Below, piece after piece: positions 1 to 40,218 of a stretch of 40,218 nucleotides of DNA (positions are counted from its first letter, which is position 1; the number at the start of each line of letters is the position of its first letter). Position numbers and translations under genes: made by a program. This DNA is from Candidatus Moraniibacteriota bacterium (GTDB lineage Bacteria > Patescibacteriota > Minisyncoccia > Moranbacterales > GCA-2747515). The DNA lies in NCBI GenBank assembly GCA_023133275.1, contig JAGLWU010000010.1, positions 1 through 40,218 on the forward strand. The letters run 5' to 3'. The notes below the pieces were generated by a model that was given only the letters and a program-made list of their open reading frames with translations, made no database searches and was not told the origin of the DNA.

Positions 1-55
1 GGGCTTTAAATTGTTGAATTCAAGAGAAACTGAAGATTTATTAAATTAAAAATAA

Positions 56-2269
56 ATGCCTAAAAAAATTCTAAAAAAAACTTTCGGTTACAACAAATTC
101 CGACCGCTCCAAAAAGAAATAATACAAAACGTCTTGAACAAAAAAGATACAGTCGTATTAATGCCAACTGGAGGAGGAAAATCACTTTGCTATCAAATTC
201 CTGCAATTCATTTGCAAGGATTAACTATTGTAGTTTCACCATTAATTTCCTTAATGAAAGATCAAGTCGATGCTCTTCGTCAAAATGGAGTTGAAGCCGC
301 TTTTTGGAATTCCACACTTTCACTTGACCAACAAAATAAATTACAAGAAAAAATACATAATAAAGAATTAAACATTCTATACATTGCACCAGAAAGATTT
401 GGAGCAGGCGGATTTTTACAATTTTTACAAAACCTCAAAGACGACATTTCACTTTTTGCTATTGATGAGGCACATTGTATTTCGGCGTGGGGACACGATT
501 TTCGTCCAGATTATCGCAACTTGCAAATTCTTAAAAACGATTTTCCAAAAATTCCCATTATTGCTTTGACTGCAACAGCAACGCCGAAAGTTTTACAAGA
601 TATAATTTCAAACTTAAATTTAAGTAAAGACTTTAAAGTTTTTCAAGGATCTTTTGATCGGAAAAATTTGTTTTATGAAGTAAAACGAAAGCAAAAATCT
701 TTTGATCAAATTTGTTATTTTTTAAACAAACGGAAAAAACAGTCGGGAATTATTTATTGTTTTTCACGAAAAAAAGTCGATGACATGGCTTCTAAATTGA
801 AACATAAAGGTTTTTCAGTTTTGCCGTATCATGCAGGTTTAACTCCACAAGTTAGATCAAAAAATCAAGATAAATTTATTAAAGATGAAGTGCAAATTAT
901 TGTGGCGACGATTGCTTTTGGGATGGGGATTGATAAGCCAGATGTTCGCTTTGTCATTCATGACAGTTTACCAAAAAATATTGAAAGTTATTATCAGGAG
1001 ACTGGGCGAGCGGGACGTGATGGTGATCCAGCACATTGTCTTTTGTTTTTTTCTTATGGCGATAAACGAAACATTGAATTTTTCTTCAATGAAATTTCAA
1101 ATGATTTAGAACAAAAAAATGCGGAGGAAAAGTTGCAAAAAATGATTGATTTTTGTGAACAAAAAAGATGTCGGCGACAAATATTGTTAAATTATTTTGA
1201 TGAAGATTTTTTAATTTCTCCAGATAGAAGTGAAGAGAATGCAAAAAAATGTTGTGATTTTTGTGCAAATCCTCCAGAGACTTTTGATGCGACAGAAATT
1301 TCTTTTAAAATATTTTCGGCGATTGCTCGGACTGATCAGCGATTTGGAATGACGACGATTGTTGATATTTTGAAAGGCAGTAAAAATAAAAAAATGACTG
1401 GGCGTGGTTTTGAGAATTTATCAGTTTTTGGAATTGTCGATGATTTTTCAAAAGATGCGATGAGTGAAATTATTCGTCAATTGGTTGAACAGGGTTTTTT
1501 GCGAATTACAAAAGATGAATTTCCTGTTTTGAAATTGATGCAACAAGCAGCTGAAACTATTTCGAAAAGGAAAATGATTAAACTTTTTGAAGTTAAGCGA
1601 ACCGTTTCAGATTCAAGAACAGATGCGCAAGAAGATTTTGAATTTGATGAGGAATTATTTGAAGATTTGCGAGTATTACGAATGAAAATTGCTCAGGAGA
1701 AAAATCTTCCTCCTTATGTTATTTTTCATGATAAGGCTTTGCGTCAGATTTCGGCGATTTTACCGACTTCGACAGATGATTTGAAAAATATTTCAGGAAT
1801 TGGTCAGCGAAAAATTAATGAGTATGGTGATGATGTTTTGGAGATTGTTCGAAATTTTTGTGAAAGGAAAAAAGTTAATGTCGGTGATCATAAAAATAAT
1901 ATTGATCTTGAAAAAATTAATAAAGTTGAAGTTAAGATTTCTCCGCCGAATGGTCGTTCGTTTGAAACGTTAAATTTTATTCAGGATGGTAAGTCCTTGG
2001 AAGAAATTGCAGAAATTTTTGCGGTTAAAGTTGGGACAATCTGTTCTCATTTAGAGCGTTTGATTTTTGCGGGGGAAATTGAGGATATTGATGATTTTGT
2101 GGATGAAAAGACTCAAGAAATTATTGCGGATGCGTTTGATGATAATTTTGAGCAGGGACTTTCTTCAATTAAAGAAGGGTTGGGGGATGATTTTAGTTAT
2201 GATGAGATTAGATTGGTGAGGGTGATTGGGTTGAGGAATGAAAATAAAAAAGTTATAATTAAGATGTAA
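56..2269 (+). CDS. recQ: ATP-dependent DNA helicase RecQ
   Basis: Translated ORF has MPTGGGKSLCYQIPA (Walker A), DEAHCISAWGHDFRPDY, YYQETGRAGRDG, a zinc-binding Cys cluster (CRRQILLNYF...CCDFC) and an HRDC-like C-terminus. Confidence 0.97.
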   Translation: MPKKILKKTFGYNKFRPLQKEIIQNVLNKKDTVVLMPTGGGKSLCYQIPAIHLQGLTIVVSPLISLMKDQVDALRQNGVEAAFWNSTLSLDQQNKLQEKIHNKELNILYIAPERFGAGGFLQFLQNLKDDISLFAIDEAHCISAWGHDFRPDYRNLQILKNDFPKIPIIALTATATPKVLQDIISNLNLSKDFKVFQGSFDRKNLFYEVKRKQKSFDQICYFLNKRKKQSGIIYCFSRKKVDDMASKLKHKGFSVLPYHAGLTPQVRSKNQDKFIKDEVQIIVATIAFGMGIDKPDVRFVIHDSLPKNIESYYQETGRAGRDGDPAHCLLFFSYGDKRNIEFFFNEISNDLEQKNAEEKLQKMIDFCEQKRCRRQILLNYFDEDFLISPDRSEENAKKCCDFCANPPETFDATEISFKIFSAIARTDQRFGMTTIVDILKGSKNKKMTGRGFENLSVFGIVDDFSKDAMSEIIRQLVEQGFLRITKDEFPVLKLMQQAAETISKRKMIKLFEVKRTVSDSRTDAQEDFEFDEELFEDLRVLRMKIAQEKNLPPYVIFHDKALRQISAILPTSTDDLKNISGIGQRKINEYGDDVLEIVRNFCERKKVNVGDHKNNIDLEKINKVEVKISPPNGRSFETLNFIQDGKSLEEIAEIFAVKVGTICSHLERLIFAGEIEDIDDFVDEKTQEIIADAFDDNFEQGLSSIKEGLGDDFSYDEIRLVRVIGLRNENKKVIIKM

Positions 2270-2289
2270 GTTTTTTAAAATTAAAATCT

Positions 2290-2895
2290 ATGAGTAAAAG
2301 AGTTTGTATTCTTGGAGATAGTATCACACAAGGTTATAACGATTTTGAAAAAGGTGGTTGGGCAGATCGATTAAAAATTTATTTTAACAAAGAGAATTCT
2401 GATCATTCATTTTTCAATTTGGGAGTTTCTGGTGATAACACAGAAGATTTATTGAAGAGATTTAAAGTGGAAGCGGAAGCAAGAAATCCTGAGGTTTTTA
2501 TTGTTGCAATTGGAATAAATGATTCTCAATATATAGAAACAAAGAGTAATCCTAGAATTGATATAGAAAATTTTAAAAATAATTTGAAAACAATTAAAGA
2601 GATCGCGGATAATTTTTCTAAAAACATAGTTTTTATTGGGTTAACTAAAGTTAATGAATCAAAGGTGATGCCTATACCTTGGAGTATTACTAAGTATTAC
2701 GATAATGAAAATGTTCAATTGTATGATCAAGTGATTAAAGATTTTTGTGAGGAAAATAACATTTATTTTATAGAAATGTTTGATTTATTAGAAGAAGAGA
2801 ATTTGTCTGATGGTTTGCATCCAGATTCTGAAGGACATAAAAAAATGTTTGAAAAAATAAAAGATTTTTTAGTTGAAAATAAAATTATTAAATAA
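2290..2895 (+). CDS. SGNH/GDSL-type esterase/lipase family protein
   Basis: ILGDSITQGY block I, GxND-type motif (AIGINDSQ), C-terminal DGLHPDSEGH. Confidence 0.9.
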   Translation: MSKRVCILGDSITQGYNDFEKGGWADRLKIYFNKENSDHSFFNLGVSGDNTEDLLKRFKVEAEARNPEVFIVAIGINDSQYIETKSNPRIDIENFKNNLKTIKEIADNFSKNIVFIGLTKVNESKVMPIPWSITKYYDNENVQLYDQVIKDFCEENNIYFIEMFDLLEEENLSDGLHPDSEGHKKMFEKIKDFLVENKIIK

Positions 2896-2904
2896 TTTAA
2901 ACCT

Positions 2905-3207
2905 ATGAATAAAAAACAACCGCAACCAAACAATCAAATAAAACTTGCAGATAATATCGTGGGAGCAGAATATGCCAACATTGCACAAATAATGCATAAC
3001 AAAGAAGAATTTCGTTTAATGTTTGCTCATATTTTTGAACCGACGGGAAAAGTTGTGAGTAAAATTACAGTTACTTCCAGTCATTTTAAAAGAATAGTTT
3101 TAGCGATGCAGGAAAATTTAAAAAGGTATGAAGATCAGTTTGGTGAAATTGAAAAATCGGAAGGTCCGAGTTCCGAAGGGATTGGGTTTGCGGATAGGAA
3201 AGAATAG
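2905..3207 (+). CDS. DUF3467 family protein
   Basis: 100 aa; EFRLMFAHIFEPTGKVVSKITVTSSHFKRIVLAMQENLKRYE resembles the DUF3467 pattern. Confidence 0.75.
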   Translation: MNKKQPQPNNQIKLADNIVGAEYANIAQIMHNKEEFRLMFAHIFEPTGKVVSKITVTSSHFKRIVLAMQENLKRYEDQFGEIEKSEGPSSEGIGFADRKE

Positions 3208-3215
3208 TTTTTTTG

Positions 3216-3224
3216 TGTTATAAT
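3216..3224 (+). promoter_or_regulatory. Extended -10 promoter (TGTTATAAT) upstream of the lipoprotein gene
   Basis: TGnTATAAT 28 nt upstream of the ATG, preceded by a T-tract; the same TTTTTTGTGTTATAAT string recurs at 32151-32166. Confidence 0.6.
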
Positions 3225-3251
3225 CGATATACTTATTTTTAATAAAACATT

Positions 3252-4130
3252 ATGAAGAAAATATTAATTTTGTTTGGGCTAATATTTGTTCTAGCTGGTT
3301 GTGGGCAACAGGTACAAAAAGATGTTTTAGATGAGCAAAAAGTAAAAGATGAGAGTAAGAAAAGTCAAAATAAAAAAGAAGTTGTTATTACTGAAGATAA
3401 AAATTTAGTTAAAGAAAAAAAGGACTTAGATAATATTTCAGAGCAAAAAGAGAACGATTTAGCTGTTTATAAAAATGAAAAATATAATTACAGTTTTAAA
3501 TATCCAAAGGACTGGTATCTTTATGAATATTCTGAGTATAAAGAAAAATGTCCAACTGATAGTCCTATATATGGAGAAGGTGTTATTACTTTAAGTAGGA
3601 CTAAACTAGAAGGATGTGAGATTGTTGGAGATGGAAGTCGTAATAGTATTTTTGGTGGGGATATTATTTTTTGGGCAGGAGATAAGGGTGGTTCGGTTCA
3701 TCCTGTTGAGGGAAAAATAAACTATGGAAGGGAAGAAGTATTTATTGGAAATGTCATAAGATCATTAAAAAATATTCCTTCTTCAGATACAGCTTTACCG
3801 ATAGTTTCTTATAAATTTAGGGTAGCAAAGTTTAATTATGGTGTAATGTTTAAATCAAAAGATAGAAAAAATATTGACCTAGAATTAGCTAAATTTTTAG
3901 ATAGTATAGTTATAGAAGATTATTATTGTGAAACAGATAGTGATTGTGTTATAAAAGAAGAAAAAGATACTTGTCTTGAATGTGATAAAAAGTTTACTTG
4001 TGTTAATGAAAATTCAGAAATTGATAAAATGGAACCTATGTGTGCTCTATCGAAAGATTATGAAACATGTATTAATTCAGTTATTCCTACAGGTTGTCAG
4101 TGTGTAAATAACATATGTGAGTCTAATTAA
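3252..4130 (+). CDS. Lipoprotein with a YKNEKYNYSFKYPKDW (PsbP-like/surface) segment and a Cys-rich C-terminus
   Basis: Signal peptide plus lipobox LAGCGQQ; C-terminal CETDSDC...CLECDKKFTC...CQCVNNIC. Confidence 0.75.
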   Translation: MKKILILFGLIFVLAGCGQQVQKDVLDEQKVKDESKKSQNKKEVVITEDKNLVKEKKDLDNISEQKENDLAVYKNEKYNYSFKYPKDWYLYEYSEYKEKCPTDSPIYGEGVITLSRTKLEGCEIVGDGSRNSIFGGDIIFWAGDKGGSVHPVEGKINYGREEVFIGNVIRSLKNIPSSDTALPIVSYKFRVAKFNYGVMFKSKDRKNIDLELAKFLDSIVIEDYYCETDSDCVIKEEKDTCLECDKKFTCVNENSEIDKMEPMCALSKDYETCINSVIPTGCQCVNNICESN

Positions 4131-4217
4131 TTTTTGATTTAGTAAATAAAACCTCTTTCCTAGTGATTGAGGCTTTTTGTTTTGTTAGCGTGTTGAATAT
4201 TTAAAATCATGCATTAA

Positions 4218-4237
4218 AAAGCCCGTGCGGCGAGCAC
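4218..4237 (+). repeat. GC-rich intergenic 20-mer AAAGCCCGTGCGGCGAGCAC, copy 1 (upstream of pheT)
   Basis: Exact match to the copies at 16281, 26749 and 33276. Confidence 0.97.
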
Positions 4238-4277
4238 TTTATTTATTTTTCTTGAGGATTTGAAAAAACTTAAAATT

Positions 4278-4306
4278 TTGCAACACCTTTTTTAAAATGT
4301 TACAAT
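4278..4306 (+). promoter_or_regulatory. Sigma70-like promoter TTGCAA-17-TACAAT for pheT
   Basis: -35 at 4278-4283, 17-bp spacer, -10 at 4301-4306; pheT ATG at 4345. Confidence 0.65.
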
Positions 4307-4344
4307 TGAGAATGTAAAATTAACTTTTTAAAATACTAAATTTT

Positions 4345-6759
4345 ATGAAATTTTCATATAACTGGCTCAAGGAAATAAGCGGAACTAAAAAAACAGCTCA
4401 AGAAATAGCAGATTTATTTCTAACACATAGCTTTGAAGTTGAAGAAATTATCGATTTAGGAAAAAATTTAGAAAATGTAGTTGTTGGTGAAGTTTTAAGT
4501 GTAGAAAAACATTCTGATGCAGATAAATTAAATGTAGCTAAAGTGAATGTTGGCAATGAAAAATTGCAGATTGTTTGTGGTGCATCAAATTTAGAAGTTG
4601 GACAAAAAGTTCCTGTGGCATTGATTGGAGCGAAATTACCAATGCCAGAAAATAAAGAAACTATTAAATTTTTTGAAATTAAAAAGGCTAAATTGCGAGG
4701 AATTGAGTCGAGTGGGATGATTTGTGCGGAAGATGAATTAGAGTTGGGAGAAAATCACGATGGAATTATGGTTTTAGCTGAAAATGCGGAAGTTGGTCAG
4801 TCTCTCGCAGAATATTTACAGTTGAATGATTTTGTTTTTGACATTGATATTTTACCAAATCGGGGACATGATTGTTTAAGTTATAATGGAATTGCACGGG
4901 AAATTGTTACTTTGGATCAAAATATTGATTTAAAAGATTGGCAGGAAAAAAATGTTGAGAATGATATTTTTTCTGATAAAAAAGGTGATAGTTTGAATAT
5001 TTCTATTGATACGGAAAATTGTAATCGCTATATTGGTACAAAGATTAGTGGTGTGAAAATTGGTGAGGCGCCAGAGTGGATGAAAGTAAGATTAAAAGCG
5101 TCAGGAATGAATTCTATTAATAATATTGTTGATATTACTAATTATGTGATGTTGGAAACTGGTCAGCCGTTGCATGCTTTTGATACAAATAAAGTTGAAA
5201 AAATTTCTGTTCGTCAGGCAAAAAATAAGGAAAAAATAATGTTATTAGATGATGATGAAATTGAATTGATTGAAGATGATATTGTAATTACTGATGGAAA
5301 AAATCCGATTGCATTGGCGGGTGTGATGGGTGGTAAAGATAGTGGAATTGCAGATGAGACGACAGATATTATTTTGGAAAGTGCTAATTTTAATTCCAGT
5401 TCAATTCGTTTTACACAACGGCGGTATAATTTGCAAACAGATGCAGCTTATCGTTTTGAGCGAGATATTGATCCTAATTTTACTGAGCAGGCGACAGTGC
5501 GAGCGATTGAGTTAATTCAAGAATTATGTGGTGGAAAAGTTGAAATTGTTAAAGATAATTATAATAAAAAAATTAAGCCGTGGACAGTTCAGCTTTCGGG
5601 TGAATACGTGAGAAAACTTTTGGGAACCGATATTTCTAGCGAAAAAATTGTGAATATTTTAGAGCGGTTGGGAATTGGTACAGATGGAAAAGCAGGTGAG
5701 GAAAAAATTTCTTGCATTATTCCAACTCGACGAAGGGATTTGCGAGGTCAGGAAGATTTGATTGAAGAAATTGGACGAGTTTATGGTTACGACAAAATTA
5801 AACCAATTCCAATTGTTGGAAATGTTGAATTGCCATATCGAAATGAACAGAGATTTTTTGAGCGAGCTTTGAAAGACATTTGTGTGGGAAGTGGTTTTAG
5901 TGAAATTAAAGGCTATTCTTTTTACGGAAAAGATCAAGCGGAGGCAATTGGTTTAGGTGAGAAAAAACATTTAGCTCTTTTGAATCCATTTAATGTGGAA
6001 CAAGATTTTTTACGACGAACTTTGGCGGTTCATTTGCTTTCTGCGGACAAGAAAAATTTGAGTTATTTTGATCAAGTGAATATTTTTGAAATTGGTAGGA
6101 TTTATAATCCAACTGAAAATTCTCTTCCTGATGAAAAATTAGTTTTTGGTGCAAGTGTGGCGAGTAAAAATAAAAAGGGTGAACAATTTTTTGAACTGAA
6201 AGGTTTGCTGGAAGTTTTATTTGAACGAGTTGGTTTGAATGATTTTTATTTCGATGATTCTTTAGATGAGACTGAACAATATTTAATTCCGTCTTTGCAT
6301 CCATCTCGACAAGCGGTAATTAAGATTGCGGACGGAAAGGTTTTAGGTTGGATTGGTGAAATGAGTCGAAATTCTCATAAGCACTTTGGCTTGAAAAAAG
6401 TTAAAGTATCAGTTTGTGAGATTGACATTGATAATTTGCTAGCGGAGACAGAGAAAGAGCGATTTTTTGAACCGTTGGCGAAGTTTCCTTTTGTGAATCG
6501 TGATTTGTCGATGATTGTTGGCGAAGAGGTCCGAGTTGGTGATGTTGAACGGGTGATTTATATGGCTGGTGGTGATTTGGTGAAAGATGTTGATTTGTTC
6601 GATCTTTATGTGAATGCTGAAAGCAGTGAGCGTTCAATGGCTTTTCGGATTACATTTGGAAATGTTGAGAGGACTTTGAAATCTGAGGAAGTTGATGAGA
6701 GGATTATTAAAATTATTGAGAGTGTTGAGGAGAAATTGGGAGTTGAGGTGAGGAAATAA
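4345..6759 (+). CDS. pheT: Phenylalanyl-tRNA synthetase beta subunit
   Basis: MKFSYNWLKEI start, tRNA-binding domain, B3/B4 region (LQTDAAYRFERDIDPN), C-terminal FDX-ACB-like domain (FPFVNRDLSMIV...AFRITFGN). Confidence 0.97.
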   Translation: MKFSYNWLKEISGTKKTAQEIADLFLTHSFEVEEIIDLGKNLENVVVGEVLSVEKHSDADKLNVAKVNVGNEKLQIVCGASNLEVGQKVPVALIGAKLPMPENKETIKFFEIKKAKLRGIESSGMICAEDELELGENHDGIMVLAENAEVGQSLAEYLQLNDFVFDIDILPNRGHDCLSYNGIAREIVTLDQNIDLKDWQEKNVENDIFSDKKGDSLNISIDTENCNRYIGTKISGVKIGEAPEWMKVRLKASGMNSINNIVDITNYVMLETGQPLHAFDTNKVEKISVRQAKNKEKIMLLDDDEIELIEDDIVITDGKNPIALAGVMGGKDSGIADETTDIILESANFNSSSIRFTQRRYNLQTDAAYRFERDIDPNFTEQATVRAIELIQELCGGKVEIVKDNYNKKIKPWTVQLSGEYVRKLLGTDISSEKIVNILERLGIGTDGKAGEEKISCIIPTRRRDLRGQEDLIEEIGRVYGYDKIKPIPIVGNVELPYRNEQRFFERALKDICVGSGFSEIKGYSFYGKDQAEAIGLGEKKHLALLNPFNVEQDFLRRTLAVHLLSADKKNLSYFDQVNIFEIGRIYNPTENSLPDEKLVFGASVASKNKKGEQFFELKGLLEVLFERVGLNDFYFDDSLDETEQYLIPSLHPSRQAVIKIADGKVLGWIGEMSRNSHKHFGLKKVKVSVCEIDIDNLLAETEKERFFEPLAKFPFVNRDLSMIVGEEVRVGDVERVIYMAGGDLVKDVDLFDLYVNAESSERSMAFRITFGNVERTLKSEEVDERIIKIIESVEEKLGVEVRK

Positions 6760-6783
6760 GAGATTTTAAAAATAAAAGTATTT

Positions 6784-7773
6784 ATGAATAATCTAAAATT
6801 TATTGATTTTTGTGCAGGTATTGGAGGAGGGAGGCTTGCGTTTGAGAATCTAGGACTTGAATGTCTTGGTTTTTCTGAAATTGATAAAAATGCTGAAAAA
6901 ACATATAAATTATTTTATGGAGAAAACGAAAAGAATTATGGAGATTTAACAAAAATAAATACAGATGAATTACTAGATTTTGATGTAATGGTTGGAGGTT
7001 TTCCTTGTCAGACATTTTCTGTAATTGGGCAAAGAAAAGGAATGAAAGATGAAAGAGGTGAAATAATTTTTCATCTTATAAATATAATGAAGAAAAAAAA
7101 TGTTAAATTTTTTCTCTTAGAAAATGTAAAAGGTCTTGTAAATCATGATAAAGGAAGATCTTTAAAAATTATTTTAGAAGCTCTTAATGAAGCTGGTTAT
7201 CATGTAGATTGGAAGGTTTTAAGTAGTATCAATTATGGAGTTCCACAAATGAGAGAAAGAATTTATTTTATGGGAATTAGAAAAGATTTATTAAATGATA
7301 ATATAAAGTTTTCTTTTCCAAAAAATACTACACAAACAGCAAATGTTGAAGATTTTTTAATTGATGATAGTGATCTTACTTTTAATGAAAAACAACAAGC
7401 CTATAAAACTTTTCTAAAATATCTCAATAATAAATACAACCAAAACAAACATTTAATAGAAAAATTATTAGAAAGTGAATATCTTGTTTTAGATACAAGA
7501 CAATCAGATTTGAGATTATATTACAATAGAGTTCCAACTCTTAGACTTGGAAGACATGGAATTTTGTATGTAAAAAATGGAAAATTCAGAAAATTATCTG
7601 GCTATGAATCCTTACTGTTACAAGGATTTCCGAAAAAACTAGCAAAAAAAGCAAAAGAAAATATTGCAGAAGCTCATATTTTGAGACAGGCAGGAAATGC
7701 AATGACTGTAAACACGGTACAAGCAATAGCTGAAAAAATGCTAGATTTTGCAAAAAATTTAAAAATTAACTAA
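6784..7773 (+). CDS. DNA (cytosine-5) methyltransferase (M1)
   Basis: FCAGIGGGRLAFE (motif I), GGFPCQTFSVIGQRKG (motif IV), ENVKGL (motif VI), QMRERIY (motif VIII), RQAGNAMTV (motif X). Confidence 0.95.
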   Translation: MNNLKFIDFCAGIGGGRLAFENLGLECLGFSEIDKNAEKTYKLFYGENEKNYGDLTKINTDELLDFDVMVGGFPCQTFSVIGQRKGMKDERGEIIFHLINIMKKKNVKFFLLENVKGLVNHDKGRSLKIILEALNEAGYHVDWKVLSSINYGVPQMRERIYFMGIRKDLLNDNIKFSFPKNTTQTANVEDFLIDDSDLTFNEKQQAYKTFLKYLNNKYNQNKHLIEKLLESEYLVLDTRQSDLRLYYNRVPTLRLGRHGILYVKNGKFRKLSGYESLLLQGFPKKLAKKAKENIAEAHILRQAGNAMTVNTVQAIAEKMLDFAKNLKIN

Positions 7774-7781
7774 AAGATTTT

Positions 7782-7859
7782 ATGAATGATAAACAAGCCA
7801 AAGGTTCAAAAACTGCAAAAGACGGATTTAAAAATGAGTATATTCTATGTTATAATTAA
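7782..7859 (+). pseudogene. Truncated remnant of a HinP1I-family type II restriction endonuclease N-terminus
   Basis: 25-codon ORF MNDKQAKGSKTAKDGFKNEYILCYN*, directly downstream of M1. GSKTAKDGFKNE matches the N-terminus of R.HinP1I as I recall it; no database search was run. Confidence 0.65.
7848..7856 (+). promoter_or_regulatory. Extended -10 (TGTTATAAT) upstream of the second methyltransferase
   Basis: TGnTATAAT 31 nt before the ATG at 7888; it overlaps the end of the HinP1I-like remnant. Confidence 0.5.
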
Positions 7860-7887
7860 ATTATCATAATAAATTTAAAAAATATAG

Positions 7888-8826
7888 ATGAAATTTATAG
7901 ATTTATTCGCTGGAATAGGTGGAATAAAAACAGGTTTTGAAAAAGTTGGTTTTGATTGTGTTTTTTCTAATGATTTTGATAAAAATGCAAAAATAACATT
8001 TGATTTGAATTTTTCTAATCCAATGGTTCTTGGTGATATTCAAGAAATTAAACTTGATGATATTCCTAATTTTGATGTTTTATGCGGAGGTTTTCCTTGT
8101 CAGCCTTTTTCGATTGCGGGATATAGACAAGGGTTCAAAGATGAAGATGGAAGAGGAAATTTATTTTTTGATATAGTTAGAATTTTAAAAGAAAAAAAGC
8201 CAAAAGCCTTTTTATTGGAAAATGTTAAAAATTTAAAAACACATGATAAAGGACATACAGTAAAAGTTATTTTTGAACAGCTTGAGAGTTTAGGCTATAA
8301 AGTTGATAAAGATGTTTTGAATACTATAAAATATGGAAATCTTCCTCAAAATAGAGAAAGAATTTACATTGTTGGTTTTTTAGAACAGGAAGCTTTTGAA
8401 AAATTTGAATTTCCAAAGAAGATAAAACTTACAAAAACTATCCATGATTGTTTGGAAAATAAAAAGATTGATGATAAATATTATTATAATGACAAACCTC
8501 TTTATGAAAAATTGAAGGATGATGTTATAAAAAAAGATACAGTATATCAATGGAGGAGAAAATATGTTAGAGAAAATAAAAGTGGCGTTTGTCCTACTTT
8601 AACAGCAAATATGGGAATGGGTGGTCATAATGTACCAATTATTTTGGATTCAAAAGGAATTAGAAAGCTAACACCAAGAGAATGTGCTAATTTTCAAGGG
8701 TTTCCGAAAAGTTATAAATTACCAGATATAGCGGATTCTCATTTATATAAACAGTTTGGTAATTCTGTTTCGATACCTGTAATAAAAAGAGTTGCAAAAA
8801 ATATTTATAAAGCTTTAAATAAATAG
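7888..8826 (+). CDS. DNA (cytosine-5) methyltransferase (M2)
   Basis: LFAGIGGIKTGFE, GGFPCQPFSIAGYRQG, ENVKNL, QNRERIY, CPTLTANMGMGGHNVP, KQFGNSVSIPV. Confidence 0.96.
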   Translation: MKFIDLFAGIGGIKTGFEKVGFDCVFSNDFDKNAKITFDLNFSNPMVLGDIQEIKLDDIPNFDVLCGGFPCQPFSIAGYRQGFKDEDGRGNLFFDIVRILKEKKPKAFLLENVKNLKTHDKGHTVKVIFEQLESLGYKVDKDVLNTIKYGNLPQNRERIYIVGFLEQEAFEKFEFPKKIKLTKTIHDCLENKKIDDKYYYNDKPLYEKLKDDVIKKDTVYQWRRKYVRENKSGVCPTLTANMGMGGHNVPIILDSKGIRKLTPRECANFQGFPKSYKLPDIADSHLYKQFGNSVSIPVIKRVAKNIYKALNK

Positions 8827-8828
8827 TT

Positions 8829-9953
8829 ATGTTTTTTGATCTTCAAAATAATAAACAAAAAGAAGAATATCAGAATTTTTTAAGAATTACTGGTTGTCTT
8901 TCTAATTTATTCTCAGATTCAAATGTTCCGTATTTGTATTATCGAGTTGCTGAAAAAGTTTTTTGTCGTGCATTTGAAGCTGAAGATTTATCTAGGAGTG
9001 ATGTTTCTGCAGATGCAAAAAAAGAAAAATTAGGAATAGGTTTAAAAACTTTTTTAATTGGAAATGATAAATCTTTTCAGAAAGTAGCTGAATTTAATAG
9101 TGACAGATCTTTATACATAAATTTAGAAAAAGAAAAATTAATTAGAAAAGTTTCTAAATTAAGAAATGCTAGAATTGATTTTACTGAAAATGCTCATGGA
9201 TTGGATAATTCTATTTATCATTGTGTTTTGAGAGATTCTGGGAAATTTAAAGTTTTTGAGGAATCTATGGACAGGGTTGATATTGATAATATTAAAATTA
9301 CAAGAGAAAATAAAAATTCAATTATTTTTGAAGATGGTAAAAATGAATATTCTTTCTTACTTTCAAAAAGCACTTTAACAAAAAGATTTGTAACAGAGAA
9401 AATAATTGATGAATTTGAAGTTAAAATTTTAAAGGATCCTTTACTAGAATTAAGTGAAATTTTGTTGAATGGTAATTTATTGATGCCGAATGAACAAAGA
9501 ATAAAACAAACAGTTTATTTGCCTTTGTATGGTAAAAATCATATTGTTTTTGAAAGAAGTGGATTGAATCAGTGGAATGCTGGGGGCAGAGATAGACATT
9601 CAGACGAAGTTTATATTCCAGTACCAGCTAAAATTCATAAAAATTTTCCAAATTTTTTCCCAGATAGGGATATTCCTTTTTCTTTAATTTTTCCTGATGG
9701 TGAAAAGGTTGAATCTAAGATATGCCAGCAAGGTAAAAAAGCATTGATGACAAGTCCAAATAAAAAGTTAGGAAAATTAATTTTAAGAGACGGTTTAAAA
9801 TTAAAAGAAGGAGAATTAGCTACCTATGAACGATTGCAGTTATTGGGTATTGATTCAGTTAGAATTGATAAAGTTAGCAATGATGAATTTGAAATAAATT
9901 TTGCAAAAAATGGAAGTTACGAATTTTTTGGTCAAAATAATCTTGAAAAATAG
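8829..9953 (+). CDS. Type II restriction endonuclease with an NgoFVII/B3-like C-terminal DNA-recognition region
   Basis: Starts 2 nt after the M2 stop. C-terminus GLNQWNAGGRDRHSDEVYIPVPAKIHKNFPNFFPDRDIPFSL...KALMTSPNKKLGKLILRDGLKL; N-terminal D-(x)n-GIGLK resembles a PD-(D/E)xK core. Confidence 0.7.
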   Translation: MFFDLQNNKQKEEYQNFLRITGCLSNLFSDSNVPYLYYRVAEKVFCRAFEAEDLSRSDVSADAKKEKLGIGLKTFLIGNDKSFQKVAEFNSDRSLYINLEKEKLIRKVSKLRNARIDFTENAHGLDNSIYHCVLRDSGKFKVFEESMDRVDIDNIKITRENKNSIIFEDGKNEYSFLLSKSTLTKRFVTEKIIDEFEVKILKDPLLELSEILLNGNLLMPNEQRIKQTVYLPLYGKNHIVFERSGLNQWNAGGRDRHSDEVYIPVPAKIHKNFPNFFPDRDIPFSLIFPDGEKVESKICQQGKKALMTSPNKKLGKLILRDGLKLKEGELATYERLQLLGIDSVRIDKVSNDEFEINFAKNGSYEFFGQNNLEK

Positions 9954-9977
9954 AAAAGAATTTGAGTAAATTAAAAA

Positions 9978-10235
9978 ATGACCTACTACGTCTACATCCT
10001 AAAATGCTCCGACCAAACACTCTACACAGGAATAACTACAGACCCAAAACGACGAATCCACGAACACAACAATTCCAATAAATTAGGTGCAAAATACACC
10101 CGACCTAGACGACCAGTAAAATTAGTCTACACTAAAAAATACAAAACACGCTCAGAAGCAACTAAAGAAGAAATCAGAATCAAAAAACTTTCACGAGAAA
10201 GCAAAAAATTATTAATCACAAAAAATACTTTTTAA
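9978..10235 (+). CDS. GIY-YIG nuclease superfamily protein (UPF0213/YhbQ-like)
   Basis: YYVYILKCSDQTLYTGITTDPKRRIHEHN...GAKYTRPRRPVKLVY. Confidence 0.92.
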   Translation: MTYYVYILKCSDQTLYTGITTDPKRRIHEHNNSNKLGAKYTRPRRPVKLVYTKKYKTRSEATKEEIRIKKLSRESKKLLITKNTF

Positions 10236-10289
10236 ATAATTTATCATTTTTGTGTAGATTAAATTATTCTTAAAAAAGTTTAACGCTCA

Positions 10290-10298
10290 TGCTATAAT
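10290..10298 (+). promoter_or_regulatory. Extended -10 promoter TGCTATAAT upstream of gpmA
   Basis: TGnTATAAT 38 nt upstream of the ATG at 10337. Confidence 0.5.
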
Positions 10299-10336
10299 AT
10301 TAAAATGATATTTATAATTTAAATAAAATATTTTTT

Positions 10337-11023
10337 ATGGGAAAATTAATATTAGTTCGACACGGTGAATCAAAATGGAATAAAAAACAAATCTTCACTG
10401 GTTGGGTAGACATAACTCTAACCAGAAAAGGTATCGATGAAATTCAAGTGCTTGCAAAAAAGTTAAGAAAAATTAAATTTGATTTAATGTTTGCTTCTTG
10501 TCTTGAGCGAGCACAGGCTACATTATTACTAATTGCATCGGAGCAAGAAAAAACTGCAATTTTTATGCACGAAGAAAAAAAATATAATGCTAATGCAGAT
10601 AGTAATCATAGCATTCCTATTTTTACAGATTGTGATTTAAATGAAAGATATTACGGTTCATTGCAAGGAATGAAAAAGGAATTAGCAAGAGAGAGGTTTG
10701 GAGAAAAGCAAGTTTGCAAGTGGCGACGTTCATATAAATCACGTCCTCCAGAAGGCGAGAGTTTGCAGGATGTTTGTTGTCGGGTGAAAGCATTTTTTGA
10801 AGAAAATATTAAGCCAGTGTTGGATAATGATAAAAATGTTTTGATTAGTGCTCACGGAAATAGTTTGCGTGCTTTAATTAAATATATTGATAATATTTCA
10901 GATGATGAAATTGCACATCTTGAATTAGCTCCGGGAGATATGATTTCGTACACTATTGAAAATAAAAAGTTGATTAAAGATGACGGTGGTCATAAATTTA
11001 CGAGACCGTTGGAATGGAAGTAG
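10337..11023 (+). CDS. gpmA: 2,3-bisphosphoglycerate-dependent phosphoglycerate mutase
   Basis: LVRHGESKWNKKQIFTGWVDITLTRKG, ERYYGSLQGMKK, RPPEGESLQDV, ISAHGNSLRALIKYI. Confidence 0.95.
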   Translation: MGKLILVRHGESKWNKKQIFTGWVDITLTRKGIDEIQVLAKKLRKIKFDLMFASCLERAQATLLLIASEQEKTAIFMHEEKKYNANADSNHSIPIFTDCDLNERYYGSLQGMKKELARERFGEKQVCKWRRSYKSRPPEGESLQDVCCRVKAFFEENIKPVLDNDKNVLISAHGNSLRALIKYIDNISDDEIAHLELAPGDMISYTIENKKLIKDDGGHKFTRPLEWK

Positions 11024-11130
11024 TTAGCAGTGAGTGTTTTTTTGAGATGATGTTTAAATAAGTTTATAGAAAATGTAAGTTTAACGAATTTTTTTGAGAT
11101 GAAAGTTTAATAAAATAAATAGCAAATAAA

Positions 11131-11862
11131 ATGGAAAATGAAAAACAACAAAATTTATTATTTTTAGATGTTGAAGCGACAGGATTAGAAAAAGAAGATC
11201 GGTTAGTTCAAGTAGCTTATTCTTACAAAGGAGAAGAGCAAGAACAAATGTTTAAACCAGAGGAGCAAGAAATGTGTGTGCGAGCGATGGAAGTAACTCA
11301 CATTACTAATAAACATTTAGCAGATAAAAAATCTTTTCAAGGATCAGATTTTTATGAAAAACTTAAAATAATTTTAGAAAAGGATGAAACTATTTTTATA
11401 GCACATAATGCACCTTACGATATTGAAATGATTGAAAAAGAAAATCTAAAAACTGGAAAATTTATCGACACTTTTAAAATTGTACAGCATTTAGACACAG
11501 AAGCGAAAATTCCTTTTTATCGTTTACAATATTTACGTTATCATTTTGGAATGGAGGTTGATGCAAATGCTCACGACGCTTTAGGTGATGTTCGAGTTTT
11601 AGTAGCTTTATTCGAAAAATTGTATGATGAGATGAGTGAAAAATTATCTCACGAAGAAGTTATTGAAAAAATGATAAAAATTTCTAGTGAAGCAACTTTA
11701 ATTAAACGTATTAATTTTGGAAAGCATAAAGGCGAGTTAATTTCAGATGTGGCACGAAAAGATAAAGGTTATTTGCAATGGCTTTTGCAACAGAAAGAAT
11801 TTGCGGCAACGAATGACGATGTGGATGCAGATTGGATTTATACTTTGAGAAAATATGTTTAA
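11131..11862 (+). CDS. DnaQ-like 3'-5' exonuclease with a C-terminal DUF3820-like motif
   Basis: FLDVEATGLEKEDRLVQVAYSY (Exo I), IAHNAPYDIEMI (Exo II), AHDALGDVRVLVALF (Exo III); INFGKHKGELISDVARKDKGYLQWLL. Confidence 0.85.
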   Translation: MENEKQQNLLFLDVEATGLEKEDRLVQVAYSYKGEEQEQMFKPEEQEMCVRAMEVTHITNKHLADKKSFQGSDFYEKLKIILEKDETIFIAHNAPYDIEMIEKENLKTGKFIDTFKIVQHLDTEAKIPFYRLQYLRYHFGMEVDANAHDALGDVRVLVALFEKLYDEMSEKLSHEEVIEKMIKISSEATLIKRINFGKHKGELISDVARKDKGYLQWLLQQKEFAATNDDVDADWIYTLRKYV

Positions 11863-11877
11863 ATAGTTTTGATAGAG

Positions 11878-11886
11878 TTATCCACA
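11878..11886 (+). promoter_or_regulatory. Single perfect DnaA-box-like 9-mer TTATCCACA
   Basis: Matches the consensus TTATNCACA; no cluster seen nearby. Confidence 0.35.
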
Positions 11887-12019
11887 GTTTTCAATTTGTT
11901 TGCGAAAAAAAGTGAATGGGTGTAATATGAATTATGTAGGAGAATTTAAAATATATTATTTATTATTTCTAATAAATAAATGTCAAATATATATAAAAAT
12001 AATTAATAAAATAAAATCT

Positions 12020-15000
12020 ATGAATAGAATAAGTTTTTTCGTTTTAGTTTTGTGCTTGTCATTATTTTCATTTAATGTCATGGCTCAGAGTCAGGAGGAA
12101 GTATTAGTCGATGGGTTACCAGCGGATGCAGTCGTTACTGAAATAGAAATGGTAGAAATTGCAAATGTTAATTTTAATGACATTTTTATTAAAGAGCAAA
12201 GTGGAAATAAATTCACTATTGTTTTTGATATTTATAATGGACAGGGAGTTCAACCAGATATGCGTTATGGTATTAAACTGATTAACAAGACTTCATCAAA
12301 ATCAAATCCGAATAGTAGTTTTGTTGATGAAAAAGTATATGATGAAATATTTTCGATGGAGTCAGAATCATCTTTAAAGGAAGAATTTGTTTATGAAGCA
12401 CCAGAAGGATTGAAAGGCGTATATCATTTATATTTTTCTATAAAAAATTCGAACGGTCTTTCTTTGGCGTTAATGGATTTAGGTGAAGTTAGTTTTACAG
12501 GAGGTAAAAATAATATTAAATTAAATCTAGATGATTCTAAATGTTATGTTAATGTTGTAGGAGAAGAAAAGAAATATATTTTAAGTGAGGGCGTTGATAT
12601 TAACCCATCGGAAAATATTGAATTAGTATGTTTTGTTAAAAATAAATCAGCAAATAATGTAGATGCTTCAGTTAATTTTGAGGTTAGAAACAGATCTACT
12701 TTCGGAGATAAAGTTAAAGTAAAAGAAGAACAACAAGTATTTAATTTTGCAGGAGGTGGAGAAAAAGAAATTAAGATAAAAATTCCAGTTGTACAGAAAC
12801 CTCAGGCTTATAGTGTGAACGTTTCTTTTTTAGATGAAGAAAAAAATGCAGTTTCAAATGTTCTGAATGTTCATTATGTTGTGGCGGGAGAGAGTGCATC
12901 TATTATAAATGTTATTTTTGATAAAAATGAGTATAAAAAAGGTGATAAAATTATGGGCAAGATTTCACTTTCTCAATCAGCTGATAGTTTTGCTGGATCT
13001 AGGTTAGGTGGTACACAAACAAAAGGATTGAAATACAATTTAGATATTGAAAATGACAAAAATATAAGTTGTATAGAATCAGTTCAAAATAAATCTATTG
13101 ATAATGAGGCGAATGAAATTGTAATTGATTCTAAAGCGGTGGTTGATTGCACTAATCCTAATGCTTCAATTGTAATAATGGATGCTGATGGGAATGTTTT
13201 AGATAGTCAATCATATAAAATGTTTTATGATAAAAGTTTAGAAATGACTGAGAATAAAAAAACAGGCTTTACCGATTTAAAAAATAATACAGGTTGGATT
13301 GTTGGTGGAATAATTTTATTTTTAATACTAATAGTTACTATAATTATGCTTATAAAAAATAGAAAAGGTAGTGTTCTTGGTTTATTAATGTTAATGTTGT
13401 TTTCTGGACTTTTTTCTTTCCATAAGGTTGAGGCAATTACTCTTTCGGCAGATAAGGCGACATTTACTGTAAGTATTAACAGTACTTCTTATGCACCAAA
13501 AGGAGATATAAAAGTTTGTGGAAAGGGTGTTATAACTTCTTGTTGGAATGAAATGTATGCTGGAGCTTCGGCAAATGGGACAGATTTTTTATATACGCAT
13601 GTTAAAGATGGAGATGGAGGGGGCAAAACATTTGAATGGCCTATAGATTACAACTGTAAAACAATAAAAGCTGCAAAAACTTGTGGTAATCATTGTGTTG
13701 ATATAGATGTTGTTTTTTGGCATTTAACTAGCTCTGGATGGAATAAATATACTGATAGTAAAGAAATATGTTATACAATTCCTGATTCATATTGTGAAGT
13801 TAAAGTGAATGGACAATGTAATAGCGTATATAACGGACAAGTAGTAGATTCAAAGCCAACTTCAGGTTTATGTACTGCAGGTACAACTTCAGGCGTTTCA
13901 GGAGCAGGTCTTTTAACTAATCCATGGAAATGGTCTTGTAGTGGTTCTGGAGGTGGGAGTACAGCAAGCTGTTCAGCAACTCAGACTCCATCAGATGGAC
14001 AATGTAATAGCGAATACAATGGACAAACAGTAGATTCAAAACCAACTTCAGGTTTATGTGAAAATGGTACGGCTTCAGTCATCTCAGGAGAAGGATCTTT
14101 AACTAATCCATGGAAATGGTCATGTGATGGAATTAATGGTGGAGTACTTGAAAATTGTTCAGCTAGAAGAGCTTGTGGAACTGCTGCAAAAACTTTTACA
14201 GAACAGTATGTTGTGCCTAGTGAATGGTCAAGCCCTGTTGAAGGATATTTTTGTCCAGCTGGAACAGTTGCAACACCAACTAATCCAGAATTTCCACAAG
14301 CAGGTAGCACAACGATTTGGCAGTGTGATGGCAGTGATGGTAGTAGTGATTCTTGTTTAGCAACAAATGATGCCATTGTTCCGACATGTCCAGCGTGGGA
14401 TGGTACTGTTATGACGAGAGAGACTCTTGAAGGAAAAACAGATGAACAATTATGTGGTCCAAATGGTAAATTAAAAGAAGGAACAAGTTTTGTGTCAAAT
14501 GATATATACTGGAATTGGTCATGCGTACTTAATATGGATCCTTTGCCTGCTGGAGTTAATGCTGATGATGTTTTTGCAGAATGCAAAGCTGAAAACTGTT
14601 TAGCAAATACAACTTTCAATGAGGAACTTTATGTTTATTTCAAGGAAGATGGAACAGTTGACCCAGCTAAATTCTTTATAGAAAGTGATTGTCCAGATTT
14701 ATGTTGTGTTTATAAAAATGATAGTTCGGGAGAAGAGGTAAAAGTTGGTACTTGTGATGGAGAGGATTTAAAAGAAGGTGAAATAGTTGTAGATGGTCAT
14801 CCAGATGAAATAATAAAGAAATGTACAGGAGGTCCAGAAGATGAATGTGATGATTATGATTGTCCAGATGGAGATGATTGTCCAGAGGATTGCAAGGATT
14901 CAATTGATTGTGATGATTATGACTGTCCAAGTGGAGATGACTGTCCAGATAGTTGTAAAAGTTTAGAAGAAAGCCTAACTATCCAATGTGTATGTACAGC

Positions 15001-15136
15001 TAATAGATGTACTGCTCAAGGATCATGTGCTGCGACTCCAGTTTTTGCAAGTTCTATTGCAGACGCCAACTGTTCAAGCGAATGTTCTTCTGACTCTGAT
15101 TGCGGAGATGGAGGTGTTGTAACAGAGAAAAACTAA
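12020..15136 (+). CDS. Large secreted/surface Cys-rich protein with an internal membrane anchor and a second signal-like segment
   Basis: Start reassigned from 11900 to MNRISFFVLVLCLSLFSFNVMAQ. Central TM TGWIVGGIILFLILIVTIIMLIKNRKG is followed by LGLLMLMLFSGLFSFHKVEA, then Cys-rich repeats. Confidence 0.75.
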   Translation: MNRISFFVLVLCLSLFSFNVMAQSQEEVLVDGLPADAVVTEIEMVEIANVNFNDIFIKEQSGNKFTIVFDIYNGQGVQPDMRYGIKLINKTSSKSNPNSSFVDEKVYDEIFSMESESSLKEEFVYEAPEGLKGVYHLYFSIKNSNGLSLALMDLGEVSFTGGKNNIKLNLDDSKCYVNVVGEEKKYILSEGVDINPSENIELVCFVKNKSANNVDASVNFEVRNRSTFGDKVKVKEEQQVFNFAGGGEKEIKIKIPVVQKPQAYSVNVSFLDEEKNAVSNVLNVHYVVAGESASIINVIFDKNEYKKGDKIMGKISLSQSADSFAGSRLGGTQTKGLKYNLDIENDKNISCIESVQNKSIDNEANEIVIDSKAVVDCTNPNASIVIMDADGNVLDSQSYKMFYDKSLEMTENKKTGFTDLKNNTGWIVGGIILFLILIVTIIMLIKNRKGSVLGLLMLMLFSGLFSFHKVEAITLSADKATFTVSINSTSYAPKGDIKVCGKGVITSCWNEMYAGASANGTDFLYTHVKDGDGGGKTFEWPIDYNCKTIKAAKTCGNHCVDIDVVFWHLTSSGWNKYTDSKEICYTIPDSYCEVKVNGQCNSVYNGQVVDSKPTSGLCTAGTTSGVSGAGLLTNPWKWSCSGSGGGSTASCSATQTPSDGQCNSEYNGQTVDSKPTSGLCENGTASVISGEGSLTNPWKWSCDGINGGVLENCSARRACGTAAKTFTEQYVVPSEWSSPVEGYFCPAGTVATPTNPEFPQAGSTTIWQCDGSDGSSDSCLATNDAIVPTCPAWDGTVMTRETLEGKTDEQLCGPNGKLKEGTSFVSNDIYWNWSCVLNMDPLPAGVNADDVFAECKAENCLANTTFNEELYVYFKEDGTVDPAKFFIESDCPDLCCVYKNDSSGEEVKVGTCDGEDLKEGEIVVDGHPDEIIKKCTGGPEDECDDYDCPDGDDCPEDCKDSIDCDDYDCPSGDDCPDSCKSLEESLTIQCVCTANRCTAQGSCAATPVFASSIADANCSSECSSDSDCGDGGVVTEKN
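13811..14170 (+). repeat. In-frame tandem repeat (186-bp period) in the surface protein
   Basis: GQCNSVYNGQVVDSKPTSGLC...LTNPWKWSCSG and GQCNSEYNGQTVDSKPTSGLC...LTNPWKWSCDG; the units start at 13811 and 13997. Confidence 0.9.
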
Positions 15137-15172
15137 TTAATTTGATATTTTAAATTCATTTTAATTAATAAT

Positions 15173-15198
15173 AAAAACCACTCGAAAGGGTGGTTTTT
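15173..15198 (+). terminator. Rho-independent terminator after the surface protein
   Basis: AAAAACCACTC-GAAA-GGGTGGTTTTT stem-loop. Confidence 0.85.
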
Positions 15199-15296
15199 AA
15201 TTACCTTATATTTTTTTGTCATAACTTGCAACGATGAGAATTTATTTAAAAATATTTTTTATTTAAAATATTGTCTGAAGAGATTTGATGTAAATA

Positions 15297-15305
15297 TGTT
15301 ATAAT
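15297..15305 (+). promoter_or_regulatory. Extended -10 TGTTATAAT directly upstream of trmD
   Basis: Only 9 nt separate it from the ATG at 15315, so the 5' UTR would be near leaderless. Confidence 0.5.
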
Positions 15306-15314
15306 ATAAAATAT

Positions 15315-16016
15315 ATGAATTTTCACATAATTACAATTTTTCCAGAAATTTTTGATTCCTATTTTTCAGAGTCAATTATTGGACGTGCTCAAAAAAAAAG
15401 TTTAATTAATATTAAAGTTTATAATTTGCGTGATTTTTCTGAAAATAAACACAAAAATATTGACGACACTCCTTATGGTGGTGGAGCGGGAATGGTTATG
15501 AATGTGAAACCTATTTTTAAAGCGATTAATCATATTAAAAATAAAATAATTTTTGAGGGAAGAGAAGTTGAAAAAGTTAGAACGATTTTGTTTGCGGCGA
15601 AAGGGAAAAAATATTCCCAGCAAGATACGGTTCGTTTTAATGATGATTTTACTGATTTAATTTTTATTTGCGGACGATATGAAGGTGTGGATGAACGGGT
15701 TGCTAAATATATTGCTGATGAGGAAATTTCTATTGGGGAATATGTTTTGACTGGGGGGGAAATTCCGGCGATGGTTGTGGTGGATTCTGTCTCTCGGTTA
15801 GTGCCAAATGTTTTGGGTAATAAGGAATCGTTAAATGAAGAGAGTTTTTCTTTTCAAAATGATTTGAATAATTCTGATGATGTTAATTTTAAAAAAAAAT
15901 TAGAGTATCCACAATACACGAAACCCAGAGAATTTAATGGTTGGAAAGTTCCAGAAATTTTATTAAGTGGTGATCATGGAAAAATTAAAAAGTGGAGGGA
16001 AAATAATAGATTTTGA
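15315..16016 (+). CDS. trmD: tRNA (guanine-N1)-methyltransferase
   Basis: ITIFPEIFDSYFSESIIGRAQ, DDTPYGGGAGMVM, ICGRYEGVDERV, SIGEYVLTGGEIPAM. Confidence 0.97.
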   Translation: MNFHIITIFPEIFDSYFSESIIGRAQKKSLINIKVYNLRDFSENKHKNIDDTPYGGGAGMVMNVKPIFKAINHIKNKIIFEGREVEKVRTILFAAKGKKYSQQDTVRFNDDFTDLIFICGRYEGVDERVAKYIADEEISIGEYVLTGGEIPAMVVVDSVSRLVPNVLGNKESLNEESFSFQNDLNNSDDVNFKKKLEYPQYTKPREFNGWKVPEILLSGDHGKIKKWRENNRF

Positions 16017-16102
16017 AAAAGCATCAAGATTTAATAATTAAAAATTATTCGGAATCTAGGAAACTGTAAGATTAACAATGAAACTTTTAATTTTAATCTA
16101 AG

Positions 16103-16156
16103 ATCCTGAATGAATTATTTAATTTTTTTACAAAAAATAAAATAATTTTTCAGGAT
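16103..16156. other. Long imperfect AT-rich inverted repeat
   Basis: ATCCTGAATGAATTATTTAATTTTTTT / AAAAAATAAAATAATTTTTCAGGAT arms pair almost throughout. Confidence 0.7.
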
Positions 16157-16250
16157 GATATGACTTGAAAGACTTAAAAGTTTTATGATTTACCATTTTG
16201 GATTGAAAATTTTAAACCTTTGCATTACAATGATAAAAAATATTTTAGAA

Positions 16251-16282
16251 TTTCAACAAGTAGTCATGACTACTTGTTGAAA
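16251..16282. other. Perfect 32-bp palindrome TTTCAACAAGTAGTCATGACTACTTGTTGAAA
   Basis: 16-bp half-sites, exact dyad symmetry; it runs directly into the GC-rich 20-mer at 16281. Confidence 0.95.
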
Positions 16283-16300
16283 AGCCCGTGCGGCGAGCAC
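16281..16300 (+). repeat. GC-rich intergenic 20-mer, copy 2 (upstream of proS)
   Basis: Exact AAAGCCCGTGCGGCGAGCAC. Confidence 0.97.
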
Positions 16301-16304
16301 TTTT

Positions 16305-16332
16305 TTGATTTTTTTAAAAAAAAGTGTAAAAT
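16305..16332 (+). promoter_or_regulatory. Candidate promoter TTGATT-16-TAAAAT for the proS leader
   Basis: -35 at 16305-16310, -10 at 16327-16332; about 190 nt upstream of the proS ATG. Confidence 0.45.
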
Positions 16333-16520
16333 GGATGTAGACTAAGAAATTTTTGTTTTATGATTATTTTGTTGTCAGAAAATTTACTTAAAAACAATAT
16401 TCCCGTTGGGGTGTATTAAATAATGAAGTTTAAAGACCTTAGGTTTTTTTGGATGATTGCAATTAATGATTTTATTCAAAAAATTTAAAGCAGAAAATAT
16501 AATTTATTTAATTTAATATT

Positions 16521-18194
16521 ATGAAACAATCAAAATTATTTGGAAAAAGCATTAAAGAAATTCCAGTTGGAGTTTCCACAAAAAATCATGAGTTTCTTTA
16601 TCGAGGAGGATTTATTCGTGAGTCAGTGGCTGGAAGATATTATTTTCTACCTTTGGGAATGCGAGTTCATGACAAGTTAGTTAAACTTATTGAAAAGGAG
16701 ATGGATAAAACTGGAGCACAGAAAATTGTTACTCCGACTTTGCATCAGCTCGAGCTTTGGAAAGAAACTAATCGAACGGATACAGCAGGTTTTGAATTGA
16801 TGACAGTGAAAGATCGGCGAGAGGCGGATTTTGCATTGGGTGGAACAGCAGAAGAAATGATTGTTGATTTAGTGCGAAAGTTTAATATTAGTTATAAAGA
16901 TTTACCATTTAACATTTATCAATTTTCCAATAAATTTCGTGATGAGATGAGAGCGAGAGGCGGGCTTTTGCGAGTGCGAGAATTTGTGATGAAAGATGCT
17001 TATTCTTTTCATGCGGACGAAGAAGATTTTAAGCGAGAATATAAGTTGATGGAAAATACCTATAAAAATATTTTTGAAAAGTGCGGTTTGAAAACATATT
17101 CAGTATTGGCGGATAATGGTTATATTGGTGGAGAATATTGTCATGAGTTAGTTGTCGAATCTGAGATTGGTGAATCTGATTTCTTTGTTTCTGAAGATGG
17201 AAAATATGTTGCTCATGAAGATGTGGCGGAATTTGATCGTGGTGAGATTAATCCAGATGATGAAATGAAAGAAGTGGAAACTATTGAACAGCCAGAATGG
17301 GTAAAGACAATGGATGATAATGTAAAACATTACGATTTGCCAGCATCAAGGTTTTTGAAAAATGTGGTATATCAAAATACGACTAATGGAGAGTTAATTA
17401 TTGTGGTGATTCGTGGAGATTTGGAAGTGAATAAAACTAAATTGGAATCAAAATTAAATTTAGTTGGTCAATTGGAGGCGGCGACTGATGAGGATTTGGC
17501 AAGTATTGGAACGAAGAGTGGATGGGTTCATTCTTGGGGACATGACGCAAAATATGTTGGTGATATTTCTTTGAAAAGTGTGAAAAATTTTATTGGTGGT
17601 CAGAAAGAGGAAAAGACAGATACAATTAATGTGAATTATGGACGTGATTTTGAATGTGAGATTTTGGATGACTTTGCGTTGGCGGAAGATAGATTTATTA
17701 AAGATGGTCAAAAATTGATTGCTAAAAAAGGTGTAGAAGTTGGAAATATTTTTCAGCTCGGTCATCATTATTCTGAATTAATGAATGCGACTTTCAAAAA
17801 TAAAGAAGGGAAAGATGAATTTTATTACATGGGTTGTTACGGAATTGGTGTTGGACGAACGATGGCGACGATTGCGGAAATTCATCATGATGAAAACGGA
17901 ATTATTTGGCCAGAAAATTTAGCACCTTTTAAAGTTCACTTGTTGAGTTTGAATGTTAATGAGAAAACGGAAGAGATTTATCGACAACTTTTGGATCAGG
18001 ATGTCGAGGTTCTTTTTGATGATCGTGATGTTCGACCAGGGCAGAAGTTTGCGGATAGTGATTTGATTGGTATTTCTTATCGTGTGGTGGTGAGTGAGAG
18101 GTCTTTGGAGGCTGGTGGTTTGGAGGTTAAGAAGAGGGATGAGAAAGAGGGGAAGATTATGAGTGTTGAAGAGGTTTTGGAATTGGTTAAGTAA
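16521..18194 (+). CDS. proS: Prolyl-tRNA synthetase (bacterial type with insertion domain)
   Basis: KSIKEIPVGVSTKNHEFLYRGGFIRESVAGRYYFLPLGMRV, FRDEMRARGGLLRVREFVMKDAYSFH, GCYGIGVGRTMATIAEIHHDENGIIWP. Confidence 0.97.
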   Translation: MKQSKLFGKSIKEIPVGVSTKNHEFLYRGGFIRESVAGRYYFLPLGMRVHDKLVKLIEKEMDKTGAQKIVTPTLHQLELWKETNRTDTAGFELMTVKDRREADFALGGTAEEMIVDLVRKFNISYKDLPFNIYQFSNKFRDEMRARGGLLRVREFVMKDAYSFHADEEDFKREYKLMENTYKNIFEKCGLKTYSVLADNGYIGGEYCHELVVESEIGESDFFVSEDGKYVAHEDVAEFDRGEINPDDEMKEVETIEQPEWVKTMDDNVKHYDLPASRFLKNVVYQNTTNGELIIVVIRGDLEVNKTKLESKLNLVGQLEAATDEDLASIGTKSGWVHSWGHDAKYVGDISLKSVKNFIGGQKEEKTDTINVNYGRDFECEILDDFALAEDRFIKDGQKLIAKKGVEVGNIFQLGHHYSELMNATFKNKEGKDEFYYMGCYGIGVGRTMATIAEIHHDENGIIWPENLAPFKVHLLSLNVNEKTEEIYRQLLDQDVEVLFDDRDVRPGQKFADSDLIGISYRVVVSERSLEAGGLEVKKRDEKEGKIMSVEEVLELVK

Positions 18195-18224
18195 TTTTTA
18201 AATTAATTTCTTAAAATAAAATTT

Positions 18225-19397
18225 ATGTTTTTAGAAAAAAGAGAAAATAAATATCCTTACAATATTCCAATTGAAAAACCTGAAGAAGAAAGAGATCCTG
18301 ATGATGAAAATTTTCCAGGAAACATTAAAATTGAAAACCCTGATGATAAAAATCCAAAAAGTATAAATGAAATTTTTGAATACAGAAAAAAATTTATTCC
18401 TGAAGTTGGAAAGCAATTAAAAAATCCAACAAGTATTGACGTTGAAGTCGCTGGAGAAAAATTAAATATAGATTATCGAGTCGTTCAAATTGAATCTGAG
18501 ATTGATAAAGAGGAAAATAAAAATCAAGATCCTGTTCTACTTTTGACTGGCTTTGGTTCGGGCTGGGAAGGAATTGCAGAATTAGCATTTTCGTTAGCTT
18601 GTGAAGGAAGATAGGTTATTTTAGCTTCTCTGCCAGGTTATGGAAATTCAAGTAATCCATCAGAAAATTATTATAAAAATGATCATTATAATAACGAAGG
18701 AGAAGTAATTTCAGAACTTTTGACAAAATTAAATAAAGAGAAAAAAATTAAAAGTGAAAAGGTGCATTTGGTGGGACATTCAATGGGAAGTGAAATTATT
18801 GCATCTACTGCTGTGAATAATTCAGAAGTTGTTTCTAGTTTAACTTTATTAGATCCAAGTGGAGTTGATGAGAAAGAAAATATTCCATTATTATTTTCAA
18901 AATTTGTTGCGTCAGGAATTCACGCATCTGCAAAGTATAATATAGCGATGTATTTATCTGGGGAAGGAGATTATGAAGGAGGTTTGTATGATTATATTCC
19001 TGAAAGAAAGCAGTGTGTTGTTGAAGTTGAAGAGGGTAACAGAAAAAGATGGAGACAAAGACTTGCGGAAGGTAAAAAATTTAAAAAAGGTCAATTATTG
19101 GAAAAGTTGAAAAAGATAGCAAAAAATATTCCTGTTAATTATATCGCTGGGGAAAAAGATTGGGTTTATCCTCCCGGAAAAACTACGAATGAGGATGATG
19201 TGATTAATGCAAGCTCTCACTCAGGAAAAGTGGCTGAAATAATTGGTGTGGAAAATATCCATGTTTTGGCAGGATTGCCTCACAATACTACTTTAAGTCC
19301 AGATGAAATTGTTGCGGTATATATGGATAATTGTTTTAAGCAATCTGAGTATAGAAATAGAATAGAAGAAGTTAGAAAAAGTTTAGAAGAAAATTAA
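18225..19397 (+). pseudogene. Alpha/beta hydrolase split by one in-frame TAG at 18612-18614
   Basis: Upstream part ends VLLLTGFGSGWEGIAELAFSLACEGR*. The same frame continues VILASLPGYGNSSNPS...VHLVGHSMGSEI (nucleophile elbow) ...YIAGEKDWVYPP...HVLAGLPHNTTL. 18225 and 18720 are in the same frame. Confidence 0.8.
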
Positions 19398-19411
19398 ATT
19401 AATTAAAAAAT

Positions 19412-20353
19412 ATGTCAAAAAAATATAAAATTATTATAACTGTAATTTTGGCGATTATAATTATACCAGTCGGTAAAATAGCTTATAACGAAATTCACAA
19501 AGAAGGTGTTACTCCTTTAATGTTTGCATCAAAAGATGGAGATTTGGAAAAAATAAAAGGCTTAATTGAAAAAGGTGTAGATGTTAATGAAAAAAGTGAT
19601 TACGATTGGACAGCTTTAATGTTTGCTTGTTGGAATGGTGAGGAAGAGATTGTAAAATTATTACTTGAATCAGGCGCAGATCCAAATATTGTTTCAAAGC
19701 CTGTATCTTCTCCGATGTTTGCTACATCAGGAGGACATTTTGCCACTAGTGCTTTAAAAATAGCACTTGATCGTAGATATAACTCAATTACAAACATCTT
19801 ACTTCAGTATAATGCTAATGATCCTATTTCATCTGCTGTTTTATCAATAGAGGAGAAAGAATTAAATAGAAACTTTAAGAATGATTCGAATGTTTCAATA
19901 ATTAGTGCGATACAAAGTGAAGATTTGATAGATATTAAAAATCTTCTGCAAAATGGAGCTAATCCAAATGTTGTAATAGAGAAAGGAATATATTTAAGAT
20001 CAGCTTTAGGTTATGCTATTAAAACTGATAATAATTTAGAAATAGTTAAAATTTTATTGGAAAATGGAGCAGATCCAAACATTATTTTTATAAATGGGGA
20101 AACTCCTTTTTTTGAAATAATCAGTGATGAGATTTATTCTAATGATTTGGAAATTATCGAACTTTTTTTGAAATATGGAGCGAATAAAAATCATAAAAAT
20201 AAAGGTGGTCAAACTGTTTTAGATGTTTATAATGAAATGTTAAATGCTTCAACCAAAAAATATAATGAGGAAAAAGATATAAATGAAAAAGATTCATGGA
20301 AGAATAAAGTGAAATATCAAAATAAAATCATTCAAATATTAAATAAATATTAA
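19412..20353 (+). CDS. Membrane-anchored ankyrin-repeat protein
   Basis: N-terminal TM (IIITVILAIIIIPVGKIAY), then GVTPLMFASKDGDLEKIKGLIEKGVDVN / WTALMFACWNGEEEIVKLLLESGADPN / EIVKILLENGADPN. Confidence 0.9.
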   Translation: MSKKYKIIITVILAIIIIPVGKIAYNEIHKEGVTPLMFASKDGDLEKIKGLIEKGVDVNEKSDYDWTALMFACWNGEEEIVKLLLESGADPNIVSKPVSSPMFATSGGHFATSALKIALDRRYNSITNILLQYNANDPISSAVLSIEEKELNRNFKNDSNVSIISAIQSEDLIDIKNLLQNGANPNVVIEKGIYLRSALGYAIKTDNNLEIVKILLENGADPNIIFINGETPFFEIISDEIYSNDLEIIELFLKYGANKNHKNKGGQTVLDVYNEMLNASTKKYNEEKDINEKDSWKNKVKYQNKIIQILNKY

Positions 20354-20364
20354 TTTATAATTAC

Positions 20365-20562
20365 ATGAAAAAAATAAAAGAAATAAATCTGTTTAAGTTT
20401 TTTGATTATTTTGGTTTGCCAGTTTTTATTTTCCTAATGACAGACTCCATTTTTTATTTGTTGGCTGGCGATGATAGTTGGAGAGTTATTATAAGACTTT
20501 TAATTGGTGTCGCTGGAGTTTTGGTAGATGGTTATTTAGTATTTTTCCATAAAGATAAATAA
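20365..20562 (+). CDS. Small membrane protein of unknown function
   Basis: 65 aa, two hydrophobic segments, same strand and tight spacing after the ankyrin gene. Confidence 0.55.
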   Translation: MKKIKEINLFKFFDYFGLPVFIFLMTDSIFYLLAGDDSWRVIIRLLIGVAGVLVDGYLVFFHKDK

Positions 20563-20674
20563 ATTTTTAGATTTATTTATTAAAGTTTATAAAGTTCACA
20601 AAAAACTTTGGAAAATTGATATGGATAATTTGAAGAAAAATTAGTTTTTAAAATTCTCTTTTTGAAAAAAGATG

Positions 20675-20711
20675 AAACCCCGACTGATATATACGTACCA
20701 GCGGGGTTTTT
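20675..20711. terminator. Hairpin terminator between convergent genes
   Basis: AAACCCCG ... CGGGGTTTTT stem. Confidence 0.8.
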
Positions 20712-20732
20712 GTGTTTGATGGAAGACCGTTT

Positions 20733-21077
20733 TTAAAGCAATTGATGAGGAATGTTTATTGTTACCTCATCAGATTCAGTATTAAAAAGAGTGACTTTTT
20801 TCCAGATTTTTCTTCTCCCTTTTGAAATCCTAACTAAAACTTTTAACCAGTTTTTTGAAGATCTTTTATCAGGTTTTAATCTTTTTTCAATTTTACAAAC
20901 AAAAAATTCTCTATCACCATTTCTGGTTTTATAGAATATTAATATTCTATTATTTGAATTCACACATTTCTTAATATTTTTTCCACTAGGAATTGTGTAA
21001 AAACATCCTTGCCAAACGGTTTTATTTTTGCGTTGAGGATGACAATTATTTTTATGTCTTCTGTTTAAATTTCTCAC
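20733..21077 (-). CDS. Small basic protein of unknown function with its own promoter and Shine-Dalgarno
   Basis: 114 aa; GTG start preceded by GGAGGTGTGCC; TTGACT-17-TATAGA promoter upstream on the minus strand. Confidence 0.65.
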   Translation of the reverse strand: MRNLNRRHKNNCHPQRKNKTVWQGCFYTIPSGKNIKKCVNSNNRILIFYKTRNGDREFFVCKIEKRLKPDKRSSKNWLKVLVRISKGRRKIWKKVTLFNTESDEVTINIPHQLL

Positions 21078-21131
21078 GGCACACCTCCGTTTTTTGATTT
21101 AAAAAACTACAAAGAACTTACTTAAAACAAG

Positions 21132-21160
21132 TCTATATATATATATCAATAATTAGTCAA
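21132..21160 (-). promoter_or_regulatory. Promoter TTGACT-17-TATAGA for the minus-strand gene
   Basis: -35 complement at 21155-21160, -10 complement at 21132-21137. Confidence 0.65.
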
Positions 21161-21235
21161 GTATTTTTCAAAAATATTTTTACAAAAAAATTAACAATGT
21201 GCTAAAATAAAAACATAAATCAACAAAAAAACAAA

Positions 21236-23905
21236 ATGAAAAAATTTACCAAAAAACCTTATTACATTTTATCAATCCAAGAAACATTAGCTACTCTAAA
21301 AACCAGTCGACAAGGATTGAGCGAGTTCGATGCACAAGGACGTTTAGAATCATTTGGCGAAAACGTTTTGCCAAAAAAGAAAAAATTATCAAAAATAATA
21401 CTTCTCTTAAAACAATTTAACAGCGTTTTAATCTACATAATTTTAGTAGCGGCGGCAATTTCATTTTTCATTGGAGATATAATTGAAGGCACTTTCATTA
21501 TTTTCGTGGTTTTGGTAAATGTAGTGGTAAGTTTTTTTCAGGAATACAAAGCTGAACAAACTTTGAAAAAATTACAAGGATCTGTGCAACAATATACTCG
21601 AGTAATTCGTGATGGTCAAAAAAGACAAATTTTAGCTAAAAATATTGTAGTAGGTGATATTGTTGAAGTAATGTCGGGTGATAAAATAACAGCAGACGGA
21701 CGAATTATTAATGCAACAGATTTGAAAATAAATGAATCTAGTTTGACAGGCGAATGGAAAGGAGTTTCTAAAAATAATAATTCTTTGAAAAAATTGGTAG
21801 CAATTAGTGATCAGGAAAATATGGTTTTTTCTAGTACAAGTGTAATCCAAGGACAAGCTCTTTTTATAGTAACGACAACTGGAAAAGATACAGAAATTGG
21901 AAAAATTGCACAATTAGTTAAGGAAAGTGAAGAACCTCCAACACCACTTCAAAAAAAATTAGCACATCTTTCTCGACTTGTGGGAGTTTTTATTTTAGTT
22001 TCGATTGCTATTTTTGCTTCTTTGGAAATTTGGCGAGGTGAGGGAGTTGAGGATGTTTTTCTTTCTTCAACGGCTTTGGTGGTGAGTGCGATTCCAGAGG
22101 GGTTGTTGCCAGCGATTACGATTATTCTTATTTTTGGAATGCGACGTTTGGCGAAACAGCGAGCCTTGGTTCGTAAATTAGCGGTTAATGAAACTATGGG
22201 TGCAATTACTACAATTTGTACTGATAAAACTGGTACTTTGACGGAAGGGAAGATGCAAGTGAGTCATATTTTGACTGGTTCGAAAGAACTTTTTAATTAT
22301 GAAATTAATCATCTTGGATCGAACGGCGAATCTCATGGTCATATGAAAGCTTTATTAATTGCATCTTTAGTTAATGATGCCTACATTGAAAATAAAAGTG
22401 AAAGTCTAATTTCTTGGAAAGTGCAGGGTCGTCCGACGGATAAAGCTTTGTTATTGGCTGGTGTGCAGTCGGGAATTGATGTTGAAAAATTTCGGTTAAA
22501 TAATAAATTGATCGATCAAAAATTATTTAATTCAAAGCAAAAATATGCCACTCGAACTTTCCAAATTAATGATGATTCAATAAATTTAATGATGTTGGGT
22601 GCACCTGAAAAAGTGTTAGCTAAAACTTCTCAAATTTGTATCGGAAATCATTGTCAGTCAATAAATTCAAAAGAGGGAGAAGAGTTGAAAAAACGTTTTA
22701 ATGAATTGACAAGTAAAGGTTTGCGAGTTTTGGCTTGTGCGGAAAAAATTATTGATAAAAATGAATATGAAAATTTATCTCGTGAGGAAAAAAATCAAAA
22801 TTTATCGTTGGTGGGCTTTATCGCTTTAAAAGATCCGTTGCGATCAGATGTTCACGAATCATTGGCGTTGGCTGAAAAAGCTGGAATTAAAACTATGATT
22901 ATTACGGGTGATCATGCAATTACGGCGGAGGCAATTATGTCGGAATTAGGATATTATTTAGAAAAAAATCAGATTTGTGAGGGTAAAGAATTAGATAGAA
23001 TTTCTGAAGAAGAATTAGATAAAAAAATAAAAACAGTGAAAGTTTTTGCCAGAGTTTTGCCGGAACATAAAATTAAAATTGTGAAAGCGTTGCAAAAAAA
23101 TAAGGAAATTGTAGCGATGGTGGGTGATGGAATTAATGATGCCCCTGCGTTGAAAGCGGCAGATGTGGGAATTAGTGTTGGCAGTGGTACGGATATTGCG
23201 AAGGAAGTTTCTGACATTGTTCTTTTGGATAGTAGTTTTAATACAATTGTTAAAGCGGTGGAGCAGGGTAGGATGATTTATGAAAATATTCGGCGGATTA
23301 TTATTTGTCTTTTGGCGGATGATTTTTCGGAAATTTTTGTTTTTTTTATCGCAGTATTTTTTGGTTGGCCATTGCCACTTTTGGCGGTGCAAATTTTATG
23401 GATAAATTTAATCGAGGATAGTTTTTTAGATATTGCCTTGACAGTGGAAAATGATAAAAAGGGTTTGATGAATGTTCCACCACGAGATCCTCAAGAATCA
23501 ATTTTGCCTAAAAATTACAGAAATTTTGCTTTGAATGTATTTTTAATTTCTGGTGTAGTGGCGACTTTGACTTTTTGGTTGACTTTTCAATTTACTGAAG
23601 ATATTGATTTTGCTCGAACGATGACTTTTGTTATGATTAGTTTTGATTCGTTGATTTTTGTTTTTATTATTCGTAATTTGCACAAACCGATTATTCGTTG
23701 GGATATTTTTTCTAATAAATTTTTAAATTTGGCAAATCTTGTTTCTTTGGCTGTGCTTTTAGTGGGTTTGTATAATCCGTTTGTGTCTCGGTTTTTGCAT
23801 ACTGTTCCGTTAAGTTTGAATAATTGGTTTTTAATAATTGGTTTTACTGTTGTGGAAACGATTATTTTTGAGATTTTAAAAGTGAAGTTTTTTCGGAAGG
23901 TTTAA
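21236..23905 (+). CDS. P-type cation-transporting ATPase (P2-like)
   Basis: CTDKTGTLTEGKM, SAIPEGLLPAITII, MVGDGINDAPALKAADVGI, N-terminal cation-ATPase domain. Confidence 0.93.
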   Translation: MKKFTKKPYYILSIQETLATLKTSRQGLSEFDAQGRLESFGENVLPKKKKLSKIILLLKQFNSVLIYIILVAAAISFFIGDIIEGTFIIFVVLVNVVVSFFQEYKAEQTLKKLQGSVQQYTRVIRDGQKRQILAKNIVVGDIVEVMSGDKITADGRIINATDLKINESSLTGEWKGVSKNNNSLKKLVAISDQENMVFSSTSVIQGQALFIVTTTGKDTEIGKIAQLVKESEEPPTPLQKKLAHLSRLVGVFILVSIAIFASLEIWRGEGVEDVFLSSTALVVSAIPEGLLPAITIILIFGMRRLAKQRALVRKLAVNETMGAITTICTDKTGTLTEGKMQVSHILTGSKELFNYEINHLGSNGESHGHMKALLIASLVNDAYIENKSESLISWKVQGRPTDKALLLAGVQSGIDVEKFRLNNKLIDQKLFNSKQKYATRTFQINDDSINLMMLGAPEKVLAKTSQICIGNHCQSINSKEGEELKKRFNELTSKGLRVLACAEKIIDKNEYENLSREEKNQNLSLVGFIALKDPLRSDVHESLALAEKAGIKTMIITGDHAITAEAIMSELGYYLEKNQICEGKELDRISEEELDKKIKTVKVFARVLPEHKIKIVKALQKNKEIVAMVGDGINDAPALKAADVGISVGSGTDIAKEVSDIVLLDSSFNTIVKAVEQGRMIYENIRRIIICLLADDFSEIFVFFIAVFFGWPLPLLAVQILWINLIEDSFLDIALTVENDKKGLMNVPPRDPQESILPKNYRNFALNVFLISGVVATLTFWLTFQFTEDIDFARTMTFVMISFDSLIFVFIIRNLHKPIIRWDIFSNKFLNLANLVSLAVLLVGLYNPFVSRFLHTVPLSLNNWFLIIGFTVVETIIFEILKVKFFRKV

Positions 23906-23983
23906 GCTTGAGTTTAAAAGTTTGACGTGAATTAGTTTGTGTGATAATTTAAAGAAAGTTAATAAGCTTTAAATTATTCTTTT

Positions 23984-24655
23984 GTGAACAAGTATTTTAA
24001 ACAATCAGTTTTTTTAATTTTGCTTGCAGTTATGTCTGTAAGTTTTTTTGGTTGTGGTAAGGATAAGAGTTTTGAAGAAGTTTGGGAAATTCAAGAAACT
24101 GAGAATGTTGAAGTAGTTGGAGAAGAGACTGAAGAAACCGATGAGGAATGTGAGGAAATTGTGAAAGAAGAAGAAATTGAAAATTTTCAATTAAAGCCAA
24201 ATGAAAAATTAAATACATCAAACTGGCAAACTTACAAAAATGATGAGTTTGGTTTTGAGGTTGAGTATACGAGAGGTTGGAATGTTAAAAAGAAAGAAAG
24301 AGAATACTACACTTATTTTATGTTTGGTGTTAACACTGGAAATTATTGTTCTCTTGTTTATGTGCGTGTGCATGATCTTCCAAAAGAAAATATGACTTTA
24401 GATGAATTGTTAGAAACAAAAACAGATAAAAGTGACTACGTAAAATATAAATTTGAAAATTCTAAAAAAGTAAATATAAATAATCAAGAGTTTATAATTT
24501 CTGATATATATCCTGATTTTTTAAATGCAGTCACAGTCAAAAATAATAAGTATTACATAATTGAAATGGGAGACGACACAGGAGGAATAACAATTACAAA
24601 TGAATGTAGAAATTACTATTATAATGTTCTAGATTCGTTTAAATTTACAAAATAG
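23984..24655 (+). CDS. Lipoprotein with a YKNDEFGFEVEYTRGW segment (PsbP-like)
   Basis: GTG start, lipobox FFGCGKDK; shares its central motif with the 3252..4130 lipoprotein. Confidence 0.7.
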   Translation: MNKYFKQSVFLILLAVMSVSFFGCGKDKSFEEVWEIQETENVEVVGEETEETDEECEEIVKEEEIENFQLKPNEKLNTSNWQTYKNDEFGFEVEYTRGWNVKKKEREYYTYFMFGVNTGNYCSLVYVRVHDLPKENMTLDELLETKTDKSDYVKYKFENSKKVNINNQEFIISDIYPDFLNAVTVKNNKYYIIEMGDDTGGITITNECRNYYYNVLDSFKFTK

Positions 24656-24708
24656 CTATTATTGAATAAGTGAATAGTTCGCTTATTCTACATAGTTATT
24701 TTTTGTTC
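24650..24708 (+). terminator. Terminator-like hairpin after the lipoprotein
   Basis: GAATAAG-tgaatagttcg-CTTATTC with outer TAGCTAT/ATAGTTA pairing, followed by a T-run. Confidence 0.65.
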
Positions 24709-24736
24709 TTTTCAAATTCAACTAAGGTGCGAACAT

Positions 24737-25588
24737 ATGAAAGCTAAACTGTTTTTAGCTGTATTTTGTGGAATGATGTTTTTTGGTGCTACTCAGTCTA
24801 ATGCTGAGATGGTTTTACACAAAAATTATTGGGTTTATCCTATGGATAGAAAGCCAACTAAGTATGAATGGAATGAAAGTTGGTATAGTTATTCTGTACA
24901 TATTGGTCATGATTATATGCAGCCAGCAGGATATACTGTGAGAGCTATTGCTGATGGTGTGATTGAGGATCATAATGATAGCTTGGGTTTTTACGGGGGC
25001 TGGGATGGAGCTAGTGGTTCTGCTATTCTTGTTAAACACAAGACTTCTACAGGGAGAGTGTTTTATGCTGTGTATGGTCACAACAAGCTTCAAGGTTGTC
25101 TTGATACTGGTGATAAAGTCAAAGCTGGTGAAGTTATAGGACATACTCATGTGTATTTTGGTGATGGAGGAAAACGAGCAGATCACATCCACTTTGGTAT
25201 TCGTCCAGATGAAAAAGATTCAAAAGCATTTCGTGGCAGATGTTCTGCTGCTGATGACTGCGGATGGGTTCATCCTGATGAATTCCTTAACGATAATTTT
25301 CCCGAGATGAAATTTATCAACGTTTACGAACCTGCAAGAATGTTCTTTGATGAAGATGATTTCGACTTCGGTTGGTGGCCTAGTAATGTTACTTGCATAA
25401 ATGCTGAAGCATGGGCAAGAGACAAAAAAATTGTCAAAAATGCTAATGAATCAATATGTCGAGAAGCATTTGATGATTTGGAAGGAAGATTTTTATTTGG
25501 AGATCAATATGGTTTTATTGATATGTGGCAAGGAGCTTTTTTTGGCGATGATATGAATATCGGAACTCTTCAATGTATAGCAAGATAA
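24737..25588 (+). CDS. Secreted M23-family peptidase (LytM-like)
   Basis: Signal peptide; HIGHDYMQPAGYTVRAIADGVI, YGHNKLQGCLDTGDKVKAGEVIGHTH, ADHIHFGIRP; strong SD AAGGTG. Confidence 0.88.
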   Translation: MKAKLFLAVFCGMMFFGATQSNAEMVLHKNYWVYPMDRKPTKYEWNESWYSYSVHIGHDYMQPAGYTVRAIADGVIEDHNDSLGFYGGWDGASGSAILVKHKTSTGRVFYAVYGHNKLQGCLDTGDKVKAGEVIGHTHVYFGDGGKRADHIHFGIRPDEKDSKAFRGRCSAADDCGWVHPDEFLNDNFPEMKFINVYEPARMFFDEDDFDFGWWPSNVTCINAEAWARDKKIVKNANESICREAFDDLEGRFLFGDQYGFIDMWQGAFFGDDMNIGTLQCIAR

Positions 25589-25603
25589 TAAGGGGGTAAT
25601 GTA

Positions 25604-26605
25604 ATGAAATCAGTTATAGTAAGTTTGTTGGTTGTGTTTTTATCATTAAATACAGCTTTCTCGGAATGTGTTGATGTTATTGTCATAAAACCAGTAGGAG
25701 CTATTGGAAATAGCAATGATGCGGGAGGGGTTAATTACCCTGATCAAGGCTACGAAGACTTCACAACCTACAAGCACCGAGTCTCAATGAAGCACGTCAA
25801 AGCTTCAATTCATGATAGAGATAAATACAGAAAAAAGCTGACTTTTCTCTACGATCAAGAAATCCCAAATATCGATCTCGAAGCTAAGGTGAGAAATAAA
25901 TATAATACACCAATTGAGGATGTATATATTGATTACTATTATTCACCAAATAAATGGTTTTCCAAAAATCATGACAAACTACTCGGAACCGATAAGATCA
26001 GTAAGATTAAAGGAAAGAAGAGCGTGGAAAAACATCTAAGAGAAATAGACATTTCCAGTCTTGAAATAGGAAATCACTATTTTTTCATAGATATCAGATA
26101 CACAGGAGGTCATAACATTAGTAGTCGCAACGACAAAACTGAGTTTGTCAAAATCTCTATAATCGGAGAGATCGAACCCGAAATCCCATCTATAGAGCCA
26201 GATTCAGACGGATCATTTCCAGTTTATAGATATGAAGATTTAGACTATGGTAACATACGATACAGTCTGAATTACATATCAAATCACGTAGCTTGGAATG
26301 CGTTCGCAGAACAGCAATTGGACACAACTCCAGTTTATGAACTTTGGTCAGGTTATCATTTCTTCTACGTTACAGGAGAAGAGGTACGTCAAGAACTGAT
26401 GAATGACAGAGGTTGGGAATATTTAGGTATAGCATTTTACGTGTATGATCAACTCTACTCAGGAACCATGCCAGTTTACAGAATCTACGATAATGATACT
26501 GGCGAACATCTCTACACTGCTGATGATCAAGAAAAAGATCAATGGATGAGCGTTGGAGATAAGAGAGTTGATGGTCCAGGTTTTTGGGTTCCAATTCAAC
26601 CTTAA
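25604..26605 (+). CDS. Secreted protein with C-terminal DUF5648-like repeats
   Basis: Signal peptide; PVYRYEDLDYGNIRYSLN / TPVYELWSGYHFFYVTGEEVRQELMNDRGWEYLGIAFYVY / PVYRIYDNDTGEHLYTADDQEKDQW; SD AAGGGGG. Confidence 0.7.
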   Translation: MKSVIVSLLVVFLSLNTAFSECVDVIVIKPVGAIGNSNDAGGVNYPDQGYEDFTTYKHRVSMKHVKASIHDRDKYRKKLTFLYDQEIPNIDLEAKVRNKYNTPIEDVYIDYYYSPNKWFSKNHDKLLGTDKISKIKGKKSVEKHLREIDISSLEIGNHYFFIDIRYTGGHNISSRNDKTEFVKISIIGEIEPEIPSIEPDSDGSFPVYRYEDLDYGNIRYSLNYISNHVAWNAFAEQQLDTTPVYELWSGYHFFYVTGEEVRQELMNDRGWEYLGIAFYVYDQLYSGTMPVYRIYDNDTGEHLYTADDQEKDQWMSVGDKRVDGPGFWVPIQP

Positions 26606-26683
26606 ATATTTTCTCTTGATATATATATATATATCTTACAAGATAATTCTTGAAGATAGATATATGGATATCAATTGAAATTT

Positions 26684-26737
26684 ACTCCCCGACTTTTATT
26701 TTTTTATTTAAAATAAAAGTATGGGGAGTTTTTTTAT
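26684..26737 (+). terminator. Rho-independent terminator
   Basis: ACTCCCC-gACTTTTATTTT...AAAATAAAAGTat-GGGGAGT followed by TTTTTTT. Confidence 0.85.
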
Positions 26738-26748
26738 TTTTATGTATC

Positions 26749-26768
26749 AAAGCCCGTGCGGCGAGCAC
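26749..26768 (+). repeat. GC-rich intergenic 20-mer, copy 3 (upstream of secA)
   Basis: Exact AAAGCCCGTGCGGCGAGCAC; shares the 5' flank ATGTATCAAA with copy 4. Confidence 0.97.
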
Positions 26769-26789
26769 AATTATTTTTTTGAAAAAACT

Positions 26790-26818
26790 TTGACTACCCA
26801 CTTTCTATCTGATAAACT
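26790..26818 (+). promoter_or_regulatory. Promoter TTGACT-17-TAAACT for secA
   Basis: -35 at 26790-26795, -10 at 26813-26818. Confidence 0.7.
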
Positions 26819-26859
26819 GAAGAAAGTTATATTTTTAAATTATTTTAATAAACAAAACA

Positions 26860-29514
26860 ATGTCCATATTCACAAAACTGTTCGGATCAAATGAAAGTCA
26901 AATAAAAAAGTATAATCCAATCGTAGAACAAATAAATTCACTCGAAAGTCAAATAAAAAAACTAACCGATGAAGAAATAAAAGAAAAAACAAAATCTTTT
27001 CAAAAAACAATTCAAAGCGAGGAAAAAACTTTGGATGAAATTTTACCAGAAGCCTTTGCTTTAACTCGGGAAGCGGCTCGACGAACATTGGGCGAGTGGG
27101 CACACAACACTCAATTGATTGGTGGAATGATTTTACATGAAGGAAAAATTACAGAAATGAAAACTGGTGAAGGTAAAACTTTAACTTCAGTTTTTCCAAT
27201 TTATCTTAATGCTTTGACTGGAAAAGGAACTCATTTAGTAACAGTTAACGATTATTTAGCAAAACGTGATTGCAACTGGATGGGCGTAGTTTACGAGAAA
27301 TTAGGTTTACAAGTAGCGTGCATCACTCACGAAGGTGGATTTCTTTACGAGGCGAATACGGTTGATCGGGATGAGGTGGATATTGAAATGGAAAATTTGA
27401 AAGCAGTTACAAAAAAAGAGGCTTATAATTCTGACATTACTTATGGAACGAATAATGAATTTGGCTTTGATTATTTACGGGATAATATGGCACAGTCTGA
27501 GGAACGATTGTCTCAACGGGAATTACATTTTGCAATAGTAGATGAGGTGGATTCAATTCTTATCGATGAGGCACGGACACCTTTGATTATTTCTGCACCA
27601 GACAGTGAATCGACTAAACTTTATGAAAAATTTGCTCAAATTGTTCCAAATCTTCAAATAGAAAAAGATTTTAATGTTGATGAAAAAACTAGAAATGCAA
27701 CTTTAACAGACGATGGAATTCAGAAAGTGGAAAAACTTTTAGGTGTGGGAAATATTTACGAAGAAGGGAAAGTTCAATATGTTCATCATTTAGAGCAATC
27801 TTTGAAAGCACATGCCCTTTTTACGAAAGACAAGGATTATATGGTTAAAAATGGTGAGGTTATGATTATTGATGAATTTACTGGTCGGGCGATGGAAGGA
27901 CGGCGTTATTCAGACGGTCTTCATCAAGCAATTGAAGCAAAGGAAAAAGTGGCGGTTCAGCGTGAATCAAAAACTTTAGCGACGATTACTTTTCAGAATT
28001 ATTTTCGAATGTACGATAAGTTGGCGGGTATGACGGGGACAGCGGTAACGAGTGCGGAAGAATTTAAGAAAGTTTATGAATTGGATGTTATCATTGTGCC
28101 GACAAATAAAGAAATGACTAGAAAAGATTTAGCGGATGTTGTTTATAAAAATGAAAAGGGAAAATTTAAAGCAATTGTGGAAAAAATTAAAGAGTTGCAT
28201 GAAGTGGGACAACCTGTTTTAGTGGGTACGGTAGCGATTGAAAAATCTGAGTTACTGAGCAATATGTTGAAAAAAGCAAAAATTTCTCACAGTGTTTTGA
28301 ATGCTAAATTTCATGAAAAAGAAGCTCAAATTATTGCTAATGCAGGTTTGAAAGGATCTGTTACAATTGCGACAAATATGGCGGGACGTGGTACGGATAT
28401 TAAATTAGGAGAAGGAGTGCGAGAAGTTGGCGGGCTTTACATTATCGGAACTGAGCGTCATGATGCTCGGCGAATTGATAATCAGTTACGAGGGCGTTCT
28501 GGACGACAAGGTGATGCTGGGACAACTCAGTTTTATATTTCTCTTGAAGATGAATTGATGCGACGTTTTGGCGGTGATCGTTTGAAAGGGATTATGGAGA
28601 AGATTGGTTTTGATGAGGATCAACCGATTGAAAATAAAATTATTTCTAAACAAATTGAAGGAGCTCAGTCGAAAATTGAAGGCTTTAATTTTGACGCACG
28701 TAAACATGTTTTAGATTACGATGATGTTGTTAATAAGCAAAGGGAGGTTATTTATAATCGACGGCGAAATATTCTAGAAAAATTAGATTCCAAAGAAGAG
28801 ATTTTAAAAATGTTTAATGAGGAAGTGGATGAAATTGTAACTGCTTATACAAATTTGGATAGACATAAATGGAGTGATTCTGAAATTATTAAAGAAGTGA
28901 AGGCAATTGCTCCTATTTCTGATGGATCTACAGAAAGTTTGAAAAAAATATTTGACGATGAAAGCAGGAATGATAGCGAAGTTATTGAAGAAGTAAAAGA
29001 ATTTTTAACGAAAGAATTACAGACTACTCACATTAAAAAAGAAACGGAAAATGGTGAGAATGCGATGCGAGTGATTGAGCGTTCAATTTTGATGCAGACG
29101 ATTGATCAACATTGGATGAATCATTTGGATGCGATTGATCATATGCGACAGGGAATTGGTTTGCGGGGTTACGGTCAGCAAGATCCTTTGATTGAATATA
29201 AAAAAGAGGCGTTCGGCATGTTTAACCAACTTTTGGGAAATGTTCGAAATACGGTTTTGCATACGGTTTTTCGGGCAACTGTTGTGAGTAATCAGGATTC
29301 AAGTGCAGTTTCTGAGTTGGCACGGAATATGAATTTTTCTGGAGCGGAGAGTAATCCTGAACAGTTTGCTCAAGTAGCGGAAATGGAAAATCGACAAATG
29401 AATGCGAATATGTCAAAAATTGAAAAACCTGTTCAATCTGAAAAGACTGTTGGGCGGAATGACCCTTGTTCTTGTGGGAGTGGGAAGAAGTATAAAAAGT
29501 GTTGCGGGCGGTAG
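26860..29514 (+). CDS. secA: Preprotein translocase ATPase SecA
   Basis: EMKTGEGKTLTSVFPIYLNAL, VDEVDSILIDEARTPLIIS, MAGRGTDIKLG, C-terminal zinc motif CSCGSGKKYKKCC. Confidence 0.98.
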   Translation: MSIFTKLFGSNESQIKKYNPIVEQINSLESQIKKLTDEEIKEKTKSFQKTIQSEEKTLDEILPEAFALTREAARRTLGEWAHNTQLIGGMILHEGKITEMKTGEGKTLTSVFPIYLNALTGKGTHLVTVNDYLAKRDCNWMGVVYEKLGLQVACITHEGGFLYEANTVDRDEVDIEMENLKAVTKKEAYNSDITYGTNNEFGFDYLRDNMAQSEERLSQRELHFAIVDEVDSILIDEARTPLIISAPDSESTKLYEKFAQIVPNLQIEKDFNVDEKTRNATLTDDGIQKVEKLLGVGNIYEEGKVQYVHHLEQSLKAHALFTKDKDYMVKNGEVMIIDEFTGRAMEGRRYSDGLHQAIEAKEKVAVQRESKTLATITFQNYFRMYDKLAGMTGTAVTSAEEFKKVYELDVIIVPTNKEMTRKDLADVVYKNEKGKFKAIVEKIKELHEVGQPVLVGTVAIEKSELLSNMLKKAKISHSVLNAKFHEKEAQIIANAGLKGSVTIATNMAGRGTDIKLGEGVREVGGLYIIGTERHDARRIDNQLRGRSGRQGDAGTTQFYISLEDELMRRFGGDRLKGIMEKIGFDEDQPIENKIISKQIEGAQSKIEGFNFDARKHVLDYDDVVNKQREVIYNRRRNILEKLDSKEEILKMFNEEVDEIVTAYTNLDRHKWSDSEIIKEVKAIAPISDGSTESLKKIFDDESRNDSEVIEEVKEFLTKELQTTHIKKETENGENAMRVIERSILMQTIDQHWMNHLDAIDHMRQGIGLRGYGQQDPLIEYKKEAFGMFNQLLGNVRNTVLHTVFRATVVSNQDSSAVSELARNMNFSGAESNPEQFAQVAEMENRQMNANMSKIEKPVQSEKTVGRNDPCSCGSGKKYKKCCGR

Positions 29515-29546
29515 ATGTTTAAATATTATTTGGATAACATATTTAT

Positions 29547-30200
29547 ATGAAAAAATCTACAAAAAAGTTAAAGAAAATTCCAGTTAAAGAAGTAGTAAAT
29601 AAAGTTTCTGTAGAATTAGCAGAAATTATAACGGTTAAAAATGATCTTGAGTTTTCAAAAACATCTTGTCAAATAATTTTATTAAATTCACATGATGGTC
29701 AATATGAAACAGTTGATATAGCTCTTTGGAACAGTGCGATCATTTCATTTTTTCGCTGTTTTGGTGGGGGAAAGAGGGGTTATAAGTTGGATAAAAAAAT
29801 TTTCGAAAACTTGCCTGGTGAGCCTATGAATTTTTATGATTTTTTAAAAAATTTACGAGATAAACATTTAGCACATCCAGTTAATATTTTTGAAGAAGTT
29901 AAAATAGGTGTAATATTTTCGGATGACTATAAAGAACTTCTAGGGATAAGTAATTTCTTCATAAAAAGATTACTTGAGACACCAGAAACTATTAAGCAAT
30001 TTATTGGTTTTATAAATGTAGCTTTAAAAGAGGTGAATTTTGAATTAGAAATAAAGAATATTCAGTTAGTTAATGTAGTTAAAAAAGAAAGTGCTATAAA
30101 TATATCAAAATGGGAAAATTTGAAATACGTAGTACCTGACTCTTTGAAGGCATCAGAGAAAAACCGAGTCGGAAGTAAAGAACCTAGATTTAAAAAATAA
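29547..30200 (+). CDS. Hypothetical protein, possibly HEPN-like
   Basis: 217 aa; contains LRDKHLAHPVN, an R-x(4-6)-H-type motif, in an apparently helical protein. Confidence 0.45.
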   Translation: MKKSTKKLKKIPVKEVVNKVSVELAEIITVKNDLEFSKTSCQIILLNSHDGQYETVDIALWNSAIISFFRCFGGGKRGYKLDKKIFENLPGEPMNFYDFLKNLRDKHLAHPVNIFEEVKIGVIFSDDYKELLGISNFFIKRLLETPETIKQFIGFINVALKEVNFELEIKNIQLVNVVKKESAINISKWENLKYVVPDSLKASEKNRVGSKEPRFKK

Positions 30201-30239
30201 ATATTTGTAAAATTATCAGTTGCATAATCAAAAAAATTA

Positions 30240-30265
30240 GACTATCCTTAAAGATAGTCTTTTTT
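30240..30265 (+). terminator. Rho-independent terminator
   Basis: GACTATC-CTTAAA-GATAGTC-TTTTTT. Confidence 0.85.
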
Positions 30266-30308
30266 AAATTATTCAAAAAAGACAAAAATTAACAATTTAT
30301 ACAAAAAC

Positions 30309-32150
30309 ATGAAATACCCAATATTAGACAAAGTAAATTACCCAAAAGATTTAAGAAAATTACCAGTCGAAGAATTAGAAATTTTAAGTGCAGAAATTCG
30401 TCAATTCCTAATCCAATGCGTTTCCAAAACAGGAGGACACTTCGGTTCAAATTTAGGAGTAGTCGAATTAACAGTCGCTTTACATTACGTTTTCAATACA
30501 CCAAAAGATTTACTCGTCTGGGACGTTGGACATCAAACTTACCCACATAAAATTTTAACAGGACGAAAAAATCAACTTTGCACCATTCGACAAAAAGACG
30601 GGCTAGCACCTTTTCCAAAAAGAACAGAAAGTGAATACGACACTTTAGGCGTTGGACATTCCAGTACCTCAATCAGTGCAGCGGTGGGAATGAGTATTGC
30701 AAATAAAGATAAAAAAAATCCTCCGCAGACAGTGGTAGTGATTGGCGATGGAGCATTGGGTGGAGGAATGGTTTTTGAGGCGATGAATCACGCAGGCGAT
30801 GTCGGTACGGATATGTTGATTATTCTCAATGATAATAAAATGTCAATTTCACCAAATGTTGGAGCGATCGACAAATATTTAACACGACTTATTTCTTCAC
30901 AAAAATATTTAAAAATTCGTCGAAAAGGTAAAAAAATTCTTTCTCAATCTTCCTCTAGAATTCACAAACTTGTTCAGCGGGCGGAAAAGTACGCCAAAGG
31001 AATGATTACTCCCGGAACTTTATTTGAAGAATTAGGCTTTGGGTATTACGGTCCGATTGATGGTCATGATACAAAAATGTTAGTCAAAGTTTTAAGTAAT
31101 CTTAAAAAAGTGAAAGGTCCAAAATTATTGCACATAGTTACTCAAAAAGGTAAAGGTTGTGAATTTGCAGAAAGCGATGATTTTTCTCTTCATGCCGTTG
31201 CTCCATTTGATCCAAAAACAGGTAAATCTTTGAAAAAAAGTAGTTCAAAAACTTTTACAGATGTGTTCTCTCAGTGGATTATTAAAACAGCAGAAAAAGA
31301 TGAAAAACTTCATGCAATTACGCCAGCGATGTGTTCAGGATCTGGTTTAACAAATTTTCAAAAAGAATTTCCTGAGCGGTTTCATGATGTAGGAATTGCG
31401 GAACAACATGCAGTAACTTTTTCAGCAGGATTGGCTTGTCAGAGCAAAAAACCAGTAGTTGCGATTTATTCGTCTTTTTTGCAACGAGCGTATGATCAGT
31501 TAATTCATGATGTGGCGATTCAAAATTTGAATGTTCTTTTTGCAGTGGATCGAGCGGGGTTGGTTGGTCCAGATGGGGCGACACATGCGGGAAGTTTTGA
31601 TATGGCGTTTGCACGAAATATTCCTAATTTAACAATTCTTGCTCCAACGACAGCAGAAGAATGTGAAGCGATGTTGGATTGGGGCTATGAGTATGAAGGT
31701 CCAGTTATCGTTCGTTATCCTCGTGATAAAGTAATTTCTAGTAAAAAAGATAATTTTCAAGAAATTAAATTAGGGAAATCTGAAATTATCAGAAAAGGTA
31801 AAAAAATAGTTATTTTAACGTTCGGTACAGTTTTGAATAATTGTGTATCTTTGGCGGAAAAGTTAAATGCGACTTTGGTGAATATGCGTTTTGTGAAGCC
31901 GTTGGATAAAGAAATGATTCGAGGATTGGCTAAAAATCATAAAACTTTTTTGACGGTTGAAGAGGGAGCTGTTTTGGGCGGGGTGGGAAGTGCGGTTGGT
32001 GAATTTGTAGCACAGGAAAATTTGAATGTTACGGTAAAAAATATTGGTTTGCCAGATAAATTTTTACAACACGGAAGTCGGGAGGAATTATTGGTTGAAG
32101 CGGGATTGGATGAAAGGAGTATTAAAAATGTTTTGAAAAGTTTAGTTTGA
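30309..32150 (+). CDS. dxs: 1-deoxy-D-xylulose-5-phosphate synthase
   Basis: TGGHFGSNLGVVELTVALHYVFNTPKDLLVWDVGHQTYPHKILTGR, VIGDGALGGGMVFEAMNHAG, DIGIAEQHAV-type motif, YSSFLQRAYDQLIHDVAIQ, GPDGATHAGSFD. Confidence 0.97.
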   Translation: MKYPILDKVNYPKDLRKLPVEELEILSAEIRQFLIQCVSKTGGHFGSNLGVVELTVALHYVFNTPKDLLVWDVGHQTYPHKILTGRKNQLCTIRQKDGLAPFPKRTESEYDTLGVGHSSTSISAAVGMSIANKDKKNPPQTVVVIGDGALGGGMVFEAMNHAGDVGTDMLIILNDNKMSISPNVGAIDKYLTRLISSQKYLKIRRKGKKILSQSSSRIHKLVQRAEKYAKGMITPGTLFEELGFGYYGPIDGHDTKMLVKVLSNLKKVKGPKLLHIVTQKGKGCEFAESDDFSLHAVAPFDPKTGKSLKKSSSKTFTDVFSQWIIKTAEKDEKLHAITPAMCSGSGLTNFQKEFPERFHDVGIAEQHAVTFSAGLACQSKKPVVAIYSSFLQRAYDQLIHDVAIQNLNVLFAVDRAGLVGPDGATHAGSFDMAFARNIPNLTILAPTTAEECEAMLDWGYEYEGPVIVRYPRDKVISSKKDNFQEIKLGKSEIIRKGKKIVILTFGTVLNNCVSLAEKLNATLVNMRFVKPLDKEMIRGLAKNHKTFLTVEEGAVLGGVGSAVGEFVAQENLNVTVKNIGLPDKFLQHGSREELLVEAGLDERSIKNVLKSLV

Positions 32151-32157
32151 TTTTTTG

Positions 32158-32166
32158 TGTTATAAT
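32158..32166 (+). promoter_or_regulatory. Extended -10 promoter TGTTATAAT
   Basis: TTTTTTGTGTTATAAT, identical to the 3209-3224 region. Confidence 0.55.
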
Positions 32167-32191
32167 TAACGTAAAATAGTAAAATAAGTAT

Positions 32192-32665
32192 ATGGAAAGT
32201 AATAATTTGTTAACTGATAAAGTCCAAAATAATAAAAAAGAAATTAAAAATTTTCAAAAGATTATAATTATATTTGGAATAATTAGTTTATTAATTGTCG
32301 TAAATTTAGTATACACTAATTCTTCTATTTCAATATTGAGTAGAATAGAAAGTGAATCAAATATAGATTTTCCTGATAGTTCGAATATAATTGATTTTGA
32401 TAAAAAACCACCCATAGATCCTATAATAATAGCAAAAATATCAATATCAGAATCATCAGTTGAAAAAATGAAAGAAGATATAGAATCAAAAACTGAATAT
32501 AGCGGTTCTGTTAGTGGGGCATTATCAGAGTCGATGAGTTGGTGGACGCCTAATCAAGTTATTGTTGAAAAAACATATTGGTCAAGTGAACACATACTTG
32601 TACACGTTATTTTATCAAAACAAAATAATGAATATTTTGTTTATATAGAATGCTCTGTTTTTTAG
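32192..32665 (+). CDS. Single-pass membrane protein of unknown function
   Basis: 157 aa, N-terminal TM IIIIFGIISLLIVVNLVY; no recognisable domain. Confidence 0.6.
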   Translation: MESNNLLTDKVQNNKKEIKNFQKIIIIFGIISLLIVVNLVYTNSSISILSRIESESNIDFPDSSNIIDFDKKPPIDPIIIAKISISESSVEKMKEDIESKTEYSGSVSGALSESMSWWTPNQVIVEKTYWSSEHILVHVILSKQNNEYFVYIECSVF

Positions 32666-32687
32666 AATGAAACCTTTTTAAAATTAT

Positions 32688-33224
32688 ATGATTATAAAAA
32701 ATTTAATTCAAGTGGGAAATCCTTTATTAAAACAAAAAAGCAAAATTGTTAAAAATATAAATTCAAAAGAGACACAAAAAATAATTAAAAATTTAATTGA
32801 TTCATTAAATTATCATGAATTAGTAGGATTAGCTTCTTCTCAAATTGGAGAAAAATCAAGAATATTCGTTACAAAAATTGACAAAACACCAAACAGAAAT
32901 CCTGATGAAATTGACAAGCTGAGAATTTATATTAATCCAAAAATAATTTGGAGTTCTAAAAAGGAAATTATTATTTATGAAGGTTGTGGCAGTGTCGCTT
33001 ATGCGAAATTTTTTGCACCAGTTAAAAGACCGGAAAAAATAATCATTGAAGCGACTGATGAAAAAGGTGATAAATTTAATTTGAAAGTTGAGGGACTTTT
33101 AAGTCGAGTGATTCAACATGAATACGATCATCTTGAAGGAATAGAGTTTACAGAAAAAATTACTGATATGAAAAAAATAATGAGTTCAGGAGAGTATAGA
33201 AAAATGATTTTTGCAAAAAGTTAA
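32688..33224 (+). CDS. def: Peptide deformylase (divergent)
   Basis: GLASSQIGEKSRIFV, YEGCGSVAY (EGC motif), IQHEYDHLEGIEF (QHExDHLxG). Confidence 0.88.
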   Translation: MIIKNLIQVGNPLLKQKSKIVKNINSKETQKIIKNLIDSLNYHELVGLASSQIGEKSRIFVTKIDKTPNRNPDEIDKLRIYINPKIIWSSKKEIIIYEGCGSVAYAKFFAPVKRPEKIIIEATDEKGDKFNLKVEGLLSRVIQHEYDHLEGIEFTEKITDMKKIMSSGEYRKMIFAKS

Positions 33225-33275
33225 TTTAAAATTATTTAAATTTAATTTTAAATCCAATTTTAATTCAATGTATCA

Positions 33276-33295
33276 AAAGCCCGTGCGGCGAGCAC
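33276..33295 (+). repeat. GC-rich intergenic 20-mer, copy 4 (upstream of the atp operon)
   Basis: Exact AAAGCCCGTGCGGCGAGCAC. Confidence 0.97.
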
Positions 33296-33320
33296 AGAAA
33301 AAATCTAAAATTACAAAAAT

Positions 33321-33349
33321 TTGACAGTTGAAAATTATTCATATAAAAT
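33321..33349 (+). promoter_or_regulatory. Near-consensus promoter TTGACA-17-TAAAAT for the atp operon
   Basis: -35 at 33321-33326, -10 at 33344-33349. Confidence 0.8.
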
Positions 33350-33367
33350 ATTAATGTAAAGTAAAAT

Positions 33368-33640
33368 ATGAAAAAAGATAAAAATAATCGAGAAGAAAGT
33401 TTGAGAGATATTGTGAAAGGTTCCGCTATTTATACGGGCGTTTCTATTTTAACACCAATGATTTTCTTTGGCGGAATCGGTTTGTTTCTCGATAAACATT
33501 TTCAAAAAAAACCATTGTTTATACTTATCTTTATCGGAATAGCATTTATCATTACCAATATTTTACTTTTCAAGAAAACGAGGATGCTTACAAAAAAAAT
33601 GGAGCAATACTCAGATGAAATTAAAAAAGAAAGTTTGTAA
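33368..33640 (+). CDS. AtpZ/AtpI-family ATP synthase-associated membrane protein
   Basis: Two TM segments (IYTGVSILTPMIFFGGIGLFLDKHF...LFILIFIGIAFIITNILLF), immediately upstream of atpB. Confidence 0.75.
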   Translation: MKKDKNNREESLRDIVKGSAIYTGVSILTPMIFFGGIGLFLDKHFQKKPLFILIFIGIAFIITNILLFKKTRMLTKKMEQYSDEIKKESL

Positions 33641-33691
33641 AAGAAATTTGAGTGCCTCGTGCATTCAGTTTTTATTTTTATTTAAATTCAA

Positions 33692-34510
33692 ATGGAACTA
33701 AACATATCATTAGCACCAGAAATACTTTTTAAAATAGGATCATTTCCAGTTTCCAATTCTTTTTTTTGGATGGTTGTGGTATCTATTTCGTTGATGATTT
33801 TAATTTTAACAATCCGTTATAAATTCAAACAAGTTCCAGGCAGGACTCAAGCAGCTTTTGAAATTTTAATTGAGGGCGGACTCGATTTTGTACAGTCTAT
33901 CATAGAAGACAAGGATATAGCAAAAAAAGTTTTTCCTTTAGTTTTCACACTTTTTCTTTTTATCATGCTAGCAAATTTGATAACTTTCATTCCTGGTTCA
34001 GCAGTTGTTCTTGAGAGCGGTGAGGGAAAAGTTTCTTTATTTCGAGCAGTGATGTCAGATTATGGTATAGTGATAGTAATGACTTTAGTAGCGGTGATTA
34101 CAGCTCAGATTGTGGCAATTATTTCTTTTGGACCATTTGGTTATCTCGGAAAGTATTTTAATTTTAGTGGGATGAAAGAATTTTTTTCAGAACTTTTTCG
34201 TGGAAAATTGAAATTTGGATTGTTGGCACAAGGTTTTTTAGATATATTTTTAGGATTGATGGATATTGTTGGAGAGATTGCTAAGATTGTTTCACTGTCA
34301 TTTCGTTTGTTTGGTAATATTTTTGCAGGTGAAGTTTTGGGAATGGTGATGTTATTTTTGATGCCATGGTTTTTGCCATTGCCATTTCAGTTTTTGAGTC
34401 TTTTGACAGCAGTGGTGCAAGCATTTGTTTTTGCGGTATTGACTTTGATGTTTATTTCATTAGCATTAAAGATAGATGATGAAGATTTAAATGAAAAAGC
34501 GACGGTATAA
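33692..34510 (+). CDS. atpB: F-type ATP synthase subunit a
   Basis: LSFRLFGNIFAGEVLGMVML (essential Arg helix) and C-terminal VVQAFVFAVLTLMFISLAL. Confidence 0.96.
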   Translation: MELNISLAPEILFKIGSFPVSNSFFWMVVVSISLMILILTIRYKFKQVPGRTQAAFEILIEGGLDFVQSIIEDKDIAKKVFPLVFTLFLFIMLANLITFIPGSAVVLESGEGKVSLFRAVMSDYGIVIVMTLVAVITAQIVAIISFGPFGYLGKYFNFSGMKEFFSELFRGKLKFGLLAQGFLDIFLGLMDIVGEIAKIVSLSFRLFGNIFAGEVLGMVMLFLMPWFLPLPFQFLSLLTAVVQAFVFAVLTLMFISLALKIDDEDLNEKATV

Positions 34511-34547
34511 TATTATTTGAAGTTTAATAAATTTAATTAATAATTAA

Positions 34548-34790
<243 letters not shown>

Positions 34791-34954
34791 TAATTTTAGT
34801 ATGTCTTGTATTTCAATTTAAATATGAGACATCTTGAGTTATTAATTTTTTTGGAAAATTTATATTTTTTAAGATTTCTGTTTCTGTGGAAATGCTAAAT
34901 AAATATATTTTTCAAAAAAACGTTTAAAAATATTAAAAAGTTTTTGCTAAAACT

Positions 34955-35446
34955 ATGGAAATTATTAAAGCTTTAGGAATAGATAATTATTGGGTGCTTA
35001 TTGCACAATTTGTTAATTTGGCAGTATTGCTTTTTGTTTTGTATAAATTTGCTTATGGTCCGATGATGAAAATGTTGGACGAGCGAAGTGCTAAAATTGC
35101 GGAAGGAATTAAGGATGCGGAAAAAGCTAATAAAAAGTTAGAGGAAACTGAATCGAGAGAAAAAGATGTTTTAAATAAAGCTAAAAAAGAGGCAAAAAAA
35201 ATTATCGCTGCAGCTGAAGAAATTGCTGAAAAAAATAAGGCAGAAATTTTAGAAAATTCTAAGATGGAGGCTGATGAAATTTTCAGAAAAGCGGAAGAAA
35301 AGATTGAAGAAGAAAAGAATAAATTGAGAGAAGAGTTAAAAAAAGAAACTATCGAGTTAGTGATGATGGCGACGGAAAAAGTTTTAAAAGAAAAAATTGA
35401 TAGTGATAAAGATAAAGAAATTATTGAAAAAGTGGTGAAAAATTAG
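34955..35446 (+). CDS. atpF: F-type ATP synthase subunit b
   Basis: N-terminal TM, PMMKMLDERSAKIAEGIKDAEKANKKLEE, long coiled coil. Confidence 0.93.
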   Translation: MEIIKALGIDNYWVLIAQFVNLAVLLFVLYKFAYGPMMKMLDERSAKIAEGIKDAEKANKKLEETESREKDVLNKAKKEAKKIIAAAEEIAEKNKAEILENSKMEADEIFRKAEEKIEEEKNKLREELKKETIELVMMATEKVLKEKIDSDKDKEIIEKVVKN

Positions 35447-35521
35447 CTTGCATGGAAGATTGATTTGTAAAATATTTTGTGAGTTATTTAATCAAATTTA
35501 GAATTACGAAAAAATTGAAAT

Positions 35522-35923
35522 ATGAAAATCAAATCTAAACAATATGCTCAAGCTTTGTTCGAGTTAACAAAAGAAAAAAATAAATCTGATGTTGATGCGT
35601 TGGTTTTGAAGTTTGTTGAGAATCTGAAAAGAAATAGTGAGTTTAAAAAAATTGATGAAATAATTAAAAGTTTTATTCAAATTTATAATAGGGAAAATAA
35701 TATTGTAGAAGCCGAAATTATGAGTGCGAAAGAATTGAATGTAGATCAATTGCAGAGTGTGAAGGATTTTATTGGCAAAAAATATGAATCTGAAGAAGTT
35801 ATTTTGAAAAATGAAGTCGATGAGAGTATTTTGGGAGGTGTTTCTGTCAAAGTTGGTGAAGAGGTTACTGATTTTAGTATTGGTGGACAGTTGAAGCAAT
35901 TGAAAAATTGTTTGGTGAAGTAG
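35522..35923 (+). CDS. atpH: F-type ATP synthase subunit delta
   Basis: KQYAQALFELT start, EVDESILGGVSVKVGEEVTDFSIGGQLKQLK end. Confidence 0.93.
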   Translation: MKIKSKQYAQALFELTKEKNKSDVDALVLKFVENLKRNSEFKKIDEIIKSFIQIYNRENNIVEAEIMSAKELNVDQLQSVKDFIGKKYESEEVILKNEVDESILGGVSVKVGEEVTDFSIGGQLKQLKNCLVK

Positions 35924-35984
35924 TTATTTGTAAGTTTATATTAAATTGCAAATAGAAATTGTAAATTAAAAAAGTTTTTTGAGA

Positions 35985-36031
35985 AATAAAAAAAGACCCT
36001 TTGAACATTGTTCTGGCAGTAAACGGGTCTT
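35985..36031 (-). terminator. Terminator of the minus-strand gene inside the atp cluster
   Basis: AAGACCC ... GGGTCTT stem with an A-run on the + strand (T-run on the minus strand). Confidence 0.65.
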
Positions 36032-36045
36032 GTGCCAATTGGAAG

Positions 36046-36255
36046 TTAAAGATTAGGATCAATTACAGAAAATTTATCTATTGCTTCAACATCTATTCCC
36101 TTTCTTTGTAATTCATTAAAAAAGTTGTTCATGGAAAAAGTGTGTATTGCCTCAATCGTTACTTTTTCTCCAGAGAAAAGAATTATTTTCAGAGTCAATT
36201 GGTTTGTACCTAATTTTTTCTTTATTTCTTCCCAAATTTGTTTATCAGTTCTCAT
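36046..36255 (-). CDS. Small protein of unknown function, inserted in the atp operon on the opposite strand
   Basis: Start reassigned from 36321 to MRTDKQIWEEIKKKLG; SD AAAGGAG 10-16 nt upstream; own promoter and terminator. Confidence 0.65.
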   Translation of the reverse strand: MRTDKQIWEEIKKKLGTNQLTLKIILFSGEKVTIEAIHTFSMNNFFNELQRKGIDVEAIDKFSVIDPNL

Positions 36256-36311
36256 TTGAAAAATTCTCCTTTTATATGTTGTTGATTCGTGGATTTTTCT
36301 ACGAATATATA

Positions 36312-36340
36312 AATTTAGCATAATGATAATAATAAGTCAA
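36312..36340 (-). promoter_or_regulatory. Promoter TTGACT-17-TAAATT for the minus-strand gene
   Basis: -35 complement at 36335-36340, -10 complement at 36312-36317. Confidence 0.65.
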
Positions 36341-36415
36341 GAGGTAAAAAATTGAAGAAAATTTTAAAATAAATTAACATTTAAATTATCAAAACAATTA
36401 AATAAATTATAAATT

Positions 36416-37909
36416 ATGAAAAATTACATAGTCGATCAATTAAAAAAACAAATTGAGAATTTCGAAACTCAATCTCAAACCGAAAAAGTCGGAAAAGTTT
36501 TAGAAGTAGGGGACGGAGTAGTTCGAGTTGAAGGACTTTCAGATGTAATGAGTCAAGAAATGCTAGAATTTTCCGATGGAAGTTTAGGTGTGGCGTTAAA
36601 TTTAGAGGAAGATCAAGTTGGTGCAATTGTTTTAGGAGATTATAAAGGAATTAAAGAAAGTGATGAGGTAAAATCAACAGGAAAAATTCTTTCCGTACCA
36701 GTTTCTGAAAAAATGATTGGACGAGTGTTAAATCCGCTTGGACAAACAATCGATGGAAAAGAAGAAATTAAAACTGATGAATTTTATCCAATTGAAAAAA
36801 TTGCACCAGGGGTTATTTCTCGAAAATCAGTTCATGAGCCAGTGCAAACTGGAATTAAGGCAATTGATGCGATGATTCCTGTAGGAAGAGGACAACGAGA
36901 ATTAATTATCGGAGATCGACAAACTGGAAAAACAGCTGTGGCAATTGATGCAATCATCAATCAGAAAGGACAGGATATGGTTTGTATTTATGTAGCAATT
37001 GGTCAAAAGGAATCAAAAATTGCTAGAATTGTGGCGGAATTAGAAAAAAATGGAGCAATGGAGTATACAACTGTTATTGTAGCGGGAGCTTCGGATCCTT
37101 CATCTTTTTCATTTATTTCTCCATATTCAGGTTGTGCTCTAGGTGAATATTTTATGGATAAAGGATTGGATGTGATGATTGTTTATGATGATTTGTCAAA
37201 ACATGCGTGGGCTTATCGACAAATTTCTTTAATTTTACGTCGTCCACCGGGGCGAGAGGCTTACCCTGGAGATGTATTCTATTTACATTCTCGTCTTTTA
37301 GAAAGAAGTGCTAAATTGAACGAAGATTTTGGTGGAGGTTCAATGACAGCTTTTCCGATAATCGAAACACAAGCAGGAGATGTTTCTGCTTACATTCCAA
37401 CTAATGTTATTTCTATTACTGATGGGCAAATTTATTTAGAGGCAGATTTGTTTTACAAAGGCATTCGACCAGCGATCAATCCAGGGTTAAGTGTGTCCCG
37501 TGTAGGAGGCTCTGCTCAAACTAAAGCAATGAAAAAAGTAGCTGGAAAATTAAGATTAGATTTGGCACAGTTTAAAGAATTGGAAGCGTTTGCTCAATTT
37601 GGATCTGATTTAGATGAAAAAACTAGAGCACAAATTGAAAGAGGAAGGAGAACAGTTGAAATTCTAAAGCAAGATCAGTATTCGCCACTTTCAATGGAAA
37701 ATCAAGTTGCAATTATTTATGCTTTGATTAATGGATTTTTAGATGATATTGAAGTAAATAAAATTATTGAATGGGAAAAATCTTTTCACAAATTTATGCA
37801 CTCAAGCAAGCGAGAGGTTTTGGAAAATATTGCTGATGAGAAAGAATTAACGGATGAAATTGTTGAAAAATTAGAAAGTGCGATTAAAGATTTCAAGGAA
37901 ACGTTTTAA
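36416..37909 (+). CDS. atpA: F-type ATP synthase subunit alpha
   Basis: [77 protein letters not shown]. Confidence 0.98.
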
Positions 37910-37929
37910 TTAATTTAATATTAGGTTCT

Positions 37930-38382
37930 ATGTTAAAGTTTGATATAAATTTTGATTTCAAAAAACGTTTTTTGTATAATCTTTTTAGTATTACTTGGAG
38001 TCGATGGTTTTTGGTTTGTATTTTTGTGATATTTTTTGCTTATATTTTAAATAGGGAGCTAGGAATGTTTTTGAATAGCTTATTTAAATATGTTATACCA
38101 TTTCTTTTTATTGTTTCTCCTTTATATTTGCACTTTTTATCAAAAAATAGAAATGTTAAGTATTTTTTTGATGAGAATAAATTTGGTATTGAATTCGAAA
38201 ATAAAAAGTTAGAAGGAAATAAACAAAGTATTGATAAAATGATTTTTAAACCCAATTATTTCTACTTGTATATAAGATATTCCAAAAATAAGAAAATAAT
38301 ATTCATTGGGACGAAAGATGAGATATTTAGTATGAAAGAGGGATTATCAAAAACTGATTATAAAAAATATTTTATAAATTAA
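37930..38382 (+). CDS. Two-TM membrane protein of unknown function between atpA and atpG
   Basis: 150 aa; hydrophobic WFLVCIFVIFFAYIL and LFKYVIPFLFIVSPLYLHFL, then a soluble tail. Confidence 0.65.
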   Translation: MLKFDINFDFKKRFLYNLFSITWSRWFLVCIFVIFFAYILNRELGMFLNSLFKYVIPFLFIVSPLYLHFLSKNRNVKYFFDENKFGIEFENKKLEGNKQSIDKMIFKPNYFYLYIRYSKNKKIIFIGTKDEIFSMKEGLSKTDYKKYFIN

Positions 38383-38435
38383 TTTTTTTATAAAAAACTC
38401 TTAAATCATAATTCTAAATTTAAAATTATTAAACT

Positions 38436-39392
38436 ATGTCAAATAGTAAAGAAATACAACGGCGAATAAAATCAATCAATAATACTGGAAAAATAACTCG
38501 AGCGATGGAGATGGTTTCAGCTGCAAAAATGCGACGAGCGACGGAAAGTGTTTTGAAAATTCGTCCTTATGCTAAAAGTGCTTGGAATATTTTGACTAAC
38601 TTAGCTCGTTCTTTTGATAAACACGAATCAAAGCTTTTAGAGGTGCGAGAGGTAGAAAAGGTTTTGGTTATTATCATTACTTCTAATCGAGGTTTGTGTG
38701 GATCTTTTAATTCTCAAATTATGAGAAGGATTAGAAATGAAATTGATAATCCAAAAAGTTTGAAAATAAATAGAATTGGAGCGAAAAAAATTGAGCCAAA
38801 AGATTCAAATAAAGAATTGAAAGTCGATTTTGTAACTATTGGAAGGAAAGGTGAAAATTTAGTTGCTAAATTAGGCAAAGAAATAATCGCTTCTTTTCCT
38901 GATTTGACTTATTTACCAGGAATTGAGGCAGTGCGACCGTTGTCGAATTTGGTTATCGAAGAATATGAAAAAGCTAATTATGATAAAGTGGTTATTGCGT
39001 ATACGGATTATATTTCAGTGGTAAAACAGGAGCCGAAAATTCGTCAAATTTTACCTATTTCAAAAATTGATTTGGAAAAGCAAATTATTGAGATGGATAA
39101 TTCAATTGAAGAGCGTGAATTAAAAGAGCCGAAATTTGAGTATAAAGTTGAGCCGAGTCCAAATGAGGTTTTGTCAAATATTTTTCCACGGTTGATTGAG
39201 ATGCAAATTTACCATTCTATTTTGGAGTCGAATGCGTCTAAGGAATCGGCTAGGATGATAGCGATGAGGAATGCGACGGATGCGGCGAAGGAGATGGGTG
39301 AAGATTTAACATTGGCGTATAATCAGATTAGGCAGATGAAGATTACACAAGAAATAGCTGAAATTTCGGCGGGGAGTACAGCTGTGGAATAA
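38436..39392 (+). CDS. atpG: F-type ATP synthase subunit gamma
   Basis: EIQRRIKSINNTGKITRAMEMVSAAKMRRA, TSNRGLCGSFN, C-terminal MRNATDAAKEMGEDLTLAYNQIRQMKITQEIAEISAGSTAV. Confidence 0.97.
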   Translation: MSNSKEIQRRIKSINNTGKITRAMEMVSAAKMRRATESVLKIRPYAKSAWNILTNLARSFDKHESKLLEVREVEKVLVIIITSNRGLCGSFNSQIMRRIRNEIDNPKSLKINRIGAKKIEPKDSNKELKVDFVTIGRKGENLVAKLGKEIIASFPDLTYLPGIEAVRPLSNLVIEEYEKANYDKVVIAYTDYISVVKQEPKIRQILPISKIDLEKQIIEMDNSIEERELKEPKFEYKVEPSPNEVLSNIFPRLIEMQIYHSILESNASKESARMIAMRNATDAAKEMGEDLTLAYNQIRQMKITQEIAEISAGSTAVE

Positions 39393-39428
39393 GTTTATGT
39401 TTTTTTGATTAAATTTATGTAAGAATAT

Positions 39429-40218
39429 ATGAATAAAAAAATTATCTTTGGTTTTATAGGGGTGATTCTTATTGGAATGATCTTTACAATGATTATTTAT
39501 TTTAAAAAAGAAAATGAATCTGTTGAAAATATTAAGGAGTTGGAGCTTTTAGAAAATTCTATTATTATCAATTTTACGGGTCATACAGATACAGTAGTAA
39601 AAGAAGATGTTGAAAATGGTGAAAATAAAAAAGAGGATTTAAATTTAGAAGTTATTTTAGGAGATGATTTTTTTGTTTATAAAAATTCTTCAATAATGAA
39701 GATATATAATTTTAAGACAAGAAAAATTGTTATTGCTAATTTAGAAAATAATACTTATGAAGAATTTTCATTGTATTCAGATTTAGGACTTAGATTATCT
39801 GAATTTAAAAATAGTTCTAGAATAAATGAATTATTAGATCACGGGGATTCTTCATCGGAACAAATTTTAGATAAAACATTATTGGAACATCAATTTTCTT
39901 TACAAGGAGAAAGTTTAGAAAATAATATAAATATATCATTTGAAAATGATAAAACTAGAATGAGTTATTCAGATAAAGATAAACTTTTATTTGAATATAC
40001 AAGGGATTTTTCTGATGACTTAGAAGAAAAATATAAAGTTTCTATAGATGAAATGAAAATGTTTACCAAATTTATAAGGTACTCATTTGGAGGACATCCT
40101 TACATTTTAGATAATATAGTGAGAGAAAAAAATAATGCTATTCCAGAAAATGTAAAGATTACTCAGTATAACTTTATGGATCAGAAAGATTATAATTTGT
40201 TTGTAAATTCAATTGAAA
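39429..40218 (+). CDS. Membrane-anchored protein of unknown function, truncated by the window end
   Basis: Open frame from ATG 39429 to the window end: MNKKIIFGFIGVILIGMIFTMIIYFKKENE...; absent from the ORF track because no stop is reached. Confidence 0.6.
   Translation, partial: MNKKIIFGFIGVILIGMIFTMIIYFKKENESVENIKELELLENSIIINFTGHTDTVVKEDVENGENKKEDLNLEVILGDDFFVYKNSSIMKIYNFKTRKIVIANLENNTYEEFSLYSDLGLRLSEFKNSSRINELLDHGDSSSEQILDKTLLEHQFSLQGESLENNINISFENDKTRMSYSDKDKLLFEYTRDFSDDLEEKYKVSIDEMKMFTKFIRYSFGGHPYILDNIVREKNNAIPENVKITQYNFMDQKDYNLFVNSIE

Follow-up and report, generated by a model that had tools for sequence, protein, structure and literature searches.

R.HinP1I is a GCGC enzyme (PMC8706393). 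The same motif is the target of M.Hpy99III, an m5C methyltransferase of Helicobacter pylori that is predicted in all strains analyzed (459/459); the gene of the corresponding Hpy99III endonuclease was found in 61 of the 459 strains and judged functional in 15, as the remaining copies were interrupted by premature stop codons or by frameshifts (PMC8706393). GCGC ranks among the commonest target motifs in H. pylori and is not under-represented there (PMC10423294). Here we describe a locus in a 40,218-nucleotide stretch of DNA (the window), where a C5 cytosine methyltransferase gene (M1) is followed by the beginning of a HinP1I-like endonuclease gene (R1) and then by a second methyltransferase and endonuclease (M2 and R2, Table 1). 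We find it very probable that a complete M1-R1 system of the HinP1I kind decayed at this locus and left M1 solitary, and that M2-R2 is separate; the scarcity of GCGC across the host genome would plausibly record restriction in this lineage.

Table 1. Positions of the genes, the remnant and the promoter-like motif in the window
Feature	Position	Strand	Basis and remarks
M1, C5 cytosine methyltransferase, 329 aa	6784..7773	+	PF00145, E 5.9e-76
R1 remnant, recognisable homology	7782..7841	+	First ~19-20 codons of an R.HinP1I-family endonuclease gene; 12 identities in a row to R.HinP1I, profile score 24.6 bits (shuffles 13.0 or less), DNA alignment
End of the remnant ORF, after the junction	7842..7859	+	Ends in TAA; similarity not above shuffles
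Extended -10-like motif TGTTATAAT	7848..7856	+	Possible M2 promoter, consensus match only
M2, C5 cytosine methyltransferase, 312 aa	7888..8826	+	PF00145, E 2.7e-97; adjoins R2 homologues in five other genomes
R2, endonuclease, 374 aa	8829..9953	+	PF20731, E 7.7e-15; PADLOC REase_II, E 2.2e-96

The open reading frame (ORF) at 7782-7859 translates to MNDKQAKGSKTAKDGFKNEYILCYN followed by a stop, in total 25 codons. When these 25 residues were used as a phmmer query, GSKTAKDGFKNE was identical to the N-terminus of R.HinP1I over 12 residues in a row, and the family N-terminal sequence GSxTAKxGFxNE, as in R.HinP1I, was present. R.HinP1I (1ynm) was also the sole match among all PDB chains, with an E-value of only 0.08 because the query is just 25 residues long. 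An HMM of the R1 N-terminus, based on residues 1-50 of ten intact homologues, was run on the six-frame translation of the window and scored the remnant at 24.6 bits and the next segment at 4.3 bits. Among 60 Markov shuffles of the entire window the top score was 13.0 bits (mean 7.3), and the best score elsewhere in ~510 kb of the host genome was 13.3 bits. Furthermore, the ORF starts 8 nt past the M1 stop codon, which is where the R.HinP1I gene starts in every full-length relative of M1. Both the score, far over that of the shuffles, and the position at the endonuclease start in all partnered relatives are difficult to reconcile with a match by chance or with a short peptide that has a function of its own, such as a leader or coupling ORF. 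Such a reading draws on the start codon, the clean stop and the high E-value of the PDB search, but it is already largely refuted and we give it hardly any credence.

In the DNA alignment the homology could be traced to the N-E-(Y) codons at 7833-7841, and past 7841 the DNA is AT-rich with a likeness to R1 homologues at the level of shuffles. An ILCYN/IKCFN similarity to the enzyme of genome G046 was set aside, as the extension past 7841 was no better than in shuffles. Intact R1 genes have ~250 codons and here ~19-20 are recognisable, which implies that more than 90% of the gene has been lost, with the left end of the loss near 7838-7841. A functional R.HinP1I has a full-length R-HINP1I domain with its catalytic core; here the stop codon at 7857-7859 comes after 25 codons and, judged by its reading frame, the remnant makes no enzyme. 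Nothing above background was found for a C-terminal or 3' piece of R1 beyond R2, and a profile search of the host draft assembly, rated 93% complete, gave no match to PF11463 (R-HINP1I) elsewhere.

These results agree with an earlier sequence-only reading of the window, which had described a 25-codon ORF with the R.HinP1I N-terminal signature and then a stop, and had placed a deletion junction near 7838; the ORF translates as claimed and the junction is right within a few bases. The same reading had proposed an extended -10 of M2 inside the remnant. The motif is present, but its role as M2 promoter is a consensus match no commoner than in shuffles, since 2 promoter-like sites were found in the stretch holding TGTTATAAT versus 2.4 expected. 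A junction of this kind could also arise as an assembly artefact, where the genome holds an intact R1 whose start was wrongly linked, in the contig, with an M2-R2 region that has nothing to do with it. The draft consists of 74 contigs and the junction is AT-rich, as such an artefact would have it, but the profile search detected no other piece of R1 in the 93%-complete assembly, and the left flank is unbroken through pheT and M1 as is the right flank through M2-R2 and further genes. We thus regard an artefact as very improbable and keep to the loss of R1 from the genome.

The decisive evidence for a HinP1I fossil is the comparison with relatives of M1, which were searched across 384 genomes of the class as well as a sample of relatives. 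The closest ones (G046, G583, G663, G720, G738, G811, G812 and G078, the last from the phylum sample) have 61-67% identity to M1. These full-length members of the M1 clade come from eight families of the phylum, and in 8/8 an R.HinP1I homologue lies directly downstream of the methyltransferase gene, one of these endonucleases (G720) being frameshifted near its end. The G046 endonuclease matches the solved R.HinP1I over its length (E 1.3e-78), and in Mycoplasmopsis gallopavonis an M1-like gene (56%) is followed by an R.HinP1I homologue in the same order. M1 and the partnered methyltransferases formed one clade (support 100/100) with M1 outside the rest, so that M1 clusters with methyltransferases that adjoin R.HinP1I homologues. 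The comparison with relatives carrying an intact endonuclease had been proposed in the sequence-only reading, and its outcome bears that reading out; a clustering of M1 with a non-HinP1I specificity, named there as a possible refutation, was not seen. Taken together, this confirms, at the level of sequence, 7782-7859 as the remnant of a HinP1I-like endonuclease gene.

The frameshift in G720 lies ~27 codons before the end of the R.HinP1I homologue (L048, about 3152-3235) and is either a sequencing error or another decaying copy. In G036 (contig C7; L008/L053) the M1 relative stops after ~244 codons and the contig has no R.HinP1I match, which is a more advanced decay of the same system. The truncated M1 relative and the frameshifted endonuclease indicate that decay in this family extends beyond the window. 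Just downstream of several of these m5C restriction-modification (R-M) systems we observed Vsr-type mismatch-repair endonuclease genes (L007:321-728 in G046, L018:1099-1485 in G078 and L022:2625-3035 in G676), of which only the G046 gene was confirmed by Pfam; the locus in the window lacks such a gene. Viral contigs scanned with M1, R1 and R2 yielded nothing notable, and R.HinP1I was without a phage match.

M1 has M.HhaI as its best PDB match, over its length (E 2.6e-51). In the alignment its catalytic motifs are intact (FCAGIGGGR, GFPCQ, ENVKG, QMRERIY and GNAMT), with all of the C5-methyltransferase signatures PCQ, ENV, QxRxR and GN, and M1 keeps the block DTRQSDLRLY...PTLR.GRHGILYV, which does not vary between the partnered enzymes. 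Because the catalytic motifs and this target-recognition block are kept, M1 is probably an active enzyme. It retains 146 of the 172 positions that are invariant among the eight partnered relatives, and the changes are mostly conservative. As M1 is more diverged than any partnered relative, it could nevertheless be under weakened constraint.

The R.HinP1I family is tied to GCGC by two genomes (G339 and G401) where R.HinP1I homologues are partnered with HhaI-like methyltransferases, the one of G339 matching M.HhaI with an E-value of 1e-123, target-recognition region included. M1 is thus probably a GCGC-specific m5C methyltransferase, a specificity that we infer from its partner enzyme and these HhaI-like partners because the recognition domain of M1 itself differs from that of M.HhaI. 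Its cognate endonuclease is absent from the genome, as judged by the absence of PF11463 from the 93%-complete draft, and an unrelated endonuclease with the same target may be present. The sequence-only reading saw in M1 the orphaned methyltransferase of a decayed system, and this holds, since the M1 clade is defined by adjacency to R.HinP1I homologues. M1 would accordingly be the orphaned partner of a lost endonuclease, now solitary.

The C-terminal third of R2 is a B3 DNA-binding domain of the NgoAVII/NgoFVII type (Pfam PF20731), and Foldseek matched R2 (model with mean pLDDT 74.9) to the NgoAVII B3 domain with E-values of 7.5e-6 to 2.1e-5. The NgoAVII/NgoFVII family has an N-terminal phospholipase-D-like nuclease domain. 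No such domain was seen in R2, where Pfam matched nothing in residues 1-226 and the chain as a whole fitted the NgoAVII fold (4rct) poorly (rmsd 19.6). From the order of strands and helices and the residues D62, K73 and E88, which are invariant in the N-terminal half, we suspect that this half is a PD-(D/E)XK-type nuclease; the fold search did not confirm this type. An assignment of R2 to NgoFVII and GCSGC was rejected on account of the different N-terminal domain and because the host does not avoid GCSGC.

Five other genomes of the class carry M2-R2 as a conserved pair but no M1, with R2 homologues that are 70% identical in G676 and 47-50% in the other four, and no relative with both M1 and M2-R2 was found. 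This supports M2-R2 as a separate and independent R-M system, as the sequence-only reading had suggested. That reading had also let the second system be inserted into, or replace, R1. Insertion of a mobile R-M system, instead of an independent deletion or replacement of R1, would suit the start of M2 28 nt past the stop of the remnant ORF and the self-contained nature of M2-R2, present in scattered genomes. However, C-terminal R1 sequence is absent beyond R2, where just 24 nt separate R2 from the next gene, and this speaks against a clean insertion. The same arrangement would result from a replacement, or from an insertion after which the right half was lost. We consider insertion rather unlikely; M2-R2 may instead have replaced R1, or may merely have lain beside the dead gene. 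The empty site could not be defined, because the gene order downstream of pheT is not conserved among pheT neighbours.

The host genome is nearly devoid of GCGC. In 549 kb there are 40 sites compared to 449 expected from trinucleotides (observed/expected, O/E, 0.09), and without one contig bearing a cluster of 9 sites, which is perhaps ribosomal RNA, the numbers are 31 and 439 (O/E 0.07); leave-one-contig-out values were 0.061-0.074. GCGC was the most avoided of the 16 four-base palindromes in the host sample, ahead of GGCC (0.16), CGCG (0.20) and CCGG (0.38), and CCWGG was also avoided (0.35). The O/E of GCGC in 13 other genomes, several with small samples, was 0.73-1.21, with 0.73-0.94 where R1 is intact, 1.21 where it is frameshifted, 0.75 where the M1 relative is truncated and 0.91-1.13 where no system is present. 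Among glycine codons before GCN, GGC drops from 16.7% to 2.7%, GGA and GGG rise and GGT falls. Deamination of m5C, which should have turned most of these GGC codons into GGT, is not favoured as the cause of the loss, because GGT does not take their place and GTGC shows hardly any enrichment. Selection against the site, for example through restriction, agrees better with codon shifts so unlike deamination. M2-R2 was set aside as the cause, since GCGC is not clearly avoided in small samples of the five other M2-R2 genomes.

We attribute the avoidance to R1 with reservation, because the host carries six C5 methyltransferase genes, that is M1, M2 and four more, and three of these four adjoin an endonuclease or endonuclease-like gene, including a pair on contig C74 without an assigned target. 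In addition, the avoidance of GCGC is only mild where R1 is intact, which leaves room for a cause other than R1 behind an avoidance this extreme. Possibly, the shortage is unrelated to R1 and reflects a different restriction system of the cell or pressures of another kind, as the avoidance of GGCC, CGCG, CCGG and CCWGG would also suggest. We lean against this explanation, since it is GCGC that is avoided most, R1 is the sole system seen here with a family-based assignment to GCGC, and the M2-R2 genomes, in their small samples, are without GCGC avoidance.

The avoided sites and the six C5 methyltransferases give this ~1 Mb genome a dense R-M history. On contig C74 of the host (G000, L096:103-2049) a C5 methyltransferase precedes a 252-aa putative endonuclease that matched nothing in Pfam, NCBIfam or PDB, and a similar pair, 62-63% identical and in the opposite orientation, is found on a 10-kb plasmid of Vagococcus lutrae. 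On contig C37 (G000, L092:14831-17960) two C5 methyltransferases flank a gene whose match to EcoRII-C is weak and below cut-off (E 4e-4), and given the avoidance of CCWGG this locus is possibly a CCWGG-type system. In the G663 sample (L148-L150) ACGT is nearly absent, 4 sites versus 75 expected (O/E 0.05), which is another sign of strong site avoidance in the group.

Taken together, we propose that a complete Type II R-M system of the HinP1I kind with two genes, M1 and R1, formerly occupied the locus, in which the methyltransferase gene would have been followed, a few bases on, by an R.HinP1I-family endonuclease gene of ~250 codons. A single deletion or replacement most likely removed R1 beyond the first ~20 codons and left the remnant to run into the present stop codon. 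M1 appears intact and most likely still methylates GCGC, and the extreme GCGC shortage would be the record of long-lasting GCGC restriction in the lineage, plausibly by the lost R1. One may go further and see the near-absence of GCGC as a long-lived imprint of the dead endonuclease, with M1 kept for shielding and not for gene regulation. This seems to us improbable, though if true, M1 would shield the few GCGC sites that are left, or the cell's DNA in exchanges with neighbours that bear HinP1I. The locus is a clear example of a two-gene restriction system turning into a solitary methyltransferase, in a bacterium that is, from its small genome and its gene content, probably of the candidate-phyla type, and the eight relatives give the before picture of M1-R1. 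That a dead GCGC endonuclease occurs in the very genome, of the 14 sampled, where GCGC is avoided most makes it testable how long a sequence scar outlasts its enzyme.

Compared with known systems, R2 resembles the NgoAVII/NgoFVII R protein in its C-terminal B3-like domain and differs in an N-terminal half without a Pfam match, in a poor whole-chain fold and in a GCSGC O/E of 0.91 in the host. M1 is like M.HhaI, a GCGC C5 methyltransferase, in its overall PDB match, although its target-recognition region aligns poorly, unlike that of the HhaI-like partners in G339 and G401. The likeness to the HinP1I R-M system (PF11463; GCGC) lies in the 12-residue identity of the remnant, its position and the endonuclease of the eight M1-clade relatives, whereas here the endonuclease gene is cut to ~20 codons and cannot work. 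With M.Hpy99III of H. pylori the locus shares a methyltransferase, in M1 of probable GCGC specificity, that is kept while the endonuclease decays; GCGC is, however, abundant in H. pylori and nearly absent in this host. The loss of R1 is an ordinary kind of decay and a clear new case of it, with M.Hpy99III as a close published precedent.
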